Below, piece by piece: positions 1 through 64,000 of a stretch of 64,000 nt of DNA. The DNA lies in assembly GCF_005848555.1 (NCBI RefSeq), contig NZ_CP040518.1:3363501-3427500 (forward strand). Reading direction: 5' to 3'. The notes under the pieces are model-generated. The model was not told the origin of the DNA. It did no database searches and saw only the letters and a list, made by a program, of their open reading frames with translations. Source of the stretch: Blautia sp. SC05B48. Its GTDB lineage: Bacteria > Bacillota > Clostridia > Lachnospirales > Lachnospiraceae. The first letter of the stretch is position 1, and each line of letters opens with the position of its first letter. The translations under genes were made by a program, and so were the position numbers.

Positions 1-47
1 ATCTGTGGTTGTTCCCGCAGACAGACTTGGAAAAGGAGGACAGATAA
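1..47 (+). CDS. C-terminal tail of an upstream gene (partial)
   Basis: One frame is open from position 3 and ends with TAA at 45-47, immediately before the ATG of the ABC permease at 49. It encodes about 14 residues ending QTDLEKEDR. The ribosome site of the next gene lies inside it, as expected for two tightly coupled genes. It is probably the end of the preceding ABC module gene, but 14 residues are too few to identify it. Confidence 0.35.
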   Translation, partial: LWLFPQTDLEKEDR

Positions 48-48
48 T

Positions 49-1290
49 ATGCGGCTCTTTAGACTTGAACTAAAACGTATTTTGAAGTCACGGCGCACCC
101 TGATTTTACTTGCAATCGCACTTTTGCTTTCCGTAGCCATGGCATACCTGCCTATTTCATTTGAGGGTATTAACCGTCCAAACGAAGATGGCACGGTTAC
201 AGAATTAGATGGCTTGTCAGCTATCAAGTACAAACAAGATTTATATAAAACATCCGCTGGTGAAGTGACCCCGGATAGGATCAAATCGGCTTTGGAAACT
301 TATCAAAGCTGCGTTCGAGAATATGGGCCAGTCGAGGAAGAGGGCTTTCCTCTGTCTGTATTTGTTGAAAAAATCGTCCCGTTCCGTCACTTGCTGATGG
401 GTCTGTCCGAAGCGTTTGCTGATCCATTAACAGGCATTGGTGCTGATTTAATGGATATTGACCCGAATGACATTGACGGAGCCTATTATGAAAAGTGCGC
501 AGAACATTTACAGGATGTCATGCGGAATGAGCAAAGAGAAAACGAAACCGCACAGCAGAAAGCTCTTGAAAAATATTCAGAACTTGATACGCCATTTTAT
601 CTTCATTCTGGAATTTCTAAAGATGCATTTGATTATATTGAGTTTTATATTTTGTTCCTTGCTATTTTGTGTGTGGCAATCGCAGCACCTACTTTCGCCG
701 GAGAATATCAAACGGGCGGTGACAGCATCCTGCGAACCACCAAATACGGGCATAAACAATTAGCAATTACCAAAATTCTGGCGGCATTTACACTTTTCGT
801 TGTTACATTCCTTGTCGGGATCACGGTACACATTCTGATTTTAGATGCAGCGTTCGGGACGGATTGTTTAAAAACATCGTTTCAGATGCGATACTCTATC
901 ATTAATCTGCCAAACATCAATCTGGGGCAGTTGCAGATAATTCTCGCAGCAGCGGGCTTACTTTCTGTATTAGCAACGGTTAGCTGTACGCTGTTCCTGT
1001 CTGCAAAATGTAAAGACACATTGACCGTTTTGCTGATCTCTATTGTAGTTCTTCTCATGCCGCTTTTTGCATATGTGGCGATGGGAGCAACATGGCTCTC
1101 TACCATACTTCCATCTGCCGGAATTGGTATGCAGAACAATTTCCTTTCTCAGCTTGCAGATTTCAATTATCTGAATATCGGTGGAACGAGTTTCTGGACA
1201 CCGCATGTTATTTTGATTTCGGCAGGAATTGAATTATTTGTGTTTACATTCTTGGCGATTCATTCCTATTGCAGACATCAGGTAGCATAA
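49..1290 (+). CDS. ABC-2 type transporter permease
   Basis: A 413-residue integral membrane protein and probable permease subunit of an ABC exporter. It has an N-terminal membrane helix (about residues 18-36) and a long extracellular stretch rich in charged residues (about 40-200). A cluster of about five helices follows in the C-terminal half. This layout is typical of ABC-2 permeases of Firmicutes antimicrobial-peptide or unknown-substrate exporters. AAGGAGG lies 7-8 bases before the ATG. No ATPase gene follows, so its partner must be upstream of the window, which fits the tight junction at position 47. The substrate cannot be told from sequence. Confidence 0.75.
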   Translation: MRLFRLELKRILKSRRTLILLAIALLLSVAMAYLPISFEGINRPNEDGTVTELDGLSAIKYKQDLYKTSAGEVTPDRIKSALETYQSCVREYGPVEEEGFPLSVFVEKIVPFRHLLMGLSEAFADPLTGIGADLMDIDPNDIDGAYYEKCAEHLQDVMRNEQRENETAQQKALEKYSELDTPFYLHSGISKDAFDYIEFYILFLAILCVAIAAPTFAGEYQTGGDSILRTTKYGHKQLAITKILAAFTLFVVTFLVGITVHILILDAAFGTDCLKTSFQMRYSIINLPNINLGQLQIILAAAGLLSVLATVSCTLFLSAKCKDTLTVLLISIVVLLMPLFAYVAMGATWLSTILPSAGIGMQNNFLSQLADFNYLNIGGTSFWTPHVILISAGIELFVFTFLAIHSYCRHQVA

Positions 1291-1355
1291 AAGAAGTTCA
1301 AAATAGAATGAATTGATTATCTGCCGCACGACGGCAAAAGAAAAAGCAGACAATT

Positions 1356-1496
1356 TGGAACGACGGCTTTGATTTTCAGAGCCAGCGTTTCTTTGTGGCA
1401 ACACAAACCTATGATGAATTTTCCGGAAATATTGTAGCTAATAGCATTGTTTATGCGTTGAAAATATCTGAAAAATTGATGAAAGTAGAAATATAA
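1356..1496 (+). pseudogene. Gene tail of unknown origin
   Basis: An open frame without a start encodes about 46 residues, beginning WNDGFDFQSQRFFV and ending KLMKVEI, stopped by TAA at 1494-1496. Its composition looks like a real protein C-terminus rather than chance. Nothing upstream continues it, so it is a leftover of a deleted gene. I do not recognise the family. Confidence 0.3.
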
Positions 1497-1527
1497 TATT
1501 AAAATAAAAAATAATATAAAAAATTGT

Positions 1528-1555
1528 TTTACTATAGAGAAATATATAGTATAAT
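1528..1555 (+). promoter_or_regulatory. Probable sigma-A promoter
   Basis: TATAAT at 1550-1555 is preceded by TTTACT at 1528-1533 with a 16-base spacer, in very AT-rich DNA. Transcription would start near 1562 and run into the hairpin at 1595-1637 and then the DUF3784-like gene. Confidence 0.45.
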
Positions 1556-1594
1556 ACAACCATAAGAAGTGATAAAAAAATAACAAGTTGACCT

Positions 1595-1637
1595 AGCCAA
1601 ACATAATAAGTTTTACTGTTGTGTTTGGCTTTTTTTA
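1595..1637 (+). terminator. Rho-independent terminator
   Basis: AGCCAAACA (1595-1603) pairs perfectly with TGTTTGGCT (1622-1630) and is followed by a run of seven T. It lies between a promoter and the next gene, so it could act as a leader attenuator as well as a terminator. Confidence 0.8.
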
Positions 1638-1671
1638 TTTGATAGCCAGAGCGGGAAGTGAGGTGTCTGCA

Positions 1672-1989
1672 ATGATAATCTGTGTTATCTTTGATTTGGG
1701 AATGGCAGTGATTATGTTTTTATTCGGAATCTGCTTTGTAAAATCAAATGGAAAGGCCGTTGCATTTTTGTCTGGCTATAATATGAAATCTAAGGAAGAA
1801 CGAAAACAGTATGATGAAAAAGAAATGTGCAGAGTATATGGAAATCGGATGATGTGGATGGCACTGCCATTTGTAGCCGGGGCAGCCATAGATTTTTTAT
1901 ATAGTGGAGTCGGGTGTCTGGCAGCATGCGTAATATGGACAGTTCAATTTGTTTTATTGATGAAAGAACGTAAGAAACGAGAAAAATAG
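1672..1989 (+). CDS. DUF3784-like small membrane protein
   Basis: About 105 residues beginning MIICVIFDLGMAV. There is an N-terminal helix, then a cytosolic stretch with the SGYNMKSKEERKQYDEK signature, then two more helices and a basic tail. The 'GYN..SKEE...YD' pattern is what I associate with the DUF3784 family of Firmicutes; its function is unknown. The frame extends to a GTG at 1621, but that lies in the terminator stem. The ATG at 1672 has GAGGTG about 7 bases upstream and is the better start. It stands alone, downstream of a promoter-terminator pair. Confidence 0.65.
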   Translation: MIICVIFDLGMAVIMFLFGICFVKSNGKAVAFLSGYNMKSKEERKQYDEKEMCRVYGNRMMWMALPFVAGAAIDFLYSGVGCLAACVIWTVQFVLLMKERKKREK

Positions 1990-2097
1990 AAAAGAACATT
2001 TAGGCGAAAGACATATGCGAAAGAAGATATACAATCTATCCAGGAACAGGATAATACTCGGTAACAAGAGGAACTTTAACTACTTAAAGGAGATGAC

Positions 2098-2307
2098 ATG
2101 AATATGAGATGTCCATATTGTGAAGGAAAAATGCGAAAGGGTCAGTTGCATGCGGTTGGTGCAGGGGCAGGACTGGAGTGGAAAGAAGGCTCTGAGAGTT
2201 TGCGGTTAAATACGGATCCAGAGTTGGTAGCAAGGATATCTGGAGACCGCATAGCTGCCTATAATTGTGATTTTTGCAGAAAGATTATTGTCTCTTACGA
2301 ATATTGA
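2098..2307 (+). CDS. Small zinc-ribbon protein, DUF6487-like
   Basis: 69 residues with CPYC near the N-terminus (residues 4-7) and CDFC near the C-terminus, a four-cysteine zinc-ribbon layout. The middle is Gly/Trp-rich (AGAGLEWKEG). The pattern resembles DUF6487, a family of tiny Firmicutes proteins of unknown function. AAAGGAGATGAC precedes the ATG at 2098 with good spacing; a second ATG follows two codons later. The IS200/IS605 element begins about 30 bases after the stop. Confidence 0.6.
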   Translation: MNMRCPYCEGKMRKGQLHAVGAGAGLEWKEGSESLRLNTDPELVARISGDRIAAYNCDFCRKIIVSYEY

Positions 2308-2466
2308 GATTTTTAATTCTTTAAAAAATATGCTTTATCCAATGCGTCGTAAAACCCCTTGCTTCCGCTATGGGGATATAAGACGCGTCCATCGAATTTA
2401 TGCAAGTAATTGAAGATGGACAAAATAGCAATTGTATTAACTAATAAACCATAGTATAATATAAAT

Positions 2467-2889
2467 ATGAACACAACATATAAATCAAACAACAATGTCG
2501 TTTATTCCTGTAAATACCATGTAGTATGGTGTCCAAAGTATAGACGAAAAGTATTAATTAATGGTGTGGACGTCCGGCTGAAGGAGCTGCTCACAGAGTA
2601 TGCTGCAAATCTTTCTGTAGACATCCTGGAAATGGAGATCATGCCAGACCATGTTCATATGCTTTTGGAAGTAGATCCTCAGTTTGGCATCCACAAAGCT
2701 GTAAAGTCATTTAAAGGCTATACGTCCAGAATTTTAAGACAGGAATTTCCCTATCTTAAAACGAAAATGCCGACTCTCTGGACAAACAGCTATTTTGTAT
2801 CGACGGTGGGCGGTGCTCCGCTGGAAACAGTAAAACAGTATATTGAAAACCAGAAAACATCGCAGAGACAAAAGGATAAGATGGGATAA
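2467..2889 (+). CDS. tnpA: IS200/IS605 transposase TnpA (Y1 HUH)
   Basis: 140 residues, the usual length. A Y1 transposase that excises and inserts the element as single-stranded DNA by recognising the terminal hairpins. The HUH pair is H62-V-H64 in MPDHVHML, and the catalytic tyrosine is Y125 in VKQYIENQK. The family signature HVVWCPKYRRKVL is at 18-30. All catalytic residues are present, so the protein is probably active. The ATG at 2467 has only a weak ribosome site. The stop overlaps the tnpB start by one base. Confidence 0.93.
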   Translation: MNTTYKSNNNVVYSCKYHVVWCPKYRRKVLINGVDVRLKELLTEYAANLSVDILEMEIMPDHVHMLLEVDPQFGIHKAVKSFKGYTSRILRQEFPYLKTKMPTLWTNSYFVSTVGGAPLETVKQYIENQKTSQRQKDKMG

Positions 2890-3986
2890 TGCAAAAAGGA
2901 ATTAAATTTAGAATCTACCCGAACAGAGAACAGAAAAACTTCATCCATCAGACCCTGGGATGCTGCCGGTTCATCTACAACCGGGGACTTGCCATGCGTA
3001 AGGAAGGCTATGAAAATGGGGAAAAGATCGGCTATCCCCAGACTTCCGCCATGCTGACTGAACTGAAAAAGCAAGAGGAGTTTGCCTTTCTGAAAGCAGC
3101 AGATTCCATTGCATTACAGCAGTCTTTGCGGGATCTCGACCGGGGATTTGTGAATTTCTTTCAGAAACGGGCTTCCTATCCAACCTTCAAAAGTAAACAT
3201 AACCGGTTCCAGTCATACAGAACGGTAAATCAAAAAGATAATATTCGTATTGTGGGAAGATATATCAAACTTCCGAAACTTGGATTTGTTAAAATACGGC
3301 AGTCGATGGAAGTGGAAAAGATTAATCACGTGATCATTGAGCACACACCGGCTGGAAAATATTTTGCGGTTTTAAATGTTGATTTTGAACCGGAACCACG
3401 CTCAAATGCTGGCGGAACGATAGGGATTGATGTCGGAATCAAAGCGTTCTACTCTGACAGTAATGGAAATACGGTATCAAATCCCAGATATCTGGAACGC
3501 TCAATGCGAAAACTCATAAGAGAACAGCGCAGGCTTTCCCGAAAACAAAAAGATTCCCATAACCGCGAGAAGCAGCGGATCAGGGTGGCAGGAGTGTATG
3601 AGAAAGTAACCAATCAGCGGAATGATTTCCTGCAGAAACAGTCAACGATGCTGGTGCGTGAAAACCAAACCATCTGTATTGAAGATCTGAATGTTAAGGG
3701 GATGATCCGGAATCATAAACTGTCAAAATCGATAGCGAGTGTTTCCTGGGCAAAATTTTTTGAAATGCTGGAATATAAAGCTGGCTGGTATGGAAATGAA
3801 ATTCACAGAGTACCAACGATGTATCCGAGCAGTCAGACCTGCAGCTGTTGTGGCTACAGAAATCCACGGATAAAAAATCTGGGCATTCGTATCTGGGAGT
3901 GTCCCAAATGCCATGGGGTTCATGACCGGGATACGAATGCAAGTATCAATATTCTGAAAAAAGGACTGCAGATGCAGTCTGCATAA
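2889..3986 (+). CDS. tnpB: TnpB, RNA-guided endonuclease (Cas12 ancestor)
   Basis: 365 residues. TnpB uses an omega RNA from the element's right end to cut DNA at empty donor sites and so favours retention of the element. The RuvC-like triad is present: D181 in GIDVGIKAF, E265 in CIEDLNVKGM, and the C-terminal HDRDTNAS (D346/D348). The zinc ribbon has both pairs, CSCC and CPKC, just before it. The N-terminal domain begins with KFRIYPNREQKNFI. Nothing is truncated, so both the nuclease and the element look functional. Its start overlaps the tnpA stop. Confidence 0.93.
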   Translation: MQKGIKFRIYPNREQKNFIHQTLGCCRFIYNRGLAMRKEGYENGEKIGYPQTSAMLTELKKQEEFAFLKAADSIALQQSLRDLDRGFVNFFQKRASYPTFKSKHNRFQSYRTVNQKDNIRIVGRYIKLPKLGFVKIRQSMEVEKINHVIIEHTPAGKYFAVLNVDFEPEPRSNAGGTIGIDVGIKAFYSDSNGNTVSNPRYLERSMRKLIREQRRLSRKQKDSHNREKQRIRVAGVYEKVTNQRNDFLQKQSTMLVRENQTICIEDLNVKGMIRNHKLSKSIASVSWAKFFEMLEYKAGWYGNEIHRVPTMYPSSQTCSCCGYRNPRIKNLGIRIWECPKCHGVHDRDTNASINILKKGLQMQSA

Positions 3987-4133
3987 AGATAAAAACTGTA
4001 CCGTAGGGCATACGGGAACAGTATAAATATAGCTTGTGGACACTGTGTAAGACATTGCAGTACCGTAAGGTGTTTGCCAATGCAGTAGTGGGAGAAGCAA
4101 GAATCCCCCTGCTTTAGCTGTGGGGAGTGTCAA
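3900..4133 (+). ncRNA. Probable omega RNA (right-end element RNA) for TnpB
   Basis: In IS605 elements the guide RNA is transcribed from the 3' part of tnpB through the right end, with the guide lying just past the element. The 147 bases after tnpB are rich in stems: ACTGT/ACAGT enclosing CCGTA/TACGG near 3995-4022, CATTG/CAATG near 4052-4083, and the terminal hairpin at 4105-4125. The guide would start at 4134. The 5' limit is approximate and inferred from the family. Confidence 0.55.
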
Positions 4134-4144
4134 ATAGTTTTACA

Positions 4145-4279
4145 TATCATAATAAAGTGTATTATCATAAAAGCCGTTTGGTATGGAAAAAGCCGGATCT
4201 TAAGAAAGGTGACTTGATTACCGTATATGTAAATAATCTTGGTAAATCAACAGTTTATAATTGCAATGAAGCGGTCTGA
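4145..4279 (+). pseudogene. C-terminal fragment of a DUF3592-like protein cut by the insertion element
   Basis: The frame stays open from the end of the IS to TGA at 4277-4279. It reads NKVYYHKSRLVWKKPDLKKG, then DLITVYVNNLGKSTVYNC. The 'K-x-Y...KPDLKKGD-x-(I/V)TVYVN' pattern is typical of the C-terminal half of DUF3592-type membrane-anchored proteins. The N-terminal part is not on the left side of the element, so a deletion accompanied or followed insertion. Confidence 0.5.
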
Positions 4280-4316
4280 TATCTAGCCTCTATATTTCGG
4301 AAAAATACTGCACGAT

Positions 4317-4502
4317 CTGTGGTTTACAGAAGAGCAACTTCAAAGAATGCTGAGGATGAAAAAAGCAAATCCATCAGATGTATGGAAATTCAGAGATTAT
4401 TAATTGGACAAATTGAAAGCTGAAAGAAAAACAGCCTATCCGTTTTCAGCATTGGCGGATCCGTCTGCTAATAAGTGGTTTACAAATCAAAAAACTTGGT
4501 AA
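4317..4502 (+). pseudogene. Decayed gene fragment with an internal stop
   Basis: One frame encodes LWFTEEQLQRMLRMKKANP and continues to WKFRDY, stops at TAA 4401-4403, then resumes in the same frame as LDKLKAERKTAYPFSALADP to a second TAA at 4500-4502. Uninterrupted coding character on both sides of the stop argues for a recently dead gene tail. I do not recognise the family. Confidence 0.4.
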
Positions 4503-4589
4503 GAGTATTTTCATAATTCTGTTCAATTTTGTCTATGTTTTCGAGAATCCTGTTCATGTACAAATGCAACTAAATTAGAGTATAATAAG

Positions 4590-4651
4590 GGAAACCATTG
4601 AAACTGGGTTTCCGTAAAGGACATTCCTGTGATGGCAGGAATGTCCTTTAC
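4590..4651. repeat. Two consecutive perfect inverted repeats
   Basis: GGAAACC (4590-4596) pairs with GGTTTCC (4607-4613). Directly next to it a perfect 16-base arm, GTAAAGGACATTCCTG (4614-4629), pairs with its exact complement at 4636-4651 across a 6-base loop. The larger hairpin overlaps the stop codon of the small minus-strand gene. Neither hairpin is followed by a clear T run on either strand. On the minus strand they would sit at the 3' end of the small gene's transcript, as a stabilising or terminating structure. Confidence 0.75.
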
Positions 4652-4725
4652 ATATAGCGGTAAATTCTGAAGTAGTTGGCATAGAAGTTCATGAGGTAGT
4701 TGACGTATGCTTTAAATCTTTTCAT
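4648..4725 (-). CDS. 25-residue Tyr/Phe-rich small protein
   Basis: ATG at 4725 down to TAA at 4650-4648. The protein begins MKRFKAYVNYLMNFYANY and has nine aromatic residues among 25, a basic N-terminus and basic residues near the end. AAGGAGG (complement of 4734-4740) is spaced 8 bases before the ATG, and TATAAT lies on the same strand at about 4762-4767. A perfect 16-base-pair hairpin begins at the stop codon. Full gene anatomy in so short a stretch makes it unlikely to be chance. It could be a membrane-active small protein, a toxin-like peptide or a tyrosine/phenylalanine leader peptide. No downstream gene on this strand remains to be controlled. Confidence 0.6.
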   Translation of the reverse strand: MKRFKAYVNYLMNFYANYFRIYRYM

Positions 4726-4833
4726 TTCGTTTTCCTCCTTTCTTTATCTTACAAGCACATTATAATATCAGAAGACGTATATTACTTGCCAAATGGGAAG
4801 AAAAAGTAGACAAAACTTGCAGGAGATTAATTG

Positions 4834-5010
4834 GAATGTACTGGTAAGAGCATCACAGACATTTGCCTGGATGCAGGAGTTGAGAGCCAAAGGACATTTA
4901 ACCGGATATCTCGTGAAAGATATAAAGTAACGTCAAGAGAATACCGGAATCTTTATCGTGAACAATATATAAGTCAGACCCAGGATGAAATATCTGGAAT
5001 GGAGAAATAG
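4834..5010 (+). pseudogene. AraC-family regulator, C-terminal HTH fragment
   Basis: The frame reads ITDICLDAGVESQRTFNRIS and then YKVTSREYRNLYRE. This is the second helix-turn-helix of an AraC/XylS regulator, including the typical '(D/E)ICLDAGFxSQ..F.R.F...YG.TP..YR' pattern. It stops at TAG 5008-5010. No start or first HTH is visible upstream, so only the last quarter of the gene remains. It overlaps the ribosome site of the next gene. Confidence 0.75.
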
Positions 5011-5011
5011 G

Positions 5012-5362
5012 ATGGCATTTATAATCTGTATAGCAGCACTCATAATCATGATGTTTGTATTTACCAAAATGTTGTTAAGTTTTGGCAATAACAGTAGTGC
5101 GGCAGTTGAATCTGTTGATGCGACTGTAGTTGAAAAGAAGCAAGGAATCTATACCCATATGCAGTCTGAAGCACATGTACCTTGGTTTCGCGTTGTGTTT
5201 GAGATGACGGATGGAAGTTTGATGGAATTTCAAATACAACAGGGAGATTTTCGTGAACTGGAAAAAGGTGATCGAGGTATGCTGACTTATCAGGGAAATC
5301 GGTATATATGCTACCAAAAATATAAATTTAAAAGTGAAGCACAGGAGAAAGAAAAATGTTAA
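5012..5362 (+). CDS. DUF2500-like membrane-anchored protein
   Basis: About 116 residues. One N-terminal helix (MAFIICIAALIIMMFVF) is followed by a beta-rich domain ending EKGDRGMLTYQGNRYICYQK. The 'GD.G.LTYQG.R...F/Y' ending is the DUF2500 pattern; function unknown. The frame opens earlier at ATG 4985, but that start lies inside the dead AraC gene. GGAG at 5001-5004 correctly positions ATG 5012, so I chose that. DUF3592/DUF2500-like proteins occur three times within 2.5 kb here (4145, 5012, 6120). The galT remnant follows immediately after the stop. Confidence 0.65.
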   Translation: MAFIICIAALIIMMFVFTKMLLSFGNNSSAAVESVDATVVEKKQGIYTHMQSEAHVPWFRVVFEMTDGSLMEFQIQQGDFRELEKGDRGMLTYQGNRYICYQKYKFKSEAQEKEKC

Positions 5363-6010
5363 AAAGCACCAATTGAGCAGCATGTAATACTTCCGGGATT
5401 TGAAGATGTAGAGGCTGGAATTGTAAAATGGCCATTATCTGTGTTTCGTATTCGCCATAAAGATTCCAATCGCTTGGTAGATCTGGCAACACATGTGTTG
5501 GAAGTATGGAGAGGCTATACCGATGAAGAAGCATTTATTTATGCTGAGACCAATGGAGAACCACATAATACAATTACACCAATTGCACGTAAAGTAGGGG
5601 ATACCTACGAACTGGATTTGACATTAAGGAACAACATCACAACAGAAGAACATCCGCTGGGAGTGTATCATCCGCATGCAGAATATCATCATATTAAGAA
5701 AGAAAATATCGGTCTGATCGAAGTTATGGGACTTGCAGTTCTTCCGGCCAGATTAAAAGGTGAGATGGAACTTCTGGAAGAGTATATTCTCGAAGGCAAA
5801 GATATTTCTTCAAATGAGCAGATTGAGAAACATGCAGAGTGGGTTAAGAAATTCCTTCCGAAATATCCGGAAATCACAAAAGAAAACATCCATGGCATTC
5901 TTCAGAAAGAGATTGGAATCGTATTTACCCATGTTCTGGAAGATGCAGGAGTATACAAATGTACGACCGAGGGAAGAGAAGCATTCATGTGTTTTCTTGA
6001 AACATTATAA
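5363..6010 (+). pseudogene. galT: Galactose-1-phosphate uridylyltransferase, class 2, C-terminal fragment
   Basis: The frame runs without a stop from directly after the DUF2500-like gene's TAA to TAA at 6008-6010, about 215 codons. It contains RHKDSNRLVDLATHVLEVWR, NTITPIARKVGDTYELDLTL and LGVYHPHAEYHHIKKENIGL, characteristic of the Firmicutes GalT2 family (about 500 residues). This enzyme exchanges UMP between UDP-glucose and galactose-1-phosphate in the Leloir pathway. Roughly the first 60% is missing and there is no good start, although a GTG at 5441 exists. The remnant itself has no frameshift, so the truncation looks recent. Confidence 0.85.
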
Positions 6011-6040
6011 AAATTGAAATAAAAGGATTCTTTGGGAAAA

Positions 6041-6069
6041 TGGGAGGTAAGTGAAACCTCCCATTTTTT
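6041..6069 (+). terminator. Rho-independent terminator after the galT remnant
   Basis: TGGGAGGT (6041-6048) pairs with ACCTCCCA (6056-6063), followed by six T. Confidence 0.85.
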
Positions 6070-6119
6070 AAAAGGAAGATGATGAAAATAGAATATTTTT
6101 TATAAGGTGTAAAACCTTC

Positions 6120-6533
6120 CTAGGCTTTTCTTTTGGATGTAAGAAGAAGTAGCAGTGGAACAAAAATAAAGATCCTCCATAGTGCAGGAATGGTGATATT
6201 GTTTCGGAATGCAAATGCACTGCCAGAAGAATCTGCCGGTATGTAAATGCGAAGATCTACAGTACAGGATGAACTTTCATCTCGTATATCTAAAGGAAGC
6301 TGAGAATGATATACTTTGCCTTCATGGGTGAATTTAACAGGCAGTGCCCAGTAATAATGACGCGGACTACCAAAATTATAAAGATAATATCCGTCTGCTT
6401 TGATTAAAGTTGGATTTTCATGGTAAAGAAAATAGTTTTTATTGGCATAAAAGAATGTCCCGCCCATTAATAGAAGCCAGATCAGCACCAGTGCAGCTTT
6501 ATTCAAAAAAGGACTATCAAATACTCTTTTCAA
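6120..6533 (-). CDS. DUF3592-like two-helix membrane protein
   Basis: About 137 residues. It has an N-terminal membrane helix (about ALVLIWLLLMGGTFFYA), an external beta domain with HEGKVYHSQLPLDI, and a C-terminal helix (ALWRIFIFVPLLLLLTS) before a KRKA tail. This matches the DUF3592 layout. The frame opens at ATG 6569, but AGGAGGGGA lies inside that extension and correctly places a TTG at 6533 (reading L-KRVFDSP), so I prefer the TTG start. Function unknown. Confidence 0.6.
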   Translation of the reverse strand: MKRVFDSPFLNKAALVLIWLLLMGGTFFYANKNYFLYHENPTLIKADGYYLYNFGSPRHYYWALPVKFTHEGKVYHSQLPLDIRDESSSCTVDLRIYIPADSSGSAFAFRNNITIPALWRIFIFVPLLLLLTSKRKA

Positions 6534-6736
6534 AAAATCCCCTCCTGTCAGATAAGGACATTTTATCAAATGAACCAGGAAAATTCGATAGAAAGAAAAA
6601 ATTTATTATTATGAGAACCGATTTGCTTGTATCTGCATCTAATTAGTGTAAAACAAACACGTGTACAATCCGGCCGGACAGAAGGAGAAAACAGAGAAGC
6701 GATTTTGTATAGAAGAAAATAAGTGAGATCTGATTA

Positions 6737-6797
6737 GGTGCTGTCATGAATCAGTCTAGGATGAAAAATCCCTGACCGGTCACGGCAGCCTTTTTTT
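6737..6797 (+). terminator. Terminator hairpin in the gap before the L,D-transpeptidase
   Basis: GGTGCTGTCATGA (6737-6749) can pair, with wobbles and one mismatch, with TCACGGCAGCC (6780-6790), and seven T follow. No gene precedes it on this strand within 700 bases. It therefore either ends a short unannotated transcript starting near 6650 or is a leftover. The rest of the 6,534-7,061 gap shows nothing else I can support. Confidence 0.55.
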
Positions 6798-7061
6798 CCT
6801 GTTTTCAGGGTTCTGTTCACAGAGAAAAAGGAAAGTGTCTGAAAGTACCCCAAAAGTGCAAAATGTGAGATAAATGATGATGCGGGTTCCTATCCGTAAA
6901 AGAACAGAGGGAAAATGTTTTGTAGAAATCAGCTTACTTTTTGTAAAAGAAAATGTTTTTCCAGCAGCCTTGGTTATTTTTTATTAAATCGGAGATATTA
7001 AAATCAGACGATTTAAAAAATTTGTCTGAATGCTGTTTATCGTTAAAAACAGGGGGCATGG

Positions 7062-8510
7062 ATGGGAAAAAGAAAAGAGATAACCAGTAAGGATAATGGA
7101 AAGCAAAAAATGTGGATAATAATCACTGTCATCATAGTGTTCTTTGCTATGGCTGGCTATGCAGGAATGTCTTATTACTATTCAGACAGATTTTTTCGGG
7201 GAACAACGATCAATGGAATTAACTGTTCTGGAAAAACATCGGAAGAGGCAGAACAGGCGGTTGCTAAAAAAGCAGAGGACTATCTGCTGGAAGTAAAGGC
7301 AAGAAATCTGAAATCACAGAGTATCAATGGAAAATTGATCGGATATCGTTATGTTTCGGATGGCAGTATTTCCCAATATCTGGATGAACAAAAACCATAT
7401 AAATGGGTTCGGGGATTTTGGAAAAAGCAAAATTATACAGCCAAGGAAAATATGACCTATGATAAAGTGAGGTTAAAAGAACAGCTGGAAAAACTGGAAT
7501 GTATAAAAAAAGAGAATCAGACAGCACCAGAAGATGCTTATGTAGCTTATAAAGATTCGAAGTTTGAAATCGTACCGGAAACGGAAGGGAATACCATGGA
7601 TTTCAATGGAGCTTATCAGGCACTGTCAGAAGCGGTTACTGACAAAAAAAGAACCATTGATCTGAATAGTTGTCCGGCTGTTTATGTAAAAGCAGCAGTA
7701 CTGAAAGATGATCCAGATCTTAAAAATTCATTGGAAGAATGCCAAAATCTGATCCGGACCAAAATCGTATATATATTTGGAGAAGAAACGGTAACATTGG
7801 AGGGAGACGAGATCAGAAACTGGCTTATTTTTGATGAAAGAGGAAAGCTACAAAAAAATGAGGATGAACTGAGACAGTGTGTGGCAGAATATGTGGCACA
7901 GCTGGCTGCCACACATGATACCGTAAATACAGAGAGGGAATTTTGTACAACAAACGGACGTACTGTTCAGGTGTATAGTTCCGTTTATGGATGGAAGATC
8001 GATCAGGAAAAGGAAATAGAAACCATTATGCAGGAAATGATTGCAGGAGTACAGATAAACCGGGAACCGGTATACGCTATGCGAGCAAATGCACGGGGAA
8101 TGAATGATATAGGCAGCACGTATATTGAAGTGGACCTGTCTGCACAGCATTTATATTACTATCAGGATGGTTCTATCATTTTGGAATCGGATATTGTGTC
8201 AGGAGATATGCAGTATGCAGAACGGCAGACACCACCGGGAATTTTTCAACTGTATTACAAGAAAAGTCCATCTGTGCTGAAAGGAAAAATGTTGGAAAAT
8301 GGGAAATATGAATATGAAAGACCAGTAACTTACTGGATGCCTTTTAATGGGGGGATTGGATTTCATGATGCTTCATGGCAGCCATACTTTGGAGGAAATC
8401 GTTTCCGAGAAGGTGGTGGATCCCATGGATGCATTAATCTTCCGGCGGACAAAGCGGCAGAACTTTATAATAGGATAAACGAAAGTGTGCCAATTGTCTG
8501 TTTTTATTAA
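7062..8510 (+). CDS. L,D-transpeptidase with peptidoglycan-binding domains (YkuD family)
   Basis: 482 residues, the usual length for the Clostridia type. One N-terminal helix (about 18-40) anchors the protein outside the membrane. Two peptidoglycan-binding-like repeats (about 50-330) precede a YkuD domain (about 345-480). The catalytic motif SHGCINL carries His455 and Cys457, preceded by FHDASW. The enzyme forms 3-3 cross-links or attaches proteins in peptidoglycan, using a Cys nucleophile insensitive to most penicillins. Start: AGGGGG about 8 bases before ATG 7062. It is monocistronic, with a terminator at 8557. Confidence 0.9.
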   Translation: MGKRKEITSKDNGKQKMWIIITVIIVFFAMAGYAGMSYYYSDRFFRGTTINGINCSGKTSEEAEQAVAKKAEDYLLEVKARNLKSQSINGKLIGYRYVSDGSISQYLDEQKPYKWVRGFWKKQNYTAKENMTYDKVRLKEQLEKLECIKKENQTAPEDAYVAYKDSKFEIVPETEGNTMDFNGAYQALSEAVTDKKRTIDLNSCPAVYVKAAVLKDDPDLKNSLEECQNLIRTKIVYIFGEETVTLEGDEIRNWLIFDERGKLQKNEDELRQCVAEYVAQLAATHDTVNTEREFCTTNGRTVQVYSSVYGWKIDQEKEIETIMQEMIAGVQINREPVYAMRANARGMNDIGSTYIEVDLSAQHLYYYQDGSIILESDIVSGDMQYAERQTPPGIFQLYYKKSPSVLKGKMLENGKYEYERPVTYWMPFNGGIGFHDASWQPYFGGNRFREGGGSHGCINLPADKAAELYNRINESVPIVCFY

Positions 8511-8556
8511 AAATGGGCAGGATATATAGTTTTATATAGAGGTTTGTTTATAAAAT

Positions 8557-8586
8557 GGAAGATCTTAAATGGTCTTCTGTTTTTTT
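8557..8586 (+). terminator. Terminator of the L,D-transpeptidase gene
   Basis: GGAAGATC (8557-8564) pairs with GGTCTTCT (8571-8578) with wobbles, followed by seven T. Confidence 0.75.
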
Positions 8587-8607
8587 ATAATTATCAGCAA
8601 TAATTTC

Positions 8608-8789
8608 ATGGAAGAAAAGTGTGTATGTTCCGTCCAGATATGGAAAGAAGTCTTTGACTATTTTGACTGGGAACCGAAAAAATCGAGATAAATGAGAACT
8701 ATTCGATTGATGAAGATGCAAAGGAAACCTTGCAGGAGAAGATCAAGAGGATGCTGGTTATAGAAGCAAAACGAATGGCAGTGTATTAA
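8608..8789 (+). pseudogene. Small broken coding fragment
   Basis: A first frame (MEEKCVCSVQIWKEVFDYF and so on) stops at TAA 8689-8691. A second, shifted frame resumes as ENYSIDEDAKETLQEKIK and ends at TAA 8787-8789. Together they look like a frameshifted C-terminal fragment, possibly a phage or virulence-associated-E type protein, which is a weak guess. The rest of 8,590-8,864 shows no gene. Confidence 0.3.
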
Positions 8790-8864
8790 AATTAGGTGGA
8801 TGTAATTGAGAAAAAAATATGATATCATGTTAGTAACAAAACGGAAATTATGGAGGAATAGAGT

Positions 8865-9215
8865 GTGAAAAAATGCAAATATTGTGGCAAAAAACTCAAT
8901 GATAATTTTGAATTTTGTAACAGTAAATGTGAAAATTGTTATGAAAAGATGATGGATAAAGACAGCCATAAAATCAAGTATTTTACATTAGGCATTATTT
9001 TGGGATTCTTAGTTATGTTTTATGGCATTATTTCTAACAATAATGTCTTTATAATAGGAATTGGGATTGTAGTAATGGGTATAGATGTTGTTTTATTGCC
9101 ATTTACAACTCCTGAAACAATTAATTTTCTAGGATATCAAAAGTCAAAATTCGCAGGAAGAATATCAGGCATATTGATCATAGCAGTTGGAGTATGGATG
9201 TGTTTTATTCAATGA
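8865..9215 (+). CDS. Zinc-ribbon membrane protein
   Basis: 116 residues. The N-terminal zinc ribbon has CKYCGK and then CNSKCENC, and about three membrane helices follow (about 38-56, 60-80, 95-115). Start GTG at 8865 with TGGAGG about 11 bases upstream. Proteins with this ribbon-plus-helices plan are common in Firmicutes and have no known function. The gene lies at the head of a row of small membrane-protein genes (9273, 9517). Confidence 0.6.
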   Translation: MKKCKYCGKKLNDNFEFCNSKCENCYEKMMDKDSHKIKYFTLGIILGFLVMFYGIISNNNVFIIGIGIVVMGIDVVLLPFTTPETINFLGYQKSKFAGRISGILIIAVGVWMCFIQ

Positions 9216-9272
9216 TAAATCCCAGCCTGCAAAATTGAAAATAAATTGAAAGTCACGAAATCGGAGGAGTTA

Positions 9273-9469
9273 ATGATTATGTGGAATGAATTAGGCTTAA
9301 GCGGGGAACCGCAATTATTATTTTGATTGCGCTGTATTTCGTCATCAAATGGGCAGTGAAAAATGGAATCAAAGAAGCCTACAGTGCCATTACTGGAAAG
9401 AAAACGGAAGAAGATGTCAGAAACGAAAAAGAATTGAAAGAACTCGGATTTGAGTTAGAAGATAAATAA
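9273..9469 (+). pseudogene. DUF6019-like small membrane protein, frameshifted
   Basis: ATG 9273 or 9279 follows GGAGGAG and encodes MWNELGLSG. The frame then hits TGA shortly after. Shifting one base at the GGGG run (9303-9306) continues as TAIIILIALYFVIKWAVKNG, IKEAYSAITGKKTEED and a charged tail to TAA 9467-9469. The 'LGLSG..(helix)..FVIKWAVKNGIKEAY' plan is that of DUF6019-type proteins. A single indel in a G run breaks it, which may be a real mutation or an assembly error. Confidence 0.6.
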
Positions 9470-9516
9470 AAGTTTGGAGAATTGAGAAAATCGGGATTTG
9501 GAGGAGATTCTTATTT

Positions 9517-9705
9517 ATGAAAAAAGGGATAAACAAATCAATTTTATTTTACATTGCATCAGTTCTGTTTTTCATAGCGTCAGCTATTGGCTTTACGAGT
9601 GGAAATGAAAGTTCTATGGCTATAGTATGGTTATGTCTTGGTTCTTCATTTCTTTGCTTGGGTTCGACTCATAAGAAAAAGGAAAACAATACAGATGATA
9701 AATAA
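9517..9705 (+). CDS. Small two-helix membrane protein
   Basis: 62 residues with two hydrophobic helices (about 9-27 and 34-50) joined by TSGNESS, then a hydrophilic tail (HKKKENNTDDK). GGAGGAGATTC lies before the ATG with about 11-base spacing. There are no recognisable motifs; I would call it a hypothetical membrane protein. Confidence 0.5.
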   Translation: MKKGINKSILFYIASVLFFIASAIGFTSGNESSMAIVWLCLGSSFLCLGSTHKKKENNTDDK

Positions 9706-9854
9706 TTTCCTGCTTGTATTGTTGGAAAATCGGGATTCATAGAGTTCTTTTGTGATTTGCAACTGCTGGTTGACAGATTTACAGCCCGGAATGGTGGAAT
9801 GCAAACAGCAAAACTGTTATATTGAGCTCATAAAATCTGCAAAAGGAGAAAAAA

Positions 9855-10865
9855 ATGATTTTAGCTGATAAGATTACAGAGGAAAGAAAAAAGAATGGAT
9901 GGTCACAGGAAGAACTAGCCAATCAGTTGGGCGTATCCAGACAGGCAGTATCTAAGTGGGAAAGTGCAGGAGCTGTTCCAGATTTGCAAAGAATTTTACA
10001 GATGTCGGAGCTATTTTGTGTTAGTACAGATTACCTATTAAAAGATGAAATGAAAGCAGAAAATATCACCTATCACGAAAGTACTGAAAGCTATGCAGAA
10101 CCGTTGAAAAAAGTAACTATGGAGAATGCAAATGAATTTCTTGACATGAAAAGAAATGGATCCAAAGTAGTGGCAAACGCAACAAGTATGTGTATCTCAA
10201 GTCCAATATTATTGATTGTTCTTGTGACAATGGCAGAAGATGACGTATTTCATGTTTCGGAATCTCTGGCAACAGTATTTGGATGTGTTTTTCTGCTTGG
10301 AATGGTTGCGGCAGCCGTCTTTTTGTTTATTACATATGGAATGCGAGAATCACATATGGAACATTTTGAAAAAGAATGCTTTGAAACAGAGTATGGTGTA
10401 TCTGGAATAGTACGAGAAAAAAAAGATTCCTATGAACCGATTTTTATCAGAGGAACAGCTGTTGGGGTAGTGCTTTGTATACTGGCAGTGATTCCGACAA
10501 TTATTGCCGGAGCCATGGAAACGTCTGACTATTGTTTCGGCCTTTCCGTTGGATTGCTGCTGTTCATACTTGCAATAGGAGTGAATCTGTTGGTTCGTGT
10601 TGGGATGGTAAAAAGCAGTTACGATACCCTTCTTCAGGAAGGCGAATATACAAAAGAAGAAAAACTGTTTAAGAAAAAGACTGACACGTTTTCTGGTGTA
10701 TATTGGTGCTTGACTACAGCGATTTACCTTGCATGGAGCTTCTGGACGATGAGCTGGGATATTACATGGATTGTATGGCCGGTTGCTGGTGTTTTGTTTG
10801 CAGCATTGCTTGGTGTGGTAAAAATGGTGTTAAAGAATGACAGTGAAACTCAGCACTATATTTAA
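9855..10865 (+). CDS. XRE-family regulator with a membrane domain
   Basis: 336 residues. The N-terminal Cro/C1-type HTH (about 5-60) contains GWSQEELANQLGVSRQAVSK. After a linker there are about five membrane helices (from residue about 110 to the end). Membrane-tethered XRE regulators of this layout are common in Lachnospiraceae and often sit beside transporters or small membrane proteins. The ligand is unknown. AAAGGAG precedes ATG 9855. Binding to its own promoter is likely but cannot be seen. Confidence 0.8.
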   Translation: MILADKITEERKKNGWSQEELANQLGVSRQAVSKWESAGAVPDLQRILQMSELFCVSTDYLLKDEMKAENITYHESTESYAEPLKKVTMENANEFLDMKRNGSKVVANATSMCISSPILLIVLVTMAEDDVFHVSESLATVFGCVFLLGMVAAAVFLFITYGMRESHMEHFEKECFETEYGVSGIVREKKDSYEPIFIRGTAVGVVLCILAVIPTIIAGAMETSDYCFGLSVGLLLFILAIGVNLLVRVGMVKSSYDTLLQEGEYTKEEKLFKKKTDTFSGVYWCLTTAIYLAWSFWTMSWDITWIVWPVAGVLFAALLGVVKMVLKNDSETQHYI

Positions 10866-11004
10866 GATGGAGTTAAGTTTTTTTTCGCATATTATACGCA
10901 TCCAGAACTTCCAGTTGACCGAGCTATTTAGAGCGAATGATGCTTCTTGTCCAAAGAGCAAGAAAAGGTAGATTAGAAAGTGTTTTTTACAGGCAGGTGA
11001 TTAG

Positions 11005-11721
11005 ATGAATGATCAATTCTTACAAGGAGTATTATTCGATTGGAATAGAATTGATAACGATAGTTATTTAAAGAGAATTAAGGCTTTTAAAGAGATTGAA
11101 AAACTTGTTTTCAATAAACCAATTACCTTTTTTGTCGGAGAAAATGGCAGTGGTAAATCGACTTTATTGGAGGCACTTGCTGTAGCACATGGTTTTAATC
11201 CGGAGGGTGGAACAAAGAATTATGTTTTTTCTACGCATGATACACATTCAGAATTGTGTGATGCGATAAGAATTTCCAAAGGCTATCGGAAGGAAAAGTG
11301 GGGTTATTTTCTTAGGGCTGAAAGTTTTTATAATGTTGCAACGAAGGAAGAAGAATATGCGGATCTCACACATCCTTCCGCTAAATACCATGAAAAATCA
11401 CATGGAGAGAGTTTTCTCGCATTGGCACAGAATAATCTGCGTCCAAATGGCTTGTATCTTTTTGACGAACCTGAAGCTGCATTATCCCCACAGAGACAGC
11501 TTACATTGTTGATGCAAATATATAGTTGTGCAAAAGAGGGAGCACAGTTTATTATAGTTACGCATTCGCCAATTTTGTTAGGAATACCTGATGCAGATAT
11601 CTATTGTTTTGATGATGGACGAATACATTTATGCGAATATGAAGAAACAGAGAGCTATCGGATAACAGAAATGTTCATAAACAACAGGCAGATGCTGTTG
11701 GATAAATTGCTAACAGATTAG
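11005..11721 (+). CDS. AAA ATPase, SMC/RecF-like (AAA_15/AAA_21 type)
   Basis: 238 residues. Walker A is [16 protein letters not shown] (about 46-61), Walker B is GLYLFDEPEAALS (about 150-162), and a His switch lies in IIVTHSPILL. The signature-like SHGESFLAL precedes Walker B. It has the minimal ABC-ATPase head without a coiled coil, and no DNA-binding or nuclease domain. Such solitary proteins are sometimes cargo of mobile or defence loci. The start at 11005 follows AGGTGATTAG. No partner gene is adjacent, so its role cannot be assigned. Confidence 0.8.
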   Translation: MNDQFLQGVLFDWNRIDNDSYLKRIKAFKEIEKLVFNKPITFFVGENGSGKSTLLEALAVAHGFNPEGGTKNYVFSTHDTHSELCDAIRISKGYRKEKWGYFLRAESFYNVATKEEEYADLTHPSAKYHEKSHGESFLALAQNNLRPNGLYLFDEPEAALSPQRQLTLLMQIYSCAKEGAQFIIVTHSPILLGIPDADIYCFDDGRIHLCEYEETESYRITEMFINNRQMLLDKLLTD

Positions 11722-11790
11722 ATAATAAAGGAATCGACGGATTCAAGTTTGTGAAATTAAGAAAATCTGGATTGTAGAGGAAAATATTAC

Positions 11791-12403
11791 ATGAAGAAAT
11801 TAGTATTGGTATCATTAAAAACGTTTGCCTTTTTTGTAGACTGGGCTATATGTGCTTGAATTTTGCCTATACCAGATACAAAAAGTGCGGCAGTCTGGAG
11901 ATTTTGGGCAGAATTGATTCCATTATTGTCAGTTATTGGTTTTACAATTATTTTCAGCTTTTATCAATAGCGTTATGCAGGAAGTGTTAGTTCGTGGTTA
12001 CTTGTATCAGATGATAAAAAATAATTACAACATCGTTGTCGCTGTCCTTATCTCTACCGGATTATTTACATTTGCACATGGTGGGGCTTTTGAAGCAGGA
12101 ATACTTCCCGTACTAAACGTTATAACAATGAGTCTTTTCGTGACGGCAGTTTTGGAATACACGGAATCCTTAGTTGCTCCGATTGTAATCCATTTTTTAT
12201 GGAATGGAGTTGGTGCAATTATTTTGGGTGGAGTATCATTAGCAGAAGATTATCCGCATTTGTTCAACATGGTAATTAGTGGAAATTCAATTTTGTCGGG
12301 TGGCAGCTGTAAAATTGAAGGTAGCATAGTTGTACTGGTTATGAACTTGACTTTAATTTTGGGATTCGTAATGGCAAAAAAGAAAAGAGACAAAAATCTA
12401 TAA
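11791..12403 (+). pseudogene. CPBP-family intramembrane protease, broken
   Basis: ATG 11791 follows AGAGG and encodes KKLVLVSLKTFAFFVDWAI, but TGA at 11857-11859 interrupts it. A frameshift follows near 11965, after which the frame runs to TAA 12403. The C-terminal two thirds carry the CPBP (Abi) signature: QEVLVRGYLYQ (catalytic Glu), FTFAHGG (His), and HFLWNG. Intact members are membrane proteases, sometimes giving bacteriocin self-immunity. Two independent lesions make this a true pseudogene. Confidence 0.8.
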
Positions 12404-12574
12404 TTTCAGTTTTATTATACTTTTCTAATTCGAGACACACTGTGTCCTGAATTGAACTGGTCACATTATCGTGTCTTGATGCGTATAAATGATGAGAAGG
12501 CAATAACAAATGCAATGTAGACTTGGGATATAAAAAACTATACTATAGAAAAAGCGTTAGAGGTGGCATCAGGA

Positions 12575-13234
12575 ATGAAAAATAAAATTTTGGTGATAGA
12601 AGATGACCGTGCAATTTCAGAATTGCTGTGCATGAATCTGGAAGCGGCAGGATATGAGACTGTGGCAGCTTATGATGGGGAAGAAGCCCAGCGGCTGCTC
12701 TTATGGCATGAGGATGCAGATATGGCAGTGGTGGATATCATGCTGCCGGGAAAAGACGGATTTGCACTTATGGAGGATTTTAAAAAGAAAGATATTCCGG
12801 TGCTCTACCTGACTGCAAAGGATGATGTGGCTTCCAAGGTGAAGGGATTAAAGCTGGGTGCGGAAGATTATATGGTAAAACCTTTTGAGATGCTGGAACT
12901 TCTGGTACGCATTGAGAAGGTACTGGAGAGGACGGGACGGGCCAAGAAAGTCTTAACGGTCCGGAACATCCTGGTGGACATGCAAAGCCATCAGGTCTAC
13001 AAAGACGGGCTTCCGGTAAGCCTAAAGCCAATGGAATATGACCTCTTTGTGCTGCTCCTGCAAAATAAGAATATTGCGCTTGGAAGGGAAGAACTGTTAA
13101 AACGGGTCTGGGGAGAAGACTACCTGGGAGAAAGCAGGACGGTGGATGTCCATATCGGACAGCTCAGAAAAAAGCTGGAACTTTATGATGAGATCAGGAC
13201 GATCCCGAAACTTGGATACCGTCTGGAGGAATAA
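12575..13234 (+). CDS. OmpR/VanR-type response regulator
   Basis: 219 residues. The receiver domain has acidic residues E9-D11, phosphoacceptor D54 in AVVDIMLPG and K103 or thereabouts in YMVKPF. The C-terminal winged helix ends SRTVDVHIGQLRKKLEL. The frame also opens at GTG 12563, but ATG 12575 has GAGGTGG at proper spacing. It is followed two bases later by its histidine kinase gene, which is frameshifted. The pair and the lipoprotein after it form one regulatory cassette. Confidence 0.9.
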   Translation: MKNKILVIEDDRAISELLCMNLEAAGYETVAAYDGEEAQRLLLWHEDADMAVVDIMLPGKDGFALMEDFKKKDIPVLYLTAKDDVASKVKGLKLGAEDYMVKPFEMLELLVRIEKVLERTGRAKKVLTVRNILVDMQSHQVYKDGLPVSLKPMEYDLFVLLLQNKNIALGREELLKRVWGEDYLGESRTVDVHIGQLRKKLELYDEIRTIPKLGYRLEE

Positions 13235-13236
13235 GG

Positions 13237-14495
13237 ATGAAGCTGTGGAAACGAACGGTACTTCTTATGCTGGTAACGTTATTATGTGCCCTGCTCCCAG
13301 TGGGAACGCTAAGTCTTTATATCACAGGAAAACGAAGCCTCAATAATGCTGCAGAGACCTACGGAAGACAGCTGGAAAATGGCAAGATACTCCTGGAACA
13401 ATTTTGGGATAACAGCAAATATGAGCAGATGTCCGAGACTGGAAAGCGGGCTTATATGGGATTTCAGTTCCAGCGATGCTGTGGGGAAGGCATGGCCCTG
13501 ATCGACCGAAAAAGCAATGCCGTCATTGAAAACCTGACAGATTATAAAGTGGTGGGACTCGAAAATTTAGGCTTAAAGGATGAAGGAGATCCGTATGCCT
13601 ACAAGATACAGAAACTGGGACAGAAATACCTCCTTCTCCAGCTGGAACCATTATCCAGACCGGAAGGATACGAAGTCCTCTCTGTCCGGGAAGTCACAGG
13701 GCTTTTTGCAGAGCTGAGACAGACCGCTGTCTGGTTTTTGGGAATTTATCTGGCTGTGTTCCTGATCGCCGGCCTTTTTATTTATATGATGATGCGAAGA
13801 ACTGTGGAACAGATGGAGAAGCTACAGGAAGTGGCAGAGAAACAGGAGCTGCTCATGGGGCACTTTCCCATGAAATGCGTACCCCGTTAACGTCCATTAT
13901 CGGGTATTCGGATACCCTGCGCCATGTAAAGCTGAAAGATGAACAGAAAGACCGGGCACTGGAACATATCAACCGGGAGGGAAAACGCCTGGAGGCTCTT
14001 TCTGGGAAGATGCTACAGATGCTGGGGCTTTATCAGAACCATGCCATACAGATGGAAATGACCATGGCAGGTGACCTTTTAAACCATGTCATAGACATGG
14101 AAAAAGAACAGGCAGAAAAGAAAGCGGTGCACCTCAAGATGGAATGTGAAGCCTTTTCCATGAAAATGGATCCGGCCTTGATGGAAAGCCTTCTGATAAA
14201 CCTGATCGACAATGCCCTAAAGGCTACGGATGCCGGTGGAAGCATTTGGGTAAAGGCTTATGAGAAAGCTGGAAAAAAGATCTTTGAGGTGTCGGATACC
14301 GGAATGGGGATCCCGGAGGAAGAACTGGGAAAGATCACAGATGCATTCTATATGGTGGACAAATCACGAAGCCGAAAAGAAGGCGGATCCGGACTTGGGC
14401 TGGCACTCTGTGTGAAGGTGGCTGAAATCCATGGCGGATGCTTGAAAATCGAAAGCAGACAGAGAGAGGGGGCCACGGTAAGAGCCATCTTCTGA
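13237..14495 (+). pseudogene. Sensor histidine kinase, frameshifted at the H box
   Basis: The first part (13237-13890) has two membrane helices (about 7-28 and 165-188) around an extracellular sensor. It goes out of frame at GGGCACTTTCCCATG (about 13858-13872). The other frame continues as HEMRTPLTSIIGYSD (the phosphorylated His) through NLIDNALKA (N box), DTGMGIP (G1) and GGSGLGLALC (G2) to 14495. Restoring one base in the TTTCCC stretch gives a full kinase of about 420 residues. As written it cannot phosphorylate its regulator. The lesion may be real or a sequencing slip. Confidence 0.8.
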
Positions 14496-14541
14496 TTTAC
14501 AATTTGTTTACATCTTGATGAATACATCGGCGAAGCAATAT

Positions 14542-14577
14542 GGTACTCTTTTCTCATAAGAAGAGGGTACCTTTTTT
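14542..14577 (+). terminator. Terminator after the kinase
   Basis: GGTACTCTT (14542-14550) pairs with AAGAGGGTACC (14561-14571), with one bulged position, followed by six T. It separates the two-component genes from the lipoprotein gene. Confidence 0.8.
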
Positions 14578-14605
14578 AATACCGAAAGGAAAGGATGGAA
14601 AAAGG

Positions 14606-15987
14606 ATGAAGAAAATAAGAATGTTTATGGGAGCCGTTCTGTGTATGAATCTTTTGACATTATCCGGATGTGACCGTGTTGTCCAGTCTGCTGTTGTGGA
14701 AGAAAAGAATCAGACAGAACAGAAAAATGAAGAGAAAAAGGAAACAGTTCAGAAAACCGTCGCAGAACAGGTAGAGGCACCGGAAACATACCAGACAACA
14801 ATCCAAGCAGATCTAAGATCAGCGGACCGGGAGGATAAAGAAACCCCGATGAATTTTACCCTGACAGCGGATGCACCGGTAAAAGTCCCGGATGTAGATG
14901 CAATCTGTTTAAAAAAAGTAAAAAGGGTGGCGATTCCTGAAGAAGAACAGAATAAAATAAAAGACACATTCGGAAAAGGACAGCCCATGCAGGAAGAGAA
15001 GAATGAGAATGAACAGGCGGGACATATACAGTAGATGGACTGACCTATCGGTATTCTTATACACAGAGTGAGCAGGTATCGGATGTGGAGGAACTCGGAT
15101 TTGGGATAGCGAAGTTTATCTTTGACGATTGTGGAGACATGACCCTGGAATCGAGTGAGAAAAAAGAAAGGGAAGAACGCTTTCAAAATTATATAAAGGC
15201 AGGAAGCGGGAAAGTATCTGAAAAGGAAGCAAAGGAGAAGGTTTCAGGTCTTGTGTCCGGAAACTGGGAGATATTTGAAAGTTCCTCAAAAGCACTTACT
15301 GAAGGAAGCACTACCCTGGAAAAAGATGATTTCATTTTTGAACGGATGATAGACGGGGTTCCGGTTAATTATGTGAGGGAAACCTCTCTGCCTGTTAATG
15401 AGCAGGCTCTTGAATGGGAAAATGAGGACGGAACACTTCATGAAGGACAGTCTGAAGGATGGGAAAATGAAGTACTGACGATGGACTTTTGCAGTGGGAC
15501 ACTTCAGAGTTTTCTGCACCGAAATCCCATAGAAGCATCGAATGCTTCCGATGAGAGGCTGTTCTTACTTCCTTTTGATGAGGTCAAGGATATCTTTGAA
15601 AAAACGATCACTTTGCAGGTAATGACAGAAGACAAGAATCGGCTGATCTCTGTCGATGGAGGAAGCCACTACCGTTATCCGTCCATTGATGCACAGAGTG
15701 CGGAGATAACCATAACAAAGGTACAACTGGGTTATATGTGCATGCCAGACAGTGAAGGCAGCGATACCGAAGCAGTCCTGATCCCGGTGTGGGATTTTTA
15801 TGGAACCTGGACATCCAAAGAGCCAGAGTATGAGTACGGAAATGGGGAGGATGGACCGGTCATGGGAGACGTGACGATGGATGCTGCAGGTGTTCCACTC
15901 CTTACGATTGATGCACGGGATGGAAACGTAATACAAAGGATTCAGGCTGGATGGGCGGCTTCTATGGGTTCCAAGGATATAAAATAG
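14606..15987 (+). pseudogene. DUF6034-like lipoprotein, frameshifted
   Basis: ATG 14606 follows GGAAAAAGG. The N-terminus KKIRMFMGAVLCMNLLTLSG, then Cys, is a lipoprotein signal with lipobox LSGC, followed by a Glu/Lys/Gln-rich linker. The first frame ends at TAG 15032-15034. The other frame continues from about 15015 (TYTVDGLTYRYSYTQSEQ) to 15987 with a large beta-rich domain ending LLTIDARDGNVIQRI. A single indel near GCGGGA (15016-15021) splits it. The combined length of about 460 residues fits DUF6034-type proteins, which I associate with such two-component cassettes. Confidence 0.65.
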
Positions 15988-16020
15988 AGTGTGAATTTCA
16001 ATTTCTAATCAATGATGACC

Positions 16021-16050
16021 GAAAGACCTGGAATTTCAGGTCTTTCTGCT
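16021..16050 (+). terminator. Terminator after the lipoprotein gene
   Basis: GAAAGACCTG (16021-16030) pairs perfectly with CAGGTCTTTC (16037-16046). Only a short T-rich stretch (TGCTTT) follows. Confidence 0.7.
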
Positions 16051-16079
16051 TTACAGGAAAAAGAAAAATACGTTATACT
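16050..16079 (+). promoter_or_regulatory. Promoter of the DUF4209-like gene
   Basis: TTTACA (16050-16055), an 18-base spacer and TATACT (16074-16079). The start would be near 16086, about 25 bases before the ATG. Confidence 0.55.
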
Positions 16080-16110
16080 TTTCCTATAGAAAAAGGTTGG
16101 AGGAATATGT

Positions 16111-17904
16111 ATGGCAGAAAAAATGGCAGAGCAGATTGCAGAGATTTTAAAAGGACCTAATTTTCAAACGGCAGAGAAAGCACTGACAGATTTCTGCGGA
16201 ACGATGGATGGGGAATTCAGGAATCTTCTGGTGGATATTATTGTGGAACGATGGATTGATACGCCTAAAGACGTACCGTTTTCCTATGCCCGCAGCATTT
16301 GGAATCGGAAAGATATAAATAGAGAAGAGTATCAGGCATTGCTGGAGGAAATCCGAAGCTATCCCATCGCACCGATCAACAAGGCAAAGATATCAGATTT
16401 TTTATGGGTTGTGAAAAATGATTTTTCAAATGCTAAAATAGCAGAAACGGCTTATTGCGAACACTTGAAGAACACCGGTGCATTTGCAGATCATATCATG
16501 GCTATAAACCGGATCTTGTTTATCTCTAAAAAAATCCGAAGCAAGGAAATCAATGAAGAGGTGCGAAAGAATCTGCTGATAAAAGTATTAGAAGAGTATG
16601 ATAACAGCAGCCACGCAAAAATTGGATATTTGATAAAAACTGCCATGGAGGAAAAAGTGGATACAGGATATCTGATCCCTTATGTGGAAAATATCTTGAA
16701 AACTTACGATGATAATAGCTGCGATGCACTGCTCATTGGTAAGTTTTGTGATCTGTTGGAAGAACTCTATTGCAGAAAAAATAACTGGCTGAAGAAAAAG
16801 TGTATTACTGAACCTAAACTGATTGCGACACGAAGACGTAAGATTCAGGCTGTCCGGATGGAGGCTGAATATGCCGGGGCCTCTTCCAAAGGAAATTCAA
16901 TGAGAAAGATTCACAATTTGAAAGAGGTTATTCAGTTGTTAAAGACCATACAAGGTACGGAAGAAGAAAGAAAGGCACTGTTGCAGGAAATAGCACAGAT
17001 AGAAGAAGCTTCCCTTTCGGAGATGATGGTATGGAGTGATAAACAGGATGCCAGCGGCATTGTAAAAGAACTGTTCCGCCAACTGGAAGATCTTGATAAA
17101 GAAGAGGCATTATGTTATTTTGCTTCATTTCTTCCGATTCCGGAAAGAGAAAGGGTAAAGAATCAGGTATTAAATAGGACTGGGATCCTGCACACGATAT
17201 TTCCAGCGGCAATCCTTGGAAAAGGAGGAAAATTAATTGCTAAAAGCGGGCCTGTGAAAAAGCCCGATGGAACAATCGATGAAGGTGCGCTTAAGGATAA
17301 TATGGAGCGGACAGCAACCATGGAGATGGATTATTTTGCACAGATCCTGGTGAGAAATACGTTTGAATATATTCGTTCCAGATTTGTGATCGAAGAGAGT
17401 GATGTAAAAAAGATTGTAGATGTAAGTTGTGCGATTCCGGAGGGGAGAAAAGAATCGTATACCAAGGGTCTTATGTTTGGCTTTTCAGGAGATTTTTTGA
17501 CGGCGCTAAGTATCCTGATTCCACAGATAGAAAATGCAGTAAGATATCTGGCAGTGGAATGTGGAGAACCTGTTTACAACATGAATGAAGAAGGGATTGA
17601 AGAAGTAAAACCAATGCACGCTGTCTTAGAATTGGAAGGAGTAAAAGAAAGCCTGGATGAAGACCTTATATTTGCTTTAAATACGATTTTCTGTTCAAAA
17701 TTTGGATTTAACATGCGCAACAATGTGGCACATGGAATGCTGGATGATCAGGCATTCCAGAGCTTTAAAGCTTTGTATATCTGGTGGTTTGCACTGAAAT
17801 TTTGCTATCTATTCTGCGGAAAATTACAGGAGGAGAATAGAAGTAAAATAAATAAAAAGCTGAAACAGCTAATGGAGAAGAACGATAATACGGATGAGAA
17901 TTAA
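16111..17904 (+). CDS. DUF4209-like protein with an HEPN-type R-x4-H motif
   Basis: 597 residues, largely alpha-helical with no signal peptide. The C-terminal region (about 430-590) has the DUF4209 look: QIENAVRYLAVECGEP, then FGFNMRNNVAHGMLDDQAF, then a hydrophobic helix with WWFALKFCYL. The motif R536-NNVA-H541 matches the R-x4-6-H signature of HEPN ribonucleases, many of which are toxins or phage-defence effectors. This link is my inference. GGAGG precedes ATG 16111, with its own promoter at 16050. It stands as a single gene with a SUKH gene convergent downstream. Function unknown. Confidence 0.6.
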   Translation: MAEKMAEQIAEILKGPNFQTAEKALTDFCGTMDGEFRNLLVDIIVERWIDTPKDVPFSYARSIWNRKDINREEYQALLEEIRSYPIAPINKAKISDFLWVVKNDFSNAKIAETAYCEHLKNTGAFADHIMAINRILFISKKIRSKEINEEVRKNLLIKVLEEYDNSSHAKIGYLIKTAMEEKVDTGYLIPYVENILKTYDDNSCDALLIGKFCDLLEELYCRKNNWLKKKCITEPKLIATRRRKIQAVRMEAEYAGASSKGNSMRKIHNLKEVIQLLKTIQGTEEERKALLQEIAQIEEASLSEMMVWSDKQDASGIVKELFRQLEDLDKEEALCYFASFLPIPERERVKNQVLNRTGILHTIFPAAILGKGGKLIAKSGPVKKPDGTIDEGALKDNMERTATMEMDYFAQILVRNTFEYIRSRFVIEESDVKKIVDVSCAIPEGRKESYTKGLMFGFSGDFLTALSILIPQIENAVRYLAVECGEPVYNMNEEGIEEVKPMHAVLELEGVKESLDEDLIFALNTIFCSKFGFNMRNNVAHGMLDDQAFQSFKALYIWWFALKFCYLFCGKLQEENRSKINKKLKQLMEKNDNTDEN

Positions 17905-18060
17905 TATAAAATGGTTGGACGGATGGTATGGTTTCCTTAAAAAGTGTTTGGAAGTACCCGGCAAGCATATCGTTTGGATATCAAAACGCACTTTGGGGAC
18001 GCCCTCACCCCCCGGAATGTGTAGCACTGAGAGTAAATCTATAAATATAATATAAATTAT

Positions 18061-18097
18061 AAAAACACTCCAACTTATTAGTAGTCAGAGTGTTTTT
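18061..18097. terminator. Bidirectional terminator
   Basis: AAAAACACTC (18061-18070) pairs perfectly with GAGTGTTTTT (18088-18097). With A and T tails on both sides it can end both the DUF4209-like gene and the convergent SUKH gene. Confidence 0.8.
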
Positions 18098-18145
18098 CAT
18101 AAACATATATTTTTAAATAAAAATATAGAGAAAGTATTTTGGTAG

Positions 18146-18691
18146 TTACGGATTTAAGAAAAACCAAAATTCATGTCCCTGGCATACAATATAGCGCTCC
18201 AACCATTCATTAAAAGGAAGGTTAAAACGATCGGTGTCAGGAGCTGGATAACATAAATAATCTTCTCTACCTTCTAATACAGCTTGTAAATCCATGGTTA
18301 TATCACCTATATCTTGCAGAAAAAGAATGGGAAGATGATAGGTGAATTCTGGATCAGATAAAATGGGTGTATTATTCCAAACCTCTTTTTGATTAAGAGC
18401 TTCTTTTAAAGAGTAGATGGTACAGCTGACTAGAGAACTACCCTCTTCTCCACAAAAAAGCTCCATTCCATTTGAACAAGATAAAAAGGCTTTATACGAA
18501 GCGGGAAGTTTCATGTTGGGGAAGTGTTTTTCAAATAACTGAAATTCTTCAGAGGATACAGGTGGGTAAAATTTATGAGTTACTTTTATAGGTTCTTCAT
18601 CACCTAAATGCCATTGATAGACCCAACCATTATTATCCATTTCATATTTTAAATTTTTGAAAATTCTGTGTATTGCATTTACATCTTCCAT
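18146..18691 (-). CDS. SMI1/KNR4 (SUKH-1) family protein, probable orphan immunity protein
   Basis: 181 residues with the SUKH fold pattern: VSSEEFQLFEKHFPNMKLPA, SYKAFLSCSNGMELF, FLQDIGDITMDL and FNEWLERYI. SUKH proteins commonly neutralise polymorphic toxins (nucleases, deaminases) delivered by competitors. TAGGAGAT precedes ATG 18691. No toxin gene is next to it, which suits an orphan immunity gene. The convergent DUF4209-like gene is not a known SUKH target. Confidence 0.8.
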   Translation of the reverse strand: MEDVNAIHRIFKNLKYEMDNNGWVYQWHLGDEEPIKVTHKFYPPVSSEEFQLFEKHFPNMKLPASYKAFLSCSNGMELFCGEEGSSLVSCTIYSLKEALNQKEVWNNTPILSDPEFTYHLPILFLQDIGDITMDLQAVLEGREDYLCYPAPDTDRFNLPFNEWLERYIVCQGHEFWFFLNP

Positions 18692-19424
18692 TATATCTCC
18701 TACTAATTTTTAAACAAGAAGTCATTGCCTAATGATGCGACATTCAAAGATAATCTCTCTTTATCATGTAATGAGGATATTTTTATATCAGATTAATCAA
18801 TATTTTGATTTGACGCAAAATGCCAAAATTGACGATTATTATCAATGTAAGCAATAACGTTCACATAAGTATTATTCTTAATTCATTTTTTACGCATAAT
18901 TGTCCTTCTGAAAAATATTTGGATGTCAATTAGTACTTTGTTCAATAACGGAGAATAATTATAGCACATTTCACGGTTTTTTCAATGGTTTTTTGAGCAT
19001 TTATACGACTATGAAAAAACATAATATTACTAGAAAACAGTTACAGTAAGAATTGAGTAATTAGATAAAAAAGATCGTATTCGGAAAATGGTAATGTTGT
19101 GCATATTTTCGATTTCTTTTCCTCGAATATAAATATAGTATCTCTATTTTGAAGTTTTCAGTATAAAATCATATAAATATATAATAAAATTTATTTATAA
19201 TCCCCCAAAAGGACAATAAGAATCCTCAGACAGAAATACTACGTAATTGTCGAAAAAATATATTCAAATTGAGTATCTATATTTTTCAGTAAGAAGAGTT
19301 CAATAGTAAGTTCAAATATCCTTGCAGATAGCAATATCATCAGAAAAAGTGTATAATTACAAGGAAAGCATTGATGATAAAATTTATCTATGCAGAAAAA
19401 TGTTGATGGATTGAGGTGATAAGT
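18692..19424. other. AT-rich 730-base gap
   Basis: Very AT-rich with short palindromes. It must hold the promoter of the SUKH gene at its left edge and of the Cys-rich gene at its right edge (TATAAT at about 19351-19356). I see no coding stretch longer than a few codons and no RNA gene. Confidence 0.5.
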
Positions 19425-20564
19425 GTGAGAATTGATAAGATTTGTAAAACGTGTGGATTTGATTCCAATGGTGTGTGCGGCATGTATACTACATGCAAGG
19501 AAGGCGAAGAGTGCGATGACTGGGAAGCTTCTTTGGAGTATTATACGGAGATTACGAAAAAAGCACCTTGGTATATTAAGGGACCTTATGATAGATGTAA
19601 AATAAGTTATGAAAAATTTCTGGATCTTTTACAACAGGATGAACAGGGAGTCGGTGTAGAAATAAATATTTATGATGCGATTGAAAAGGTCTATGAATTA
19701 AATTCAGTAGAATTAGCAGGGGTGTTAGATGTGTCTATGGGAGTGTTGGGATATGCCAGCACTCAAAGAACGATATCAAAGAGAAAAAGACCATTTTCAA
19801 GCAGGCTGCATATTCCGGAAAGCTTCTTTGATAAGTTTTTATCTACACAACTGGATGCATTAAAGAAATGTAGAGAAGAATTTCGTGATTGTTATGGGGA
19901 CGAGCTGATAGAAAAATTTAAGCAAAATGGTTATGCTGCAATGGAAGCAAAGATAGAAAAACAAAATGCAGTCGATAAAATAAGAAATGAAAAGTACAGG
20001 GAAGAGAACCAGAACAGATATCAGTATAAGGAGAAGACAAAAATATACCATGATCTATCTGATGATTACAAATCCAGGGACTATGTGATTGCGATAACCT
20101 TAAAAGAAGGCGATTATTATGGAAATATATTCTATGAATACAGCTCTGGAGGATATGGCTTGTCTGTAGACATAATGGAAGATATTTTGCAATTTATTGA
20201 AAATCTGGATTGTGAAGAAATCAATGAGTTAAACGAGGAAGGTCTCTTAAATAATAATATAGCCTTGCAAGCAGACATAAATGGCAAGGATATTCATTTT
20301 GAACTGAGAAATGATGCAGGGGAAAAGCTGGAAAAAACAATCCCGGAAGATGAACTGCAAAAATACATTGTTGGTTATGAAATGATCCGGTGCGATGGAC
20401 GTGGAATGAAAAAGGAACGCAGAAAATGTGGTTCCTGCGAAAATTTTACACCGATAGAAGGCTGTGCAAAAGGAAACTGTTCTGTTAGAGGTGATATCAT
20501 TCAGAGAAGCAGAATTATATGTTCCCATGATTATGTGTTGAAAGCAGATAAAGTATTATGTTAA
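19425..20564 (+). CDS. Cysteine-rich protein of unknown function
   Basis: About 379 residues. Cysteine clusters occur at both ends: an N-terminal CKTCGFDSNGVCGMYTTC and, near residues 345-375, CGSCENFTPIEGCAKGNC plus CSH. They could form iron-sulphur or zinc sites, or a split metal site bringing the ends together. The middle (about 75-130) has a helix-turn-helix look (NSVELAGVLDVSMGVLGYAS), followed by a charged coiled-coil-like stretch (about 145-210). GAGGTGAT precedes GTG 19425; an earlier GTG at 19416 is in frame but overlaps that site. I do not recognise the family. Confidence 0.55.
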   Translation: MRIDKICKTCGFDSNGVCGMYTTCKEGEECDDWEASLEYYTEITKKAPWYIKGPYDRCKISYEKFLDLLQQDEQGVGVEINIYDAIEKVYELNSVELAGVLDVSMGVLGYASTQRTISKRKRPFSSRLHIPESFFDKFLSTQLDALKKCREEFRDCYGDELIEKFKQNGYAAMEAKIEKQNAVDKIRNEKYREENQNRYQYKEKTKIYHDLSDDYKSRDYVIAITLKEGDYYGNIFYEYSSGGYGLSVDIMEDILQFIENLDCEEINELNEEGLLNNNIALQADINGKDIHFELRNDAGEKLEKTIPEDELQKYIVGYEMIRCDGRGMKKERRKCGSCENFTPIEGCAKGNCSVRGDIIQRSRIICSHDYVLKADKVLC

Positions 20565-20689
20565 AATCGTCTCGTACTATCAATGGAAAAGATGATTGTA
20601 TAGATTTACTATAGGAATTAGAATATATAAATTGTAAGGATATATTGTGTGATATTGCACTTTATATGATAAAAACAAGATAAAAACGC

Positions 20690-20790
20690 AATGCATATTT
20701 TTAAGATATGCTAGAGCTGGTAGGTAGCCCAGCCGTCCTATGTAAATAGGGTAAGTAACCTGCCCCTCCGGGTTGTCCATTCTTTGTTCA
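20690..20790 (+). ncRNA. yjdF (azaaromatic) riboswitch
   Basis: The leader directly before yjdF contains GCTGG (20716-20720) paired with CCAGC (20729-20733), CCTAT (20737-20741) paired with ATAGG (20746-20750), and AACC/GGTT around TGCCCCTCC near 20757-20774. This compact fold just ahead of a DUF2992 gene is the known setting of the yjdF-motif riboswitch, which binds azaaromatic heterocycles and usually controls translation. The Shine-Dalgarno TAGGAGG lies about 25 bases after the fold. I call it on context and stems, not a covariance search. Confidence 0.75.
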
Positions 20791-20812
20791 ATTCATTTTA
20801 GGAGGGATTTTT

Positions 20813-21229
20813 ATGGACAAAACAAATGGAAAACTGACGGTATATTTTGAAGAACCATTTTGGGTAGGCGTATTCGAGCGTATTGAGGATGGTAAATTAT
20901 CTGTAGCAAAGGTAATATTTGGTGCAGAACCAAAAGATTACGAAGTGCAGGAATATATTCAACAATACTATTTCAGTTTGAAATTCAGTCCGGCTGTTGA
21001 AACTGTTGTAAAGGATATAAAAAGAAATCCGAAACGGATGCATCGAGAAGTAAAAAAGCAGACAATAAGAACAGGTATTGGCACAAAATCGCAGCAAGCA
21101 TTGAAATTACAGCAGGAACATAACCAACAGGAGCGTAAAGAGAGAAATCGCAAGAAAAAAGAGGCGAAAGAACAGCGAATGTTTGAATTGAAACAGCAAA
21201 AGAAAAGAGAAAAGCATAAGGGGCATTAA
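20813..21229 (+). CDS. yjdF: YjdF family protein (DUF2992)
   Basis: 138 residues, the normal length. The N-terminal domain (TVYFEEPFWVGVFERIEDGK, then FGAEPKDYEVQEYI) is the YjdF signature. The C-terminal third is a highly basic helix rich in Lys, Arg, Glu and Gln (about 85-138), likely contacting nucleic acid or ribosomes. Its exact function is unknown; it is the usual gene under the yjdF riboswitch and is presumed to respond to toxic aromatic compounds. TAGGAGG precedes the ATG with about 8-base spacing. Confidence 0.92.
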   Translation: MDKTNGKLTVYFEEPFWVGVFERIEDGKLSVAKVIFGAEPKDYEVQEYIQQYYFSLKFSPAVETVVKDIKRNPKRMHREVKKQTIRTGIGTKSQQALKLQQEHNQQERKERNRKKKEAKEQRMFELKQQKKREKHKGH

Positions 21230-21454
21230 AAGCCTCTTGGGCTTTAACTCAAATCGGAATTGACCGAGCGCATTGGGCGAGAGATACTTCTTGTTTGAAT
21301 GTTGGAATGATTATAGGTATTTGTTTTCGGTATGAAAATACCGTTTATTTATTCCAGACATAAGATGTCCGGTTGAAAATTAACGGATTCTCGTTTTATG
21401 TCGTGGTAATTTTGGTGCATATTGGTAAGCTGTAAGTGGAAGAGAGGTAGAGAT

Positions 21455-22411
21455 ATGGATACAAAAAAGATTGGAGCTTTTTTAAAGCAATGTCGTAAAG
21501 AAAAGAATCTTACGCAAGAACAGCTTGCCGAGAAGTTTGGGGTATCTGCAAGAACAGTTTCCAGATGGGAAACAGGAATAAATATGCCAGATCTCAGTGT
21601 ACTTGTTCAACTTGCTGAATATTACGATGTTGAGATGAGAGAGCTCCTGGATGGAGAAAGGAGCCAGACTATGAATAAAGATATGAAAGAAACACTGGAC
21701 AAAGTTGCGGTGTATGAAGAATGGGTGAAACAAAAAGCATTAAAGGCTGGAAATCTTGCATTTGCATCAATGTTTGTGATTGGTGTGTTAGCGATTATTA
21801 TTCAGATGCTATTAATGGTGGATACTCGTTTGGTTTTGGGAGAGATAGTAACTGTCTTAGTAGGAGGAATCCTATATGTAGCTATTATGGTGTATAATGG
21901 AATATGGGATAAATGCCTGCCAAAAAGTGCTGCTATATGGCGAAATTTTCTCACCAGTGTAATATGTGCAGGAATTTTTACAGTCATCTATGGTATATGT
22001 TTATTTAGAATGGGAGCTACAGAAACACAGATAACACGATTGGCATTGGGATTTCTGATAGGTATTACTATTGTGTCATTTATTATTCTTAGGACCTTAG
22101 CATTTATTAATCGAAAAAGAAATCAGAATTCACCAAATGTTCAGGAGAGAAAAGAAACTTCCCAATCTAAGACAGAATGGACAAAGATTTATAATGCACA
22201 GAATATAGTAGAGACAGAACAGCTCGTAGAAATGTTAAAGCAAAGTGAAATAGAAGCTTTTTCCCAGGAAGCAGGTGCGAATGTTGCAATGCATGGAGCA
22301 CCTGGATTTGGAATATATGGTGTGAATATATTCGTGAAAACCGATGATGCAGAGAAAGCAGTACAGCTGATCAAGGAGATTAATAACCAAGAGAATGAAG
22401 AAATTTTTTGA
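21455..22411 (+). CDS. XRE regulator with membrane helices and a DUF2007-like domain
   Basis: 318 residues. The HTH (about 5-60) contains LTQEQLAEKFGVSARTVSRW. Four membrane helices lie at about 100-205. A C-terminal soluble domain (about 245-310, reading KIYNAQNIVETEQLVEMLKQ, then VNIFVKTDDAEKAVQLIKEI) resembles the small DUF2007 putative signal-transducing domain. A DNA-binding domain, membrane anchor and possible ligand domain on one chain suggest a one-component membrane sensor. GAGAGGTAGAG precedes ATG 21455; a longer frame to 21422 lacks a ribosome site. Its stop overlaps a strong promoter at 22408. Confidence 0.75.
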   Translation: MDTKKIGAFLKQCRKEKNLTQEQLAEKFGVSARTVSRWETGINMPDLSVLVQLAEYYDVEMRELLDGERSQTMNKDMKETLDKVAVYEEWVKQKALKAGNLAFASMFVIGVLAIIIQMLLMVDTRLVLGEIVTVLVGGILYVAIMVYNGIWDKCLPKSAAIWRNFLTSVICAGIFTVIYGICLFRMGATETQITRLALGFLIGITIVSFIILRTLAFINRKRNQNSPNVQERKETSQSKTEWTKIYNAQNIVETEQLVEMLKQSEIEAFSQEAGANVAMHGAPGFGIYGVNIFVKTDDAEKAVQLIKEINNQENEEIF

Positions 22412-22436
22412 CATTGTCACATATGCGTGCTAATAT
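22408..22436 (+). promoter_or_regulatory. Consensus promoter before the response regulator gene
   Basis: TTGACA (22408-22413), a 17-base spacer and TAATAT (22431-22436) followed by GATTAT. A near-copy with the same -10 neighbourhood (TAATATGATTAT) lies at 30139-30167. Confidence 0.8.
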
Positions 22437-22494
22437 GATTATAGAAAAAGTGTGCTGCCGATAGACGGTTAGTCCACATACTTAATTGATTGAA

Positions 22495-22530
22495 AATAAC
22501 CGTTCACTTCACGCTGGGACGGTTATTTTT
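22495..22530 (+). terminator. Leader terminator before the response regulator
   Basis: AATAACCGT (22495-22503) pairs with ACGGTTATT (22519-22527), followed by more T. It lies between the promoter at 22408 and the gene at 22585, so it ends the XRE transcript and could attenuate the downstream operon. Confidence 0.75.
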
Positions 22531-22584
22531 GTGTCTTGTTATTAACTTTGCCGAATACCTTTGAGGAACGAGGGAGTGAGATAT

Positions 22585-23262
22585 ATGGAGCAATTATTGA
22601 TTGTTGAAGATGATATTGGTTTGAATCAAGGTTTATGCAAAGCACTGAAAGTAGATGATCGGAAGATCATTTCCTGCCAAGACTTGAAAACGGCGAAGGA
22701 GCAGCTGCTTTGCGGCGGTGTATCCCTGATCCTGTTGGATATCAATCTGCCGGATGGCAGTGGGCTTGAATTGCTACGGGATGTCAAGGAAACCACACCC
22801 GGGATTCCTGTTATTCTGCTGACTGCCAATGATACCGATCTGGACATCGTGGACGGACTGGAGAGGGGCGCTGATGATTACATTACCAAGCCCTTTTCTC
22901 TTTCGGTTTTGCGGGCAAGAGTGAATACCCAACTGCGAAAGCAAACGTCAAGCCATAAAAATGCACCGATCCATATTGATCTATTTCACTTTGACTTTGA
23001 AGCAATGACCTTTTATGTGGGAGATTCAAAAGTGGAATTGAGTAAAACAGAACAAAAATTACTGCGTCTGCTTGTTGAAAATCGTGGTCGAACCATGACC
23101 CGTGGAGACCTTGTAGACAGGATCTGGACAGATGGTGCTGAATATGTGGATGAAAATGCTTTGTCTGTTACGATCAAGCGTCTGAGGGATAAGCTTGAGG
23201 CACAGAAATACATTAAAACCGTCTATGGAATCGGTTATAGCTGGGTGACAAAAGATGAATAA
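22585..23262 (+). CDS. OmpR-type response regulator
   Basis: 225 residues. The receiver has E8-D10, phosphoacceptor D52 in LILLDINLPDGSG and YITKPF. The winged-helix output domain ends NALSVTIKRLRDKLEAQK. GAGGGAGTGAG precedes ATG 22585, so the longer frame from 22561 is not needed. It overlaps the kinase gene by 8 bases. With the kinase, ATPase and permease downstream it forms a four-gene module of the type that senses and expels cell-envelope antimicrobial peptides (BceRSAB-like or VraSR-like arrangement). Confidence 0.92.
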   Translation: MEQLLIVEDDIGLNQGLCKALKVDDRKIISCQDLKTAKEQLLCGGVSLILLDINLPDGSGLELLRDVKETTPGIPVILLTANDTDLDIVDGLERGADDYITKPFSLSVLRARVNTQLRKQTSSHKNAPIHIDLFHFDFEAMTFYVGDSKVELSKTEQKLLRLLVENRGRTMTRGDLVDRIWTDGAEYVDENALSVTIKRLRDKLEAQKYIKTVYGIGYSWVTKDE

Positions 23263-24154
23263 AACCGGCATTGTGATCATACTGCTGTGTTCTCTGGCGG
23301 CGGCAGCTGTTGTATTATGGGAGCGGAGAAAGGTCAGAAAAACGATGGAAGAAATCGAAAGGATGCTGGACGCTGCCATGACCGGTTCTTTTTCTGAAAT
23401 CACTTTTGATGAAAGCCAGCTGTCTGCTTTGGAAACAAAGTTTGCACACTATCTTTCTGCCGCAGAAGCATCTTCTCGAAATATGGCACAGGAAAAAGAC
23501 AAAATCAAATCCTTGATTGCGGACATTTCCCACCAGACGAAAACGCCGATTGCAAACCTGCTGTTATACAGCGAGCTTTTGATGGAGGAAACTCTGCCTG
23601 CATCGGCAAAGGAAAACGTGGAGGCACTGTACAAACAATCGGAAAAGCTACGATTTCTGATTGACTCTCTCGTAAAACTTTCCAGACTGGAAAATGGGAT
23701 CATTTCACTTTCCCCTCAGCAAGCATCACTTCAGCCGCTGCTTGAAAGCGTAGTAGAACAATATGCCGCCAAGGCTTCTGGAAAAGGATTATCCATATAT
23801 CTGTACGATACAGATATTTCCGCTACATTTGACTTCAAATGGACAGCGGAAGCACTGGCTAATATTGTAGACAATGCCATCAAATATACGGAGCATGGAA
23901 CAATCACGATTTCTACCATAAGTTACGAAATGTTTACAAGGATCGATATATCGGATACCGGTTCAGGTATCCCTGAAAACGAGCAGGCAAAGATATTTTC
24001 CCGTTTTTATCGTTCAAATGCTGTTCAGGAACAAGAAGGGGTTGGCATCGGCTTATACCTTGCCCGACAGATTATATCCGGTGAGAGCGGTTATATCAAG
24101 GTTGCTTCCGTTCCGGGAAAAGGAAGTACGTTTTCCATATTTCTGCCGAAATAA
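23255..24154 (+). CDS. Sensor histidine kinase with a short sensor
   Basis: 299 residues. One helix is visible near the N-terminus (IVIILLCSLAAAAVVLW) and there is no extracellular domain. A dimerisation helix carries DISHQTKTPIANLL (phospho-His), and the ATPase domain has NIVDNAIKYTEHG, DTGSGIPENEQ and GVGIGLYLARQII. A kinase with so little outside the membrane probably reads the state of its partner ABC transporter rather than a ligand directly, as in Bce-type systems; that is inference. The gene overlaps the regulator by 8 bases. Confidence 0.9.
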   Translation: MNKTGIVIILLCSLAAAAVVLWERRKVRKTMEEIERMLDAAMTGSFSEITFDESQLSALETKFAHYLSAAEASSRNMAQEKDKIKSLIADISHQTKTPIANLLLYSELLMEETLPASAKENVEALYKQSEKLRFLIDSLVKLSRLENGIISLSPQQASLQPLLESVVEQYAAKASGKGLSIYLYDTDISATFDFKWTAEALANIVDNAIKYTEHGTITISTISYEMFTRIDISDTGSGIPENEQAKIFSRFYRSNAVQEQEGVGIGLYLARQIISGESGYIKVASVPGKGSTFSIFLPK

Positions 24155-24223
24155 CAACAATTCTATCAAAACTGTTAGATTTCATTTTCTGCCGGAAAGA
24201 ATGTGGAAAGAATCCTATGCGAT

Positions 24224-24272
24224 AATCTGTATGTATCAAAGGATCATTTCCTTTCATACATACAGATTTTTT
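24224..24272 (+). terminator. Terminator between kinase and ABC genes
   Basis: AATCTGTATGTAT (24224-24236) pairs perfectly with ATACATACAGATT (24256-24268), followed by T's. The ABC genes therefore have separate or attenuated transcription, as expected if the regulator activates them. Confidence 0.85.
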
Positions 24273-24289
24273 CATGGAGGTACTCGTTT

Positions 24290-24961
24290 ATGGAGGTTTT
24301 ACAGGCAAAAGACCTGAAAAAGATTTATGGCTCCGGTAATAACGCAGTTCATGCGTTGGATGGAGTTGATTTAAGTGTGAAGAAGGGAGAGTTTGTTGCA
24401 ATTGTCGGCACATCCGGATCCGGAAAATCCACGCTGTTGCATATGCTGGGCGGGCTGGATCGCCCTACAAGCGGCACTGTCATAGTGGACGGACAGGATA
24501 TTTTCTCCCTGAAGGAGGAAGCGCTGACCATCTTCCGCCGCAGGAAAATCGGCTTTGTATTTCAGAGCTACAATCTTGTTCCGGTGCTGAATGTATATGA
24601 AAATATCATTCTACCCACTGAACTGGATGGCGGAAAGGTAAACAAGGCTTTTATGCAGCAGATCGTGCAGACGCTTGGACTGAGCGACCGTCTGGATGCC
24701 CTGCCCAATCAGCTCTCAGGCGGTCAACAGCAGCGAGTAGCCATTGCCCGTGCGCTGGCGGCAGCACCCGCTATCATTCTGGCAGATGAACCCACCGGCA
24801 ATCTGGATTCCAAAACCAGCCAGGATGTATTGAGCCTTTTGAAAGTCACCAGTCAAAAGTTCGCCCAGACAATCGTAATGATCACTCACAACGAAGAAAT
24901 TGCGCAGATGGCAGACCGCATTATCCGTATCGAAGATGGTCGGATCGTCTCCCAGAACTAA
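24290..24961 (+). CDS. MacB/LolD-type ABC transporter ATPase
   Basis: 223 residues, standard size. Walker A is [16 protein letters not shown], signature [16 protein letters not shown], Walker [13 protein letters not shown], and the H loop is in VMITHN. This family powers mechanotransmission-type permeases with FtsX domains, matching the gene that follows. The frame opens at 24203 inside the upstream terminator; ATG 24290 with GGAGG 9 bases ahead is the true start. Substrate probably an antimicrobial peptide, inferred from context. Confidence 0.93.
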
Positions 24962-24976
24962 CGGGAGGTGGCTACG

Positions 24977-27622
24977 ATGAATGTCAAAAACAGAAAATGT
25001 ATTCGAAAGCTCAGCTTAAAATCCCTTTATGCGAACCGCCGCCGCAATCTGATCGCCATTTTTGCCATTGCGCTGACAACGATGCTATTTACGTCCATGT
25101 TCACCATTGTCTTGTCGTTGAACGCCAGTTATGAAACCTACCAGTTTCGGCAGGTAGGTGGCTATGCACACGGTACCTTTAAAGATGTTTCCCCCGAGCA
25201 GGCGGAACGTATCGCTGCTCATCCAAAGGTGAAGGCTGCGGGGGCACGGAAGGTGATCGGCATCACTGTGGATGGTGTCTTTTCCAAAACGCCTGCAGAG
25301 ATCAGCTACATGGATGCCAACTGCACCAAATGGAGCTATGCCACCCCTACTACCGGGCGGATGCCCGAAAGCGGCAAAGAAGTAGCCATGGATACGGCAG
25401 CGTTGCAGCTGCTTGGCGTAACGCCGGAGCTGGGCGCCGAGGTCACGGTTTCCTATTCCATCACGGACAAGGATCAAACCGCCTTTACTGTAACAGATAC
25501 CTTTACGCTGGTGGGCTATTGGGAATATGATGAACTAATGCCTGTTCACTACATCAACATCAGCCGTGATTACGCAGATGACATCGAAGCGCAGGCAGTG
25601 AAAACAGGGTTACAGCCTTTCCGCACCGATTTGAATGTCATGCTGGCCTCCAGCACAAATATTCAAGGGCAGATGGAGCAGGTGGATACCGATCTTGGAT
25701 ACACATGGGACAGCTATACCGATCCCAACAGCGTCCGGATCGGCGTCAACTGGGGATATACCTCATCCCAGCTGGAGTCACAGCTCGATCCAGAGCTGAT
25801 GATCGCCATAGCAGCTTTTTTGCTGCTGGTGATTTTCACGGGGTATCTTATCATCTATAACATTTTTCAGATCTCTGTTGCAGGGGATATCCGGTTTTAC
25901 GGACTTCTGAAAACCATTGGCACAACGCCCCGGCAGCTCAAACGTATCATTCGCCAGCAGGCACTTCTGCTTTGTCTGATCGGCATTCCGGCAGGACTGT
26001 TGCTGGGCTACGGCATCGGCGCTGTTCTGGTACCTGTTGTCTTGCGCTCCACCCAGTTGGATGCAGGCATCACCACCATCAGCACTTCGCCTGTGATCTT
26101 CCTTGGTTCCATGCTGTTTGCCCTGTTGACGGTGCTTTTGTCCTGTTCCAAGCCCGGAAAAATGGCAGCCAGGGTCTCTCCGGTAGAGGCTACCAAATAT
26201 ACGGATGCGATACAGACTAAGAAAAAACAGCGCAGCACCCGGGGAGTCAAGCTCCATCAGATGGCCTTTGCCAATCTGGGACGAAACAAGAAAAAGACGG
26301 TGCTGGTGGTGGTGTCTCTGGCACTGTCGGTGACACTGTTCAATGCGCTGTGTGCCTTTGTGGGAGGCTTCAGCATGGAGAAGTATGTATCCTCCATGAC
26401 CTGCGCCGATTTTATCGTCAGCACTCCCGACTACTTCCGTTTCAACCCGGCAGATGAATTCATCACGCCAGAACAGATCGAGGAGATCGCAGCAAACACA
26501 AAGGCCAGTCTTTCCGGCACGGGATATGCTGTGCGAAAAACCGCATACCTGTGGATGACGGAGGATGCTCTGCGGCAAGACTATGCACGGTACGAAAGTG
26601 CCGAGCAGTTGGACAGCCATATGAGCCGCATGGAGCACCGGGGCAATATGGTGATGGGAGATACCAGAATCGAGGCTCTGGATAACAGTCTGTTTGACAA
26701 GCTGCAAGTGTTCGACGGAGATATTTCTCCTATGCTGGAGCCGGACAATAACGCCATTGCCATTGCGGTTTCTTTGGATGATTACGGCAATCTACCCAAT
26801 CCTGAATACTACCCCAAGGTGGGAGACACGATCACGGCTACCTATGCGGATGATGTGAAATATATCGACAGCCGCACCGGGGAACTGTGCAACGAAGACA
26901 CACCGGAGGAGTACCTTCAGGCAAAATTGTATGGGGCCAGAGATGTAGAGTACACGGTCTGCGCCTTGGTAGAACTTCCGAACTCCATGGGTTATCGTTA
27001 TGGTGGTATTGGATATAACGCAGTTTTGCCTGTGGACACCGCACAGAGGGACAGCGGTGGTGCAGTCGTTCCGATGCTCTACCTGTTCGACACAGCGGAC
27101 GAAGCTGACGAGGCCGAAGCAGAGCAATATCTGTCAAAGCTCACGGCCGGTGAGTTTTCGCCCTTGATGTATGAAAGCAAAGCCACGGTTCGCTCTGAGT
27201 TTGCTCAGTTCCGGCAGATGTTCCTTCTGATCGGTGGTATCCTCTGTGCTATCATTGGGCTGGTGGGACTCTTAAATTTCTTCAACGCCATGATGACCGG
27301 TATTCTTTCCCGCCGCCGGGAATTTGCTGTGCTTCAGGCTGTAGGAATGACGCCCCGACAGCTCAAAACCATGCTGATCTACGAGGGGTTGTTTTACGCA
27401 CTGTCTTCCGTAGCGGCGGCCTTTGTGCTTTCACTGGCGGTGGGACCTCTTGCGGGGAAAATGCTGGGCAGTATGTTCTGGTTCTTTGAGTATCGGTTCA
27501 CCGTTCTGCCTGTCCTGCTGACAATTCCGGTATTTCTTCTGCTTGGGTGGCTGATTCCTTGCATGATGTATGATAACGCAGCAAAATGCAGCATTGTAGA
27601 TCAGTTAAGGGATGCTCAATAA
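24977..27622 (+). CDS. FtsX/MacB-type ABC permease, two FtsX domains
   Basis: 881 residues. The N-terminal helix (about 22-42) is followed by an extracellular domain, then three helices (about 270-385), a second long extracellular domain (about 465-740) and three C-terminal helices (about 750-870). The paired pattern FYGLLKTIGTTPRQLKRI and EFAVLQAVGMTPRQLKTML marks the two FtsX cores. GGGAGGTG places ATG 24977. DNA from about 24.9 to 27.6 kb is noticeably richer in G and C than its neighbours, which suggests separate transfer. It ends the four-gene module. Confidence 0.9.
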   Translation: MNVKNRKCIRKLSLKSLYANRRRNLIAIFAIALTTMLFTSMFTIVLSLNASYETYQFRQVGGYAHGTFKDVSPEQAERIAAHPKVKAAGARKVIGITVDGVFSKTPAEISYMDANCTKWSYATPTTGRMPESGKEVAMDTAALQLLGVTPELGAEVTVSYSITDKDQTAFTVTDTFTLVGYWEYDELMPVHYINISRDYADDIEAQAVKTGLQPFRTDLNVMLASSTNIQGQMEQVDTDLGYTWDSYTDPNSVRIGVNWGYTSSQLESQLDPELMIAIAAFLLLVIFTGYLIIYNIFQISVAGDIRFYGLLKTIGTTPRQLKRIIRQQALLLCLIGIPAGLLLGYGIGAVLVPVVLRSTQLDAGITTISTSPVIFLGSMLFALLTVLLSCSKPGKMAARVSPVEATKYTDAIQTKKKQRSTRGVKLHQMAFANLGRNKKKTVLVVVSLALSVTLFNALCAFVGGFSMEKYVSSMTCADFIVSTPDYFRFNPADEFITPEQIEEIAANTKASLSGTGYAVRKTAYLWMTEDALRQDYARYESAEQLDSHMSRMEHRGNMVMGDTRIEALDNSLFDKLQVFDGDISPMLEPDNNAIAIAVSLDDYGNLPNPEYYPKVGDTITATYADDVKYIDSRTGELCNEDTPEEYLQAKLYGARDVEYTVCALVELPNSMGYRYGGIGYNAVLPVDTAQRDSGGAVVPMLYLFDTADEADEAEAEQYLSKLTAGEFSPLMYESKATVRSEFAQFRQMFLLIGGILCAIIGLVGLLNFFNAMMTGILSRRREFAVLQAVGMTPRQLKTMLIYEGLFYALSSVAAAFVLSLAVGPLAGKMLGSMFWFFEYRFTVLPVLLTIPVFLLLGWLIPCMMYDNAAKCSIVDQLRDAQ

Positions 27623-27650
27623 TTGTTAAGCCAAAATTAGCCCTCTGTCA

Positions 27651-27996
27651 ATGAAAAGGCTGAGGGCTGGAATTCAAATAATAATCAAAGTGACCATTAC
27701 ACTGGCCAGCGGCAAGAAACAGGTCATTTCCATTACTGTGCAGAAAACAACGGTAAGAACAACAAAGATCACCGGACTGAAATCAAGCGTGACTGTTGCA
27801 AGGAATAAAAAAACTTACGCTGAAACCAGTCATCAGCCCGATCACTTCCCAGGAGAAAGTTACCTACAGTTCTTCAAATAAGAAGAGCGTGACGCTAAAT
27901 TCCAAGGGCGTGATCACCGGAAAGAAAAAGGGAACAGCCTATATCACAGTGAAATCTGGAAAGATCCGTAAAAAAGTAAAAGTAGTTGTTAAATAA
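27651..27996 (+). pseudogene. Surface-protein remnant with a bacterial Ig-like (BIG2) domain
   Basis: A first frame reads VTITLASGKKQVISITVQKT, then TTKITGLKSSVTVARNKK. It shifts at the A run near 27806-27814 and continues as LTLKPVISPITSQEKVTYSS, then GVITGKKKGTAYITVKS. This is the BIG2 pattern ('V..T.SG..A..ITV', 'GT..IT...'). It is the tail of a secreted or cell-surface protein with no start left. A single-base slip in the A run and N-terminal loss make it non-functional. Confidence 0.7.
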
Positions 27997-28009
27997 AAAT
28001 GATTCAAGC

Positions 28010-28055
28010 AGGAGCTGCCTTTCATGAATACACATGGAATGGCAGCTCCTTTTTT
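28010..28055 (+). terminator. Terminator after the BIG2 remnant
   Basis: GGAGCTGCC (28011-28019) pairs with GGCAGCTCC (28041-28049), with CATG/CATG inside the loop, followed by six T. Confidence 0.9.
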
Positions 28056-28302
28056 CATTTTTTGCATGTAGCTTTATTTGCAGAAGTAGATTACGATATT
28101 AATAGTTGACCAAGAGAGAAGAATGTTTAGATAATATGTTATAGTGATAATGGAAGCATGGTAACAAAAAAAATTATAAAAATAGAAAAAAAGTGCAACC
28201 AAACAGAAAAAAATACGTTCTATATAATAGAAAACATTAATATGGCACACTGCAAATAACCTATCTGCATAAAAACACTAATATACAGGGGAGAAATGTG
28301 AT

Positions 28303-28857
28303 ATGGAAGATATACATATTATAAATTTATTTTTAGAAAGATCAGAAGATGCAATTCGCCAGGTAGAAGTAAAGTACGAAAAATTTTGCTTTAAGATTGC
28401 ATGGAATATTTTATATAACACAGAAGATTCAGAAGAATGCGTAAATGATACGTGGCTGATAACGTGGAATAAGATTCCGCCCAAAACGCCAACAAAATTA
28501 TCTGCATTTCTTGGAAAAATAACCAGAAATTTGGCATTGGACAATTTCAGAAAGAAAAATGCTTCAAAAAGAGCAGATACACATATGATGGATATTTGTG
28601 GTGAAGTGGAAAAACTGGAAAATATAATAAAGGATTATGTGGAAGAGGATATAAAGAAAAAGGAAATTTTGAATATTTTAGAAAAATTTTTAAGTGATTT
28701 AAAAGCAGGAGACAGGGATATTTTTGTCAGGCGATATTGGTATATGGATAATATTAAAGACATTGCAAAAAGACATGGATGCTCTGAGACTAAAATTAAA
28801 TCCAGTCTTTTTCGAAGCAGAAACAGATTATGGGAAGAGGTGAAAGAAATCATATGA
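28303..28857 (+). CDS. ECF-type RNA polymerase sigma factor
   Basis: 184 residues. Region 2 (about 10-85) includes YNTEDSEECVNDTWLITWNK and FLGKITRNLALDNFRKK. Region 4 (about 130-180) ends with an HTH, DIAKRHGCSETKIKSSLFRS. GGGGAGAAATGTGAT precedes ATG 28303. Its stop overlaps the next gene's start (ATGA), so it is translationally coupled to its likely anti-sigma protein. It probably activates its own promoter and unknown targets in response to an envelope signal. Confidence 0.9.
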   Translation: MEDIHIINLFLERSEDAIRQVEVKYEKFCFKIAWNILYNTEDSEECVNDTWLITWNKIPPKTPTKLSAFLGKITRNLALDNFRKKNASKRADTHMMDICGEVEKLENIIKDYVEEDIKKKEILNILEKFLSDLKAGDRDIFVRRYWYMDNIKDIAKRHGCSETKIKSSLFRSRNRLWEEVKEII

Positions 28858-29933
28858 AAAAAGAAAACAATTTTTTGGATCTGATGGGAGAAATAGATGA
28901 AAAATTTGTTTACGAAGCTTCCTTGCCATGGAAAAAGCGAAATGTTAATTTGAAATTTAAATTAGCAAAGATTGCAGCAGCAGGAGTTGTAATAGCATTA
29001 TTGATAGGAGGTTTGGGACATCCGCATGAGATAAAGGCGGCCTGGGAACAGATTACTTCGTGGATTCAAACTGCATTGGGGATTAATGAAAATGTAGAAT
29101 CATATATAGATAGTGTTGGAAAAACGATTACTAAAAATGGAATTTCTATTACGTTAGATGAAATTGCTGCTGATAAGGAGAATTTATGGGTGGCAATATC
29201 TGATAATATAAATGATTCAAAAGAAAAAGAGACTATTCTACTAACAGAAGTGGAGATAAATGGAAAAGCGGCACAGTTAGATGGAACATATGCTCTGGAG
29301 AAAAAGGAGAACGGAGCAGATGGTCAGGTTTGTCATTATAGGTTGGAAGATACAACTATTAAAGATAATACAGCAGATATAAAAATGAAAGTATGGTTAT
29401 TTGATCCAACAGAAATGGATACTGCAGATACAGAAGATACGGATGACTATATTTTTGAATTTTCATCAAATTGGGAAGAACTGGAGAAGAATACCATAAA
29501 TGTAAATGTGAATAAAAAAATAAAGATATCTCCAAATCAAAATCTGACGATTTCAAAAATGAACTTAAACGATTTGGCAAGTACAATTTATGGAAATTTG
29601 GATAATAAAGAATATGAAGATTATTATTTAATAGGAACCGACGATAAAGAAAATCAGGGGCTTTATAGAATGACAAATTATGGAGACACAGAGACTGTGT
29701 TTGAAGAAAGCAGAAATAATACAAAATATAAAGGAATTTCTCCAGATGCTAAAACGGTGACATTAGAATTATATGTAAATAAAGAAGAAAAAAACAGAAC
29801 AACATATAAAAAATATGAAACAGGAACAGAAGATACTTACGGAGAAGGCGAAGGACGTGTTTATGAAAGTGATGAAGATCCTCTGGATTTATATAGCCCA
29901 GTGGAAGGAAAAATAGAAATTAGAATCAGATGA
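28854..29933 (+). CDS. Membrane-anchored anti-sigma-like protein (DUF4179-type)
   Basis: 359 residues. A short cytosolic N-terminus (MKKENNFLDLMGEIDEKFV) would bind the sigma factor. One helix follows (about 45-63, KIAAAGVVIALLIGGLG), then a large extracellular domain in which GISITLDEIAADKENLWVAI is the DUF4179 pattern seen in partners of ECF sigma factors. The C-terminal part is rich in Asp, Glu and Thr. ATG 28854 overlaps the sigma stop by four bases. Role as anti-sigma factor is inferred from the position and layout. Confidence 0.75.
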   Translation: MKKENNFLDLMGEIDEKFVYEASLPWKKRNVNLKFKLAKIAAAGVVIALLIGGLGHPHEIKAAWEQITSWIQTALGINENVESYIDSVGKTITKNGISITLDEIAADKENLWVAISDNINDSKEKETILLTEVEINGKAAQLDGTYALEKKENGADGQVCHYRLEDTTIKDNTADIKMKVWLFDPTEMDTADTEDTDDYIFEFSSNWEELEKNTINVNVNKKIKISPNQNLTISKMNLNDLASTIYGNLDNKEYEDYYLIGTDDKENQGLYRMTNYGDTETVFEESRNNTKYKGISPDAKTVTLELYVNKEEKNRTTYKKYETGTEDTYGEGEGRVYESDEDPLDLYSPVEGKIEIRIR

Positions 29934-30138
29934 CAAAAGAATAGTTTGATCGAAGAGAGGGATGAGATACCGCAATTGGATATTTTTACTGTAAAGATAA
30001 AAAAAATAACAATAAAATGTTTGGTGGTACATTTAAGATTCGTATAAATAAAAATGGTAAAATTACATTTCCATAAGTAATAAGAGAAGTTGATCAAATC
30101 TTTGAAAATCGAAAATACAAAATATAGCAAAAGTGCGA

Positions 30139-30167
30139 TTGACGCCAACAATATCTTGCGTTAATAT
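30139..30167 (+). promoter_or_regulatory. Consensus promoter of a structured leader
   Basis: TTGACG (30139-30144), a 17-base spacer and TAATAT (30162-30167), again followed by GATTAT as at 22431. The 29,934-30,138 stretch before it shows only short decayed coding pieces. Confidence 0.8.
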
Positions 30168-30172
30168 GATTA

Positions 30173-30318
30173 TGAGATTTGTATTTGTATCTGTAGACAC
30201 AGATAAGAAACGCTGGTTCCGGATCTGACCGGAAGTAAAACATTAAGGAGCCAAAAGCCTCCTGCCTTTGTAATGAATAAGGTCATTTAGAATGAAAATT
30301 TCTAAATGGCCTTTTTTT
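30173..30318 (+). ncRNA. Structured leader RNA or small RNA
   Basis: From the promoter's expected start to the terminator there are three perfect short hairpins in a row: ATCTGT/ACAGAT (30189-30204), TTCCGG/CCGGAA (30217-30234) and AGGAG/CTCCT (30246-30263). The terminator stem follows. No start codon with a ribosome site lies inside. It is either a regulatory leader of the SSB operon or an independent RNA of about 145 bases. No known family is recognised. Confidence 0.5.
30281..30318 (+). terminator. Terminator ending the structured leader
   Basis: GGTCATTTAGAA (30281-30292) pairs with TTCTAAATGGCC (30300-30311) with one wobble, followed by seven T. Confidence 0.88.
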
Positions 30319-30416
30319 GTTGCAAAAATATGGCAGACAACAAGTACAGATCAGCAAATAAGGAAAGGAGGATCACAAAAAAAACACAAGGAAACTCAGA
30401 ATGCAAGGAGGGTGTT

Positions 30417-30725
30417 ATGAAACGAAAAAAGATGGAAAAGGAGGTCGTGCACCTTCTTGAATGGATTATCGAATATCCAGGAGTATGGCAGATTGTATGT
30501 AATCCAGATGGAAAGGAAACTTCGCCTGAATCCTTTAAGATGGCATATGATATGCTGGTCAAAAAATCTCTGTTTTATCTGATACCGGTATTGTTTGCAA
30601 CACATCCGGGAGAAGAATCACTGGAGATGGCGAAAAATTTATGTACGGCTGACTCTGCTGCCCGCGAGATCCGAAAAAATGGTATGGGAGCATTAGTCAA
30701 ATGTATGCGGGAACATCTGGAATGA
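30417..30725 (+). CDS. Integrative-element hypothetical protein
   Basis: 102 residues, soluble, mostly helical, beginning MKRKKMEKEVVHLLEWIIEY. AAGGAGGGTG precedes ATG 30417, which is a better start than the earlier frame opening in the terminator. It lies 36 bases before an SSB gene and appears to be co-transcribed with it, so a role in element transfer or replication is possible. No recognised motif. Confidence 0.55.
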   Translation: MKRKKMEKEVVHLLEWIIEYPGVWQIVCNPDGKETSPESFKMAYDMLVKKSLFYLIPVLFATHPGEESLEMAKNLCTADSAAREIRKNGMGALVKCMREHLE

Positions 30726-30761
30726 AACTGGAAAACTTTATAAAGTTATGGGAGGACAATT

Positions 30762-31421
30762 ATGAACAAATCAATCATGATGGGACGAGTAGTAAATGAG
30801 CCTGATTTACGCTACACACAGACAGAGAATGGAGAACTTGCCATCGCAAACTTTCGCTTGGCGGTAAACCGGAAATTTGTACGAAGAGGAGATCCGGAAG
30901 CAGATTTCTTCAGCTGTACGGCTTTTGGCCGAAAAGCAGAGTTCGCGGAAAAATATCTGTTTAAGGGGATTAAGATTCTGGTAGAAGGTCGTATGCAGAA
31001 TGACAACTACAAGAATCGGGCTGGTGAAAATGTCTACGGCATGCGGCTTATGATTGAAGAGATTTCTTTTGCAGAAAGTAAGAAAGCTTTAGAATCTGGA
31101 AATGACGAACGGGAAGAACCGGAAAGAGAAACAAGGGCATCTTCTAATCGAAACTGTTCTGACCGTGCAGAAAACCAGCGTTCAGCTTCCAAAAGCACCA
31201 GAAGTGAAAGAGCAACAGAAATGGATGACCGCGACTATGACAGAGAACGTGAAGCTGGAAGGTACAGAAGCAATACCAGGGCAGGTGCATCAGATGACAG
31301 ACGGAGATCAAATTCTGGAGGGACAAGATCCAGAGGAACTTCGGCAAGAAGCCGGGAGCGTAGTCAGGATATTGATGACCGGTACATGGAAACAGATGAT
31401 GAAAAACTGGATTTTGACTGA
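30762..31421 (+). CDS. ssb: Single-stranded DNA-binding protein of a mobile element
   Basis: 219 residues. The OB fold (about 1-108) begins MNKSIMMGRVVNEPDLRY and includes FRLAVNRKF and FFSCTAFGRKAEFAEKYLFK. The C-terminal tail is long, highly charged and low-complexity (Arg, Asp, Glu, Ser), ending DDEKLDFD, an acidic tip comparable to the DDDIPF tip of housekeeping SSBs that recruits repair proteins. GGGAGG precedes ATG 30762. Such long-tailed SSBs are typical of conjugative elements. A second, truncated copy lies at 38799. Confidence 0.9.
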   Translation: MNKSIMMGRVVNEPDLRYTQTENGELAIANFRLAVNRKFVRRGDPEADFFSCTAFGRKAEFAEKYLFKGIKILVEGRMQNDNYKNRAGENVYGMRLMIEEISFAESKKALESGNDEREEPERETRASSNRNCSDRAENQRSASKSTRSERATEMDDRDYDREREAGRYRSNTRAGASDDRRRSNSGGTRSRGTSARSRERSQDIDDRYMETDDEKLDFD

Positions 31422-31444
31422 GCAAATCATAGGAGAAAATGCTT

Positions 31445-31984
31445 ATGATGGAGAAAATGAACAAATGGTTGTCTGCACATAAAAAGCTGTGCGTGATAAC
31501 TGGAATTTTTGGTCTATTAGTATCACCATTTTTATGGCCGGTATTTCTGGCAGTGATTATACATTCCCTTTCACTGGTCATTCCGGTTGCAGCAGGACTG
31601 TTTTTCTATGAAAAATTTATTATGAAAAAGGACAAGGAGGAAACGAATGAGAATGATGATGACAACAAACAGCAAAAGAACCATGCAGATGCCCGTAAAG
31701 TACATGCAGATGCTGAAAAGACCGAGGATTTACCGAAAAATCATGAGAAGGGATCGGAAACGGTAAATTTCGATAATCAGGAGAAGCAGGCAAGATGCAG
31801 GGCACAGGCTGCCATATGGTACGAAAAGGAAGGCTTTGAGCGGATCCAGGCGATTCGGAAAACTCTGGAATCTGAAAATCGAAACCGTTTTTCAGTAAAC
31901 AGGGAAGGAATCTGCAGTATTTCCATTGGAAAAAGGCATTTGGAACCGAACTTCCGACAAACGGAGGCCTGGATGTGGAACTGA
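31445..31984 (+). CDS. Membrane protein of an integrative element, probably fused at its C-terminus
   Basis: About 179 residues. Two helices form a hairpin near the N-terminus (about 15-33 and 36-53), followed by a charged Asp/Lys/Glu-rich linker and a helical end (CRAQAAIWYEKEGFERIQAI). AGGAG at 31431 fits ATG 31445. The last 25 or so residues (from about SISIGKRHLEP) are read from DNA whose other frame encodes RecD2, so the native C-terminus was lost in a deletion that joined this gene to recD2. Function unknown. Confidence 0.5.
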   Translation: MMEKMNKWLSAHKKLCVITGIFGLLVSPFLWPVFLAVIIHSLSLVIPVAAGLFFYEKFIMKKDKEETNENDDDNKQQKNHADARKVHADAEKTEDLPKNHEKGSETVNFDNQEKQARCRAQAAIWYEKEGFERIQAIRKTLESENRNRFSVNREGICSISIGKRHLEPNFRQTEAWMWN

Positions 31985-32577
31985 CGGGAGACTGGAAACC
32001 CACAAAATATGGAATGCAGTATAGTGTGAGCAATTTTTCAGTAACCATGCCAACCACAAAAGAAGGTATTCGGACTTATTTGTCGTCATCCCTGATCAAA
32101 GGGATCGGACCGGCAATGGCAGCCCGCATCGTAGAAACGTTTGGGGAAGACACACTGAATGTTTTTAATGACAGCCCGGAGAAACTTCTTCAGGTAAAAG
32201 GAATTACGCAGAAACGCTTAGATGATATTCTGGAAGGATATCAAAAAAGCAGTTCCATCCGGGAACTGATGATATATTTGTCCCCTTTTGGGGTGACTCC
32301 TGCAAAAGTTTCAAAAATACAGGAGAAATTTGGCCCTGCTGCAGTTATGATCGTGAAGGAGGAGCCTTTCCGGCTCTGTGAGGTTCATGGATTTGGATTT
32401 CTGACTGTTGACCAGATTGCAGTAAAGGCAAAACATTTCCGTGCAGACGATCCCCTTCGCATTAAGGCTGCTATTTTGCATTCAGCAGGTCATACCGGTG
32501 TGGTACTGCTTTGCCGTGAGATAAGCATACGAAAATCGGAAGAAAAAGGCATTGAGGGGAAATTGAGCTGGAATTGA
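31936..32577 (+). pseudogene. RecD2-type helicase, internal fragment
   Basis: The frame reads AFGTELPTNGGLDVELTGDW, then KEGIRTYLSSSLIKGIGPAM (helix-hairpin-helix), LLQVKGITQKRLDDILEGYQ, and FRLCEVHGFGFLTVDQIA. This is the N-terminal OB/HhH region of RecD2/TraA-like SF1B helicases. The first roughly 40 residues are missing. After DDPLRIKAAILHSAG the sequence changes to a short unrelated tail that stops at 32577, so both helicase domains (over 500 residues) are gone. It overlaps the preceding gene in another frame. Confidence 0.8.
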
Positions 32578-32618
32578 GAAAAAAAATATATTGTGCTTAC
32601 GTTCTTCATGTACTCTTG

Positions 32619-32648
32619 TTGTGATTTCATTGTTTTTTATCGTATAAT
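32619..32648 (+). promoter_or_regulatory. Promoter of the third two-component system
   Basis: TTGTGA (32619-32624), an 18-base spacer and TATAAT (32643-32648). The response-regulator ATG at 32671 follows after GGAGGTGG. Confidence 0.6.
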
Positions 32649-32670
32649 ATGGATACTGGAGGTGGTTTGG

Positions 32671-33345
32671 ATGAAATACAAGATTTTAGTTGTCGATGAT
32701 GATAAAGAATTGGTGAAAATGCTTTGTAGTTATTTTAATATGAAACAATATGAAACCATTACGGCTACAGATGGAATGGAAGCATTAAATAAAATAAAAA
32801 TGAAACCGGATATTATTTTATTGGATATCAACATGCCACGTATGGATGGGATTGAAGTATGTCGTCTGATACGCAGTAAAGTGTTATGTCCGATTTTGTT
32901 TCTAACAGCAAGAGTTGATGAAGATGATAAAATTAATGGGTTGCTTTCGGGTGGGGATGATTATATTACGAAACCATTTAGTCTTCGGGAGTTGGAAGCA
33001 AGGATTGTCACAAACATAAAGAGAGAAGAAAGGCATCAACAAAAAACGGAATACCGTTTCATGGATGAAATGCTGATTGATTATTCTGAAAAAATAGTAG
33101 CTATAGCCGGACACAAGATGGAGTTCACAAAAATTGAATATCAGATTATTGAATTCTTATCCATGCATCCGGGGCAGGTGTTTGATAAAGAACGTATATA
33201 TGCACAAGTCTGTGGATATGATGCGGAAGGGGACAGTAGAACGATAACGGAATTAGTACGGCGTATAAGGAAAAAAATAGCGGATTATTCAGAAAAAGAA
33301 TACATAGAAACTGTATGGGGGATTGGATACCGATGGAAAAAATAA
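32671..33345 (+). CDS. OmpR/VanR-type response regulator
   Basis: 224 residues. The receiver has D9-D11, phosphoacceptor D52 in IILLDINMPRMDG and YITKPF. The winged-helix domain ends RTITELVRRIRKKIADYSEK and WGIGYRWKK. GGAGGTGG places ATG 32671; the longer frame runs through the promoter. It overlaps its kinase gene by 13 bases. It heads a five-gene cluster with an ABC-2 exporter. Confidence 0.92.
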   Translation: MKYKILVVDDDKELVKMLCSYFNMKQYETITATDGMEALNKIKMKPDIILLDINMPRMDGIEVCRLIRSKVLCPILFLTARVDEDDKINGLLSGGDDYITKPFSLRELEARIVTNIKREERHQQKTEYRFMDEMLIDYSEKIVAIAGHKMEFTKIEYQIIEFLSMHPGQVFDKERIYAQVCGYDAEGDSRTITELVRRIRKKIADYSEKEYIETVWGIGYRWKK

Positions 33346-34511
33346 GAAACTTGTCACTGAAAAAAACAATTCTGCTTTATTTTGTGATCAGCTTAACGGT
33401 AGCATTTCTGTTATCTGGATTTACAGTTCATTTTGCAAGAAATATGCAGAATAAAATATGGGAAAAATATATTGATTATGCAGATTATACGGACGTGTTT
33501 CAGCAATATGGAAAGAAATACGAGATTGAGATATCAAGACCTAATCAATCGCAGATGAATCGTTTGGACTATCATCTTTCGGAAATGTGTGACTTTATGG
33601 AAACATATTCGGTACTGATTTTTTCGATTGTTGGGAGTGTTGCTGCGGTATTCTTTTTTTATAAAAATAAGTTAAAGACACCTCTACAGGAACTAAAAGA
33701 TGCCTCGCAAATGATTGCAGATAATGAACTGGATTTTCATGTGTCCTATGAAAATAAAGATGAGATGGGAACTTTGTGTAAAGAATTTGAAATGATGCGA
33801 AGTGCTTTAGCAGATAACAACAGAAAGATGTGGCGAATGATTGATGACGAGAAGGCTTTGCGGAATGCAATTGCACATGATATACGTTCTCCACTTTCCA
33901 TATTGCGAGGGTATCAGGAAATGCTCTTAGAGTTTGTTTCTTCTGAGAGTATAAAAACAGAGGATGTTATTGATATCTTACAAACAGGCATGTATCAGAT
34001 TGACCGTATAGAGCATTTCACGGAAAACATGAGAAAAATGTCCCATTTAGAACAGAGGGAACTGCAATGCTCAGAGATTGAATTATCGGAACTGGTAAAA
34101 AAGATTGAGGCAGAAGCTGCCATGCTGTCCAAGAAGGAAAGTAAATTATGTAAGGTAGAAAGAGCGCAGGAACAAAACATTGTGAAAGTGGATGAGGAAC
34201 TTGTCATGGAAGTGACAGACAATTTACTGGAAAATGCGGTTCGATATGCACAAAAAAGTATTGCTTTGCAGATAAAGAAAAAGGATGGTTTTCTTATAAT
34301 TTCTGTTGAAGATGATGGAATAGGATTTGTGGATACTGAGGAAAAAGTAACAGAGCCATTTTATCATAAGAATCCACAAGATGATTTAAAGCATTTTGGC
34401 CTTGGTATGTATATTTCTCGTATTTTCTGTGAAAAGCATGGAGGAAATTTGAAAATATATAATGCCAGACAAGGCGGTGCTCATGTAGAAGCTCTTTTCA
34501 AAGCTGAATAA
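33333..34511 (+). CDS. Sensor histidine kinase
   Basis: 392 residues. Two helices (about 12-32 and 88-108) flank a short external loop, followed by a HAMP-like linker, the H box AIAHDIRSPLSILRGYQEML, N box NLLENAVRYAQKS, and G boxes DDGIGFV and GLGMYISRIFCEKHGG. ATG 33333 lies inside the end of the regulator gene, so the two are translationally coupled. It probably controls the exporter genes downstream. Confidence 0.9.
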   Translation: MEKIRNLSLKKTILLYFVISLTVAFLLSGFTVHFARNMQNKIWEKYIDYADYTDVFQQYGKKYEIEISRPNQSQMNRLDYHLSEMCDFMETYSVLIFSIVGSVAAVFFFYKNKLKTPLQELKDASQMIADNELDFHVSYENKDEMGTLCKEFEMMRSALADNNRKMWRMIDDEKALRNAIAHDIRSPLSILRGYQEMLLEFVSSESIKTEDVIDILQTGMYQIDRIEHFTENMRKMSHLEQRELQCSEIELSELVKKIEAEAAMLSKKESKLCKVERAQEQNIVKVDEELVMEVTDNLLENAVRYAQKSIALQIKKKDGFLIISVEDDGIGFVDTEEKVTEPFYHKNPQDDLKHFGLGMYISRIFCEKHGGNLKIYNARQGGAHVEALFKAE

Positions 34512-34524
34512 AAATACTTTATAA

Positions 34525-34562
34525 GGCTGAAATCACAAATAAAGTGGTTTTAGTCTTTTTTG
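34525..34562 (+). terminator. Terminator between kinase and ABC-2 genes
   Basis: GGCTGAAATCAC (34525-34536) pairs fully, with wobbles, with GTGGTTTTAGTC (34544-34555), followed by seven T. Confidence 0.8.
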
Positions 34563-34627
34563 TTGTGAATTTATTGAGAATTGATTTGTATGATGTTGTT
34601 AAAGAAATAAAGAAAGGAAGAGATACA

Positions 34628-35698
34628 ATGAAAACAATCATAAAAAGAAGTATACTTGATTATTTAAAGAACCCTGTTTTGTGGATTGGCTTGATTATTA
34701 TAGTTGCCAGTATGTATCAATGTCTGTCACCGTATTTGCAAATTCATTATATCAAACAGAATGAACAGATCACACAAAATGACGTAGCATTGGAGGATGC
34801 TGATGTCATGAATGGGTACATTCCCACATCTGATGATAAAGAAAGAAGAAGGGAGTGGGAAGATACGATCAAAGAGACGTTAATGGACACCTCCCAAAAT
34901 GGTTTTGGATTTAGCAGGCAGGAAGCAAATCATGTAATGAAAGAAATTCAGAACATGGATGTAAAGACTGCTTCTGAGTTTTTGGAATCCCAATATGGCT
35001 ATTATAATGCAATATATGCTTATGAGGACCTTGAAATTCATAAGGGGACAGCAGAAGAAATCAATCATTATATCGAGCGAAAATTATCCGAACATTCTTT
35101 TTCCTGGTACTTTGCCAAAAAGTTCACGGATTTTGCAGGATTGCATATGGCCTTTTTTGCAACAGTCTTGCTATCATTTTTATTTATTCAGGATACACGA
35201 AAAAATACCTATGAATTATTACATACAAAGCCTGTTACGGCAATCCAATATATATGCGGGAAAATAATAAGCGGATTCATTAGTATGTTGGGCGTATTAG
35301 TAATTTTGAATGTTATATTCTTTATGCTATGTTTGAAAACGTCTTTAGAATCGGGCTTTTCGGTAACACCAATTGATTTTTGCGTGAATTCTCTGATCTA
35401 TATTGTGCCGAATTTTTTGATGATATGTTGTGTCTATACAATTACAGCATTAATATTTAAAAATCCGCTTCCGGCAGCACCAGTTTTGTTTTTACACATT
35501 ATATATTCGAATATGCTGACCAAGAAGAATGATATTTATTATATGAGACCGTTCTCTATTATGGTGCGATTTCCTGGCAGGTTTTTTGAAACACATGCAG
35601 CCAAAATGTCAAATATAAATCAGATTATGCTTGTAATCTCATCTGTTATATTAGTATGTATTTCTGTTGCAATCTGGAAAAGGAGGAGGGTTCATTGA
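34628..35698 (+). CDS. ABC-2 type permease
   Basis: 356 residues. The N-terminal helix (about 16-34) is followed by a long external region (about 40-170) and five or six helices from about 178 to 350. A charged patch after helix 2 (QDTRKNTYELLHTKPV) matches ABC-2 exporters. GAAAGGAAG precedes ATG 34628; the earlier frame overlaps a terminator. Its stop overlaps the next start (TTGA). Together with 35695 and 36355 it forms a three-part exporter. Confidence 0.8.
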   Translation: MKTIIKRSILDYLKNPVLWIGLIIIVASMYQCLSPYLQIHYIKQNEQITQNDVALEDADVMNGYIPTSDDKERRREWEDTIKETLMDTSQNGFGFSRQEANHVMKEIQNMDVKTASEFLESQYGYYNAIYAYEDLEIHKGTAEEINHYIERKLSEHSFSWYFAKKFTDFAGLHMAFFATVLLSFLFIQDTRKNTYELLHTKPVTAIQYICGKIISGFISMLGVLVILNVIFFMLCLKTSLESGFSVTPIDFCVNSLIYIVPNFLMICCVYTITALIFKNPLPAAPVLFLHIIYSNMLTKKNDIYYMRPFSIMVRFPGRFFETHAAKMSNINQIMLVISSVILVCISVAIWKRRRVH

Positions 35699-36351
35699 AA
35701 ACGGAATTAAAAAACTGCCTGTCGTTATATAAGATTTTTTATTCATGTGCATTTATACTGATATTGTGTGTTATTCATCCGATTATATACAATGAAGAAA
35801 TCGGTTCAGCAATTCAGTCTCCAATAGCATTTTTAACAATTATTTTTTGTAGTGACACATATTTGATGGAAGTAAAAAATAAGCGTGCCGATGTATTTCA
35901 TTTGTATGATCAAAAAAAACAGTTAAAAGTAATATCACAGAGAGTGTGCGTTCAAATATTATATTTATTAATACTTTCCTGTGTTGGATATGTTTTGTTT
36001 TTCTGGCAAAAACCGGGCAGTGTAAACGAAGGCGTTTCGGGCACTCAGATATTCCTTTTATTTTTCATTGCAATGTTTGGAACTATCTGGTTTTGGAGTA
36101 TATGCACTGTGATTTTGTGCACATTGCTTCGAAATATGTGGGCAGGTATTGGATGTTTATTTGGAATTGTCATTGGACTTATATCAAAAGCGGGAAGTTC
36201 ATTTTTCGGAAATCTGGGATTGTTTTCTTTCAGCTTTTGTGAACCTACTCAATTAATGTCCGAGAGTTGGATTTATGGAACACTTGTGTCTTTTATAACG
36301 GGGCTGTTTTTATTTGCAGTATTACCAATGGCTTTAAAGAAAAGAGGATAG
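35695..36351 (+). CDS. Second membrane subunit of the ABC-2 exporter
   Basis: About 218 residues with six predicted helices and almost no soluble part. The start is TTG 35695, placed by GGAGGAGGG and overlapping the previous stop by four bases; no ATG is well placed. The charged segment MEVKNKRADVFHLYDQKKQL after helix 2 parallels the coupling region of the first permease. Probably a heterodimer partner. Confidence 0.7.
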   Translation: MKTELKNCLSLYKIFYSCAFILILCVIHPIIYNEEIGSAIQSPIAFLTIIFCSDTYLMEVKNKRADVFHLYDQKKQLKVISQRVCVQILYLLILSCVGYVLFFWQKPGSVNEGVSGTQIFLLFFIAMFGTIWFWSICTVILCTLLRNMWAGIGCLFGIVIGLISKAGSSFFGNLGLFSFSFCEPTQLMSESWIYGTLVSFITGLFLFAVLPMALKKRG

Positions 36352-36354
36352 ATT

Positions 36355-37227
36355 ATGAGTATTAGAATAAATGATTTAACAGTTAGATTTAAAAATGGTG
36401 TAGTTGCAGTAAATAAGGCATCTCTTGAAATACCCAAGGGAATTTACGGACTTTTGGGTGAGAATGGTGCTGGAAAAACCACTTTGATGAGGGTTCTTAC
36501 AACCGTTTTAAAACAAACGGAAGGAATGGTTTCCCTTGATGGAATTCTGTATAACGAGGGAAATTATGAGAAAATACAGAAAAAGATTGGTTATCTTCCA
36601 CAGGAAATCGACTTATATCCGAATCTTACGGTGAAAGAATGCCTTGTATATATGGGAGGACTATCAGGAGTATCCACAAATGACCTCGAGCAAAGAATTA
36701 CCTATTATCTGGAAAAGACTTCTCTTACAGAGCATCAGAATAAAAAAATGCGGCAATTATCTGGTGGTATGAAGAGACGTGTCGGACTCATACAGGCACT
36801 TCTTAATAATCCGGATTTTTTGATTATTGACGAACCAACAACTGGGTTAGATCCGGAAGAAAGAATCAGGATCCGCAATCTTCTGGTTGATTTTTCAAAG
36901 GATAGAACTGTGCTGTTTTCCACTCATGTAGTAGAAGATTTAGCAGCAACCTGTACACAGCTTGCCATTATGAAAAAAGGAAATTTTTTATATTCCGGAA
37001 GCGTGAGTGGATTGCTGGAAAATGCAAAGGGCTGTGTTTGGAATTGTACGGTACAAAATGCAGAAGAAGCCCGTTTGTTAGAAGCCAATTATTCTATTTC
37101 ATCTAAGCAGTATGTAGAAAATGGAATTCATATGAAAGTATTAAGCAAAGGAAAGCCAAATGAGAATTGTGTCCTGGATAATGATATCACTTTGGAAGAT
37201 GCATATATTTATTTGACGAATAGCTGA
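36355..37227 (+). CDS. ABC-2 exporter ATPase
   Basis: 290 residues. Walker A is LLGENGAGKTTLMRVL, signature QLSGGMKRRVGLIQALL, Walker B FLIIDEPTTGLDPEE, and H loop in VLFSTHVVEDL. The C-terminal extension (about 215-290) resembles the regulatory tail of drug- and bacteriocin-exporter ATPases. AGAGGATAG precedes ATG 36355, three bases after the permease stop. It energises the two membrane subunits upstream. Substrate unknown. Confidence 0.92.
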   Translation: MSIRINDLTVRFKNGVVAVNKASLEIPKGIYGLLGENGAGKTTLMRVLTTVLKQTEGMVSLDGILYNEGNYEKIQKKIGYLPQEIDLYPNLTVKECLVYMGGLSGVSTNDLEQRITYYLEKTSLTEHQNKKMRQLSGGMKRRVGLIQALLNNPDFLIIDEPTTGLDPEERIRIRNLLVDFSKDRTVLFSTHVVEDLAATCTQLAIMKKGNFLYSGSVSGLLENAKGCVWNCTVQNAEEARLLEANYSISSKQYVENGIHMKVLSKGKPNENCVLDNDITLEDAYIYLTNS

Positions 37228-37232
37228 ATATA

Positions 37233-37255
37233 ACGGTGGGCAAGTTGCCCGCCGT
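37233..37255 (+). terminator. Hairpin after the ABC-2 operon
   Basis: ACGGTGGGCAA (37233-37243) pairs with TTGCCCGCCGT (37245-37255), with one T-G wobble. No T run follows directly, so termination may be weak. Confidence 0.45.
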
Positions 37256-37451
37256 AAATTGTACTTATTTTGTTAAAAGACCGGATAGATTTTTTCCAAT
37301 GGAAAATCCAATCTGTGGATATAACTCCTGAATCTCCTGATATTATTTCTTAATCATTTCCGGTTCATCAGCCCAGTGTTTCTTGTACTGTAGCATAATC
37401 AAGAGTACAATCAGAGTTATATTCTTTGATAACTTTTGACAATTTTTGTAG

Positions 37452-37790
37452 GATGGAGGTTCCCGATATGATGCAGATAACCAGACACTTACATTCCAGA
37501 CCAATCAGTTTTCAGATTGTGCCATTGCATATAAAGACGTGAAAAAGTCCGGACAGACGGGCAGAAATGACAGTAACGGCACAAAGAAAGATAAACCAAC
37601 AGGAAATACCCCAACGTCAATCTATTCACCGCAGACAGGTGATACAACAGACTTGTCAGGGTATGTGATTTTGCTGATTGCTTCGGTAACAGTAATCACC
37701 GGATGGTTAATCTTAAGAAAGAAAAAATGTAATAAAGAAGATAACGAGCACTCCTGTGGATTTACCACAGGAGTATTTCAGAATCAATAG
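37452..37790 (+). pseudogene. C-terminal remnant of a sortase-anchored surface protein
   Basis: The frame is open from after TAG 37449-37451: YDADNQTLTFQTNQFSDCAI, then a Thr/Lys/Gly-rich linker, SPQTGD, a hydrophobic helix (YVILLIASVTVITGWLIL) and RKKK. PQTGD resembles an LPxTG sorting signal but the Leu-Pro is replaced by Ser-Pro. The bulk of the protein is absent and there is no ribosome site, although a GTG lies at 37539. The tail after RKKK runs into the terminator hairpin. Confidence 0.7.
37750..37780 (+). terminator. Terminator of the surface-protein remnant
   Basis: ACTCCTGTGG (37750-37759) pairs perfectly with CCACAGGAGT (37765-37774); only a short T stretch follows. Confidence 0.65.
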
Positions 37791-38475
37791 AAACATATGG
37801 CAGGCACTGACTATAAAAGTTGGTGCTTCTTTTTTGACCTTTTTTCAAAAGCAGCTGACATGATTCCCATTGCCACGTGTGATTAGTAGAAAAATGATTT
37901 TTTCTGCGAAAATACCGTCCAAACACCCTCTGAAACTTGCAATTAGTGTGGGAATAGTTCATTTTTGCGAAAAAAACTTGCAAAAGGGGGTTGGTAAATA
38001 TACTTTCAAAAGCTTTATAGGTAGAGGAACAAAATTTTCTCATAATTTTTCAAAATCATGTCCGCTTTTATCTCTCCTAATACAGAGTAAGTAAAGGGAT
38101 TAACAAAAGTAAAAGAAAAAATGATAAAAATGCAAAAAAATATCACGAATTTTTTGCATCATGCCAAGTCATTTGACTTTAGTAATCAGAGGACGTTTTG
38201 GAATGTTCCTTCGCTGAACCTTGACAACCGATAAGTGCACCCTGGAAGTCTACCAGGAGTTCTGCCATGACCTTTCTTTTACAGAGAGTGAGCGGAATCA
38301 TAATGACACTCCCGATGATGGGCGGCTGACCAAAGCCTTATGGTCAGTGGCCTGCTGATGCAGGCAGAGGCAGTCTGAGACGACTGCAGATGACAGGGAA
38401 ACGCACGCCAGACCGCCGGACGAATGAAACTGATAACAATGTTTACAGGGCGAAATGCCTGGAAAGGAGCAGTTT
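37791..38475 (+). other. Gap of 685 bases with a coding fragment
   Basis: Mostly AT-rich and featureless to about 38,190, then noticeably more GC-rich. From 38218 to 38358 one frame is open (TTDKCTLEVYQEFCHDLSF, then NDTPDDGRLTKALWSVAC, stop TGA 38356-38358) and looks like the tail of a mobile-element gene. CAGTC/GACTG palindromes near 38371-38385 follow. No promoter is clear. Confidence 0.4.
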
Positions 38476-38775
38476 ATGACAGAACTGAAAATGAAAGAAA
38501 TGCAGATAATCCACTGGTTTGGATGCCCGAATCTGAACTGTACAAAGGAGAGAATCCATCTGGCAGCTATGCTTGCAACGGATGCAGAAATGAAAAAGAA
38601 TCTTTACAAGGTATGCAGATTCCTCGCAAGAGAAGAAATCGCATATCGGTATCCGAGCATATATGAAATGATTCGGAAAATGTTTTCGCCGGATGATACT
38701 AATCCACCGGACGCATGTGCAATGTTTATGCCGGACAATGAACCAGATGATGAAGAATATGCAATGGCAGCGTAG
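38476..38775 (+). CDS. Hypothetical protein next to an SSB gene
   Basis: 99 residues beginning MTELKMKEMQIIHWFGCPNL, with two cysteines (CPNLNC) in the first third and an acidic end (DNEPDDEEYAMAA). AAAGGAG is spaced 7 bases before ATG 38476. It ends 23 bases before a truncated ssb, paralleling the hypothetical-ssb order at 30417-30762 although the proteins do not match. Unknown function. Confidence 0.5.
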   Translation: MTELKMKEMQIIHWFGCPNLNCTKERIHLAAMLATDAEMKKNLYKVCRFLAREEIAYRYPSIYEMIRKMFSPDDTNPPDACAMFMPDNEPDDEEYAMAA

Positions 38776-38798
38776 CTGCGGAAAGGACAGTAGCGATT

Positions 38799-39029
38799 AT
38801 GAATAAAGTGATTTTAATGGGAAGACTGACAAAGAATCCGGAGATCAAATATGCCGGAAAAGATAATGATATGGCAGTAGCAAGATATACACTTGCGGTA
38901 AATAGAAGATATAAACGTGACGGAGAACAGGAAGCAGATTTTATCTCCTGTGTCACATTTGGAAAGAGTGCAGAGTTTGCACAGAAATATCTTCACAAGG
39001 GAACGAGAATTGTGATCGGCGTCGCATAA
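38799..39029 (+). pseudogene. ssb: Truncated single-stranded DNA-binding protein
   Basis: 76 residues covering only the first two thirds of the OB fold: MNKVILMGRLTKNPEIKYAG, YTLAVNRRYKRDGEQEADFI and FAQKYLHKGTRIV. The frame then ends GVA-stop where the next beta strands should continue. The remaining OB fold and acidic tail are lost. It differs clearly from the SSB at 30762, so it comes from another element. Start ATG 38799 follows GAAAGGACAG. Confidence 0.75.
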
Positions 39030-39559
39030 AAACAGTTTGATATATCAAAAAAGCAATTTTGAAGGCAAAAATAAAATTCCTGTGAAAATTTGGAGATCTT
39101 TACAGAAACAGCTCTGAAATTCTCTTTTATTAGGTATAAGGGATTTATGGAAGTCCTTAAATATACGGAAAAAGGGGAAGACATTTGGAAGAAAAATTGC
39201 AGTTGCTTTGGTTGATATTGATCTTTGTTGATTTTGGGCTTATGTTTATTTCATTTCCAATTTTGATTTATGCAATTATTGCCTGACATAAATGTAAAAA
39301 AGCCTTTCTGTAAGTGCCCTTTTCCGGTGAAAAGACTGGAGGGACATTTACATGTATGCAACAGTTTATGCATATATCCATAGGAATACAAGTAAAATAC
39401 TACCCACTTGCTACTGTTTAAAGACTGTAGTGAAATTGACATTAAAGATCTGGAATGATACGATGAAATTGAACATTTTGCAAGGCAGATTGCACAAAAT
39501 TTTATTCTGATACAAAATCAGAATTTTATACTTTATACCGCGTCTGCGGATCAACCGAC
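39030..39559. other. Non-coding gap after the truncated ssb
   Basis: No gene is supported. There is an inverted repeat TTCTGAT/ATCAGAA near 39504-39522 and an imperfect one near 39316-39350. The region probably contains the promoter of the downstream repeat-protein gene, but I see no convincing -35/-10 pair. Confidence 0.4.
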
Positions 39560-39604
39560 AAAGACACAAAAAGAGTAAAATGGACTCTTGGAGTGTCTTT
39601 TTTT
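39560..39604 (+). terminator. Terminator hairpin in the leader of the nine-module gene
   Basis: AAAGACAC (39560-39567) pairs with GTGTCTTT (39593-39600), with AAGAGT (39571-39576)/ACTCTT (39584-39589) inside, followed by a T run. No gene ends just upstream, so it may attenuate the gene starting at 39668. Confidence 0.7.
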
Positions 39605-39667
39605 GTTTGGCAAAATGTTTTGACATGTATCAGATCCAATTACGCTAAAAGGAGAAAAGAAGTTCTT

Positions 39668-41212
39668 ATGCCACGAAAAATCAGATCAAACTACATGGAG
39701 AAGTTCAAGTTCGTATACAATGGTAGAATTTTTGATAGTAAGCATAAATGCTGTGAATTTTATGGAATTTGTTACCGCAGTGTAATGAGTTATCAAAACA
39801 GACATAAATGTACGACAGAAGAATCAATTACACATTTTATTGAATTGAAAAAAAGTAAAGAAATCATATTCAGAAATCGAAAATGGAACAGTATTAAAAC
39901 CTGTTGCGCATTTTACGATTTAAATGAAGCTTCTGTTAAAACAGATATGTGGAATCGGAAATGTACACCACAGGAAGCAATTGAACGGGCAATCGAATGG
40001 AAAAAAACGCATGAAATCACATATCATGGAGTGAAATATCCATCACTGCCCCAATGCTGTGAAGAACTTGGCATTAATCCTATATCAGTACGTTTATATA
40101 TGGACAATAATGGGGTTTCTTCCACACGTGCGATTACGCATTACATTAAATCCAAAGAGAGACGGGCTTTTACATTTCGGGGAAAAGAATATAAAAACTT
40201 TGCGGAATGTTGTCTTGCATATGGATTGAAGCCAAAGTCAGTAAGTTCTGCAGTTTTTAAGGAGAATCGTTCCCATGCAGAGGTGCTGGAAAAAATTGTC
40301 TCTCATGTGGAAGGATGTATCCCACAAGAAGTAATGGAAAAAAAGGAAATTACTGGAAACTATGTAATTCCCAAAAAAAGGCATCGTGCAAAGGAAGCAT
40401 TCTTTTATGAAAGGGAAAAATATATTTCGCTGGGACAATGTTGTGAGATATATGGAATTAATGAATCCAGTGTACGGGCCAGAGCCTGGAGGACTCATTG
40501 CACATGGGAAGATGCTGTAAAACATTTTATAGAAAAAAGCAGTGTAAACAAGTTGAAAAAGATATTTGTATATAAAGGGAAAGAGTATCAAAGTGTTGCT
40601 GAATGTTGTAGGAAATATGATGTTCGTGCTGCCAGTGTTCGTAATCGCACATCATCAAAGGGATGTAGCCTAGAAGAGGCTTTGGATCACTTTATAATGA
40701 AAAAGAAAGAGATAAAAAAGGGATTTGTATTCCGAGATAAAAGTTATGCAACAATGGAAGAATGCTGTAAAGCTTATGGCGTGAGTGCAAGTAGCGTATC
40801 TTCAAGAAAGTACAGATTAGGGTGCAGCATAGAGGAATCTCTGGAACATTTTATAAAGAATAAAGAAATGATAGAAAAAAGAATACAGAAATTTACATTT
40901 AGAGGAAGGGAATATCCTAGTCTCAGGGCCTGCTGCAAGAAATATGGCATCGAAGATGCGTGTGTAAGGCAGCGGGCCAGGAACCAAAATTGTTCCCTGG
41001 AAGAATCCTTTGAGCATTTTATGACTAGAAAAAGAAAGTATATGCTAAACAATCAGGAGTTTGAATATCGGGGAATCCTTTACCCATCGCTTAAGGAATG
41101 CTGTGAAAAGTTGGAGATAAACAAAAACAGCGTAGTAAGTAAAAGTCGTCGAAGTGGATGCAGCTTACAAGAAGCAGTGGAATATTATGTAAAAAAGCAA
41201 CACACAAAATAA
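39668..41212 (+). CDS. Protein of nine tandem Cys-Cys modules, possible modular nucleic-acid binder
   Basis: 514 residues made almost wholly of nine diverged repeats of about 51-56 residues. The Cys-Cys pair recurs at 28-29, 79-80, 130-131, 181-182, 258-259, 313-314, 366-367, 422-423 and 478-479. The consensus is an aromatic-rich strand (F-x-aromatic-x-G-K-x-Y-x-S), then x3-CC-x2-YGI-x3-SV-x11-C-S-x-EEA-x2-HFI. A third Cys 19 residues after the pair is kept in seven of nine. A 26-residue basic linker splits repeats 4 and 5. Each unit reads as strand, helix, turn, helix, helix, like the small HTH-type modules (NUMOD/IENR1-like) of homing endonucleases, but no nuclease is attached. Start ATG 39668 follows AAAGGAG. 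Confidence 0.7.
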   Translation: MPRKIRSNYMEKFKFVYNGRIFDSKHKCCEFYGICYRSVMSYQNRHKCTTEESITHFIELKKSKEIIFRNRKWNSIKTCCAFYDLNEASVKTDMWNRKCTPQEAIERAIEWKKTHEITYHGVKYPSLPQCCEELGINPISVRLYMDNNGVSSTRAITHYIKSKERRAFTFRGKEYKNFAECCLAYGLKPKSVSSAVFKENRSHAEVLEKIVSHVEGCIPQEVMEKKEITGNYVIPKKRHRAKEAFFYEREKYISLGQCCEIYGINESSVRARAWRTHCTWEDAVKHFIEKSSVNKLKKIFVYKGKEYQSVAECCRKYDVRAASVRNRTSSKGCSLEEALDHFIMKKKEIKKGFVFRDKSYATMEECCKAYGVSASSVSSRKYRLGCSIEESLEHFIKNKEMIEKRIQKFTFRGREYPSLRACCKKYGIEDACVRQRARNQNCSLEESFEHFMTRKRKYMLNNQEFEYRGILYPSLKECCEKLEINKNSVVSKSRRSGCSLQEAVEYYVKKQHTK

Positions 41213-41265
41213 AATTGTATTGACCAGCAGGCAGTCGTTTATAGAATCCATAGGAGAGGAGGAAC

Positions 41266-41296
41266 AGCCAATATCATCTGCCTGCAGATATTGGCT
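41266..41296 (+). repeat. Perfect inverted repeat between ribosome site and xis start
   Basis: AGCCAATATC (41266-41275) is the exact complement of GATATTGGCT (41287-41296), with an 11-base loop. AGGAGAGGAGGAA lies just before it (41252-41264) and the xis ATG just after (41306). If folded, the hairpin would bring the strong ribosome site to about 11 bases from the ATG. Confidence 0.7.
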
Positions 41297-41305
41297 GTAA
41301 TATAT

Positions 41306-41500
41306 ATGATACATAAAAAAACACAAGCAGCAGATAACGATAAGATTCTTATATCGGTCAAGGAAGCCTGTGAACTCACAGGCCTTTCAGAGAAAACCAT
41401 GAGAACTCTTATGAAGAATAATACCTTCATGGTACGAATTGGGCGAAGAACCCTGATTGATAAGAAAAAATTTCAGAAATGGATTGATCGGCAGTCTTGA
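41306..41500 (+). CDS. xis: Excisionase (Xis), MerR/winged-helix type
   Basis: 64 residues from ATG 41306 (TTG 41291 is an alternative within the hairpin). The core ISVKEACELTGLSEKTMRTL with RIGRRTLIDKKKFQKWI matches Tn916-type excisionases, which bind the element's ends and steer the integrase toward excision. The integrase gene follows 78 bases later in the same direction, the normal xis-int order at the end of Tn916-like elements. Confidence 0.88.
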   Translation: MIHKKTQAADNDKILISVKEACELTGLSEKTMRTLMKNNTFMVRIGRRTLIDKKKFQKWIDRQS

Positions 41501-41578
41501 AAGGTTTTAGGGGTTGTGTTAAAATTAAGCCCAGTGCCATGCATGATCATCTATTAATGGAAAGAGGATGGTGATGTT

Positions 41579-42862
41579 ATGGGAAAGAATCTAAAAGGTA
41601 AAGAAATAGGTAAAGGGATTCGCCAAAGAAAAGATGGGCGTTATGAGGCCAGAATCACAATTAAGGGTTCTGGCAAACCGCCTTTTTCGATTTATGGAAC
41701 AAACTTGCAACAGTTGAAAAAACAAAGAAATATGTATTTGACAGAAGTTCTTCCGGGAGTCCCGGGCTTTGATTCGAGTATGTCTGTTTCAAAATGGTAT
41801 GAGAAATGGATGGAACTCTATAAAGTTTTTAAGATCAAAGCAACTACAATAAGAAATTATGAAGATGGTTTTAGAAGAACTGAGGAATACATTGGCTATA
41901 TGAAGCTGGCAGAGGTCAAACCGGAACATATTCTTAGCATGATAAAGAAACTGGAGGACGAGGGATATGCCCGGACTTCAATAATACAATCATTAAGTAT
42001 CGTGCATCAAATGTTTGAGAGGGCAGCTGCCAGTAAAATGATTCCATCGGATCCCACAGCAGATGTTAAGCTTTCTAAAGAGGTACCGGGAGAAACATTG
42101 GCAGAACCAGCAGAAGAAAATTTGGATGCAAAAGAGAATTGTCTTAGTACAGTCGAAAGCCACCGTTTTCTGGAAACTATTGAAGGAAACCGTTACGAGG
42201 AGCTTTTCTTGATCTTAATGCATACGGGAATGCGTATAGGTGAAGCGCTTGCCCTACAATGGAGAGATGTTAATTTTGATGAAAAATATCTCCGTGTATA
42301 CAAAACGTTGAACAGAGTTAAATTGTATTATGACAAGCAGGGAAAGAGACTTACAGAGCCATATTATATTACGCAGATTACATCCCCGAAAAAAAAGAAA
42401 AGTGTCAGACTGATTCCGCTGCCAGATATCGCAATTGAAGCTTTTAGAAACTGGAAAGAAAAACAGGACCAGGACAAAAAAGTATTAGGCAAGAAATGGG
42501 GTGCTGAAAATGAGCTTCTGGAAAAATACCCTGGGCTGATATTTACAACATCTACAGGAATGAGCTATCTTCCTGTCAATGCTGAAGATGAATGCGAACG
42601 AATCAAAAATATTGTAAATAAGCAGGAATCACTGGTGGCCAAAAAAGAGGGTCGGGAAGCAGAAATGTTAGAGGTAACTCCGCATAGTTTTCGTCATACT
42701 TTTGTAACAAGATGTGTTCAGTCTGGAATGGGACCAGCTACAGTAGGTAAGATTAGTGGTCATTCTACTCAGAAAATGACAGAATATTATACGCATCTTG
42801 AACAGGGGTATGTGAAAGATGAATACGAACGGTACGATAAAAAATATGGAAAAGAAAGCTAA
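41579..42862 (+). CDS. int: Tyrosine recombinase (Tn916-type integrase)
   Basis: 427 residues. An N-terminal arm-binding domain (about 1-60) includes RQRKDGRYEARITIKGSGKP. A SAM-like core-binding domain spans about 65-165. The catalytic domain (about 195-420) has R219 in HTGMRIGEAL, H369-x-x-R372 in HSFRHTFVTR, H395 in GHSTQKM and the nucleophile Y404 in EYYTH. All active-site residues are present. Start ATG 41579 follows AGAGGATGG. The gene points toward mutS, whose frame opens 41 bases after the stop, so the element's right end must lie in that interval or within the start of mutS. Confidence 0.93.
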   Translation: MGKNLKGKEIGKGIRQRKDGRYEARITIKGSGKPPFSIYGTNLQQLKKQRNMYLTEVLPGVPGFDSSMSVSKWYEKWMELYKVFKIKATTIRNYEDGFRRTEEYIGYMKLAEVKPEHILSMIKKLEDEGYARTSIIQSLSIVHQMFERAAASKMIPSDPTADVKLSKEVPGETLAEPAEENLDAKENCLSTVESHRFLETIEGNRYEELFLILMHTGMRIGEALALQWRDVNFDEKYLRVYKTLNRVKLYYDKQGKRLTEPYYITQITSPKKKKSVRLIPLPDIAIEAFRNWKEKQDQDKKVLGKKWGAENELLEKYPGLIFTTSTGMSYLPVNAEDECERIKNIVNKQESLVAKKEGREAEMLEVTPHSFRHTFVTRCVQSGMGPATVGKISGHSTQKMTEYYTHLEQGYVKDEYERYDKKYGKES

Positions 42863-42903
42863 TTTTACTGATAAAATGACAATTTAGGAAGAGGTTTAAA
42901 TAT

Positions 42904-45648
42904 TTGGAAAAAGCAAGAAACACTGAAGAAGAAAAAAAAATGGGTCAAAAGTGGGTCAAAAAAGAATATGAGGCATCCGCAACCCGCATAAACACTGGGT
43001 TTCCGGCTGATACCAGTACATTATCACCGATGATGAAAGAATACATAAAGACCAAAGAAGAGTACAGCGACTGTATCCTTTTTTACCGTCTGGGCGATTT
43101 TTATGAAATGTTCTTTGAGGATGCACTGACTGCATCCAGGGAACTGGAAATTACACTTACAGGAAAAGACTGCGGACTGGAAGAGAGAGCGCCCATGTGT
43201 GGCGTTCCTTTTCATGCTGCGGAAACTTATATCAACCGGCTGATTGAAAAGGGCTATAAGGTTGCCATCTGCGAACAGGTAGAAGATCCGAAAAAAGCCA
43301 AGGGTCTTGTTAAACGAGAGGTTGTCCGCATTGTCACACCGGGAACTACTCTGGATACCATGTCACTGGACGAGTCCAAAAACAATTATCTGATGTCCAT
43401 TGTCTCCATCGGAGATCATTTTGGCTGTGCAATTGCAGATATCACAACCGGTGACTGTTTTCTCACAGAACTGGATAAACCACAGAAGCTTCTGGATGAG
43501 ATCAATAAATTTACACCTGCAGAGATCATCTGCAACGACGCCTTTCTTTTAAGCGGTGTGGATGTAGCGGATCTGAAGGGGCGTCTTGGGATCTGTGTAT
43601 TTGCTCTGGATCCCTGGTACTTTGACGACCAGCTGTGTCAGAAAACCCTGAAAGAGCATTTTCACGTAGGAAATCTGGAAGGTCTCGGGATCGGAGATTA
43701 TGACAGCGGGATTATTGCCTCCGGTGCACTGTTCCTGTATCTGAAGGAAACACAAAAAACAGCACTTTCCCATATGGCAAGCATCCGCCCGTACTCTGCT
43801 GAAAAATATATGCTCATCGACAGCTCCAGCCGTCGTAACCTTGAGCTTGTGGAAACCATGCGCGAAAAGCAGAAAAGAGGTTCTCTTCTCTGGGTTCTGG
43901 ATAAGACCAAAACCGCCATGGGTGCAAGAACCCTTCGTTCTTATGTGGAACAGCCTCTGATTGATGCAGAGGAAATTGAAAAGAGACTTGGTGCCTTGGA
44001 AGAACTGAACGCAAAACCTATGGAACGTGATGAGATCCGAGAATACTTAAATCCAATCTACGATCTGGAACGTCTGATAAGCCGTATCAGCTATAAATCC
44101 GCCAACCCAAGAGATTTGGTTTCCTTTGCCTCTTCCCTGGAAATGCTGCCGTATATAAAGCAGATCCTTGCAGAATTTAAATCTCCGCTGCTTATGCAGA
44201 TCAACGAAGACATGGATCCACTGTCAGACATTACCGCTCTGATCCGTAATTCCATTGCTGATGATCCGCCCCTTGCCCAGAAGGACGGCGGTATCATTCG
44301 GGAAGGTTATAACGAAGATGTGGATAAATTCCGCCGCTCCCGGACAGATGGAAAGAAGTGGTTATCTGAATTGGAAGCAAGAGAGCGAGAACACACCGGT
44401 ATTAAGAGCCTGAAGATCAAATATAACCGTGTATTCGGCTATTCCCTAGAAGTTACCAACACCTTCAAGGATCTCGTGCCGGAGAACTATATCCGCAAAC
44501 AGACTCTTACCAACGCAGAGCGTTACATCACCCAGGAGCTGAAGGATCTGGAGGATCTGATCCTTGGAGCGGAAGATAAACTTTATGCATTAGAATTTGA
44601 ACTGTTTTCAGATATCCGTGATCAGGTTGGAGCTGAGGTTGTCCGTATCCAGCGTACTGCAAAGGCAGTAGCGGCTCTGGATGTTTTTGCTTCCCTTGCA
44701 CTGGTTGCACAGAGGAATAACTTTGTCCGGCCCAAGATCAATGAAACCGGCCTCATTGATATCCGAAATGGCCGCCACCCGGTTGTGGAACAAATGATTG
44801 AAAACGATATGTTCATTCCAAATGATACGTATCTTGACAACCACAAAAAACGCATCTCCATTATCACAGGACCGAACATGGCCGGAAAATCCACATACAT
44901 GCGCCAGACAGCGCTGATCGTACTGATGGCACAGATCGGAAGCTTTGTTCCTGCGGACAGTGCGAATATCGGTGTGGTTGACCGGATCTTCACCCGTGTG
45001 GGAGCATCCGATGACCTTGCAAGCGGACAGAGTACCTTTATGGTGGAGATGACAGAGGTTGCCAACATTCTTCGTAATGCCACTTCCCGAAGTCTTCTGA
45101 TCCTGGATGAGATCGGACGTGGAACCAGTACCTTTGACGGTCTTTCCATTGCCTGGGCAGTGATCGAACACATCAGCAATACCAAACTCTGCGGCGCCAA
45201 GACCTTATTTGCGACCCATTATCATGAGCTTACCGAACTGGAAGGTAAGCTTTCCGGTGTCAACAACTACTGTATCGCTGTCAAGGAAAAAGGCGACGAC
45301 ATCGTATTTCTGCGTAAGATCGTAAAAGGCGGAGCAGATAAAAGCTATGGTATCCAGGTAGCCAAGCTTGCCGGAGTTCCGGATTCCGTGATCCAGCGTG
45401 CCAAGGAACTGGTAGAGGAGCTCAGTGATGCAGATATCACCGCAGCTGTAAAAGATCTGACCGCTCCAAAGAAAAAGCAGAAAATCACCTACGATCAGGT
45501 AGATATGGCACAGATGTCACTGTTTGACACGGTACAGGACAATGATATCATTGAAGAGATCAAAAACCTGGAGATTGGAAATCTGACACCAATGGAAGCT
45601 TTGAATATTCTCTATAACCTGCAGAACAAAATTAAGAACCGGTGGTGA
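42904..45648 (+). CDS. mutS: DNA mismatch repair protein MutS
   Basis: 914 residues from a TTG at 42904 (AGGAAGAGG 10 bases ahead); ATG 42940 is an alternative giving 902. Family homology begins only at about residue 40 (LSPMMKEYIKTKEEY), so there are about 40 extra N-terminal residues, mostly charged. Domain I mismatch motif LGDFYEMFFEDA, Walker A GPNMAGKSTYMRQ, Walker B LLILDEIGRGTSTFDG and helix-turn-helix end are intact. MutS binds mismatches and recruits MutL. mutL and miaA follow at close spacing. The Tn916-type integrase lies directly upstream in place of the usual upstream neighbour. Confidence 0.95.
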   Translation: MEKARNTEEEKKMGQKWVKKEYEASATRINTGFPADTSTLSPMMKEYIKTKEEYSDCILFYRLGDFYEMFFEDALTASRELEITLTGKDCGLEERAPMCGVPFHAAETYINRLIEKGYKVAICEQVEDPKKAKGLVKREVVRIVTPGTTLDTMSLDESKNNYLMSIVSIGDHFGCAIADITTGDCFLTELDKPQKLLDEINKFTPAEIICNDAFLLSGVDVADLKGRLGICVFALDPWYFDDQLCQKTLKEHFHVGNLEGLGIGDYDSGIIASGALFLYLKETQKTALSHMASIRPYSAEKYMLIDSSSRRNLELVETMREKQKRGSLLWVLDKTKTAMGARTLRSYVEQPLIDAEEIEKRLGALEELNAKPMERDEIREYLNPIYDLERLISRISYKSANPRDLVSFASSLEMLPYIKQILAEFKSPLLMQINEDMDPLSDITALIRNSIADDPPLAQKDGGIIREGYNEDVDKFRRSRTDGKKWLSELEAREREHTGIKSLKIKYNRVFGYSLEVTNTFKDLVPENYIRKQTLTNAERYITQELKDLEDLILGAEDKLYALEFELFSDIRDQVGAEVVRIQRTAKAVAALDVFASLALVAQRNNFVRPKINETGLIDIRNGRHPVVEQMIENDMFIPNDTYLDNHKKRISIITGPNMAGKSTYMRQTALIVLMAQIGSFVPADSANIGVVDRIFTRVGASDDLASGQSTFMVEMTEVANILRNATSRSLLILDEIGRGTSTFDGLSIAWAVIEHISNTKLCGAKTLFATHYHELTELEGKLSGVNNYCIAVKEKGDDIVFLRKIVKGGADKSYGIQVAKLAGVPDSVIQRAKELVEELSDADITAAVKDLTAPKKKQKITYDQVDMAQMSLFDTVQDNDIIEEIKNLEIGNLTPMEALNILYNLQNKIKNRW

Positions 45649-45653
45649 TACCC

Positions 45654-47765
45654 TTGAAAAAAATTGCAGTTTTAGACCAGAATACCATTGATAAGATCGC
45701 AGCAGGAGAGGTCGTAGAGCGCCCCTCCTCTGTTGTAAAAGAGCTTGTGGAAAATGCCATTGACGCAGGTGCTACCGCTATTACTGTGGAGATCACAGAC
45801 GGTGGAAAAAAGCTGATCCGTATCACGGATAATGGCTCCGGAATGGATGCAGAGCAGGTTCCGCTTGCTTTTCTCCGCCATGCCACAAGTAAAATTGAAA
45901 AGGTAGAAGACCTGACCCACATTGCCTCTCTTGGCTTCCGTGGTGAAGCACTTTCTAGTATTGCCGCTGTCTCCCAGGTGGAGCTGATCACAAAGACGCC
46001 TTCCGGGATCAGTGGTACCCGTTATGTGATCGAAGGCGGAAAAGAACAGTCTCTGGAGGAAATGGGGGCACCCGAGGGAACAACCTTTCTAATTCGAAAC
46101 CTCTTTTACAATACACCTGCAAGAAGCAAATTCCTGAAATCCGATATGACAGAAGCCGGTTACATCAATACTCTGATGGAGCAGCTGGCGCTTTCCCATC
46201 CGGAAATCTCCTTTAAATATATCCAGAACCGTCAGGTGAAGCTTTCCAGTTCCGGAAACTACAGTGTAAAAGATGTGATCTACAGTGTTTACGGACGTGA
46301 GATTGCCAAGGCGCTTCTGGATGTTTCCTATGAAAATGATTTCATGAAGATCGAGGGCTTTGTGGGGAAACCGGAGATTTCCAGAGGAAACCGTACTTTT
46401 GAGAATTATTATATCAATGGCAGGTATGTTAAAAACAAGATCATTACCAAAGCCATTGAGGACGGATATAAGGGACTTGTCATGCAGCATAAATTTCCGT
46501 TTGTCTCCCTTCGGATCGAAATGGATGGCAATGACCTGGATGTTAATGTGCATCCCGCAAAGAGAGAGGTGCGTTTTGCCAGAGAAACCGAAGTTTATAC
46601 TGCCATTTATGAAACTGTCCGCAAGGCATTGACCCACAGAGAATTGATTCCTCAGGTATCTGTGGGAAAAGACGAACCGACATCCCGCAAAGAACAGATA
46701 AAGCCAGGAAATATTCCGGAGCCTTTTGAAGTAAAACGGCGGCAGGAGATGTACGGTCACCCGAACCGGACGGCAAATATAGCTTCCCATACTGCACCGG
46801 CAGCTTCTGAAGTACGTACAACGCCGGTTCCATCGATGCCTTATGATAAGTCGACAAATGGTACCGCCTCCTATGGCTCAGCTGAAACAGCTCACAGTTC
46901 TTCAGCTTCTTCTGCAGATAAATACAAGCATGTGGATTCTCTGCGGGAAAACCCCGTATATGGATCGCAGCCTTTTACAAAAGAAGAAGAGGAAATGTTT
47001 TCCGGAACATTAAAAGATGGAAGAAATGAAAATTCCGCTGCAGAAACAGCAGATTCTGAAGTGATTTCTGAAAAGCCTGCTGAATCGGCACCTCCTGAGG
47101 TAGACAACGAACCGATCAAATCTCAGGAACAGGAACCGCCAAAACAGCTGGAACTGTTTGAAGAACGGCTTCTTGCTCCTGAATCCAGAAGCCGCCACAG
47201 GCTGATCGGACAGCTGTTTGACACCTACTGGCTGGTACAGTTCGAGGATAATTTTTATATCATTGACCAGCATGCTGCTCATGAAAAAGTATATTATGAG
47301 CGATTCGTAAAGCTGTTTCAGTCTCAGAACATCCAGTCCCAGTATGTAAGCCCGCCGCTGATCGTTTCACTCAGCCTTGAGGAAGAAAACCTTCTGAAAG
47401 CAAACGAAAAGTATTTCCGGGATTTCGGTTTTGAGATCGAGCCTTTTGGCGGAAGAGAGTACAGCATCAGTGCGGTTCCATCCAGTCTTCTAGGGATGAC
47501 AGAGGAAGAACTGTTTCTGGAAATGCTGGACCATCTTAACGCAGACGGTTCCAAAGATGCCTTTGAACTTTTTACCGCAAGGCTTGCGACCATGGCCTGC
47601 AAAGCTGCTGTAAAAGGCAATCATTCCATGTCCTCCCAGGAAGCCGACAAGCTGATCGATGAACTTCTGACACTGGAAAATCCATATAACTGTCCTCACG
47701 GAAGGCCAACCATCATTGCCATGAGTAAGACAGAGATTGAAAAAAAATTCAAACGTATCGTTTAA
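45654..47765 (+). CDS. mutL: DNA mismatch repair protein MutL
   Basis: 703 residues. The GHKL ATPase motifs are in the N-terminal domain: AAGEVVERPSSVVKELVENA, ITDNGSGM and SLGFRGEALSS. A disordered linker (about 345-500) is rich in Ser, Glu and Pro. The C-terminal domain contains the metal-dependent nicking motif DQHAAHEKVYYER, so this is an endonuclease-type MutL. The start is probably TTG 45654 (ribosome site GGTGGTGA) rather than GTG 45642 inside the mutS end. Translationally coupled to mutS. Confidence 0.95.
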   Translation: MKKIAVLDQNTIDKIAAGEVVERPSSVVKELVENAIDAGATAITVEITDGGKKLIRITDNGSGMDAEQVPLAFLRHATSKIEKVEDLTHIASLGFRGEALSSIAAVSQVELITKTPSGISGTRYVIEGGKEQSLEEMGAPEGTTFLIRNLFYNTPARSKFLKSDMTEAGYINTLMEQLALSHPEISFKYIQNRQVKLSSSGNYSVKDVIYSVYGREIAKALLDVSYENDFMKIEGFVGKPEISRGNRTFENYYINGRYVKNKIITKAIEDGYKGLVMQHKFPFVSLRIEMDGNDLDVNVHPAKREVRFARETEVYTAIYETVRKALTHRELIPQVSVGKDEPTSRKEQIKPGNIPEPFEVKRRQEMYGHPNRTANIASHTAPAASEVRTTPVPSMPYDKSTNGTASYGSAETAHSSSASSADKYKHVDSLRENPVYGSQPFTKEEEEMFSGTLKDGRNENSAAETADSEVISEKPAESAPPEVDNEPIKSQEQEPPKQLELFEERLLAPESRSRHRLIGQLFDTYWLVQFEDNFYIIDQHAAHEKVYYERFVKLFQSQNIQSQYVSPPLIVSLSLEEENLLKANEKYFRDFGFEIEPFGGREYSISAVPSSLLGMTEEELFLEMLDHLNADGSKDAFELFTARLATMACKAAVKGNHSMSSQEADKLIDELLTLENPYNCPHGRPTIIAMSKTEIEKKFKRIV

Positions 47766-47792
47766 GATACCTATTATAAACGGAGGAAATAT

Positions 47793-48746
47793 ATGAAAAA
47801 ACCTCTTATCGTCCTTACCGGCCCTACTGCCGTGGGAAAAACAAAACTTTCCATTGCCCTTGCAAAAGCAGTAAACGGAGAGATCATTTCCGCGGATTCC
47901 ATGCAGGTTTACCGCCACATGAATATCGGTTCCGCCAAGATCACACCAGAAGAAATGGATGGTGTTCCCCATCATCTGGTGGACGTGCTGGAGCCCACAG
48001 AGGATTTTAATATCGTTCTTTTTCAGCAGATGGCAAAAGAAGCCATGGACAAAATTTACGCCAAAGGCCGGATCCCGATCCTGGTAGGTGGTACAGGATT
48101 TTATATTCAGTCCGTAACCAGAGACATTGATTTTACCAGTTCCAACCAGGATGACCATTACCGGAGGGAGCTGGAAGAACTGGCAGAGCAGAAAGGCCCT
48201 TCATTTCTCCACGACATGCTTGCCAAGGTTGATCCAAAATCAGCCAAAGATATCCATGAGAACAATGTCAAGCGTGTGATCCGTGCCCTGGAATTTTATA
48301 AACAGAACGGTACCCGGATCTCCGAACATAATGAAGAGCAGAAGGAGCATACCAGCCCTTATGCCCTGGCCTATTTTGTCCTGAACGCACCACGTCCCCT
48401 TCTCTACGAACGCATTGACACAAGAGTGGATGAAATGCTGAAAAACGGACTGGTAGAAGAAGTAAAAAAACTTCGTGAGATGGGTTGTCACAGAGGAATG
48501 GTTTCCATGCAGGGACTGGGCTATAAAGAAATTCTGGACTGGATGGACGAAGAATACTCTTACGAGGAAGCCGTCCGTATCCTGAAACGTGACACCAGAC
48601 ATTTTGCCAAACGCCAGCTTACCTGGTTTCGAAGAGAAGGCGAGGTAACCTGGGTAGATAAAGATAACTTTGATTACGATGACAGCAGGATTCTTTCCTA
48701 TATGCTTTCTGTATGCAGGGAAAAAGGAATCCTGCCTGCCAAATAA
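47793..48746 (+). CDS. miaA: tRNA dimethylallyltransferase MiaA
   Basis: 317 residues, normal length. Transfers dimethylallyl to A37 of tRNAs reading U-starting codons. P-loop LTGPTAVGKTKLSIALA, ISADSMQVYRHMNIGSAK and LVGGTGFYIQSV are diagnostic; the tRNA-binding C-terminal part includes QLTWFRRE. GGAGG precedes ATG 47793, 27 bases after mutL. The order mutS-mutL-miaA is standard in Clostridia. Confidence 0.96.
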   Translation: MKKPLIVLTGPTAVGKTKLSIALAKAVNGEIISADSMQVYRHMNIGSAKITPEEMDGVPHHLVDVLEPTEDFNIVLFQQMAKEAMDKIYAKGRIPILVGGTGFYIQSVTRDIDFTSSNQDDHYRRELEELAEQKGPSFLHDMLAKVDPKSAKDIHENNVKRVIRALEFYKQNGTRISEHNEEQKEHTSPYALAYFVLNAPRPLLYERIDTRVDEMLKNGLVEEVKKLREMGCHRGMVSMQGLGYKEILDWMDEEYSYEEAVRILKRDTRHFAKRQLTWFRREGEVTWVDKDNFDYDDSRILSYMLSVCREKGILPAK

Positions 48747-48767
48747 AATAAAAAAGGAAAAATGATC

Positions 48768-50042
48768 ATGAAAGAATTATATGCACAGCTTGGAATTTCT
48801 TCCGCAGTTTATGATTTCGGTAAAACTGTAGAAGATTCCCTGAAAGAACGTTTTGAAAAATTTGATAAAACTGCAGAGTACAACCAGATGAAGGTTATCC
48901 ATGCCATGCAGAAAAACCGTGTTAGTGAAGCATGTTTCGGAGCTTCCTCCGGTTATGGCTATAATGATCTTGGACGTGAGACCCTGGAGCAGGTCTATGC
49001 GGATACGTTCCACACAGAAGCCTGCCTGGTCCGCCCGCAGATTACCTGTGGAACCCACGCACTTGCCATTGCACTGTTTGGAAACTTACGCCCGGGCGAT
49101 GAGCTTCTTTCCCCTGTAGGAAAACCATATGATACCCTGGAAGAAGTCATCGGAATCCGTCCGTCCAATGGTTCTCTTGCGGAATATGGCGTAAAATACC
49201 GTCAGGTAGATCTTCTTGAGGACGGTACCTTTGATTACGAAAACATCAAAAAAGCAGTCAATGAAAAAACAAAACTGGTAACCATCCAGCGTTCCAAAGG
49301 CTATCAGACCCGTCCTTCTTTCTCTGTGAAACAGATCGGTGAGCTGATCGCTTTTGTAAAGAAGATCAAACCGGATGTAATCTGTATGGTAGATAACTGC
49401 TACGGAGAGTTCGTAGATACCATCGAGCCAAGTGATGTAGGTGCGGATATCATGGTGGGTTCCCTGATCAAAAATCCAGGCGGTGGTCTGGCACCTATCG
49501 GCGGATATATCGCAGGAAGAAAAGACTGTGTGGAAAATGCCTCCTACCGTATGACCTGCCCGGGACTGGGCATGGAAGTCGGTGCAACTCTTGGTGTAAA
49601 CCGTTCTCTGTATCAGGGATTTTTCCTTGCACCGATGGTCACTAAAGGAGCTTTAAAGGGCGCTGTTTTTGCAGCGAACATTTATGAAAAGCTTGGTTTC
49701 CCGGTAGTTCCAAACAGCACAGAACCACGTCAGGATATCATCCAGGCGGTCACCCTCGGAACACCAGAGGGTCTTGTAGCATTCTGTCAGGGTATCCAGG
49801 CTGCTGCACCGGTAGACAGCTTTGTGACACCGGAGCCGTGGGATATGCCGGGATATGACAGTCAGGTGATCATGGCAGCAGGTGCTTTCATCCAGGGTTC
49901 TTCCATTGAGCTTTCTGCCGATGGCCCCATGAAACCTCCTTATGCAGTTTATTTCCAGGGTGGTCTTACCTGGGAGCATGCAAAGCTGGGAATCCTGAAA
50001 TCTCTTCAGTATATGGTTGATAAGGAACTTGTGAGATTATGA
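48768..50042 (+). CDS. PLP-dependent enzyme, aluminium-resistance/methionine gamma-lyase family
   Basis: 424 residues. Fold-type I PLP enzyme; GSLIKNPGGGLAPIGGYIAG carries the likely PLP lysine K235. The start of the protein (FGASSGYGYNDLGRETLEQV) is typical of this family, often annotated as methionine gamma-lyase or aluminium resistance protein. The physiological reaction is not settled. AAGGA fits ATG 48768 better than ATG 48762. It overlaps the next gene by four bases, in the run from mutS onward. Confidence 0.88.
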   Translation: MKELYAQLGISSAVYDFGKTVEDSLKERFEKFDKTAEYNQMKVIHAMQKNRVSEACFGASSGYGYNDLGRETLEQVYADTFHTEACLVRPQITCGTHALAIALFGNLRPGDELLSPVGKPYDTLEEVIGIRPSNGSLAEYGVKYRQVDLLEDGTFDYENIKKAVNEKTKLVTIQRSKGYQTRPSFSVKQIGELIAFVKKIKPDVICMVDNCYGEFVDTIEPSDVGADIMVGSLIKNPGGGLAPIGGYIAGRKDCVENASYRMTCPGLGMEVGATLGVNRSLYQGFFLAPMVTKGALKGAVFAANIYEKLGFPVVPNSTEPRQDIIQAVTLGTPEGLVAFCQGIQAAAPVDSFVTPEPWDMPGYDSQVIMAAGAFIQGSSIELSADGPMKPPYAVYFQGGLTWEHAKLGILKSLQYMVDKELVRL

Positions 50043-51244
50043 AAAAATCCGAAGGACCGGACTTAAAAAAACAGATCTTTGTCGTAGGAGCCGGTGCTTC
50101 CGGTCTTATGGCAGCTATTCAGGCTGCTGTAAACGGAGCTGCAGTTACGGTTCTGGAACAAAATGACCGTCCCGGCAGAAAAATCTGTGCTACGGGAAAT
50201 GGCCGTTGTAATATGACGAACCTGAATCAGGATGAAAACGCTTACCGGGGATCTCATCCTGAATTTGCCAAAGATGCTCTGGCACAGTTTCCTGTGGAAA
50301 AAACTCTGAAATTCTTTCAGGAATTGGGAATCTGTACCACAGACCGCAACGGATGGATCTATCCCCGAAGCAACCAGGCACAGAGTGTAGTAGATGTTCT
50401 TGTCATGAAGGCACGCAGCCTGAAGGTAAAGCTGAAAACCAATCAGACTGTTACCGACGTGTCTTTTGCAGACGGACAGTGGAAGATCCATACGGACGGA
50501 TGGACCTACAGTGGTGATGCCGTGATCCTTGCAAATGGTTCCCGTGCTTCTTCCGTTGCAGGTTCCTGCGAAAGCGGATACGAAATTGCAAAAAGTCTTG
50601 GACATCATCTGATCGAACCCCTTCCAGCTCTGACAGCTCTGAAATGTAAGGGGAATTCTTTTTCCGGCTGGAGTGGTGTACGAACAGAAGGGACGATAAC
50701 ACTTTATATAGACGGCACACCGACAGTCTCCCAGCAGGGAGAGCTGCAGCTTACTGATTACGGTGTATCCGGGATCCCGGTATTCCAGATTTCCCGCTAT
50801 GCTATCCGTGCCGTCCATGAAAACAAAAATGTGGAGCTTTCCATAAATTTTTTTCCGGAACTGAACCGGAAAGAGCTGGAAGAATACCTGGAGCACAGAA
50901 AAGCAGCCTGCCCTTACAAAACAGAAAAAGAACTTCTCATCGGACTTTTTCCTGAAAAACTGATCCGTGTTTTATGTGCACAGAAGGATCTTATCCGCGG
51001 GATCACCGATTTTCGTCTCCCGGTAAAAAACGGCCTTTCCTTTGAACAGGCACAGGTTTGTTCCGGTGGAGTGGATACGTCTGAAGTTCACAGCAAAACC
51101 ATGGAGTCCAGACTTCATAAAGGTCTTTATTTTGCCGGAGAGCTCCTTGACATTGACGGTACCTGCGGAGGCTATAACCTGCAGTGGGCATGGTCAAGCG
51201 GAGCTGCCGCCGGTATCTGGGCAGCAAAGGAGGAAGAAAAATGA
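50039..51244 (+). CDS. Flavoprotein oxidoreductase of the HI0933/BaiN family
   Basis: 401 residues. The FAD-binding Rossmann motif is FVVGAGASGLMAAIQAAVNG at the N-terminus, followed by the family signature RPGRKICATGNGRCNMTN. The C-terminal segment GTCGGYNLQWAWSSG completes the flavin site. The family is often called NAD(P)/FAD-dependent oxidoreductase or aminoacetone oxidase; its true substrate is unknown. ATG 50039 overlaps the previous stop, and the stop overlaps the next start, so it is in the middle of a coupled operon. Confidence 0.9.
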   Translation: MKKSEGPDLKKQIFVVGAGASGLMAAIQAAVNGAAVTVLEQNDRPGRKICATGNGRCNMTNLNQDENAYRGSHPEFAKDALAQFPVEKTLKFFQELGICTTDRNGWIYPRSNQAQSVVDVLVMKARSLKVKLKTNQTVTDVSFADGQWKIHTDGWTYSGDAVILANGSRASSVAGSCESGYEIAKSLGHHLIEPLPALTALKCKGNSFSGWSGVRTEGTITLYIDGTPTVSQQGELQLTDYGVSGIPVFQISRYAIRAVHENKNVELSINFFPELNRKELEEYLEHRKAACPYKTEKELLIGLFPEKLIRVLCAQKDLIRGITDFRLPVKNGLSFEQAQVCSGGVDTSEVHSKTMESRLHKGLYFAGELLDIDGTCGGYNLQWAWSSGAAAGIWAAKEEEK

Positions 51245-52842
51245 TCCGGATCACACAGCTGAAGCTTCCCATCACCCATACAGAAGAGCAGCTTCACCGA
51301 AAAATAGCAAAAATGCTTCGTCTTGGAAATCAGCCGTTCACCTATGAGATCCGAAAACAATCTCTGGATGCCCGGCACAAAGAGGAAAAAAAATTTGTCT
51401 ACACTGTAGATATTAAACTGGATAACGAATCCCGTGTCCTCAAAAAGGTTCACGATAAAAATATTATGTTAACCTCTGAGAAAAAATATCATTTTCCCTC
51501 ATCTGGCTCTGAAACTCTGTCCCATCGTCCTGTAGTGATCGGAAGCGGACCTGCAGGATTATTCTGTGCCTGGTACCTGGCCAAAGCCGGGTACTGTCCA
51601 CTGGTACTGGAACGGGGAGAAGAAGCAGACAAACGACAGGAAACCGTGGAAAATTTCTGGAAAAACGGCATCCTGGATCCGGATTCCAATGTACAGTTCG
51701 GAGAGGGCGGTGCAGGGACTTTTTCCGATGGAAAGCTGAACACTCTGGTAAAAGATACTTTTGGAAGAGGAAGGGAGGTTCTTTCCCGATTTGTGGAGGC
51801 AGGAGCTCCTTCTGAGATCCTTTACCAGCAAAAGCCTCATCTTGGCACAGATCAGCTTGTAGGTATCGTTCAGTTTATGCGTCATCAGATTGAAGAAATG
51901 GGCGGGGAATTCCGTTTTCGTTCCACAGTAACTGATCTGATAATCCGTGACCGGAAGCTTAACGCAGTCATTGTCAATGCAAAAGAGGAAATACCGGCAG
52001 AAATCTGTATTCTTGCTCCCGGCCACAGCGCCAGAGATACATTTGCCATGCTGGATAAACACAATATAAATATGGAGCCGAAATCTTTTGCGGTGGGGGT
52101 ACGCGTGGAGCATCCGCAGACCATGATCAACCAGGATCTTTACGGAGAACCGGAAAACGACCGTCTGGGTGCAGCCAGCTACAAGGTTACCCATACACTG
52201 GAAAACGGACGTGGCGTTTATTCTTTCTGTATGTGTCCCGGCGGATATGTTGTAAATGCATCTTCTGAAGAAGATATGCTTGCAGTGAATGGTATGAGCT
52301 ATCAGGCACGTGACAGTCATAATGCCAACAGTGCTATCATCGTTACGGTAAACCCTTCTGATTTTCCTGAAGAGGGAGTTCTCGGCGGAATCGCTCTGCA
52401 GAGAAAACTGGAGCGCGCTGCCTGGGAAGCCGGAAACGGAAAAATCCCGGTACAGCTTTTCAAAGATTACTGTACACATCAGAAAAGTACCAGGCTTGGA
52501 GATGTGATCCCCTGTATCAAAGGAGCTTATACACTTACCGATGTCCGCAGTATTTTCCCGAAAGAGATCGGCGATTCCATTGAAGCAGGAATCCATGCTT
52601 TTGGAAAAAAGCTTTCCGGTTTTGACCGGCCGGATGCATTGCTGGAAGGAGTAGAAAGCCGTACCTCTTCTCCTGTACGGATCGTTCGGGAACCGAAAAA
52701 GCTCACTTCCAATATAGAAGGGATCTACCCCTGCGGAGAGGGCGCCGGTTACGCCGGAGGCATTACATCCGCAGCGATGGACGGGATCAAGGTGGCAGAA
52801 GCAGTCGCTTCCGTTTATGCCCTGCCTGTAAACAAAATATGA
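51241..52842 (+). CDS. FAD-dependent oxidoreductase (YtfP-like dehydrogenase family)
   Basis: 533 residues. The N-terminal about 90 residues form a small domain (RITQLKLPITHTEEQLHRKI). The FAD motif VIGSGPAGLFCAWYLAKAGY follows, then FGEGGAGTFSDGKLNT and the C-terminal GEGAGYAGGITSAAMDGIK. The length and motifs fit the large FAD-dependent dehydrogenase family common in Firmicutes; substrate unknown. AAGGAGGAAG precedes ATG 51241, which overlaps the previous stop by four bases. A terminator follows. Confidence 0.9.
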   Translation: MIRITQLKLPITHTEEQLHRKIAKMLRLGNQPFTYEIRKQSLDARHKEEKKFVYTVDIKLDNESRVLKKVHDKNIMLTSEKKYHFPSSGSETLSHRPVVIGSGPAGLFCAWYLAKAGYCPLVLERGEEADKRQETVENFWKNGILDPDSNVQFGEGGAGTFSDGKLNTLVKDTFGRGREVLSRFVEAGAPSEILYQQKPHLGTDQLVGIVQFMRHQIEEMGGEFRFRSTVTDLIIRDRKLNAVIVNAKEEIPAEICILAPGHSARDTFAMLDKHNINMEPKSFAVGVRVEHPQTMINQDLYGEPENDRLGAASYKVTHTLENGRGVYSFCMCPGGYVVNASSEEDMLAVNGMSYQARDSHNANSAIIVTVNPSDFPEEGVLGGIALQRKLERAAWEAGNGKIPVQLFKDYCTHQKSTRLGDVIPCIKGAYTLTDVRSIFPKEIGDSIEAGIHAFGKKLSGFDRPDALLEGVESRTSSPVRIVREPKKLTSNIEGIYPCGEGAGYAGGITSAAMDGIKVAEAVASVYALPVNKI

Positions 52843-52859
52843 AAAAAGTGGAAATTTCC

Positions 52860-52887
52860 GGGATAGAGTGTACATCCCTGCTTTTTT
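52860..52887 (+). terminator. Terminator of the mutS-to-flavoprotein operon
   Basis: GGGAT (52860-52864) pairs with ATCCC (52874-52878), followed by TGC and six T. The stem is short but well placed in the only sizeable gap of the core block. Confidence 0.6.
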
Positions 52888-52947
52888 ATGCTAAAATAAC
52901 TTCTGCAATTTTGCATCCCCTTCTTCGAGAGCGAAAAGGGAAATCAT

Positions 52948-53655
52948 ATGAAAGATACTATAATGGAAATGCCAGATTATCAGCGCCCGTATGAGAAATG
53001 TCTGCGGGAAGGAGAACAGTCCTTAAGCGATCGAGAGCTTCTTGCCGTGATTCTGCGCTGTGGCGTACAGGGATCCAGTTCCCTGACTCTGGCAGATAAA
53101 ATCCTGAATTTATCGAAACAGACCGGATACAGTGGCCTGCTTGGACTGTTTCATATTTCCATTCAGGAACTGATGAAGATCCATGGGATCGGTAAGGTAA
53201 AAGCCGTACAGCTGAAATGTATCGGGGAACTTTCCAAGCGTATGGCAACCGCAGCTGCAAAACCGGAATTGTCTTTTCACCATCCGGTAACCATTGCGAA
53301 ATATTATATGGAGCGGCTCCGGCATGAAGAACAGGAATTGCTTTACTGCATGATGCTGGACGGACATAACCATTTGTCGGGTGAACAGCTTTTAAGCCGC
53401 GGTACAGTCAATGCCACACTGATCACACCAAGAGAAGTCTTTGTAGAAGCTGCAAAATATCGTGCGGTGAACCTGATCCTGGTCCACAATCATCCGGGTG
53501 GTGATCCATCCCCCAGTCAGGCTGATCTGGATGTTACGGAACGGATTTATCATTGCGGTGAACTCCTCGGCATCCATCTTCTGGATCATATCATCATCGG
53601 TGATCACAGGTATGTCAGTTTCCGCGAAAAAGGGATTTTTGATGAATATACTTAA
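52948..53655 (+). CDS. radC: RadC/JAB-domain protein (UPF0758)
   Basis: 235 residues. The N-terminal helix-hairpin-helix (IQELMKIHGIGKVKAVQLKC) precedes a JAB/MPN metalloprotease-like domain with VHNHPGGDPSPSQADLDVT, the H-x-H...S-x2-D zinc motif. Despite the name, a role in DNA repair has not been shown; the true substrate is unknown. It sits just before mreB as in many Firmicutes. ATG 52948 with AAAAGGG upstream; ATG 52963 is an alternative. Confidence 0.93.
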   Translation: MKDTIMEMPDYQRPYEKCLREGEQSLSDRELLAVILRCGVQGSSSLTLADKILNLSKQTGYSGLLGLFHISIQELMKIHGIGKVKAVQLKCIGELSKRMATAAAKPELSFHHPVTIAKYYMERLRHEEQELLYCMMLDGHNHLSGEQLLSRGTVNATLITPREVFVEAAKYRAVNLILVHNHPGGDPSPSQADLDVTERIYHCGELLGIHLLDHIIIGDHRYVSFREKGIFDEYT

Positions 53656-53671
53656 GTGAAGGGACGGATTT

Positions 53672-54685
53672 ATGCTTTTTAGAAATAATTACGGAGTAGA
53701 CCTTGGAAGCAGCTCTGTAAAAGTCTATTCATTTTTCAGAAACAAAAGTTACATAGAAAAGAACATGGTAGCCTACAGAGGACGCCGGATCCTTGCCATA
53801 GGGAACGAAGCTTATGAAATGTTTGAAAAATCACCTGCGGATATTTCCGTAAATTCTCCCATGGCTTTCGGTATGCTGGCAAATCTGGAATTGCAGGAGA
53901 TCGTCCTTTACAGCATGATAAAAAAGATCGATCATACATCCGGTCTCGGAGCAGACATGTATTTTTCCGTGCCACTTGATATGACGGCTATCGAAAAGAG
54001 AGCATATTATTATCTGGTCAATGGCCACTGGCTGCGAAAAAACCGTGTTTTTATGGTGGAGTCCCCTATTGCAGATGCCATTGCCATGGGAATCGACCCT
54101 GAAAAGAATCAGGGAAGCATGATCGTAAACATCGGTGCACAGAGCACAGCGTTTTCCATCATAACCGACGGCAAGATCATCATTAGCCGTAAGATCCCCA
54201 TCGGAGGCAGACAGATGAACGAATCTATCTGCAGCGAGATCCGAAAACATTATAATCTTCAGATTGGAACACGAACTGCAAAACGTCTGAAAGTAGTTAT
54301 GGGAAGACTGAACGATCAGAAAAAAGAAGCCCGAAAAGTAGTCGGGATCGACAGTATTTCCGGACTTCCACGAGAAGAAGTTATTTCTGCCTACGTTGTT
54401 AATGAGGGGATCGCCAACTGTGTGAACCAGATCGCAGCAGAGATGAAATCTTTTCTGGAACGTACCCCGCCACAGATCGCTTATCATATTGCAAAAGAGG
54501 GCATTTATCTGACCGGCGGCAGTACACGGCTGCCTTATATAGATAACTATCTGGCTAGCTATACAGGATTTGCCTTTAATCTTTCTGATCTGTATGAAAC
54601 TTCTGCAGCATACGGCCTGGAAAAAATCATCCGCGACAGAAACCTGCGCAAATGGGCCCAGCCGGTAAAGCAGAAAAAACTGTAA
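53672..54685 (+). CDS. Divergent MreB-like actin homologue
   Basis: 337 residues in the mreB position, 13 bases before mreC. Actin-fold motifs are recognisable but altered. Phosphate-1 is GVDLGSSSVKVY (8-19). Phosphate-2, normally DIGGGT, reads N153-IGAQST, lacking the Asp and the Gly triplet. The adenosine motif is LTGGSTRLPYI. The C-terminus is basic (KWAQPVKQKKL). The altered phosphate-2 suggests weak or no ATP hydrolysis. It may act as a scaffold for MreC/MreD/RodA rather than as a dynamic filament; this is inference. A canonical MreB may exist elsewhere in the genome. Confidence 0.8.
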   Translation: MLFRNNYGVDLGSSSVKVYSFFRNKSYIEKNMVAYRGRRILAIGNEAYEMFEKSPADISVNSPMAFGMLANLELQEIVLYSMIKKIDHTSGLGADMYFSVPLDMTAIEKRAYYYLVNGHWLRKNRVFMVESPIADAIAMGIDPEKNQGSMIVNIGAQSTAFSIITDGKIIISRKIPIGGRQMNESICSEIRKHYNLQIGTRTAKRLKVVMGRLNDQKKEARKVVGIDSISGLPREEVISAYVVNEGIANCVNQIAAEMKSFLERTPPQIAYHIAKEGIYLTGGSTRLPYIDNYLASYTGFAFNLSDLYETSAAYGLEKIIRDRNLRKWAQPVKQKKL

Positions 54686-54698
54686 AGGGGCATATATA

Positions 54699-55595
54699 AT
54701 GAAAAACATCCGAAAAAAAGTGCGTTTTCATTTTAATTTAAAAAGTAAACATCTTCTGGTAATCATGACACTTTTCTGTGGAAGCTGCATTGTAGCTACA
54801 GCAGCCTCCGGAACCTCTTCCGCACCACTTCAGGAGGCCGCCGGTTTTCTTATCGTTCCCTTTGAAAAGGGGATCGCCGGTGTCAGTGATATATTTGGAA
54901 ATGTAAAAAACAATCTTCGTGACAAACAGGACGTGCTTCAGGAAAACGAAGAGCTGAAAAGTCAGATCAACAGTCTTACGGAGCAAAACAACATCCTGAT
55001 CCAGGACCAGACAGAGCTCACACGCCTGAAGGAACTTTACGATCTTGATCAGGAATATACCGACTATCCCAAGGTTGCCGCAAGGATAATCTCCAAAGAT
55101 CCCGGAAACTGGTATGATACCTTTATGATCAACAAAGGCAGTAATAACGGGATCCGGGTTGATAACAACGTGATCGCCGGAAAGGGTCTTGTGGGTATTG
55201 TCACAGAAGTGGGACCTTCCTGGGCTACTGTCCGTTCCATCATCGATGACAGCAGCAATGTCAGTGCTATGGCAGTCAGTACCTCCGACAACTGCGTTGT
55301 CACCGGAGATCTGAAACTGATCGATGAAGGTAAATTAAGCTTTGAGCAGCTTTACGATCAGGATAACAAGGTAACAGTCGGAGAACGTATTGTCACATCA
55401 AATATCAGTGAAAAATATGTGGAAGGACTGTTTATTGGTTATGTCAGTGAGATCCAACAGGATCCCAATAACCTGACAAAAACAGGTACGATCGTTACAC
55501 CGGTTGATTTCGGTCATCTGAAAGATGTATTTGTGATCACCACCAATAAACAGGACGCGATAGACAAATCGGAGGATGCGTCCAATGAAAAATAG
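54699..55595 (+). CDS. mreC: Rod shape-determining protein MreC
   Basis: 298 residues. One N-terminal helix (about 19-37), a coiled coil (about 70-105, QENEELKSQINSLTEQNNIL) and a beta-barrel C-terminal domain with GLVGIVTEVGPSWATVRSII. It organises PBP2 and RodA in the elongation complex on the outer face of the membrane. Normal length. ATG 54699 follows AAAGGGG. It overlaps mreD by 11 bases. Confidence 0.95.
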   Translation: MKNIRKKVRFHFNLKSKHLLVIMTLFCGSCIVATAASGTSSAPLQEAAGFLIVPFEKGIAGVSDIFGNVKNNLRDKQDVLQENEELKSQINSLTEQNNILIQDQTELTRLKELYDLDQEYTDYPKVAARIISKDPGNWYDTFMINKGSNNGIRVDNNVIAGKGLVGIVTEVGPSWATVRSIIDDSSNVSAMAVSTSDNCVVTGDLKLIDEGKLSFEQLYDQDNKVTVGERIVTSNISEKYVEGLFIGYVSEIQQDPNNLTKTGTIVTPVDFGHLKDVFVITTNKQDAIDKSEDASNEK

Positions 55596-56112
55596 GATTA
55601 TATTATTTATCACTATCATTGTCTGTTTTCTCCTTCAGTGCACAGTAATGGACCGTATTTCCATTGGATCCATCACTCCAAATCTGCTTCTGATCCTGTG
55701 TGTATCCATGGGACTTATGCGTGGAAGAAAAGTCGGTCTGTGGACTGGATTTTTTTCCGGGCTTTTTGTCGATCTCTTTTATGGATCATTGTTTGGATTT
55801 TATGCACTGATCTATATGTATATAGGTTTTATCAGCGGCTATGCATTCCGCAGTTTTTATGATGATGATCTGAAAGTTCCGCTTTTTCTTGTAGCAGGAA
55901 CAGATCTTCTTTATAATCTGGCTGTGTATGGCCTCCAGTTTCTGCTCAGAGGCCGTCTTGGATTCTGGACCTACATATATAGGATCATTATCCCCGAAAT
56001 TGTATATACGGTTTTTCTCACCATCATCGTATACCGGGTATTTTACTGGATCAACTACCACTTAATGGATACTGTAAGGAAAGAAAGTGAGTCTATTTGG
56101 GAATTAAAATAA
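55585..56112 (+). CDS. mreD: Rod shape-determining protein MreD
   Basis: 175 residues, five to six membrane helices, with the family stretch LLLILCVSMGLMRGRKVGLW and DLFYGSLFGFYAL. Membrane partner of MreC. GGAGG at 55571-55575 fits ATG 55585 rather than 55576. Overlaps mreC and the following PBP2 gene, as in translationally coupled shape operons. Confidence 0.93.
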   Translation: MKNRIILFITIIVCFLLQCTVMDRISIGSITPNLLLILCVSMGLMRGRKVGLWTGFFSGLFVDLFYGSLFGFYALIYMYIGFISGYAFRSFYDDDLKVPLFLVAGTDLLYNLAVYGLQFLLRGRLGFWTYIYRIIIPEIVYTVFLTIIVYRVFYWINYHLMDTVRKESESIWELK

Positions 56113-58994
56113 AAAAAATCATCAAAAAAATCCGTCTGAAACGTACTACAGTTCTTGTGATCGTATTTATTTTTCTGTCATCTATTCTGGTCCGGCAGCT
56201 TTTCAGTCTGCAGATCATACAGGGAGAGGATTACATCAGTAAATTTCAGACACGTACCACCAAAACACGCGTGATCAAAAGCACCCGTGGTAATATTTAT
56301 GACCGTAACGGCACAGTTGTCGCCTCCAATGTACTTGCATATTCTGTCACATTCGAAGATAGCGGTACATACAACAGTACCAGAGAAAAGAATCTGACTC
56401 TGAACGGTATCGCCTATCAGGTATTACAGATTCTTTCCAAAAACGGGGACAGCTTATCTGATAATTTTCATATTACCGTCAATGATCATGGAGATTATGC
56501 TTTTGATGTAGATGAAGGATTTACTCTTAACCGTTTCCGTGCGGATATTTACGGAGAAGCACAGATTGATGATCTCAGTGATGAGCAGAAAAACGCAACC
56601 GCAGCCCAGATCATGGATCATCTTACCGGAAGCAGCGGATTTTCTATCGTTCTTTACGGAAAAGATGCCTACACCCCAGAAGAACTTGCCGCACATTCTC
56701 TTCCGGAAGAACTTACTAAACAGGAAATCCTCGAAATTGCGATCATGCGCTATCAGCTGAACACCAACAGTTTCAAGAAATATATGCCGGTGACCATTGC
56801 AACAAATGTCAGTGAAAAATCTGTGGCAGCCATAAAAGAAAATCAGGCCGCTCTCCAGGGTATTGACATTGTAGAAGATTCCACCAGAAAATATGTGGAC
56901 GATGAGAGTATGGCGCCAATCCTCGGTTACACAGGCCAGGCCTCTTCTGAGGAATTGGAAACCCTTCGTAAGGATAATCCTGATTATTCCAATGATGCGG
57001 TTGTTGGAAAAGCCGGAATCGAACAGTATATGGAGCTTGAACTTCAGGGAAAAGACGGAGAAGAAACGGTCACAGTTGATAATCTTGGTAAAGTCCTTGA
57101 CATTGACAATTCTAAAACTGTTGATCCTGTGGCCGGAAACGATGTTTATCTGACCATTGATTCCGACTGGCAGAAGAGTATTTACCAGATCCTGGAACAG
57201 CGTGTTGCTGGTATTGTCCTCTCTAAACTGACACCGAATAAAAGCTTTGATTATGAAGCAGAGAAAGATGCAAGTAAGATCACCATCCCAATCTATGATG
57301 TATACAATGCACTGATCGCAAACAGTGTGATCGATATCAATAAATTCAGTGATGCAGATGCTTCCGACACAGAAAAAAATTTATACGTCAAATTTCAGCA
57401 AAAACAGCAACAGGTTTTTGATACAATAAGTAACAGGCTGACAGGCGACAATCCTCCAGCCTATAAGGATGAAGATACGCAGATGCAGGAATATCTTACC
57501 TATATCTGTGATGATCTTCTTACCAATACCTTGAAGGTACTGAAAAGTGATTCCATTGATACCGCAGATGAAACATACAAAGCCTGGAAAAATGACCAGA
57601 GTATCAGTCTGAAGGATTATCTGAACTACGCTGCCAGTCAGAACTGGATCGATATTTCCCAGATCTCAACCTCCGGAGAATATCTGGATTCTGAAGAGAT
57701 CTATCAGGCTCTTACCGCCTATATCATTGATTACCTGAAAACAGATACAGGCTTTTCAAAGCTTCTATATAAATATATGCTTCAGGAAGACACCATCAGT
57801 GGAGAAGATCTGTGTCTTGTTCTCTATGAACAGGGCGTTCTTTCCAAAGAAGACGAGCTGTATCAGACAATGGCCTCCGGTGGTCTTGATGCCTACACCT
57901 TCATGTATCGCAAGATCGCAAATCTTGAGATCACACCGGCCCAGCTTGCGTTGGCTCCGTGCTCTGCATCTGCGGTGATCACAGATACTGCAACCGGAAA
58001 TGTTCTCGCATGTGTTTCCTATCCGGGATATGATAATAATCGTCTGACCAACAATATGGATACTGATTATTATGCAAAGCTTTCCACAGATCTTTCCAGC
58101 CCGTTCTTCAACAAGGCAACACAGCAGAAGACGGCTCCAGGATCTACCTTAAAGATCTTATCTACTGTTGCCGGCATGTCTGAGGGCGTAATAGATGATG
58201 GCACATATATTGAATGTACAGGAAGCTTTGACCTTGTAACACCTCCGATCAACTGCTGGAATAAACAGGGCCACGGTTCTCTTGATATCCGTGAAGCCAT
58301 TGAGCAGTCCTGTAACGTATTTTTCACTACGATTGGTTTCGAACTTGGTAAAGATTCCGAAGGTAATTTTTCTGAAGCCAGAAGTCTTGGAATGCTTCAG
58401 AAATATGCTTCCCTTATGGGATTGGATCAGAAAACCGGCATTGAAATTTCCGAGGCTTCTCCGCAGGTTTCTGACAAAAACGCCGTCCCTTCCTATATTG
58501 GACAGGGTACCAATGCGTTTACGACCAGCCAGCTTGCACGTTATGCGTCAACGATCGCCACTTCCGGTACGATCTATAAGCTTTCCCTTCTGGACCGTGT
58601 GACGGATTCCAAAGGAAAACTTATAAAGGAATATCCTTCCGAAACAGCTGGACAGTTGGATCTTTCCAGCAATATCTGGGATGACATCCATGACGGTATG
58701 TATCGTGTGGTGCAGACTCATGATCAGTTTAACGGACTTGGAGTTGAAGTAGCAGGAAAAACCGGTACTGCCGAGATTGACTATTATCATCCGAACAATG
58801 CACTTTTTATCGGATATGCGCCTGTTTCTGATCCCAAGTACGCAATATCTGTTCGAATCGCAAACGGATATGCATCCGGTAATGCCTGCCTTGCAGCTAA
58901 TGATATCTTTAAATACATTTTCGGACTTGCAGATGAAAGCACCATTCTCACTGGCTATGCAGCAAGCGATACCAGTAATGTATCGAATGACTAA
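56097..58994 (+). CDS. mrdA: Penicillin-binding protein 2 (elongation transpeptidase), unusually long
   Basis: 965 residues. A basic N-terminus and one helix (about 18-36) are followed by a dimerisation/pedestal domain (about 50-330) and a transpeptidase domain (about 640-945). The catalytic motifs are S683-x-x-K686 in APGSTLKIL, S738-C-N740 and K888-T-G890. A large insert of roughly 250 residues (about 360-620), rich in Asp, Ser and Tyr, separates the two, making it about 300 residues longer than typical PBP2. Start TTG 56097 inside the mreD end; no nearby ATG fits. It cross-links side-wall peptidoglycan with RodA. Confidence 0.92.
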   Translation: MGIKIKKIIKKIRLKRTTVLVIVFIFLSSILVRQLFSLQIIQGEDYISKFQTRTTKTRVIKSTRGNIYDRNGTVVASNVLAYSVTFEDSGTYNSTREKNLTLNGIAYQVLQILSKNGDSLSDNFHITVNDHGDYAFDVDEGFTLNRFRADIYGEAQIDDLSDEQKNATAAQIMDHLTGSSGFSIVLYGKDAYTPEELAAHSLPEELTKQEILEIAIMRYQLNTNSFKKYMPVTIATNVSEKSVAAIKENQAALQGIDIVEDSTRKYVDDESMAPILGYTGQASSEELETLRKDNPDYSNDAVVGKAGIEQYMELELQGKDGEETVTVDNLGKVLDIDNSKTVDPVAGNDVYLTIDSDWQKSIYQILEQRVAGIVLSKLTPNKSFDYEAEKDASKITIPIYDVYNALIANSVIDINKFSDADASDTEKNLYVKFQQKQQQVFDTISNRLTGDNPPAYKDEDTQMQEYLTYICDDLLTNTLKVLKSDSIDTADETYKAWKNDQSISLKDYLNYAASQNWIDISQISTSGEYLDSEEIYQALTAYIIDYLKTDTGFSKLLYKYMLQEDTISGEDLCLVLYEQGVLSKEDELYQTMASGGLDAYTFMYRKIANLEITPAQLALAPCSASAVITDTATGNVLACVSYPGYDNNRLTNNMDTDYYAKLSTDLSSPFFNKATQQKTAPGSTLKILSTVAGMSEGVIDDGTYIECTGSFDLVTPPINCWNKQGHGSLDIREAIEQSCNVFFTTIGFELGKDSEGNFSEARSLGMLQKYASLMGLDQKTGIEISEASPQVSDKNAVPSYIGQGTNAFTTSQLARYASTIATSGTIYKLSLLDRVTDSKGKLIKEYPSETAGQLDLSSNIWDDIHDGMYRVVQTHDQFNGLGVEVAGKTGTAEIDYYHPNNALFIGYAPVSDPKYAISVRIANGYASGNACLAANDIFKYIFGLADESTILTGYAASDTSNVSND

Positions 58995-59051
58995 ACAAAC
59001 TTTATGAGGATACCAGAAGTGTGGAACATTTTATAGGAGGAATCAGAAAAC

Positions 59052-59840
59052 ATGAGTGAAGTCATTGTCATTACATCTGGAAAAGGCGGTGTTGGAAAAA
59101 CCACCACCGTGGCAAATATCGGGACCGGACTGGCTGCCATGGGAAAAAAGGTTGCAGTTGTAGATACCGATATCGGACTCCGAAATCTGGATGTTGTCAT
59201 GGGACTGGAGAACCGTATTGTTTACAATCTGGTTGATGTGATCAATGGGAGCTGCCGCCTGAAACAGGCACTGATCCGGGATCGTCGGCATTCAGAACTG
59301 TATCTTCTTCCGTCTGCCCAGACCAAGGACAAAACTGCCGTATCTCCGGAACAGATGATCAAGCTTACCGATGATCTCCGGGAAGAATTCGATTATGTCC
59401 TTCTGGATTGTCCGGCAGGAATTGAACAGGGATTCAAAAATGCAGTAGCCGGAGCGGACCGTGCACTGGTCGTGACCACACCGGAAGTTTCCGCGATCCG
59501 TGATGCAGACCGTATCATCGGATTGCTGGAGTCCGGAGGGCTCCGGGATATCCGGCTGATCATCAACCGGCTTCGACCTGAAATGATCGCCAGAGGTGAT
59601 ATGATGTCTGTAGAAGATGTGTTGGAAATCCTGGCTGTGGATCTGATCGGTGCGATCCTGGATGATGAACAAATCGTGATCTCCACAAATCAGGGAGAAC
59701 CTTTATCCGGAAAAAATTCTCAGGCAGAAGAAGAGTATCGCAATATCTGCCGGAGGCTTATGGGCGAAGAAGTCCCTTATGTTACTGTCCGTCGGAAAAA
59801 TGGTGTATTCCACCGTCTTGGCAGCATTTTTCGAAAATAA
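59052..59840 (+). CDS. minD: Septum-site determining protein MinD
   Basis: 262 residues. The deviant Walker A is KGGVGKTTTVANIGTGLA at the N-terminus, DTDIGLRNLDVVMGLENRI follows, and a C-terminal amphipathic membrane-targeting helix (VFHRLGSIFRK) ends it. The membrane ATPase normally works with MinC to block division at the poles. Here minC is not adjacent: only 57 bases separate PBP2 from minD. TAGGAGG is about 9 bases before the ATG. minE follows 45 bases later. Confidence 0.96.
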   Translation: MSEVIVITSGKGGVGKTTTVANIGTGLAAMGKKVAVVDTDIGLRNLDVVMGLENRIVYNLVDVINGSCRLKQALIRDRRHSELYLLPSAQTKDKTAVSPEQMIKLTDDLREEFDYVLLDCPAGIEQGFKNAVAGADRALVVTTPEVSAIRDADRIIGLLESGGLRDIRLIINRLRPEMIARGDMMSVEDVLEILAVDLIGAILDDEQIVISTNQGEPLSGKNSQAEEEYRNICRRLMGEEVPYVTVRRKNGVFHRLGSIFRK

Positions 59841-59885
59841 GAGACACTTTGCTGTCTGACATTTTTCATCACAGGAGGAATGATT

Positions 59886-60125
59886 ATGGGATTTTTCTCC
59901 GGGAAAAACCACTCTGCAGGCTATGCACGCGACAGGATGAAGCTTCTTCTTGTATCGGAACGCATAGACTGTTCTCCACAGATGATGAAGCTTTTACGGA
60001 ACGATCTGATACATGCCGTAAAAAAATACGTTGTAATTGATGAACCAGGGGTGACCATACAGATCACACAGGAACCACCTGTTCTGCATGCAGTCATACC
60101 CGTACTTAAGAAAAGAGATGCATAA
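59886..60125 (+). CDS. minE: Cell division topological specificity factor MinE
   Basis: 79 residues. The N-terminal helix GFFSGKNHSAGYARDRMKLL includes the MinD-binding stretch, and the C-terminal beta domain includes LIHAVKKYVVIDEPGVTIQI. It triggers MinD ATPase and drives oscillation, restricting inhibition to poles. AGGAGG is spaced 7 bases before ATG 59886, so the earlier ATG 59880 is not used. Three bases separate it from rodA. Confidence 0.93.
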   Translation: MGFFSGKNHSAGYARDRMKLLLVSERIDCSPQMMKLLRNDLIHAVKKYVVIDEPGVTIQITQEPPVLHAVIPVLKKRDA

Positions 60126-60128
60126 TTT

Positions 60129-61304
60129 ATGATTAAACAGTATAAGCTGCGGTTTTACAATTTTCGACTGGTGACATTTCTCCTGGCGATCAGCTTTATT
60201 GGAATTCAGCTTGTAGGAACAGCTGCCGACTACCTTCGCACACGTCAGCTTCTGGGTGTGATCATCGGTGTGGTCTTTATGCTGATCCTTTCACTGATGG
60301 ATTATTCCTGGCTGCTGAACTTTCAATGGATCATGTATGGATTTAATATCGTTATGCTTCTGGCTGTCCGGTTCTTCGGATCCAGCGCCAATGGTGCTGC
60401 CAGATGGGTGGATTTAGGTTTTATCCGATTCCAGCCTACCGAGCTTTCAAAGATCATTATTATCCTGTTTTTTGCCAAATTTTTTATGGATCATGAGGAA
60501 GATCTGAATACCTTAAAGACTCTGATACAATCAGCTGTCCTTCTGGTCATCCCACTGATGCTGATCTATGTACAGCCGGATATGAAAAACACCATCACCG
60601 TAACAGTTCTGTTCTGTATTCTGATCTACATCGCAGGACTTAGTTATAAGATCATCGGAGGTGTAGCCTTGATCGCGATTCCTCTGGCCATCATCTTTCT
60701 GTCCATTATCGTGCAGCCGGATCAGAAACTGATACAGGATTACCAGAGAAACCGTATCATGTCATTCCTGTATCCGGAGAACGAAGAATACGCAGATGAT
60801 ATTGAACAGCAGAACAACTCAAAAACAGCCATCGCCTCCGGAGAGCTTGTGGGACGTGCTTTCAGTAATGACACCAGTGTTACATCCGTAAATGATGGAA
60901 ACTTTGTTTCTGAGAATCAGACCGACTTTATTTTTGCGGTGGCTGGAGAGCAGTACGGATTTATCGGCTGTACTCTGATCGTACTGCTGCTGTTTCTGAT
61001 CACCTTTGAATGTATCCGTATGAGCCTGCGGGCCAAGGATCTTGCCGGTAAGATCATATGCTGCGGTGTTGGAAGCATTGTTTCCATACAGAGCTTCATC
61101 AACATCTGTGTTGCTACCGGCCTTGCGCCAAACACAGGTACTCCGCTTCCTTTTGTAAGCTATGGTCTTACTTCTCTGATCAGTCTGTTTATGGGTATGG
61201 GACTTGTTCTCAATGTAGGACTGCAGAGCAGTGCATATAATAAAGAATTACAGAAAAAAGGTCAGAAATCGGATACCTACTTTCGGAAAGAGGAATACTT
61301 ATGA
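60129..61304 (+). CDS. rodA: RodA/FtsW-family glycosyltransferase
   Basis: 391 residues, about ten membrane helices. SEDS motifs include ARWVDLGFIRFQPTELSKII (essential Pro-Thr-Glu), IFAVAGEQYGFIG and the C-terminal NTGTPLPFVSYGLTSLISLF. Polymerises lipid II into glycan strands with PBP2. Position after minE and with mreBCD/PBP2 indicates RodA rather than FtsW. The stop overlaps the next start (ATGA). Confidence 0.93.
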   Translation: MIKQYKLRFYNFRLVTFLLAISFIGIQLVGTAADYLRTRQLLGVIIGVVFMLILSLMDYSWLLNFQWIMYGFNIVMLLAVRFFGSSANGAARWVDLGFIRFQPTELSKIIIILFFAKFFMDHEEDLNTLKTLIQSAVLLVIPLMLIYVQPDMKNTITVTVLFCILIYIAGLSYKIIGGVALIAIPLAIIFLSIIVQPDQKLIQDYQRNRIMSFLYPENEEYADDIEQQNNSKTAIASGELVGRAFSNDTSVTSVNDGNFVSENQTDFIFAVAGEQYGFIGCTLIVLLLFLITFECIRMSLRAKDLAGKIICCGVGSIVSIQSFINICVATGLAPNTGTPLPFVSYGLTSLISLFMGMGLVLNVGLQSSAYNKELQKKGQKSDTYFRKEEYL

Positions 61305-62470
61305 CACGTAAAGAACCTGTAAAAACTCATGTACATTCTGGCAATCCTTCCAGAGGTCAGGATTCCCGGGCTGCACATACAGCCTCCAGGGGGACAAAAA
61401 GAACTTCCACCACGCCGTCTGACAGAACTGTTTCTGCCAGACGTAAAGCTCAGAATACACGGATGAAACGGATGCGTCGTAAAAGGATCCGCAACACCAT
61501 TTTTCTCCTTCTTCTGCTGATCGTACTATGTACAGCTGGCGGTTTTGGTGTTTACATGCTGAAGGGCGGTGATTTTTCTACTCCTGCAAATTCTTTCAAT
61601 GCATTCTCCGAATTTGATAATACTCTGACTTCCAAGGAAGAACAGCGCGCGGCAGGTTTCGCCCATAATCTCTGTGTTGTTACAAAAGATGTTGCTCTGG
61701 ATTCTGTCAGTCTGGATGACAGCCAATCCGGTGTGCTTCTGAATCTCAGTGATAAAAAGGTACTCTATGCAAAAGGTGCCTACAACAAGGTTTATCCTGC
61801 CAGCATCACAAAGATCATGACAGCTATGCTTGCACTGAAATATGGGAACATGGATGATACAGTAACGATCTCACAGGAAAATGTTACCCTGGAATCCGGT
61901 TCTCAGGTAGCTGGTTTCCAGGCGGGAGATCAGGTTACCATGGATCAGCTTCTTCATTGTCTTCTTGTTTATTCTGCCAATGATGCAGCATCTGCCATTG
62001 CGGAACACATAGGTGGAACAACAGATAAATTTGTAGAAATGATGAACAGCTTTGCTGCAGAACTTGGCTGTACAGGAACTCACTTTACCAATCCCCATGG
62101 TCTTCAGGACGAAAATCATTATACAACGCCTTATGACATTTATCTGATGCTGAAAGAAGCCCTGAATTATCCGGAGTTTACAGACATCACACAAATGGCA
62201 TCTTATACAGTTAGCTATAAGCATTCCGATGGCTCCGACGCAAGTGCTACCTTACCCGCTACAGATCATTATCTTACCGGAGAGGCAGCAACTCCTAAGG
62301 ATGTCACTATCCTTGGAGGAAAAACTGGAACAACCGATAAAGCCGGTAACTGTCTCGCACTTTTAAGCCAGAATGCTTATGGGAAGCCATTTATTTCCAT
62401 CGTCATGGGTGCGTCTTCAAAGGATGTTCTTTATCAGGAAATGACATCCTTGCTCCAGAACATCAACTGA
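61301..62470 (+). CDS. D-alanyl-D-alanine carboxypeptidase (PBP5-like)
   Basis: 389 residues. The cytosolic N-terminus of about 65 residues is unusually basic (MRKRMKRRKRIRNT-like composition), followed by one helix (about 67-86) rather than a cleavable signal. Catalytic motifs are S168-x-x-K171 in PASITKIMTAML, S225-A-N227, and K341-T-G343. It trims the terminal D-Ala of peptidoglycan. No C-terminal amphipathic anchor domain is seen; the molecule ends soon after the KTG domain. Co-transcribed with rodA. Confidence 0.92.
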   Translation: MTRKEPVKTHVHSGNPSRGQDSRAAHTASRGTKRTSTTPSDRTVSARRKAQNTRMKRMRRKRIRNTIFLLLLLIVLCTAGGFGVYMLKGGDFSTPANSFNAFSEFDNTLTSKEEQRAAGFAHNLCVVTKDVALDSVSLDDSQSGVLLNLSDKKVLYAKGAYNKVYPASITKIMTAMLALKYGNMDDTVTISQENVTLESGSQVAGFQAGDQVTMDQLLHCLLVYSANDAASAIAEHIGGTTDKFVEMMNSFAAELGCTGTHFTNPHGLQDENHYTTPYDIYLMLKEALNYPEFTDITQMASYTVSYKHSDGSDASATLPATDHYLTGEAATPKDVTILGGKTGTTDKAGNCLALLSQNAYGKPFISIVMGASSKDVLYQEMTSLLQNIN

Positions 62471-62490
62471 CAGGATTACAAACCAAAAAT

Positions 62491-62537
62491 AAAAAAGCAA
62501 ATCTGTTTGAAATTTTATTTCGCAGATTTGCTTTTTT
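62491..62537. terminator. Strong bidirectional terminator
   Basis: AAAAAAGCAAATCTG (62491-62505) pairs perfectly with CAGATTTGCTTTTTT (62523-62537). It ends the shape operon and the convergent gene at 62553. Confidence 0.92.
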
Positions 62538-62552
62538 ATTCTTTTTTTACAT

Positions 62553-63065
62553 TCAGTTAATTTCTACTGTGCCATCACTACCGGTATCTTCGGTCTCACT
62601 GCTATCAAGATCCGTATCCGAAGTACCACTGTAATCATTGTCATTGACCACTTCACCGGAGCCACTGTCCGGATCTTCATAATTGCCTGCGCCTTTGCCG
62701 GTTCCATCTGAAGATGTATCTGAAGTATCTGCTCCATTCGCTTCACTATCAGTATTGCCATCGTAAGAATTATCACCTGGATCATAAGTCGGCTCTTCCG
62801 TATAGGAATCTCCATCCCCAGTATCGTCATAAGAATACGAACTCTCGGACCCACTGCTGTAGCTGTCCTCTGTATAGATTGGAAAATCCGCATCAGAAGT
62901 TCCCTCTGATGTAGAATCTGTAACAGGCTCCGCCGCATTATTATCCGGAATAGCAGTAAGACGAGAAACCGTTCCATCCTTTGGGACGACAATATAGATT
63001 CCCAGCATCACGATACATAATGCCATGGCTAATCCGGCAATCTTCATTTCTTCCATATGTTTCAT
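62553..63065 (-). CDS. Acidic low-complexity membrane-anchored or secreted protein
   Basis: 170 residues. A short N-terminus and one hydrophobic helix (about 9-26, LAMALCIVMLGIYIVV) are followed by about 140 residues of Asp, Glu, Ser, Thr, Gly, Tyr repeats (for example SSYSYDDTGDGDSYTEE). The calculated charge must be strongly negative and the tail is certainly disordered. It may bind cations or coat the wall. GGGAG precedes ATG 63065. No homologue recognised. Confidence 0.6.
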   Translation of the reverse strand: MKHMEEMKIAGLAMALCIVMLGIYIVVPKDGTVSRLTAIPDNNAAEPVTDSTSEGTSDADFPIYTEDSYSSGSESSYSYDDTGDGDSYTEEPTYDPGDNSYDGNTDSEANGADTSDTSSDGTGKGAGNYEDPDSGSGEVVNDNDYSGTSDTDLDSSETEDTGSDGTVEIN

Positions 63066-63260
63066 CGCTGATGATCTCCCTGTCGTTTTTTTGTATTATA
63101 GCACAGAATCACTCATATTTGTAAAACAGCCTTGTATTTCTTTTGTTTTTCTGTAACAGTTCCCGGAATTTATTTCACGATCATATAGACACACTTTCTC
63201 TGGATGTTTATAATAAATAATCATATTTATTCATAAGCTTAAAGAAAGGCGTAACATTTT

Positions 63261-63809
63261 ATGGGCGACTGCATTACCACATACACTGGAAAACACTTTG
63301 ATCCGACACATCCGGCCGAAGAGCTGATCTGCATTGAGGACATTGCACACGCGCTTTCTCTTCTATGCCGCGGAAATGGCCATGTAAGGACTTTTTTCTC
63401 CGTAGGGCAGCACTGCATCCTCTGTGCCAAAGAAGCCGAGGCACGTGGCTATTCCGGCCGTCTTATACTGGCGGCTCTTCTTCACGATGCCAGCGAATGT
63501 TATATGTCCGATGTTCCAAGACCATTTAAGAAAAGTCTTCCTGAGTATCGGAAACAGGAGGAAGCTCTTTTAAACATTATCTATCAGAAATATCTAGGAT
63601 CCGGACTTTCTGCCATAGAAGAACAAAAGCTGAAGGAGATCGACAATGACCTGCTCTGGTATGACCTGAAATATCTTCTGAATGAAACACCGGACACTCC
63701 AAAACCGGTTGTCCATGTTCCGATCCAATACCGGCAATACCCTTTTTCACAGGTGGAAGAGGAATATCGGAACCTTTTTAACCAGTTGTCTGTAAAAATC
63801 TGTAAATAG
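63261..63809 (+). CDS. HD-domain phosphohydrolase, YfbR/5'-nucleotidase-like
   Basis: 182 residues. HD metal-site motifs are H (SVGQHCIL), H-D (LLHDASECYMSD) and a distal Asp (EIDNDLLW). This arrangement matches small YfbR-like 5'-deoxynucleotidases or phage-type HD hydrolases of Firmicutes that act on nucleotides. AAAGAAAGGCG precedes ATG 63261. It is transcribed toward dinB, 44 bases away. Confidence 0.85.
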   Translation: MGDCITTYTGKHFDPTHPAEELICIEDIAHALSLLCRGNGHVRTFFSVGQHCILCAKEAEARGYSGRLILAALLHDASECYMSDVPRPFKKSLPEYRKQEEALLNIIYQKYLGSGLSAIEEQKLKEIDNDLLWYDLKYLLNETPDTPKPVVHVPIQYRQYPFSQVEEEYRNLFNQLSVKICK

Positions 63810-63853
63810 ATATAACAGACAAACTTTATACAATTGAAAGAAGAACCCTATAT

Positions 63854-64000
63854 GGAACGATTGATTTTTCATGTTGATGTAAACAGTGCTTTTCTTTCCT
63901 GGGAAGCAGCAAAAAGAGTAAAGATGGGACTTCCTGATCTGAGAGACATCCCTTCCTGTATTGGCGGAGACCCCAGTAAACGTACCGGCATCGTTGTCGC
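63854..64000 (+). CDS. dinB: DNA polymerase IV (Y family), 5' part
   Basis: The window ends after 49 codons. The start MERLIFHVDVNSAFLSWEAA has the Y-family motif with metal-binding Asp (HVDVNSAFLSWEA), then IPSCIGGDPSKRTGIVV. This is a translesion polymerase. AAAGAAGAA precedes ATG 63854. The C-terminal fingers, little finger and clamp-binding region lie outside the window. Confidence 0.9.

Follow-up and report, generated by a model that had tools for sequence, protein, structure and literature searches.

A nine-unit NUMOD-like array protein encoded in the integrase module of a Blautia integrative element

The window, i.e., the whole analysed stretch of 64,000 nucleotides from Blautia sp. 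SC05B48, carries at positions 39668-41212 of the forward strand a gene for a protein of 514 residues that consists of nine NUMOD-like units (assigned from its open reading frame, Pfam and orthologues). It starts with ATG at 39668 and ends with a stop codon at 41210-41212, exactly the limits given in the original prediction, which was made from the sequence alone. Downstream on the same strand follow xis (41306-41500, with its start at 41291 or 41306), which encodes an excisionase-like HTH_17 protein recognised by Pfam, PHROG and NCBIfam, a tyrosine integrase (41579-42862; Pfam and PHROG), and a gene at 42904-45648 on the chromosomal flank, which from its translation we take to be mutS. The integrase and excisionase alongside the array gene agree with the earlier view that it is carried by an integrative element.

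Within the genus, 59 of the 64 genomes have mutS, and miaB lies no more than 1.5 kb from it in 4 of the 30 mutS loci covered. The integrase occurs in 7 of 64 Blautia genomes at E 1e-60 and adjoins mutS in all seven. Beside two of these seven integrases, in G005 and G042, no repeat gene is seen; the contig of G042 ends just upstream. G005 lacks the repeat gene but retains xis, int and the inverted repeat, and transposase-like genes, judged by eye, lie upstream of xis. This inverted repeat lies before xis at 41264-41298 in the window (no strand assigned), and has perfect 12-nt arms (fold z -2.03, equalled in 6 of 200 shuffles); G001, G016 and G005 retain it with paired changes. As G005 has the repeat without the array gene, it may serve xis alone. 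Upstream of the array gene the window contains a truncated SSB gene (38799-39029), at the place where sister elements have PcfJ/PcfK; there, PcfJ was confirmed twice in L008 and PcfK in L009, and Pcf-like ORFs were seen by eye in L009, L010 and L011. The left end of the element and its attachment sites were not found.

The nine units were delimited with a unit HMM, all on the forward strand: units 1 to 4 at 39707-39841, 39860-39994, 40013-40147 and 40166-40300, and units 5 to 9 at 40397-40531, 40562-40696, 40721-40855, 40889-41023 and 41057-41191. A linker of about 33 residues (40292-40390, forward strand, residues 209-241) separates units 4 and 5. The HMM finds nine domains with domain E-values from 2.4e-14 to 1.2e-20, a count that is partly circular because the window units are part of the HMM alignment. 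Each of the nine units contains a Cys-Cys pair, at residues 28, 79, 130, 181, 258, 313, 366, 422 and 478, and 20,000 composition shuffles of the protein give a mean of 1.4 and a maximum of 7 such pairs. Ser-Val is present in eight units, being replaced by Cys-Val in unit 8, and a third Cys in seven, i.e., all except units 3 and 4. It is clear from these counts that the nine repeats had been described correctly, each with Cys-Cys, nearly all with Ser-Val and seven with a third Cys. The spacing given for them stands in part: the first four units are indeed 51 residues apart. However, the full series of Cys-Cys intervals, 51, 51, 51, 77, 55, 53, 56 and 56, includes a 77-residue interval with the linker after unit 4 that had been omitted. 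The protein is basic, with a pI of 9.4 and 102 Lys and Arg versus 63 Asp and Glu.

Residues were counted in an alignment of A2 units that includes 61 of 75 units, after 14 gapped or poor units had been left out. In the commonest frame, Gly, Tyr and Ser precede the first helix, which itself contains C/M-C/A; Tyr-Gly-Ile, S/T-V, Arg, Gly and S-x-E-E-A-L follow. From its sequence, each unit is predicted to have a pair of short strands, a helix-turn-helix and a further helix with Ser-x-Glu-Glu-Ala. The constant frame with variable residues after Ser-Val, first read from the window, is borne out by the unit alignment.

The cysteines had been proposed to bind metal or to form disulphides. A repeat protein of this kind, with the cysteines as its functional centre, would fit the presence of Cys-Cys in every window unit, and the 16 units of G046 and G432 have Cys at the first and second positions in 14 and 15 cases, respectively. 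However, only 5 of these 16 units have Cys at the third position. Furthermore, other arrays, which do not belong to the Cys-Cys subfamily, contribute 36 A2 units, and none of these has Cys at the first position (Met 23, Leu 6, Ile 3, Ala 2, Phe 1, Val 1); at the third, one unit has Cys and the others mostly Trp, Met, Leu or Lys. The second position is Cys in 22 of them, Ala in 13 and Val in 1. The cysteine positions look like core positions, and since relatives substitute them with mostly hydrophobic residues, a metal or disulphide role is unlikely. We consider it extremely improbable, and this part of the original prediction is not supported.

The closest known modules are the NUMOD modules of homing endonucleases, i.e., PF22083 of I-HmuI, NUMOD1 and the I-TevI DNA-binding domain. 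The likeness consists of the chain of small modules and of a PF22083 score above cutoff. The window protein matches Pfam PF22083 (I-HmuI_NUMOD-like) with 37.7 bits (cutoff 27), a whole-protein score in which the best stretch covers 19 residues, and the G046 orthologue matches it with 32.4 bits. This supports the likeness to NUMOD modules that had been suggested, with the caveat that whole-protein scores sum over repeats, so that unrelated families pass Pfam cutoffs on arrays; the S. equinus array passes a plainly unrelated family too, TENA_THI-4, at 53.6 bits (cutoff 22). An A2 HMM built without I-HmuI ranks I-HmuI as the best non-self protein, weakly (sequence E 0.0067), in a set of ORFs taken from the window and from part of SPO1. 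In a plasmid array from Alteromonas, with 760 residues and 11 HMM-detected units, NUMOD1 scores 46.3 bits (cutoff 22.8) and I-TevI_DNA-bd 59.5 bits (cutoff 27).

Pfam scans of 18 array proteins, run at E limits from 0.01 to 5, gave PF22083 in two and NUMOD1 or I-TevI_DNA-bd above cutoff in one, among the matches listed. The Cys-Cys array of G432 has no match to PF22083, NUMOD1 or I-TevI_DNA-bd in its Pfam scan, and its sole PHROG match is phrog_597, 'DNA binding protein', at 2.9e-4. NCBIfam has no match for the window protein. A second known group comprises phrog_1065 and the PVL ORF-50-like phage proteins (phrog_201, PF07768). The window protein matches both PHROGs, phrog_1065 (function unknown) at 8.8e-27 and phrog_201 at 1e-6; these profiles have 192 and 291 positions, and their functions are unknown or mislabelled. 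PF07768 matches relatives of the window protein and is not listed for the protein itself. Profile searches against solved structures with the window protein, Vpf497 (described below), the unit profile and the Alteromonas array gave no useful match; in one such profile search no homing endonuclease was listed, and its low E-values belong to short matches to designed repeats. We infer the NUMOD-like helix-turn-helix fold from sequence resemblance, backed by the architectures of relatives. Compared with the NUMOD modules of homing endonucleases, the window protein is distinct in having nine units without a nuclease, an extra SxEEA segment and a Cys-Cys variant of the core.

The window protein matches no catalytic nuclease family in Pfam or NCBIfam, and its PHROG matches fall on the repeats, in agreement with the initial observation that the chain carries no nuclease. 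Neither was a nuclease recognised in the two genes between the array gene and mutS. No effector family was identified in the window protein, in the arrays of S. equinus and Alteromonas or in the two arrays scanned from pCY360; these last two have short Cys/His tails, as judged by eye.

Links between such units and nucleases, which had been put forward as a check, do exist, as some relatives carry endonuclease-type domains. In L032, the units are followed by an endonuclease-type domain at residues 336-460, which matches phrog_559 ('HNH endonuclease', 2.4e-12) and phrog_9084 ('homing endonuclease', 6.6e-10). Its tail alone matches Pfam DUF2726 at 6.7e-5, below cutoff; one solved-structure match of the tail, at 1.8e-4, had no stretch that passes alone and was not trusted. 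Vpf497 of the Vibrio filamentous phage VfO3K6 (L017:5528-7021), which we presume to be ORF8 of f237, the pandemic marker, is likewise an array of units like those of the window protein (six by HMM; 22% identity). Unlike the window protein, it ends in a T5orf172/GIY-YIG-like C-terminal domain (phrog_681 at 1e-8; T5orf172 at 19.8 bits, cutoff 20). One review calls f237 ORF8 a putative adherence protein (PMC3858888). With this architecture, Vpf497 resembles a DNA protein of the homing-endonuclease type more than an adhesin.

Two further architectures are found on different contigs of G365. L086:475-1677 combines units with an AP2 match of 24.2 bits, below the cutoff of 33.3, and has regions matching HNH-endonuclease PHROGs (phrog_374 at 3.4e-44), its HNH-associated repeats being rich in Cys; in L095:1489-1989 two units are joined to an XRE helix-turn-helix (5e-10). 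As side observations, the units of L036:8489-10135 (G499) are followed by a C-terminal YfbR-like HD domain (4.5e-64; YfbR-like 5'-deoxynucleotidase), and the Butyrivibrio plasmid pCY360 (L016 and L115; 327-336 kb of the record) has 35 unit matches across neighbouring genes just downstream of cas12a.

The endonuclease-type domains of these relatives raise the alternative that the window protein is a homing-endonuclease relic that has lost its nuclease, or one half of a split enzyme with the nuclease acting in trans. A broken array copy beside an intact one in G432 is also consistent with this. However, the ORF is intact at 514-565 residues in the window genome and four relatives, and dN/dS is 0.10 in both the window-G004 and the window-G001 comparison, values that are approximate because dS is 0.96 and 1.4, respectively. 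The array protein is intact and under purifying selection. Further, no nuclease was recognised in the protein or in the two genes toward mutS, the other genes of the window having been judged by eye. We therefore regard a relic or a split enzyme as unlikely.

The array gene was found in 5 of 145 related genomes searched, its own included. Over the whole chain, the orthologues are 83% (G004), 76% (G001 and G016) and about 30% (G046) identical to the window protein. The array proteins of G001 and G016 are 97.7% identical to each other, despite mutS regions that are 85% and 97% identical to that of the window, which points to transfer between species. Within the protein, the bin that contains the linker (residues 206-241) has the highest dN/dS in the window-G004 (0.26) and window-G001 (0.49) comparisons and is level with unit 4 in G004-G001 (0.21); it does not have the highest dN.

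Units 1 to 9 map in order onto the units of G004 and G001. The window units are also collinear with those of G046 (p 0.006) and G432 (p 0.022), and such collinearity is absent for three non-orthologous arrays (p 0.66, 0.83 and 0.94), none of these p values being corrected for multiple tests. The presumed contact residues, +12 to +15, have a between-unit entropy of 2.06-2.73 bits. Their conservation between orthologues is 0.85 versus 0.72 in other variable columns (column permutation p = 0.057), which is suggestive only. The original prediction would have counted conservation of these residues among orthologues against a nucleic-acid reader. In our view this argument is inverted, because in a reader of a single fixed site the units should differ from each other and the orthologues should conserve them. 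The residues do vary between units, and between orthologues there is a weak tendency to conservation.

We suggest that the window protein is a nuclease-free array of the homing-endonuclease type that would bind a single long site on DNA and is probably a regulator encoded by the element, similar to CapR; it is our favoured reading, held with moderate confidence and drawn from sequence comparisons. Each unit would use the second helix of its helix-turn-helix, with the residues after Ser-Val, to contact a few bases, and the nine units together would bind one long, specific site. With no cutter attached, occupancy itself would be the effect, and the protein would serve the integrative element as a repressor or an accessory factor. 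We infer in this way not only the fold but also binding to DNA rather than RNA, the single long site, repression and the probable target. NUMOD modules are described as DNA readers in a review (PMC3943268), where NUMOD-bearing enzymes are given site contacts of up to 30 bp.

The working analogy is CapR of the PLE satellites, in which a homing-endonuclease DNA-binding part is used without a nuclease by a mobile element. PMC10448857 describes CapR as a repressor derived from homing-endonuclease DNA-binding domains and its module as a CxxC...CxC zinc finger, and it likens DNA-binding domains that occur in repeats to beads on a string. Unlike CapR, the window protein has CC plus one C per unit and lacks the CxxC...CxC motif. 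A CapR-like zinc finger may be present in the Cys-rich part of L086, as seen by eye only.

For such a regulator the simplest targets would be its own promoter region and/or the adjoining xis-int side. A noncoding block at 39418-39507 (forward strand), a candidate operator, aligns to the region upstream of the G046 gene with a score that only one shuffle in 1000 reaches; a similar match is absent upstream of the G432 gene, where 366 of 500 shuffles do as well. The block contains a promoter-like site, TTGACA-17-TACGAT at 39436-39464 on the forward strand, whose counterpart in G046 is TTGACA-17-TATCAT; promoter-like sites in this region of the window are at chance level, with 2 found versus a shuffle mean of 2.9. 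Self-regulation is our first choice of target because the promoter block is conserved. Among 64 Blautia genomes the region upstream of the array gene is found in full at the four known copies, and four others match over 32 to 42 bases only.

The leader ahead of the start codon is strongly conserved. Over the 145 aligned positions that directly precede the ATG there are 7 differences to G004 and 6 to G001, against 11 of 38 and 12 of 38, respectively, at third positions within codon columns 1 to 40. Between the promoter and the ATG lies an inverted repeat with a T run, attenuator-like, at 39553-39607 (forward strand; repeat search), and G046 has a 15-pair terminator-like hairpin upstream of its array gene with a sequence other than that of the window. 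From these hairpins and the strongly conserved leader it could be speculated that the protein binds RNA, or its own leader, and so controls an attenuator. However, the window hairpin is not significant (fold z -1.44, 17 of 200 shuffles as good) and gives no hit in the terminator scan, the leader may respond to something else, and PMC3943268 presents NUMOD modules as readers of DNA. Binding to the leader is in our view a very unlikely explanation.

The main rival to self-regulation is that the array is aimed at the DNA of a competing element or phage, whose transcription or replication would be blocked by binding. CapR provides a precedent, as this satellite repressor acts on the capsid genes of its phage according to PMC10448857. 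Arrays are found on phages, plasmids and integrative elements. The sister elements have the PcfJ- and PcfK-like genes upstream, DUF5688 genes lie near the G046 and pCY360 arrays, and a borderline ArdA match (26.9 bits, cutoff 27) lies near an array of G545. All this is compatible with a role in competition. However, the orthologues keep their unit order, with no visible sign of racing, and we consider a competitor as the target possible, if rather doubtful.

If our reading of a nuclease-free array at one long site is extended from this protein to a class, the nuclease-free NUMOD arrays of mobile elements might be modular readers like TALE, in which the unit helix after Ser-Val reads a fixed number of bases. 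The idea of a constant frame with variable contact residues is shared with the TALE and PPR repeat proteins, whose unit lengths differ from that of the window protein. The Pfam scan of the window protein lists 10 families with E-values of up to 5, none of which is a TALE or PPR family. We regard such a class as a long shot; if it were real, the site would be predictable from, and reprogrammable by, the order of the units.

The module itself is already known, and the variant consists of nine in a row, without a nuclease, in an integrase module. Our searches of open-licence PMC papers did not turn up nuclease-free NUMOD arrays in print. Homing-endonuclease modules are usually treated as parts of nucleases. 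Long, intact arrays without a cutter, which reach 11 HMM-detected units among the relatives found here, would be a natural source of proteins that bind long DNA sites and a test bed for whether helix-turn-helix modules can be chained in a predictable way. Like CapR, they would be an example of mobile elements that put the targeting part of a cutter to regulatory use.

Arrays are rare within the genomes searched, since at E 1e-6 the A2 unit profile finds matches in 8 of the 299 family genomes covered, the window genome included, and at E 1e-9 in 1 of 398 genomes of the phylum, which is the window genome itself. The phrog_1065 profile finds 2 of 146 genomes of the order and the A1 profile 7 of 397 of the family, again with the window genome included in both; the other six A1 genomes are G432, with its Cys-Cys array, and five whose arrays are not of the Cys-Cys type. 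One relative (L149) was found in the viral contigs scanned.

Two minor observations may be added. In G432 the two copies of the array gene are about 17 kb apart, one intact (L030:8745-10034) and one broken (L031:8079-8516), and each lies beside a similar pair of small genes that look toxin-antitoxin-like by eye; near the intact copy are a translation-factor-like GTPase, by eye perhaps of the ribosomal-protection type, and a truncated integrase. Elsewhere in the window, an azaaromatic (yjdF) riboswitch at 20670-20796 (68 bits) precedes an ORF of 138 residues at 20813-21229.
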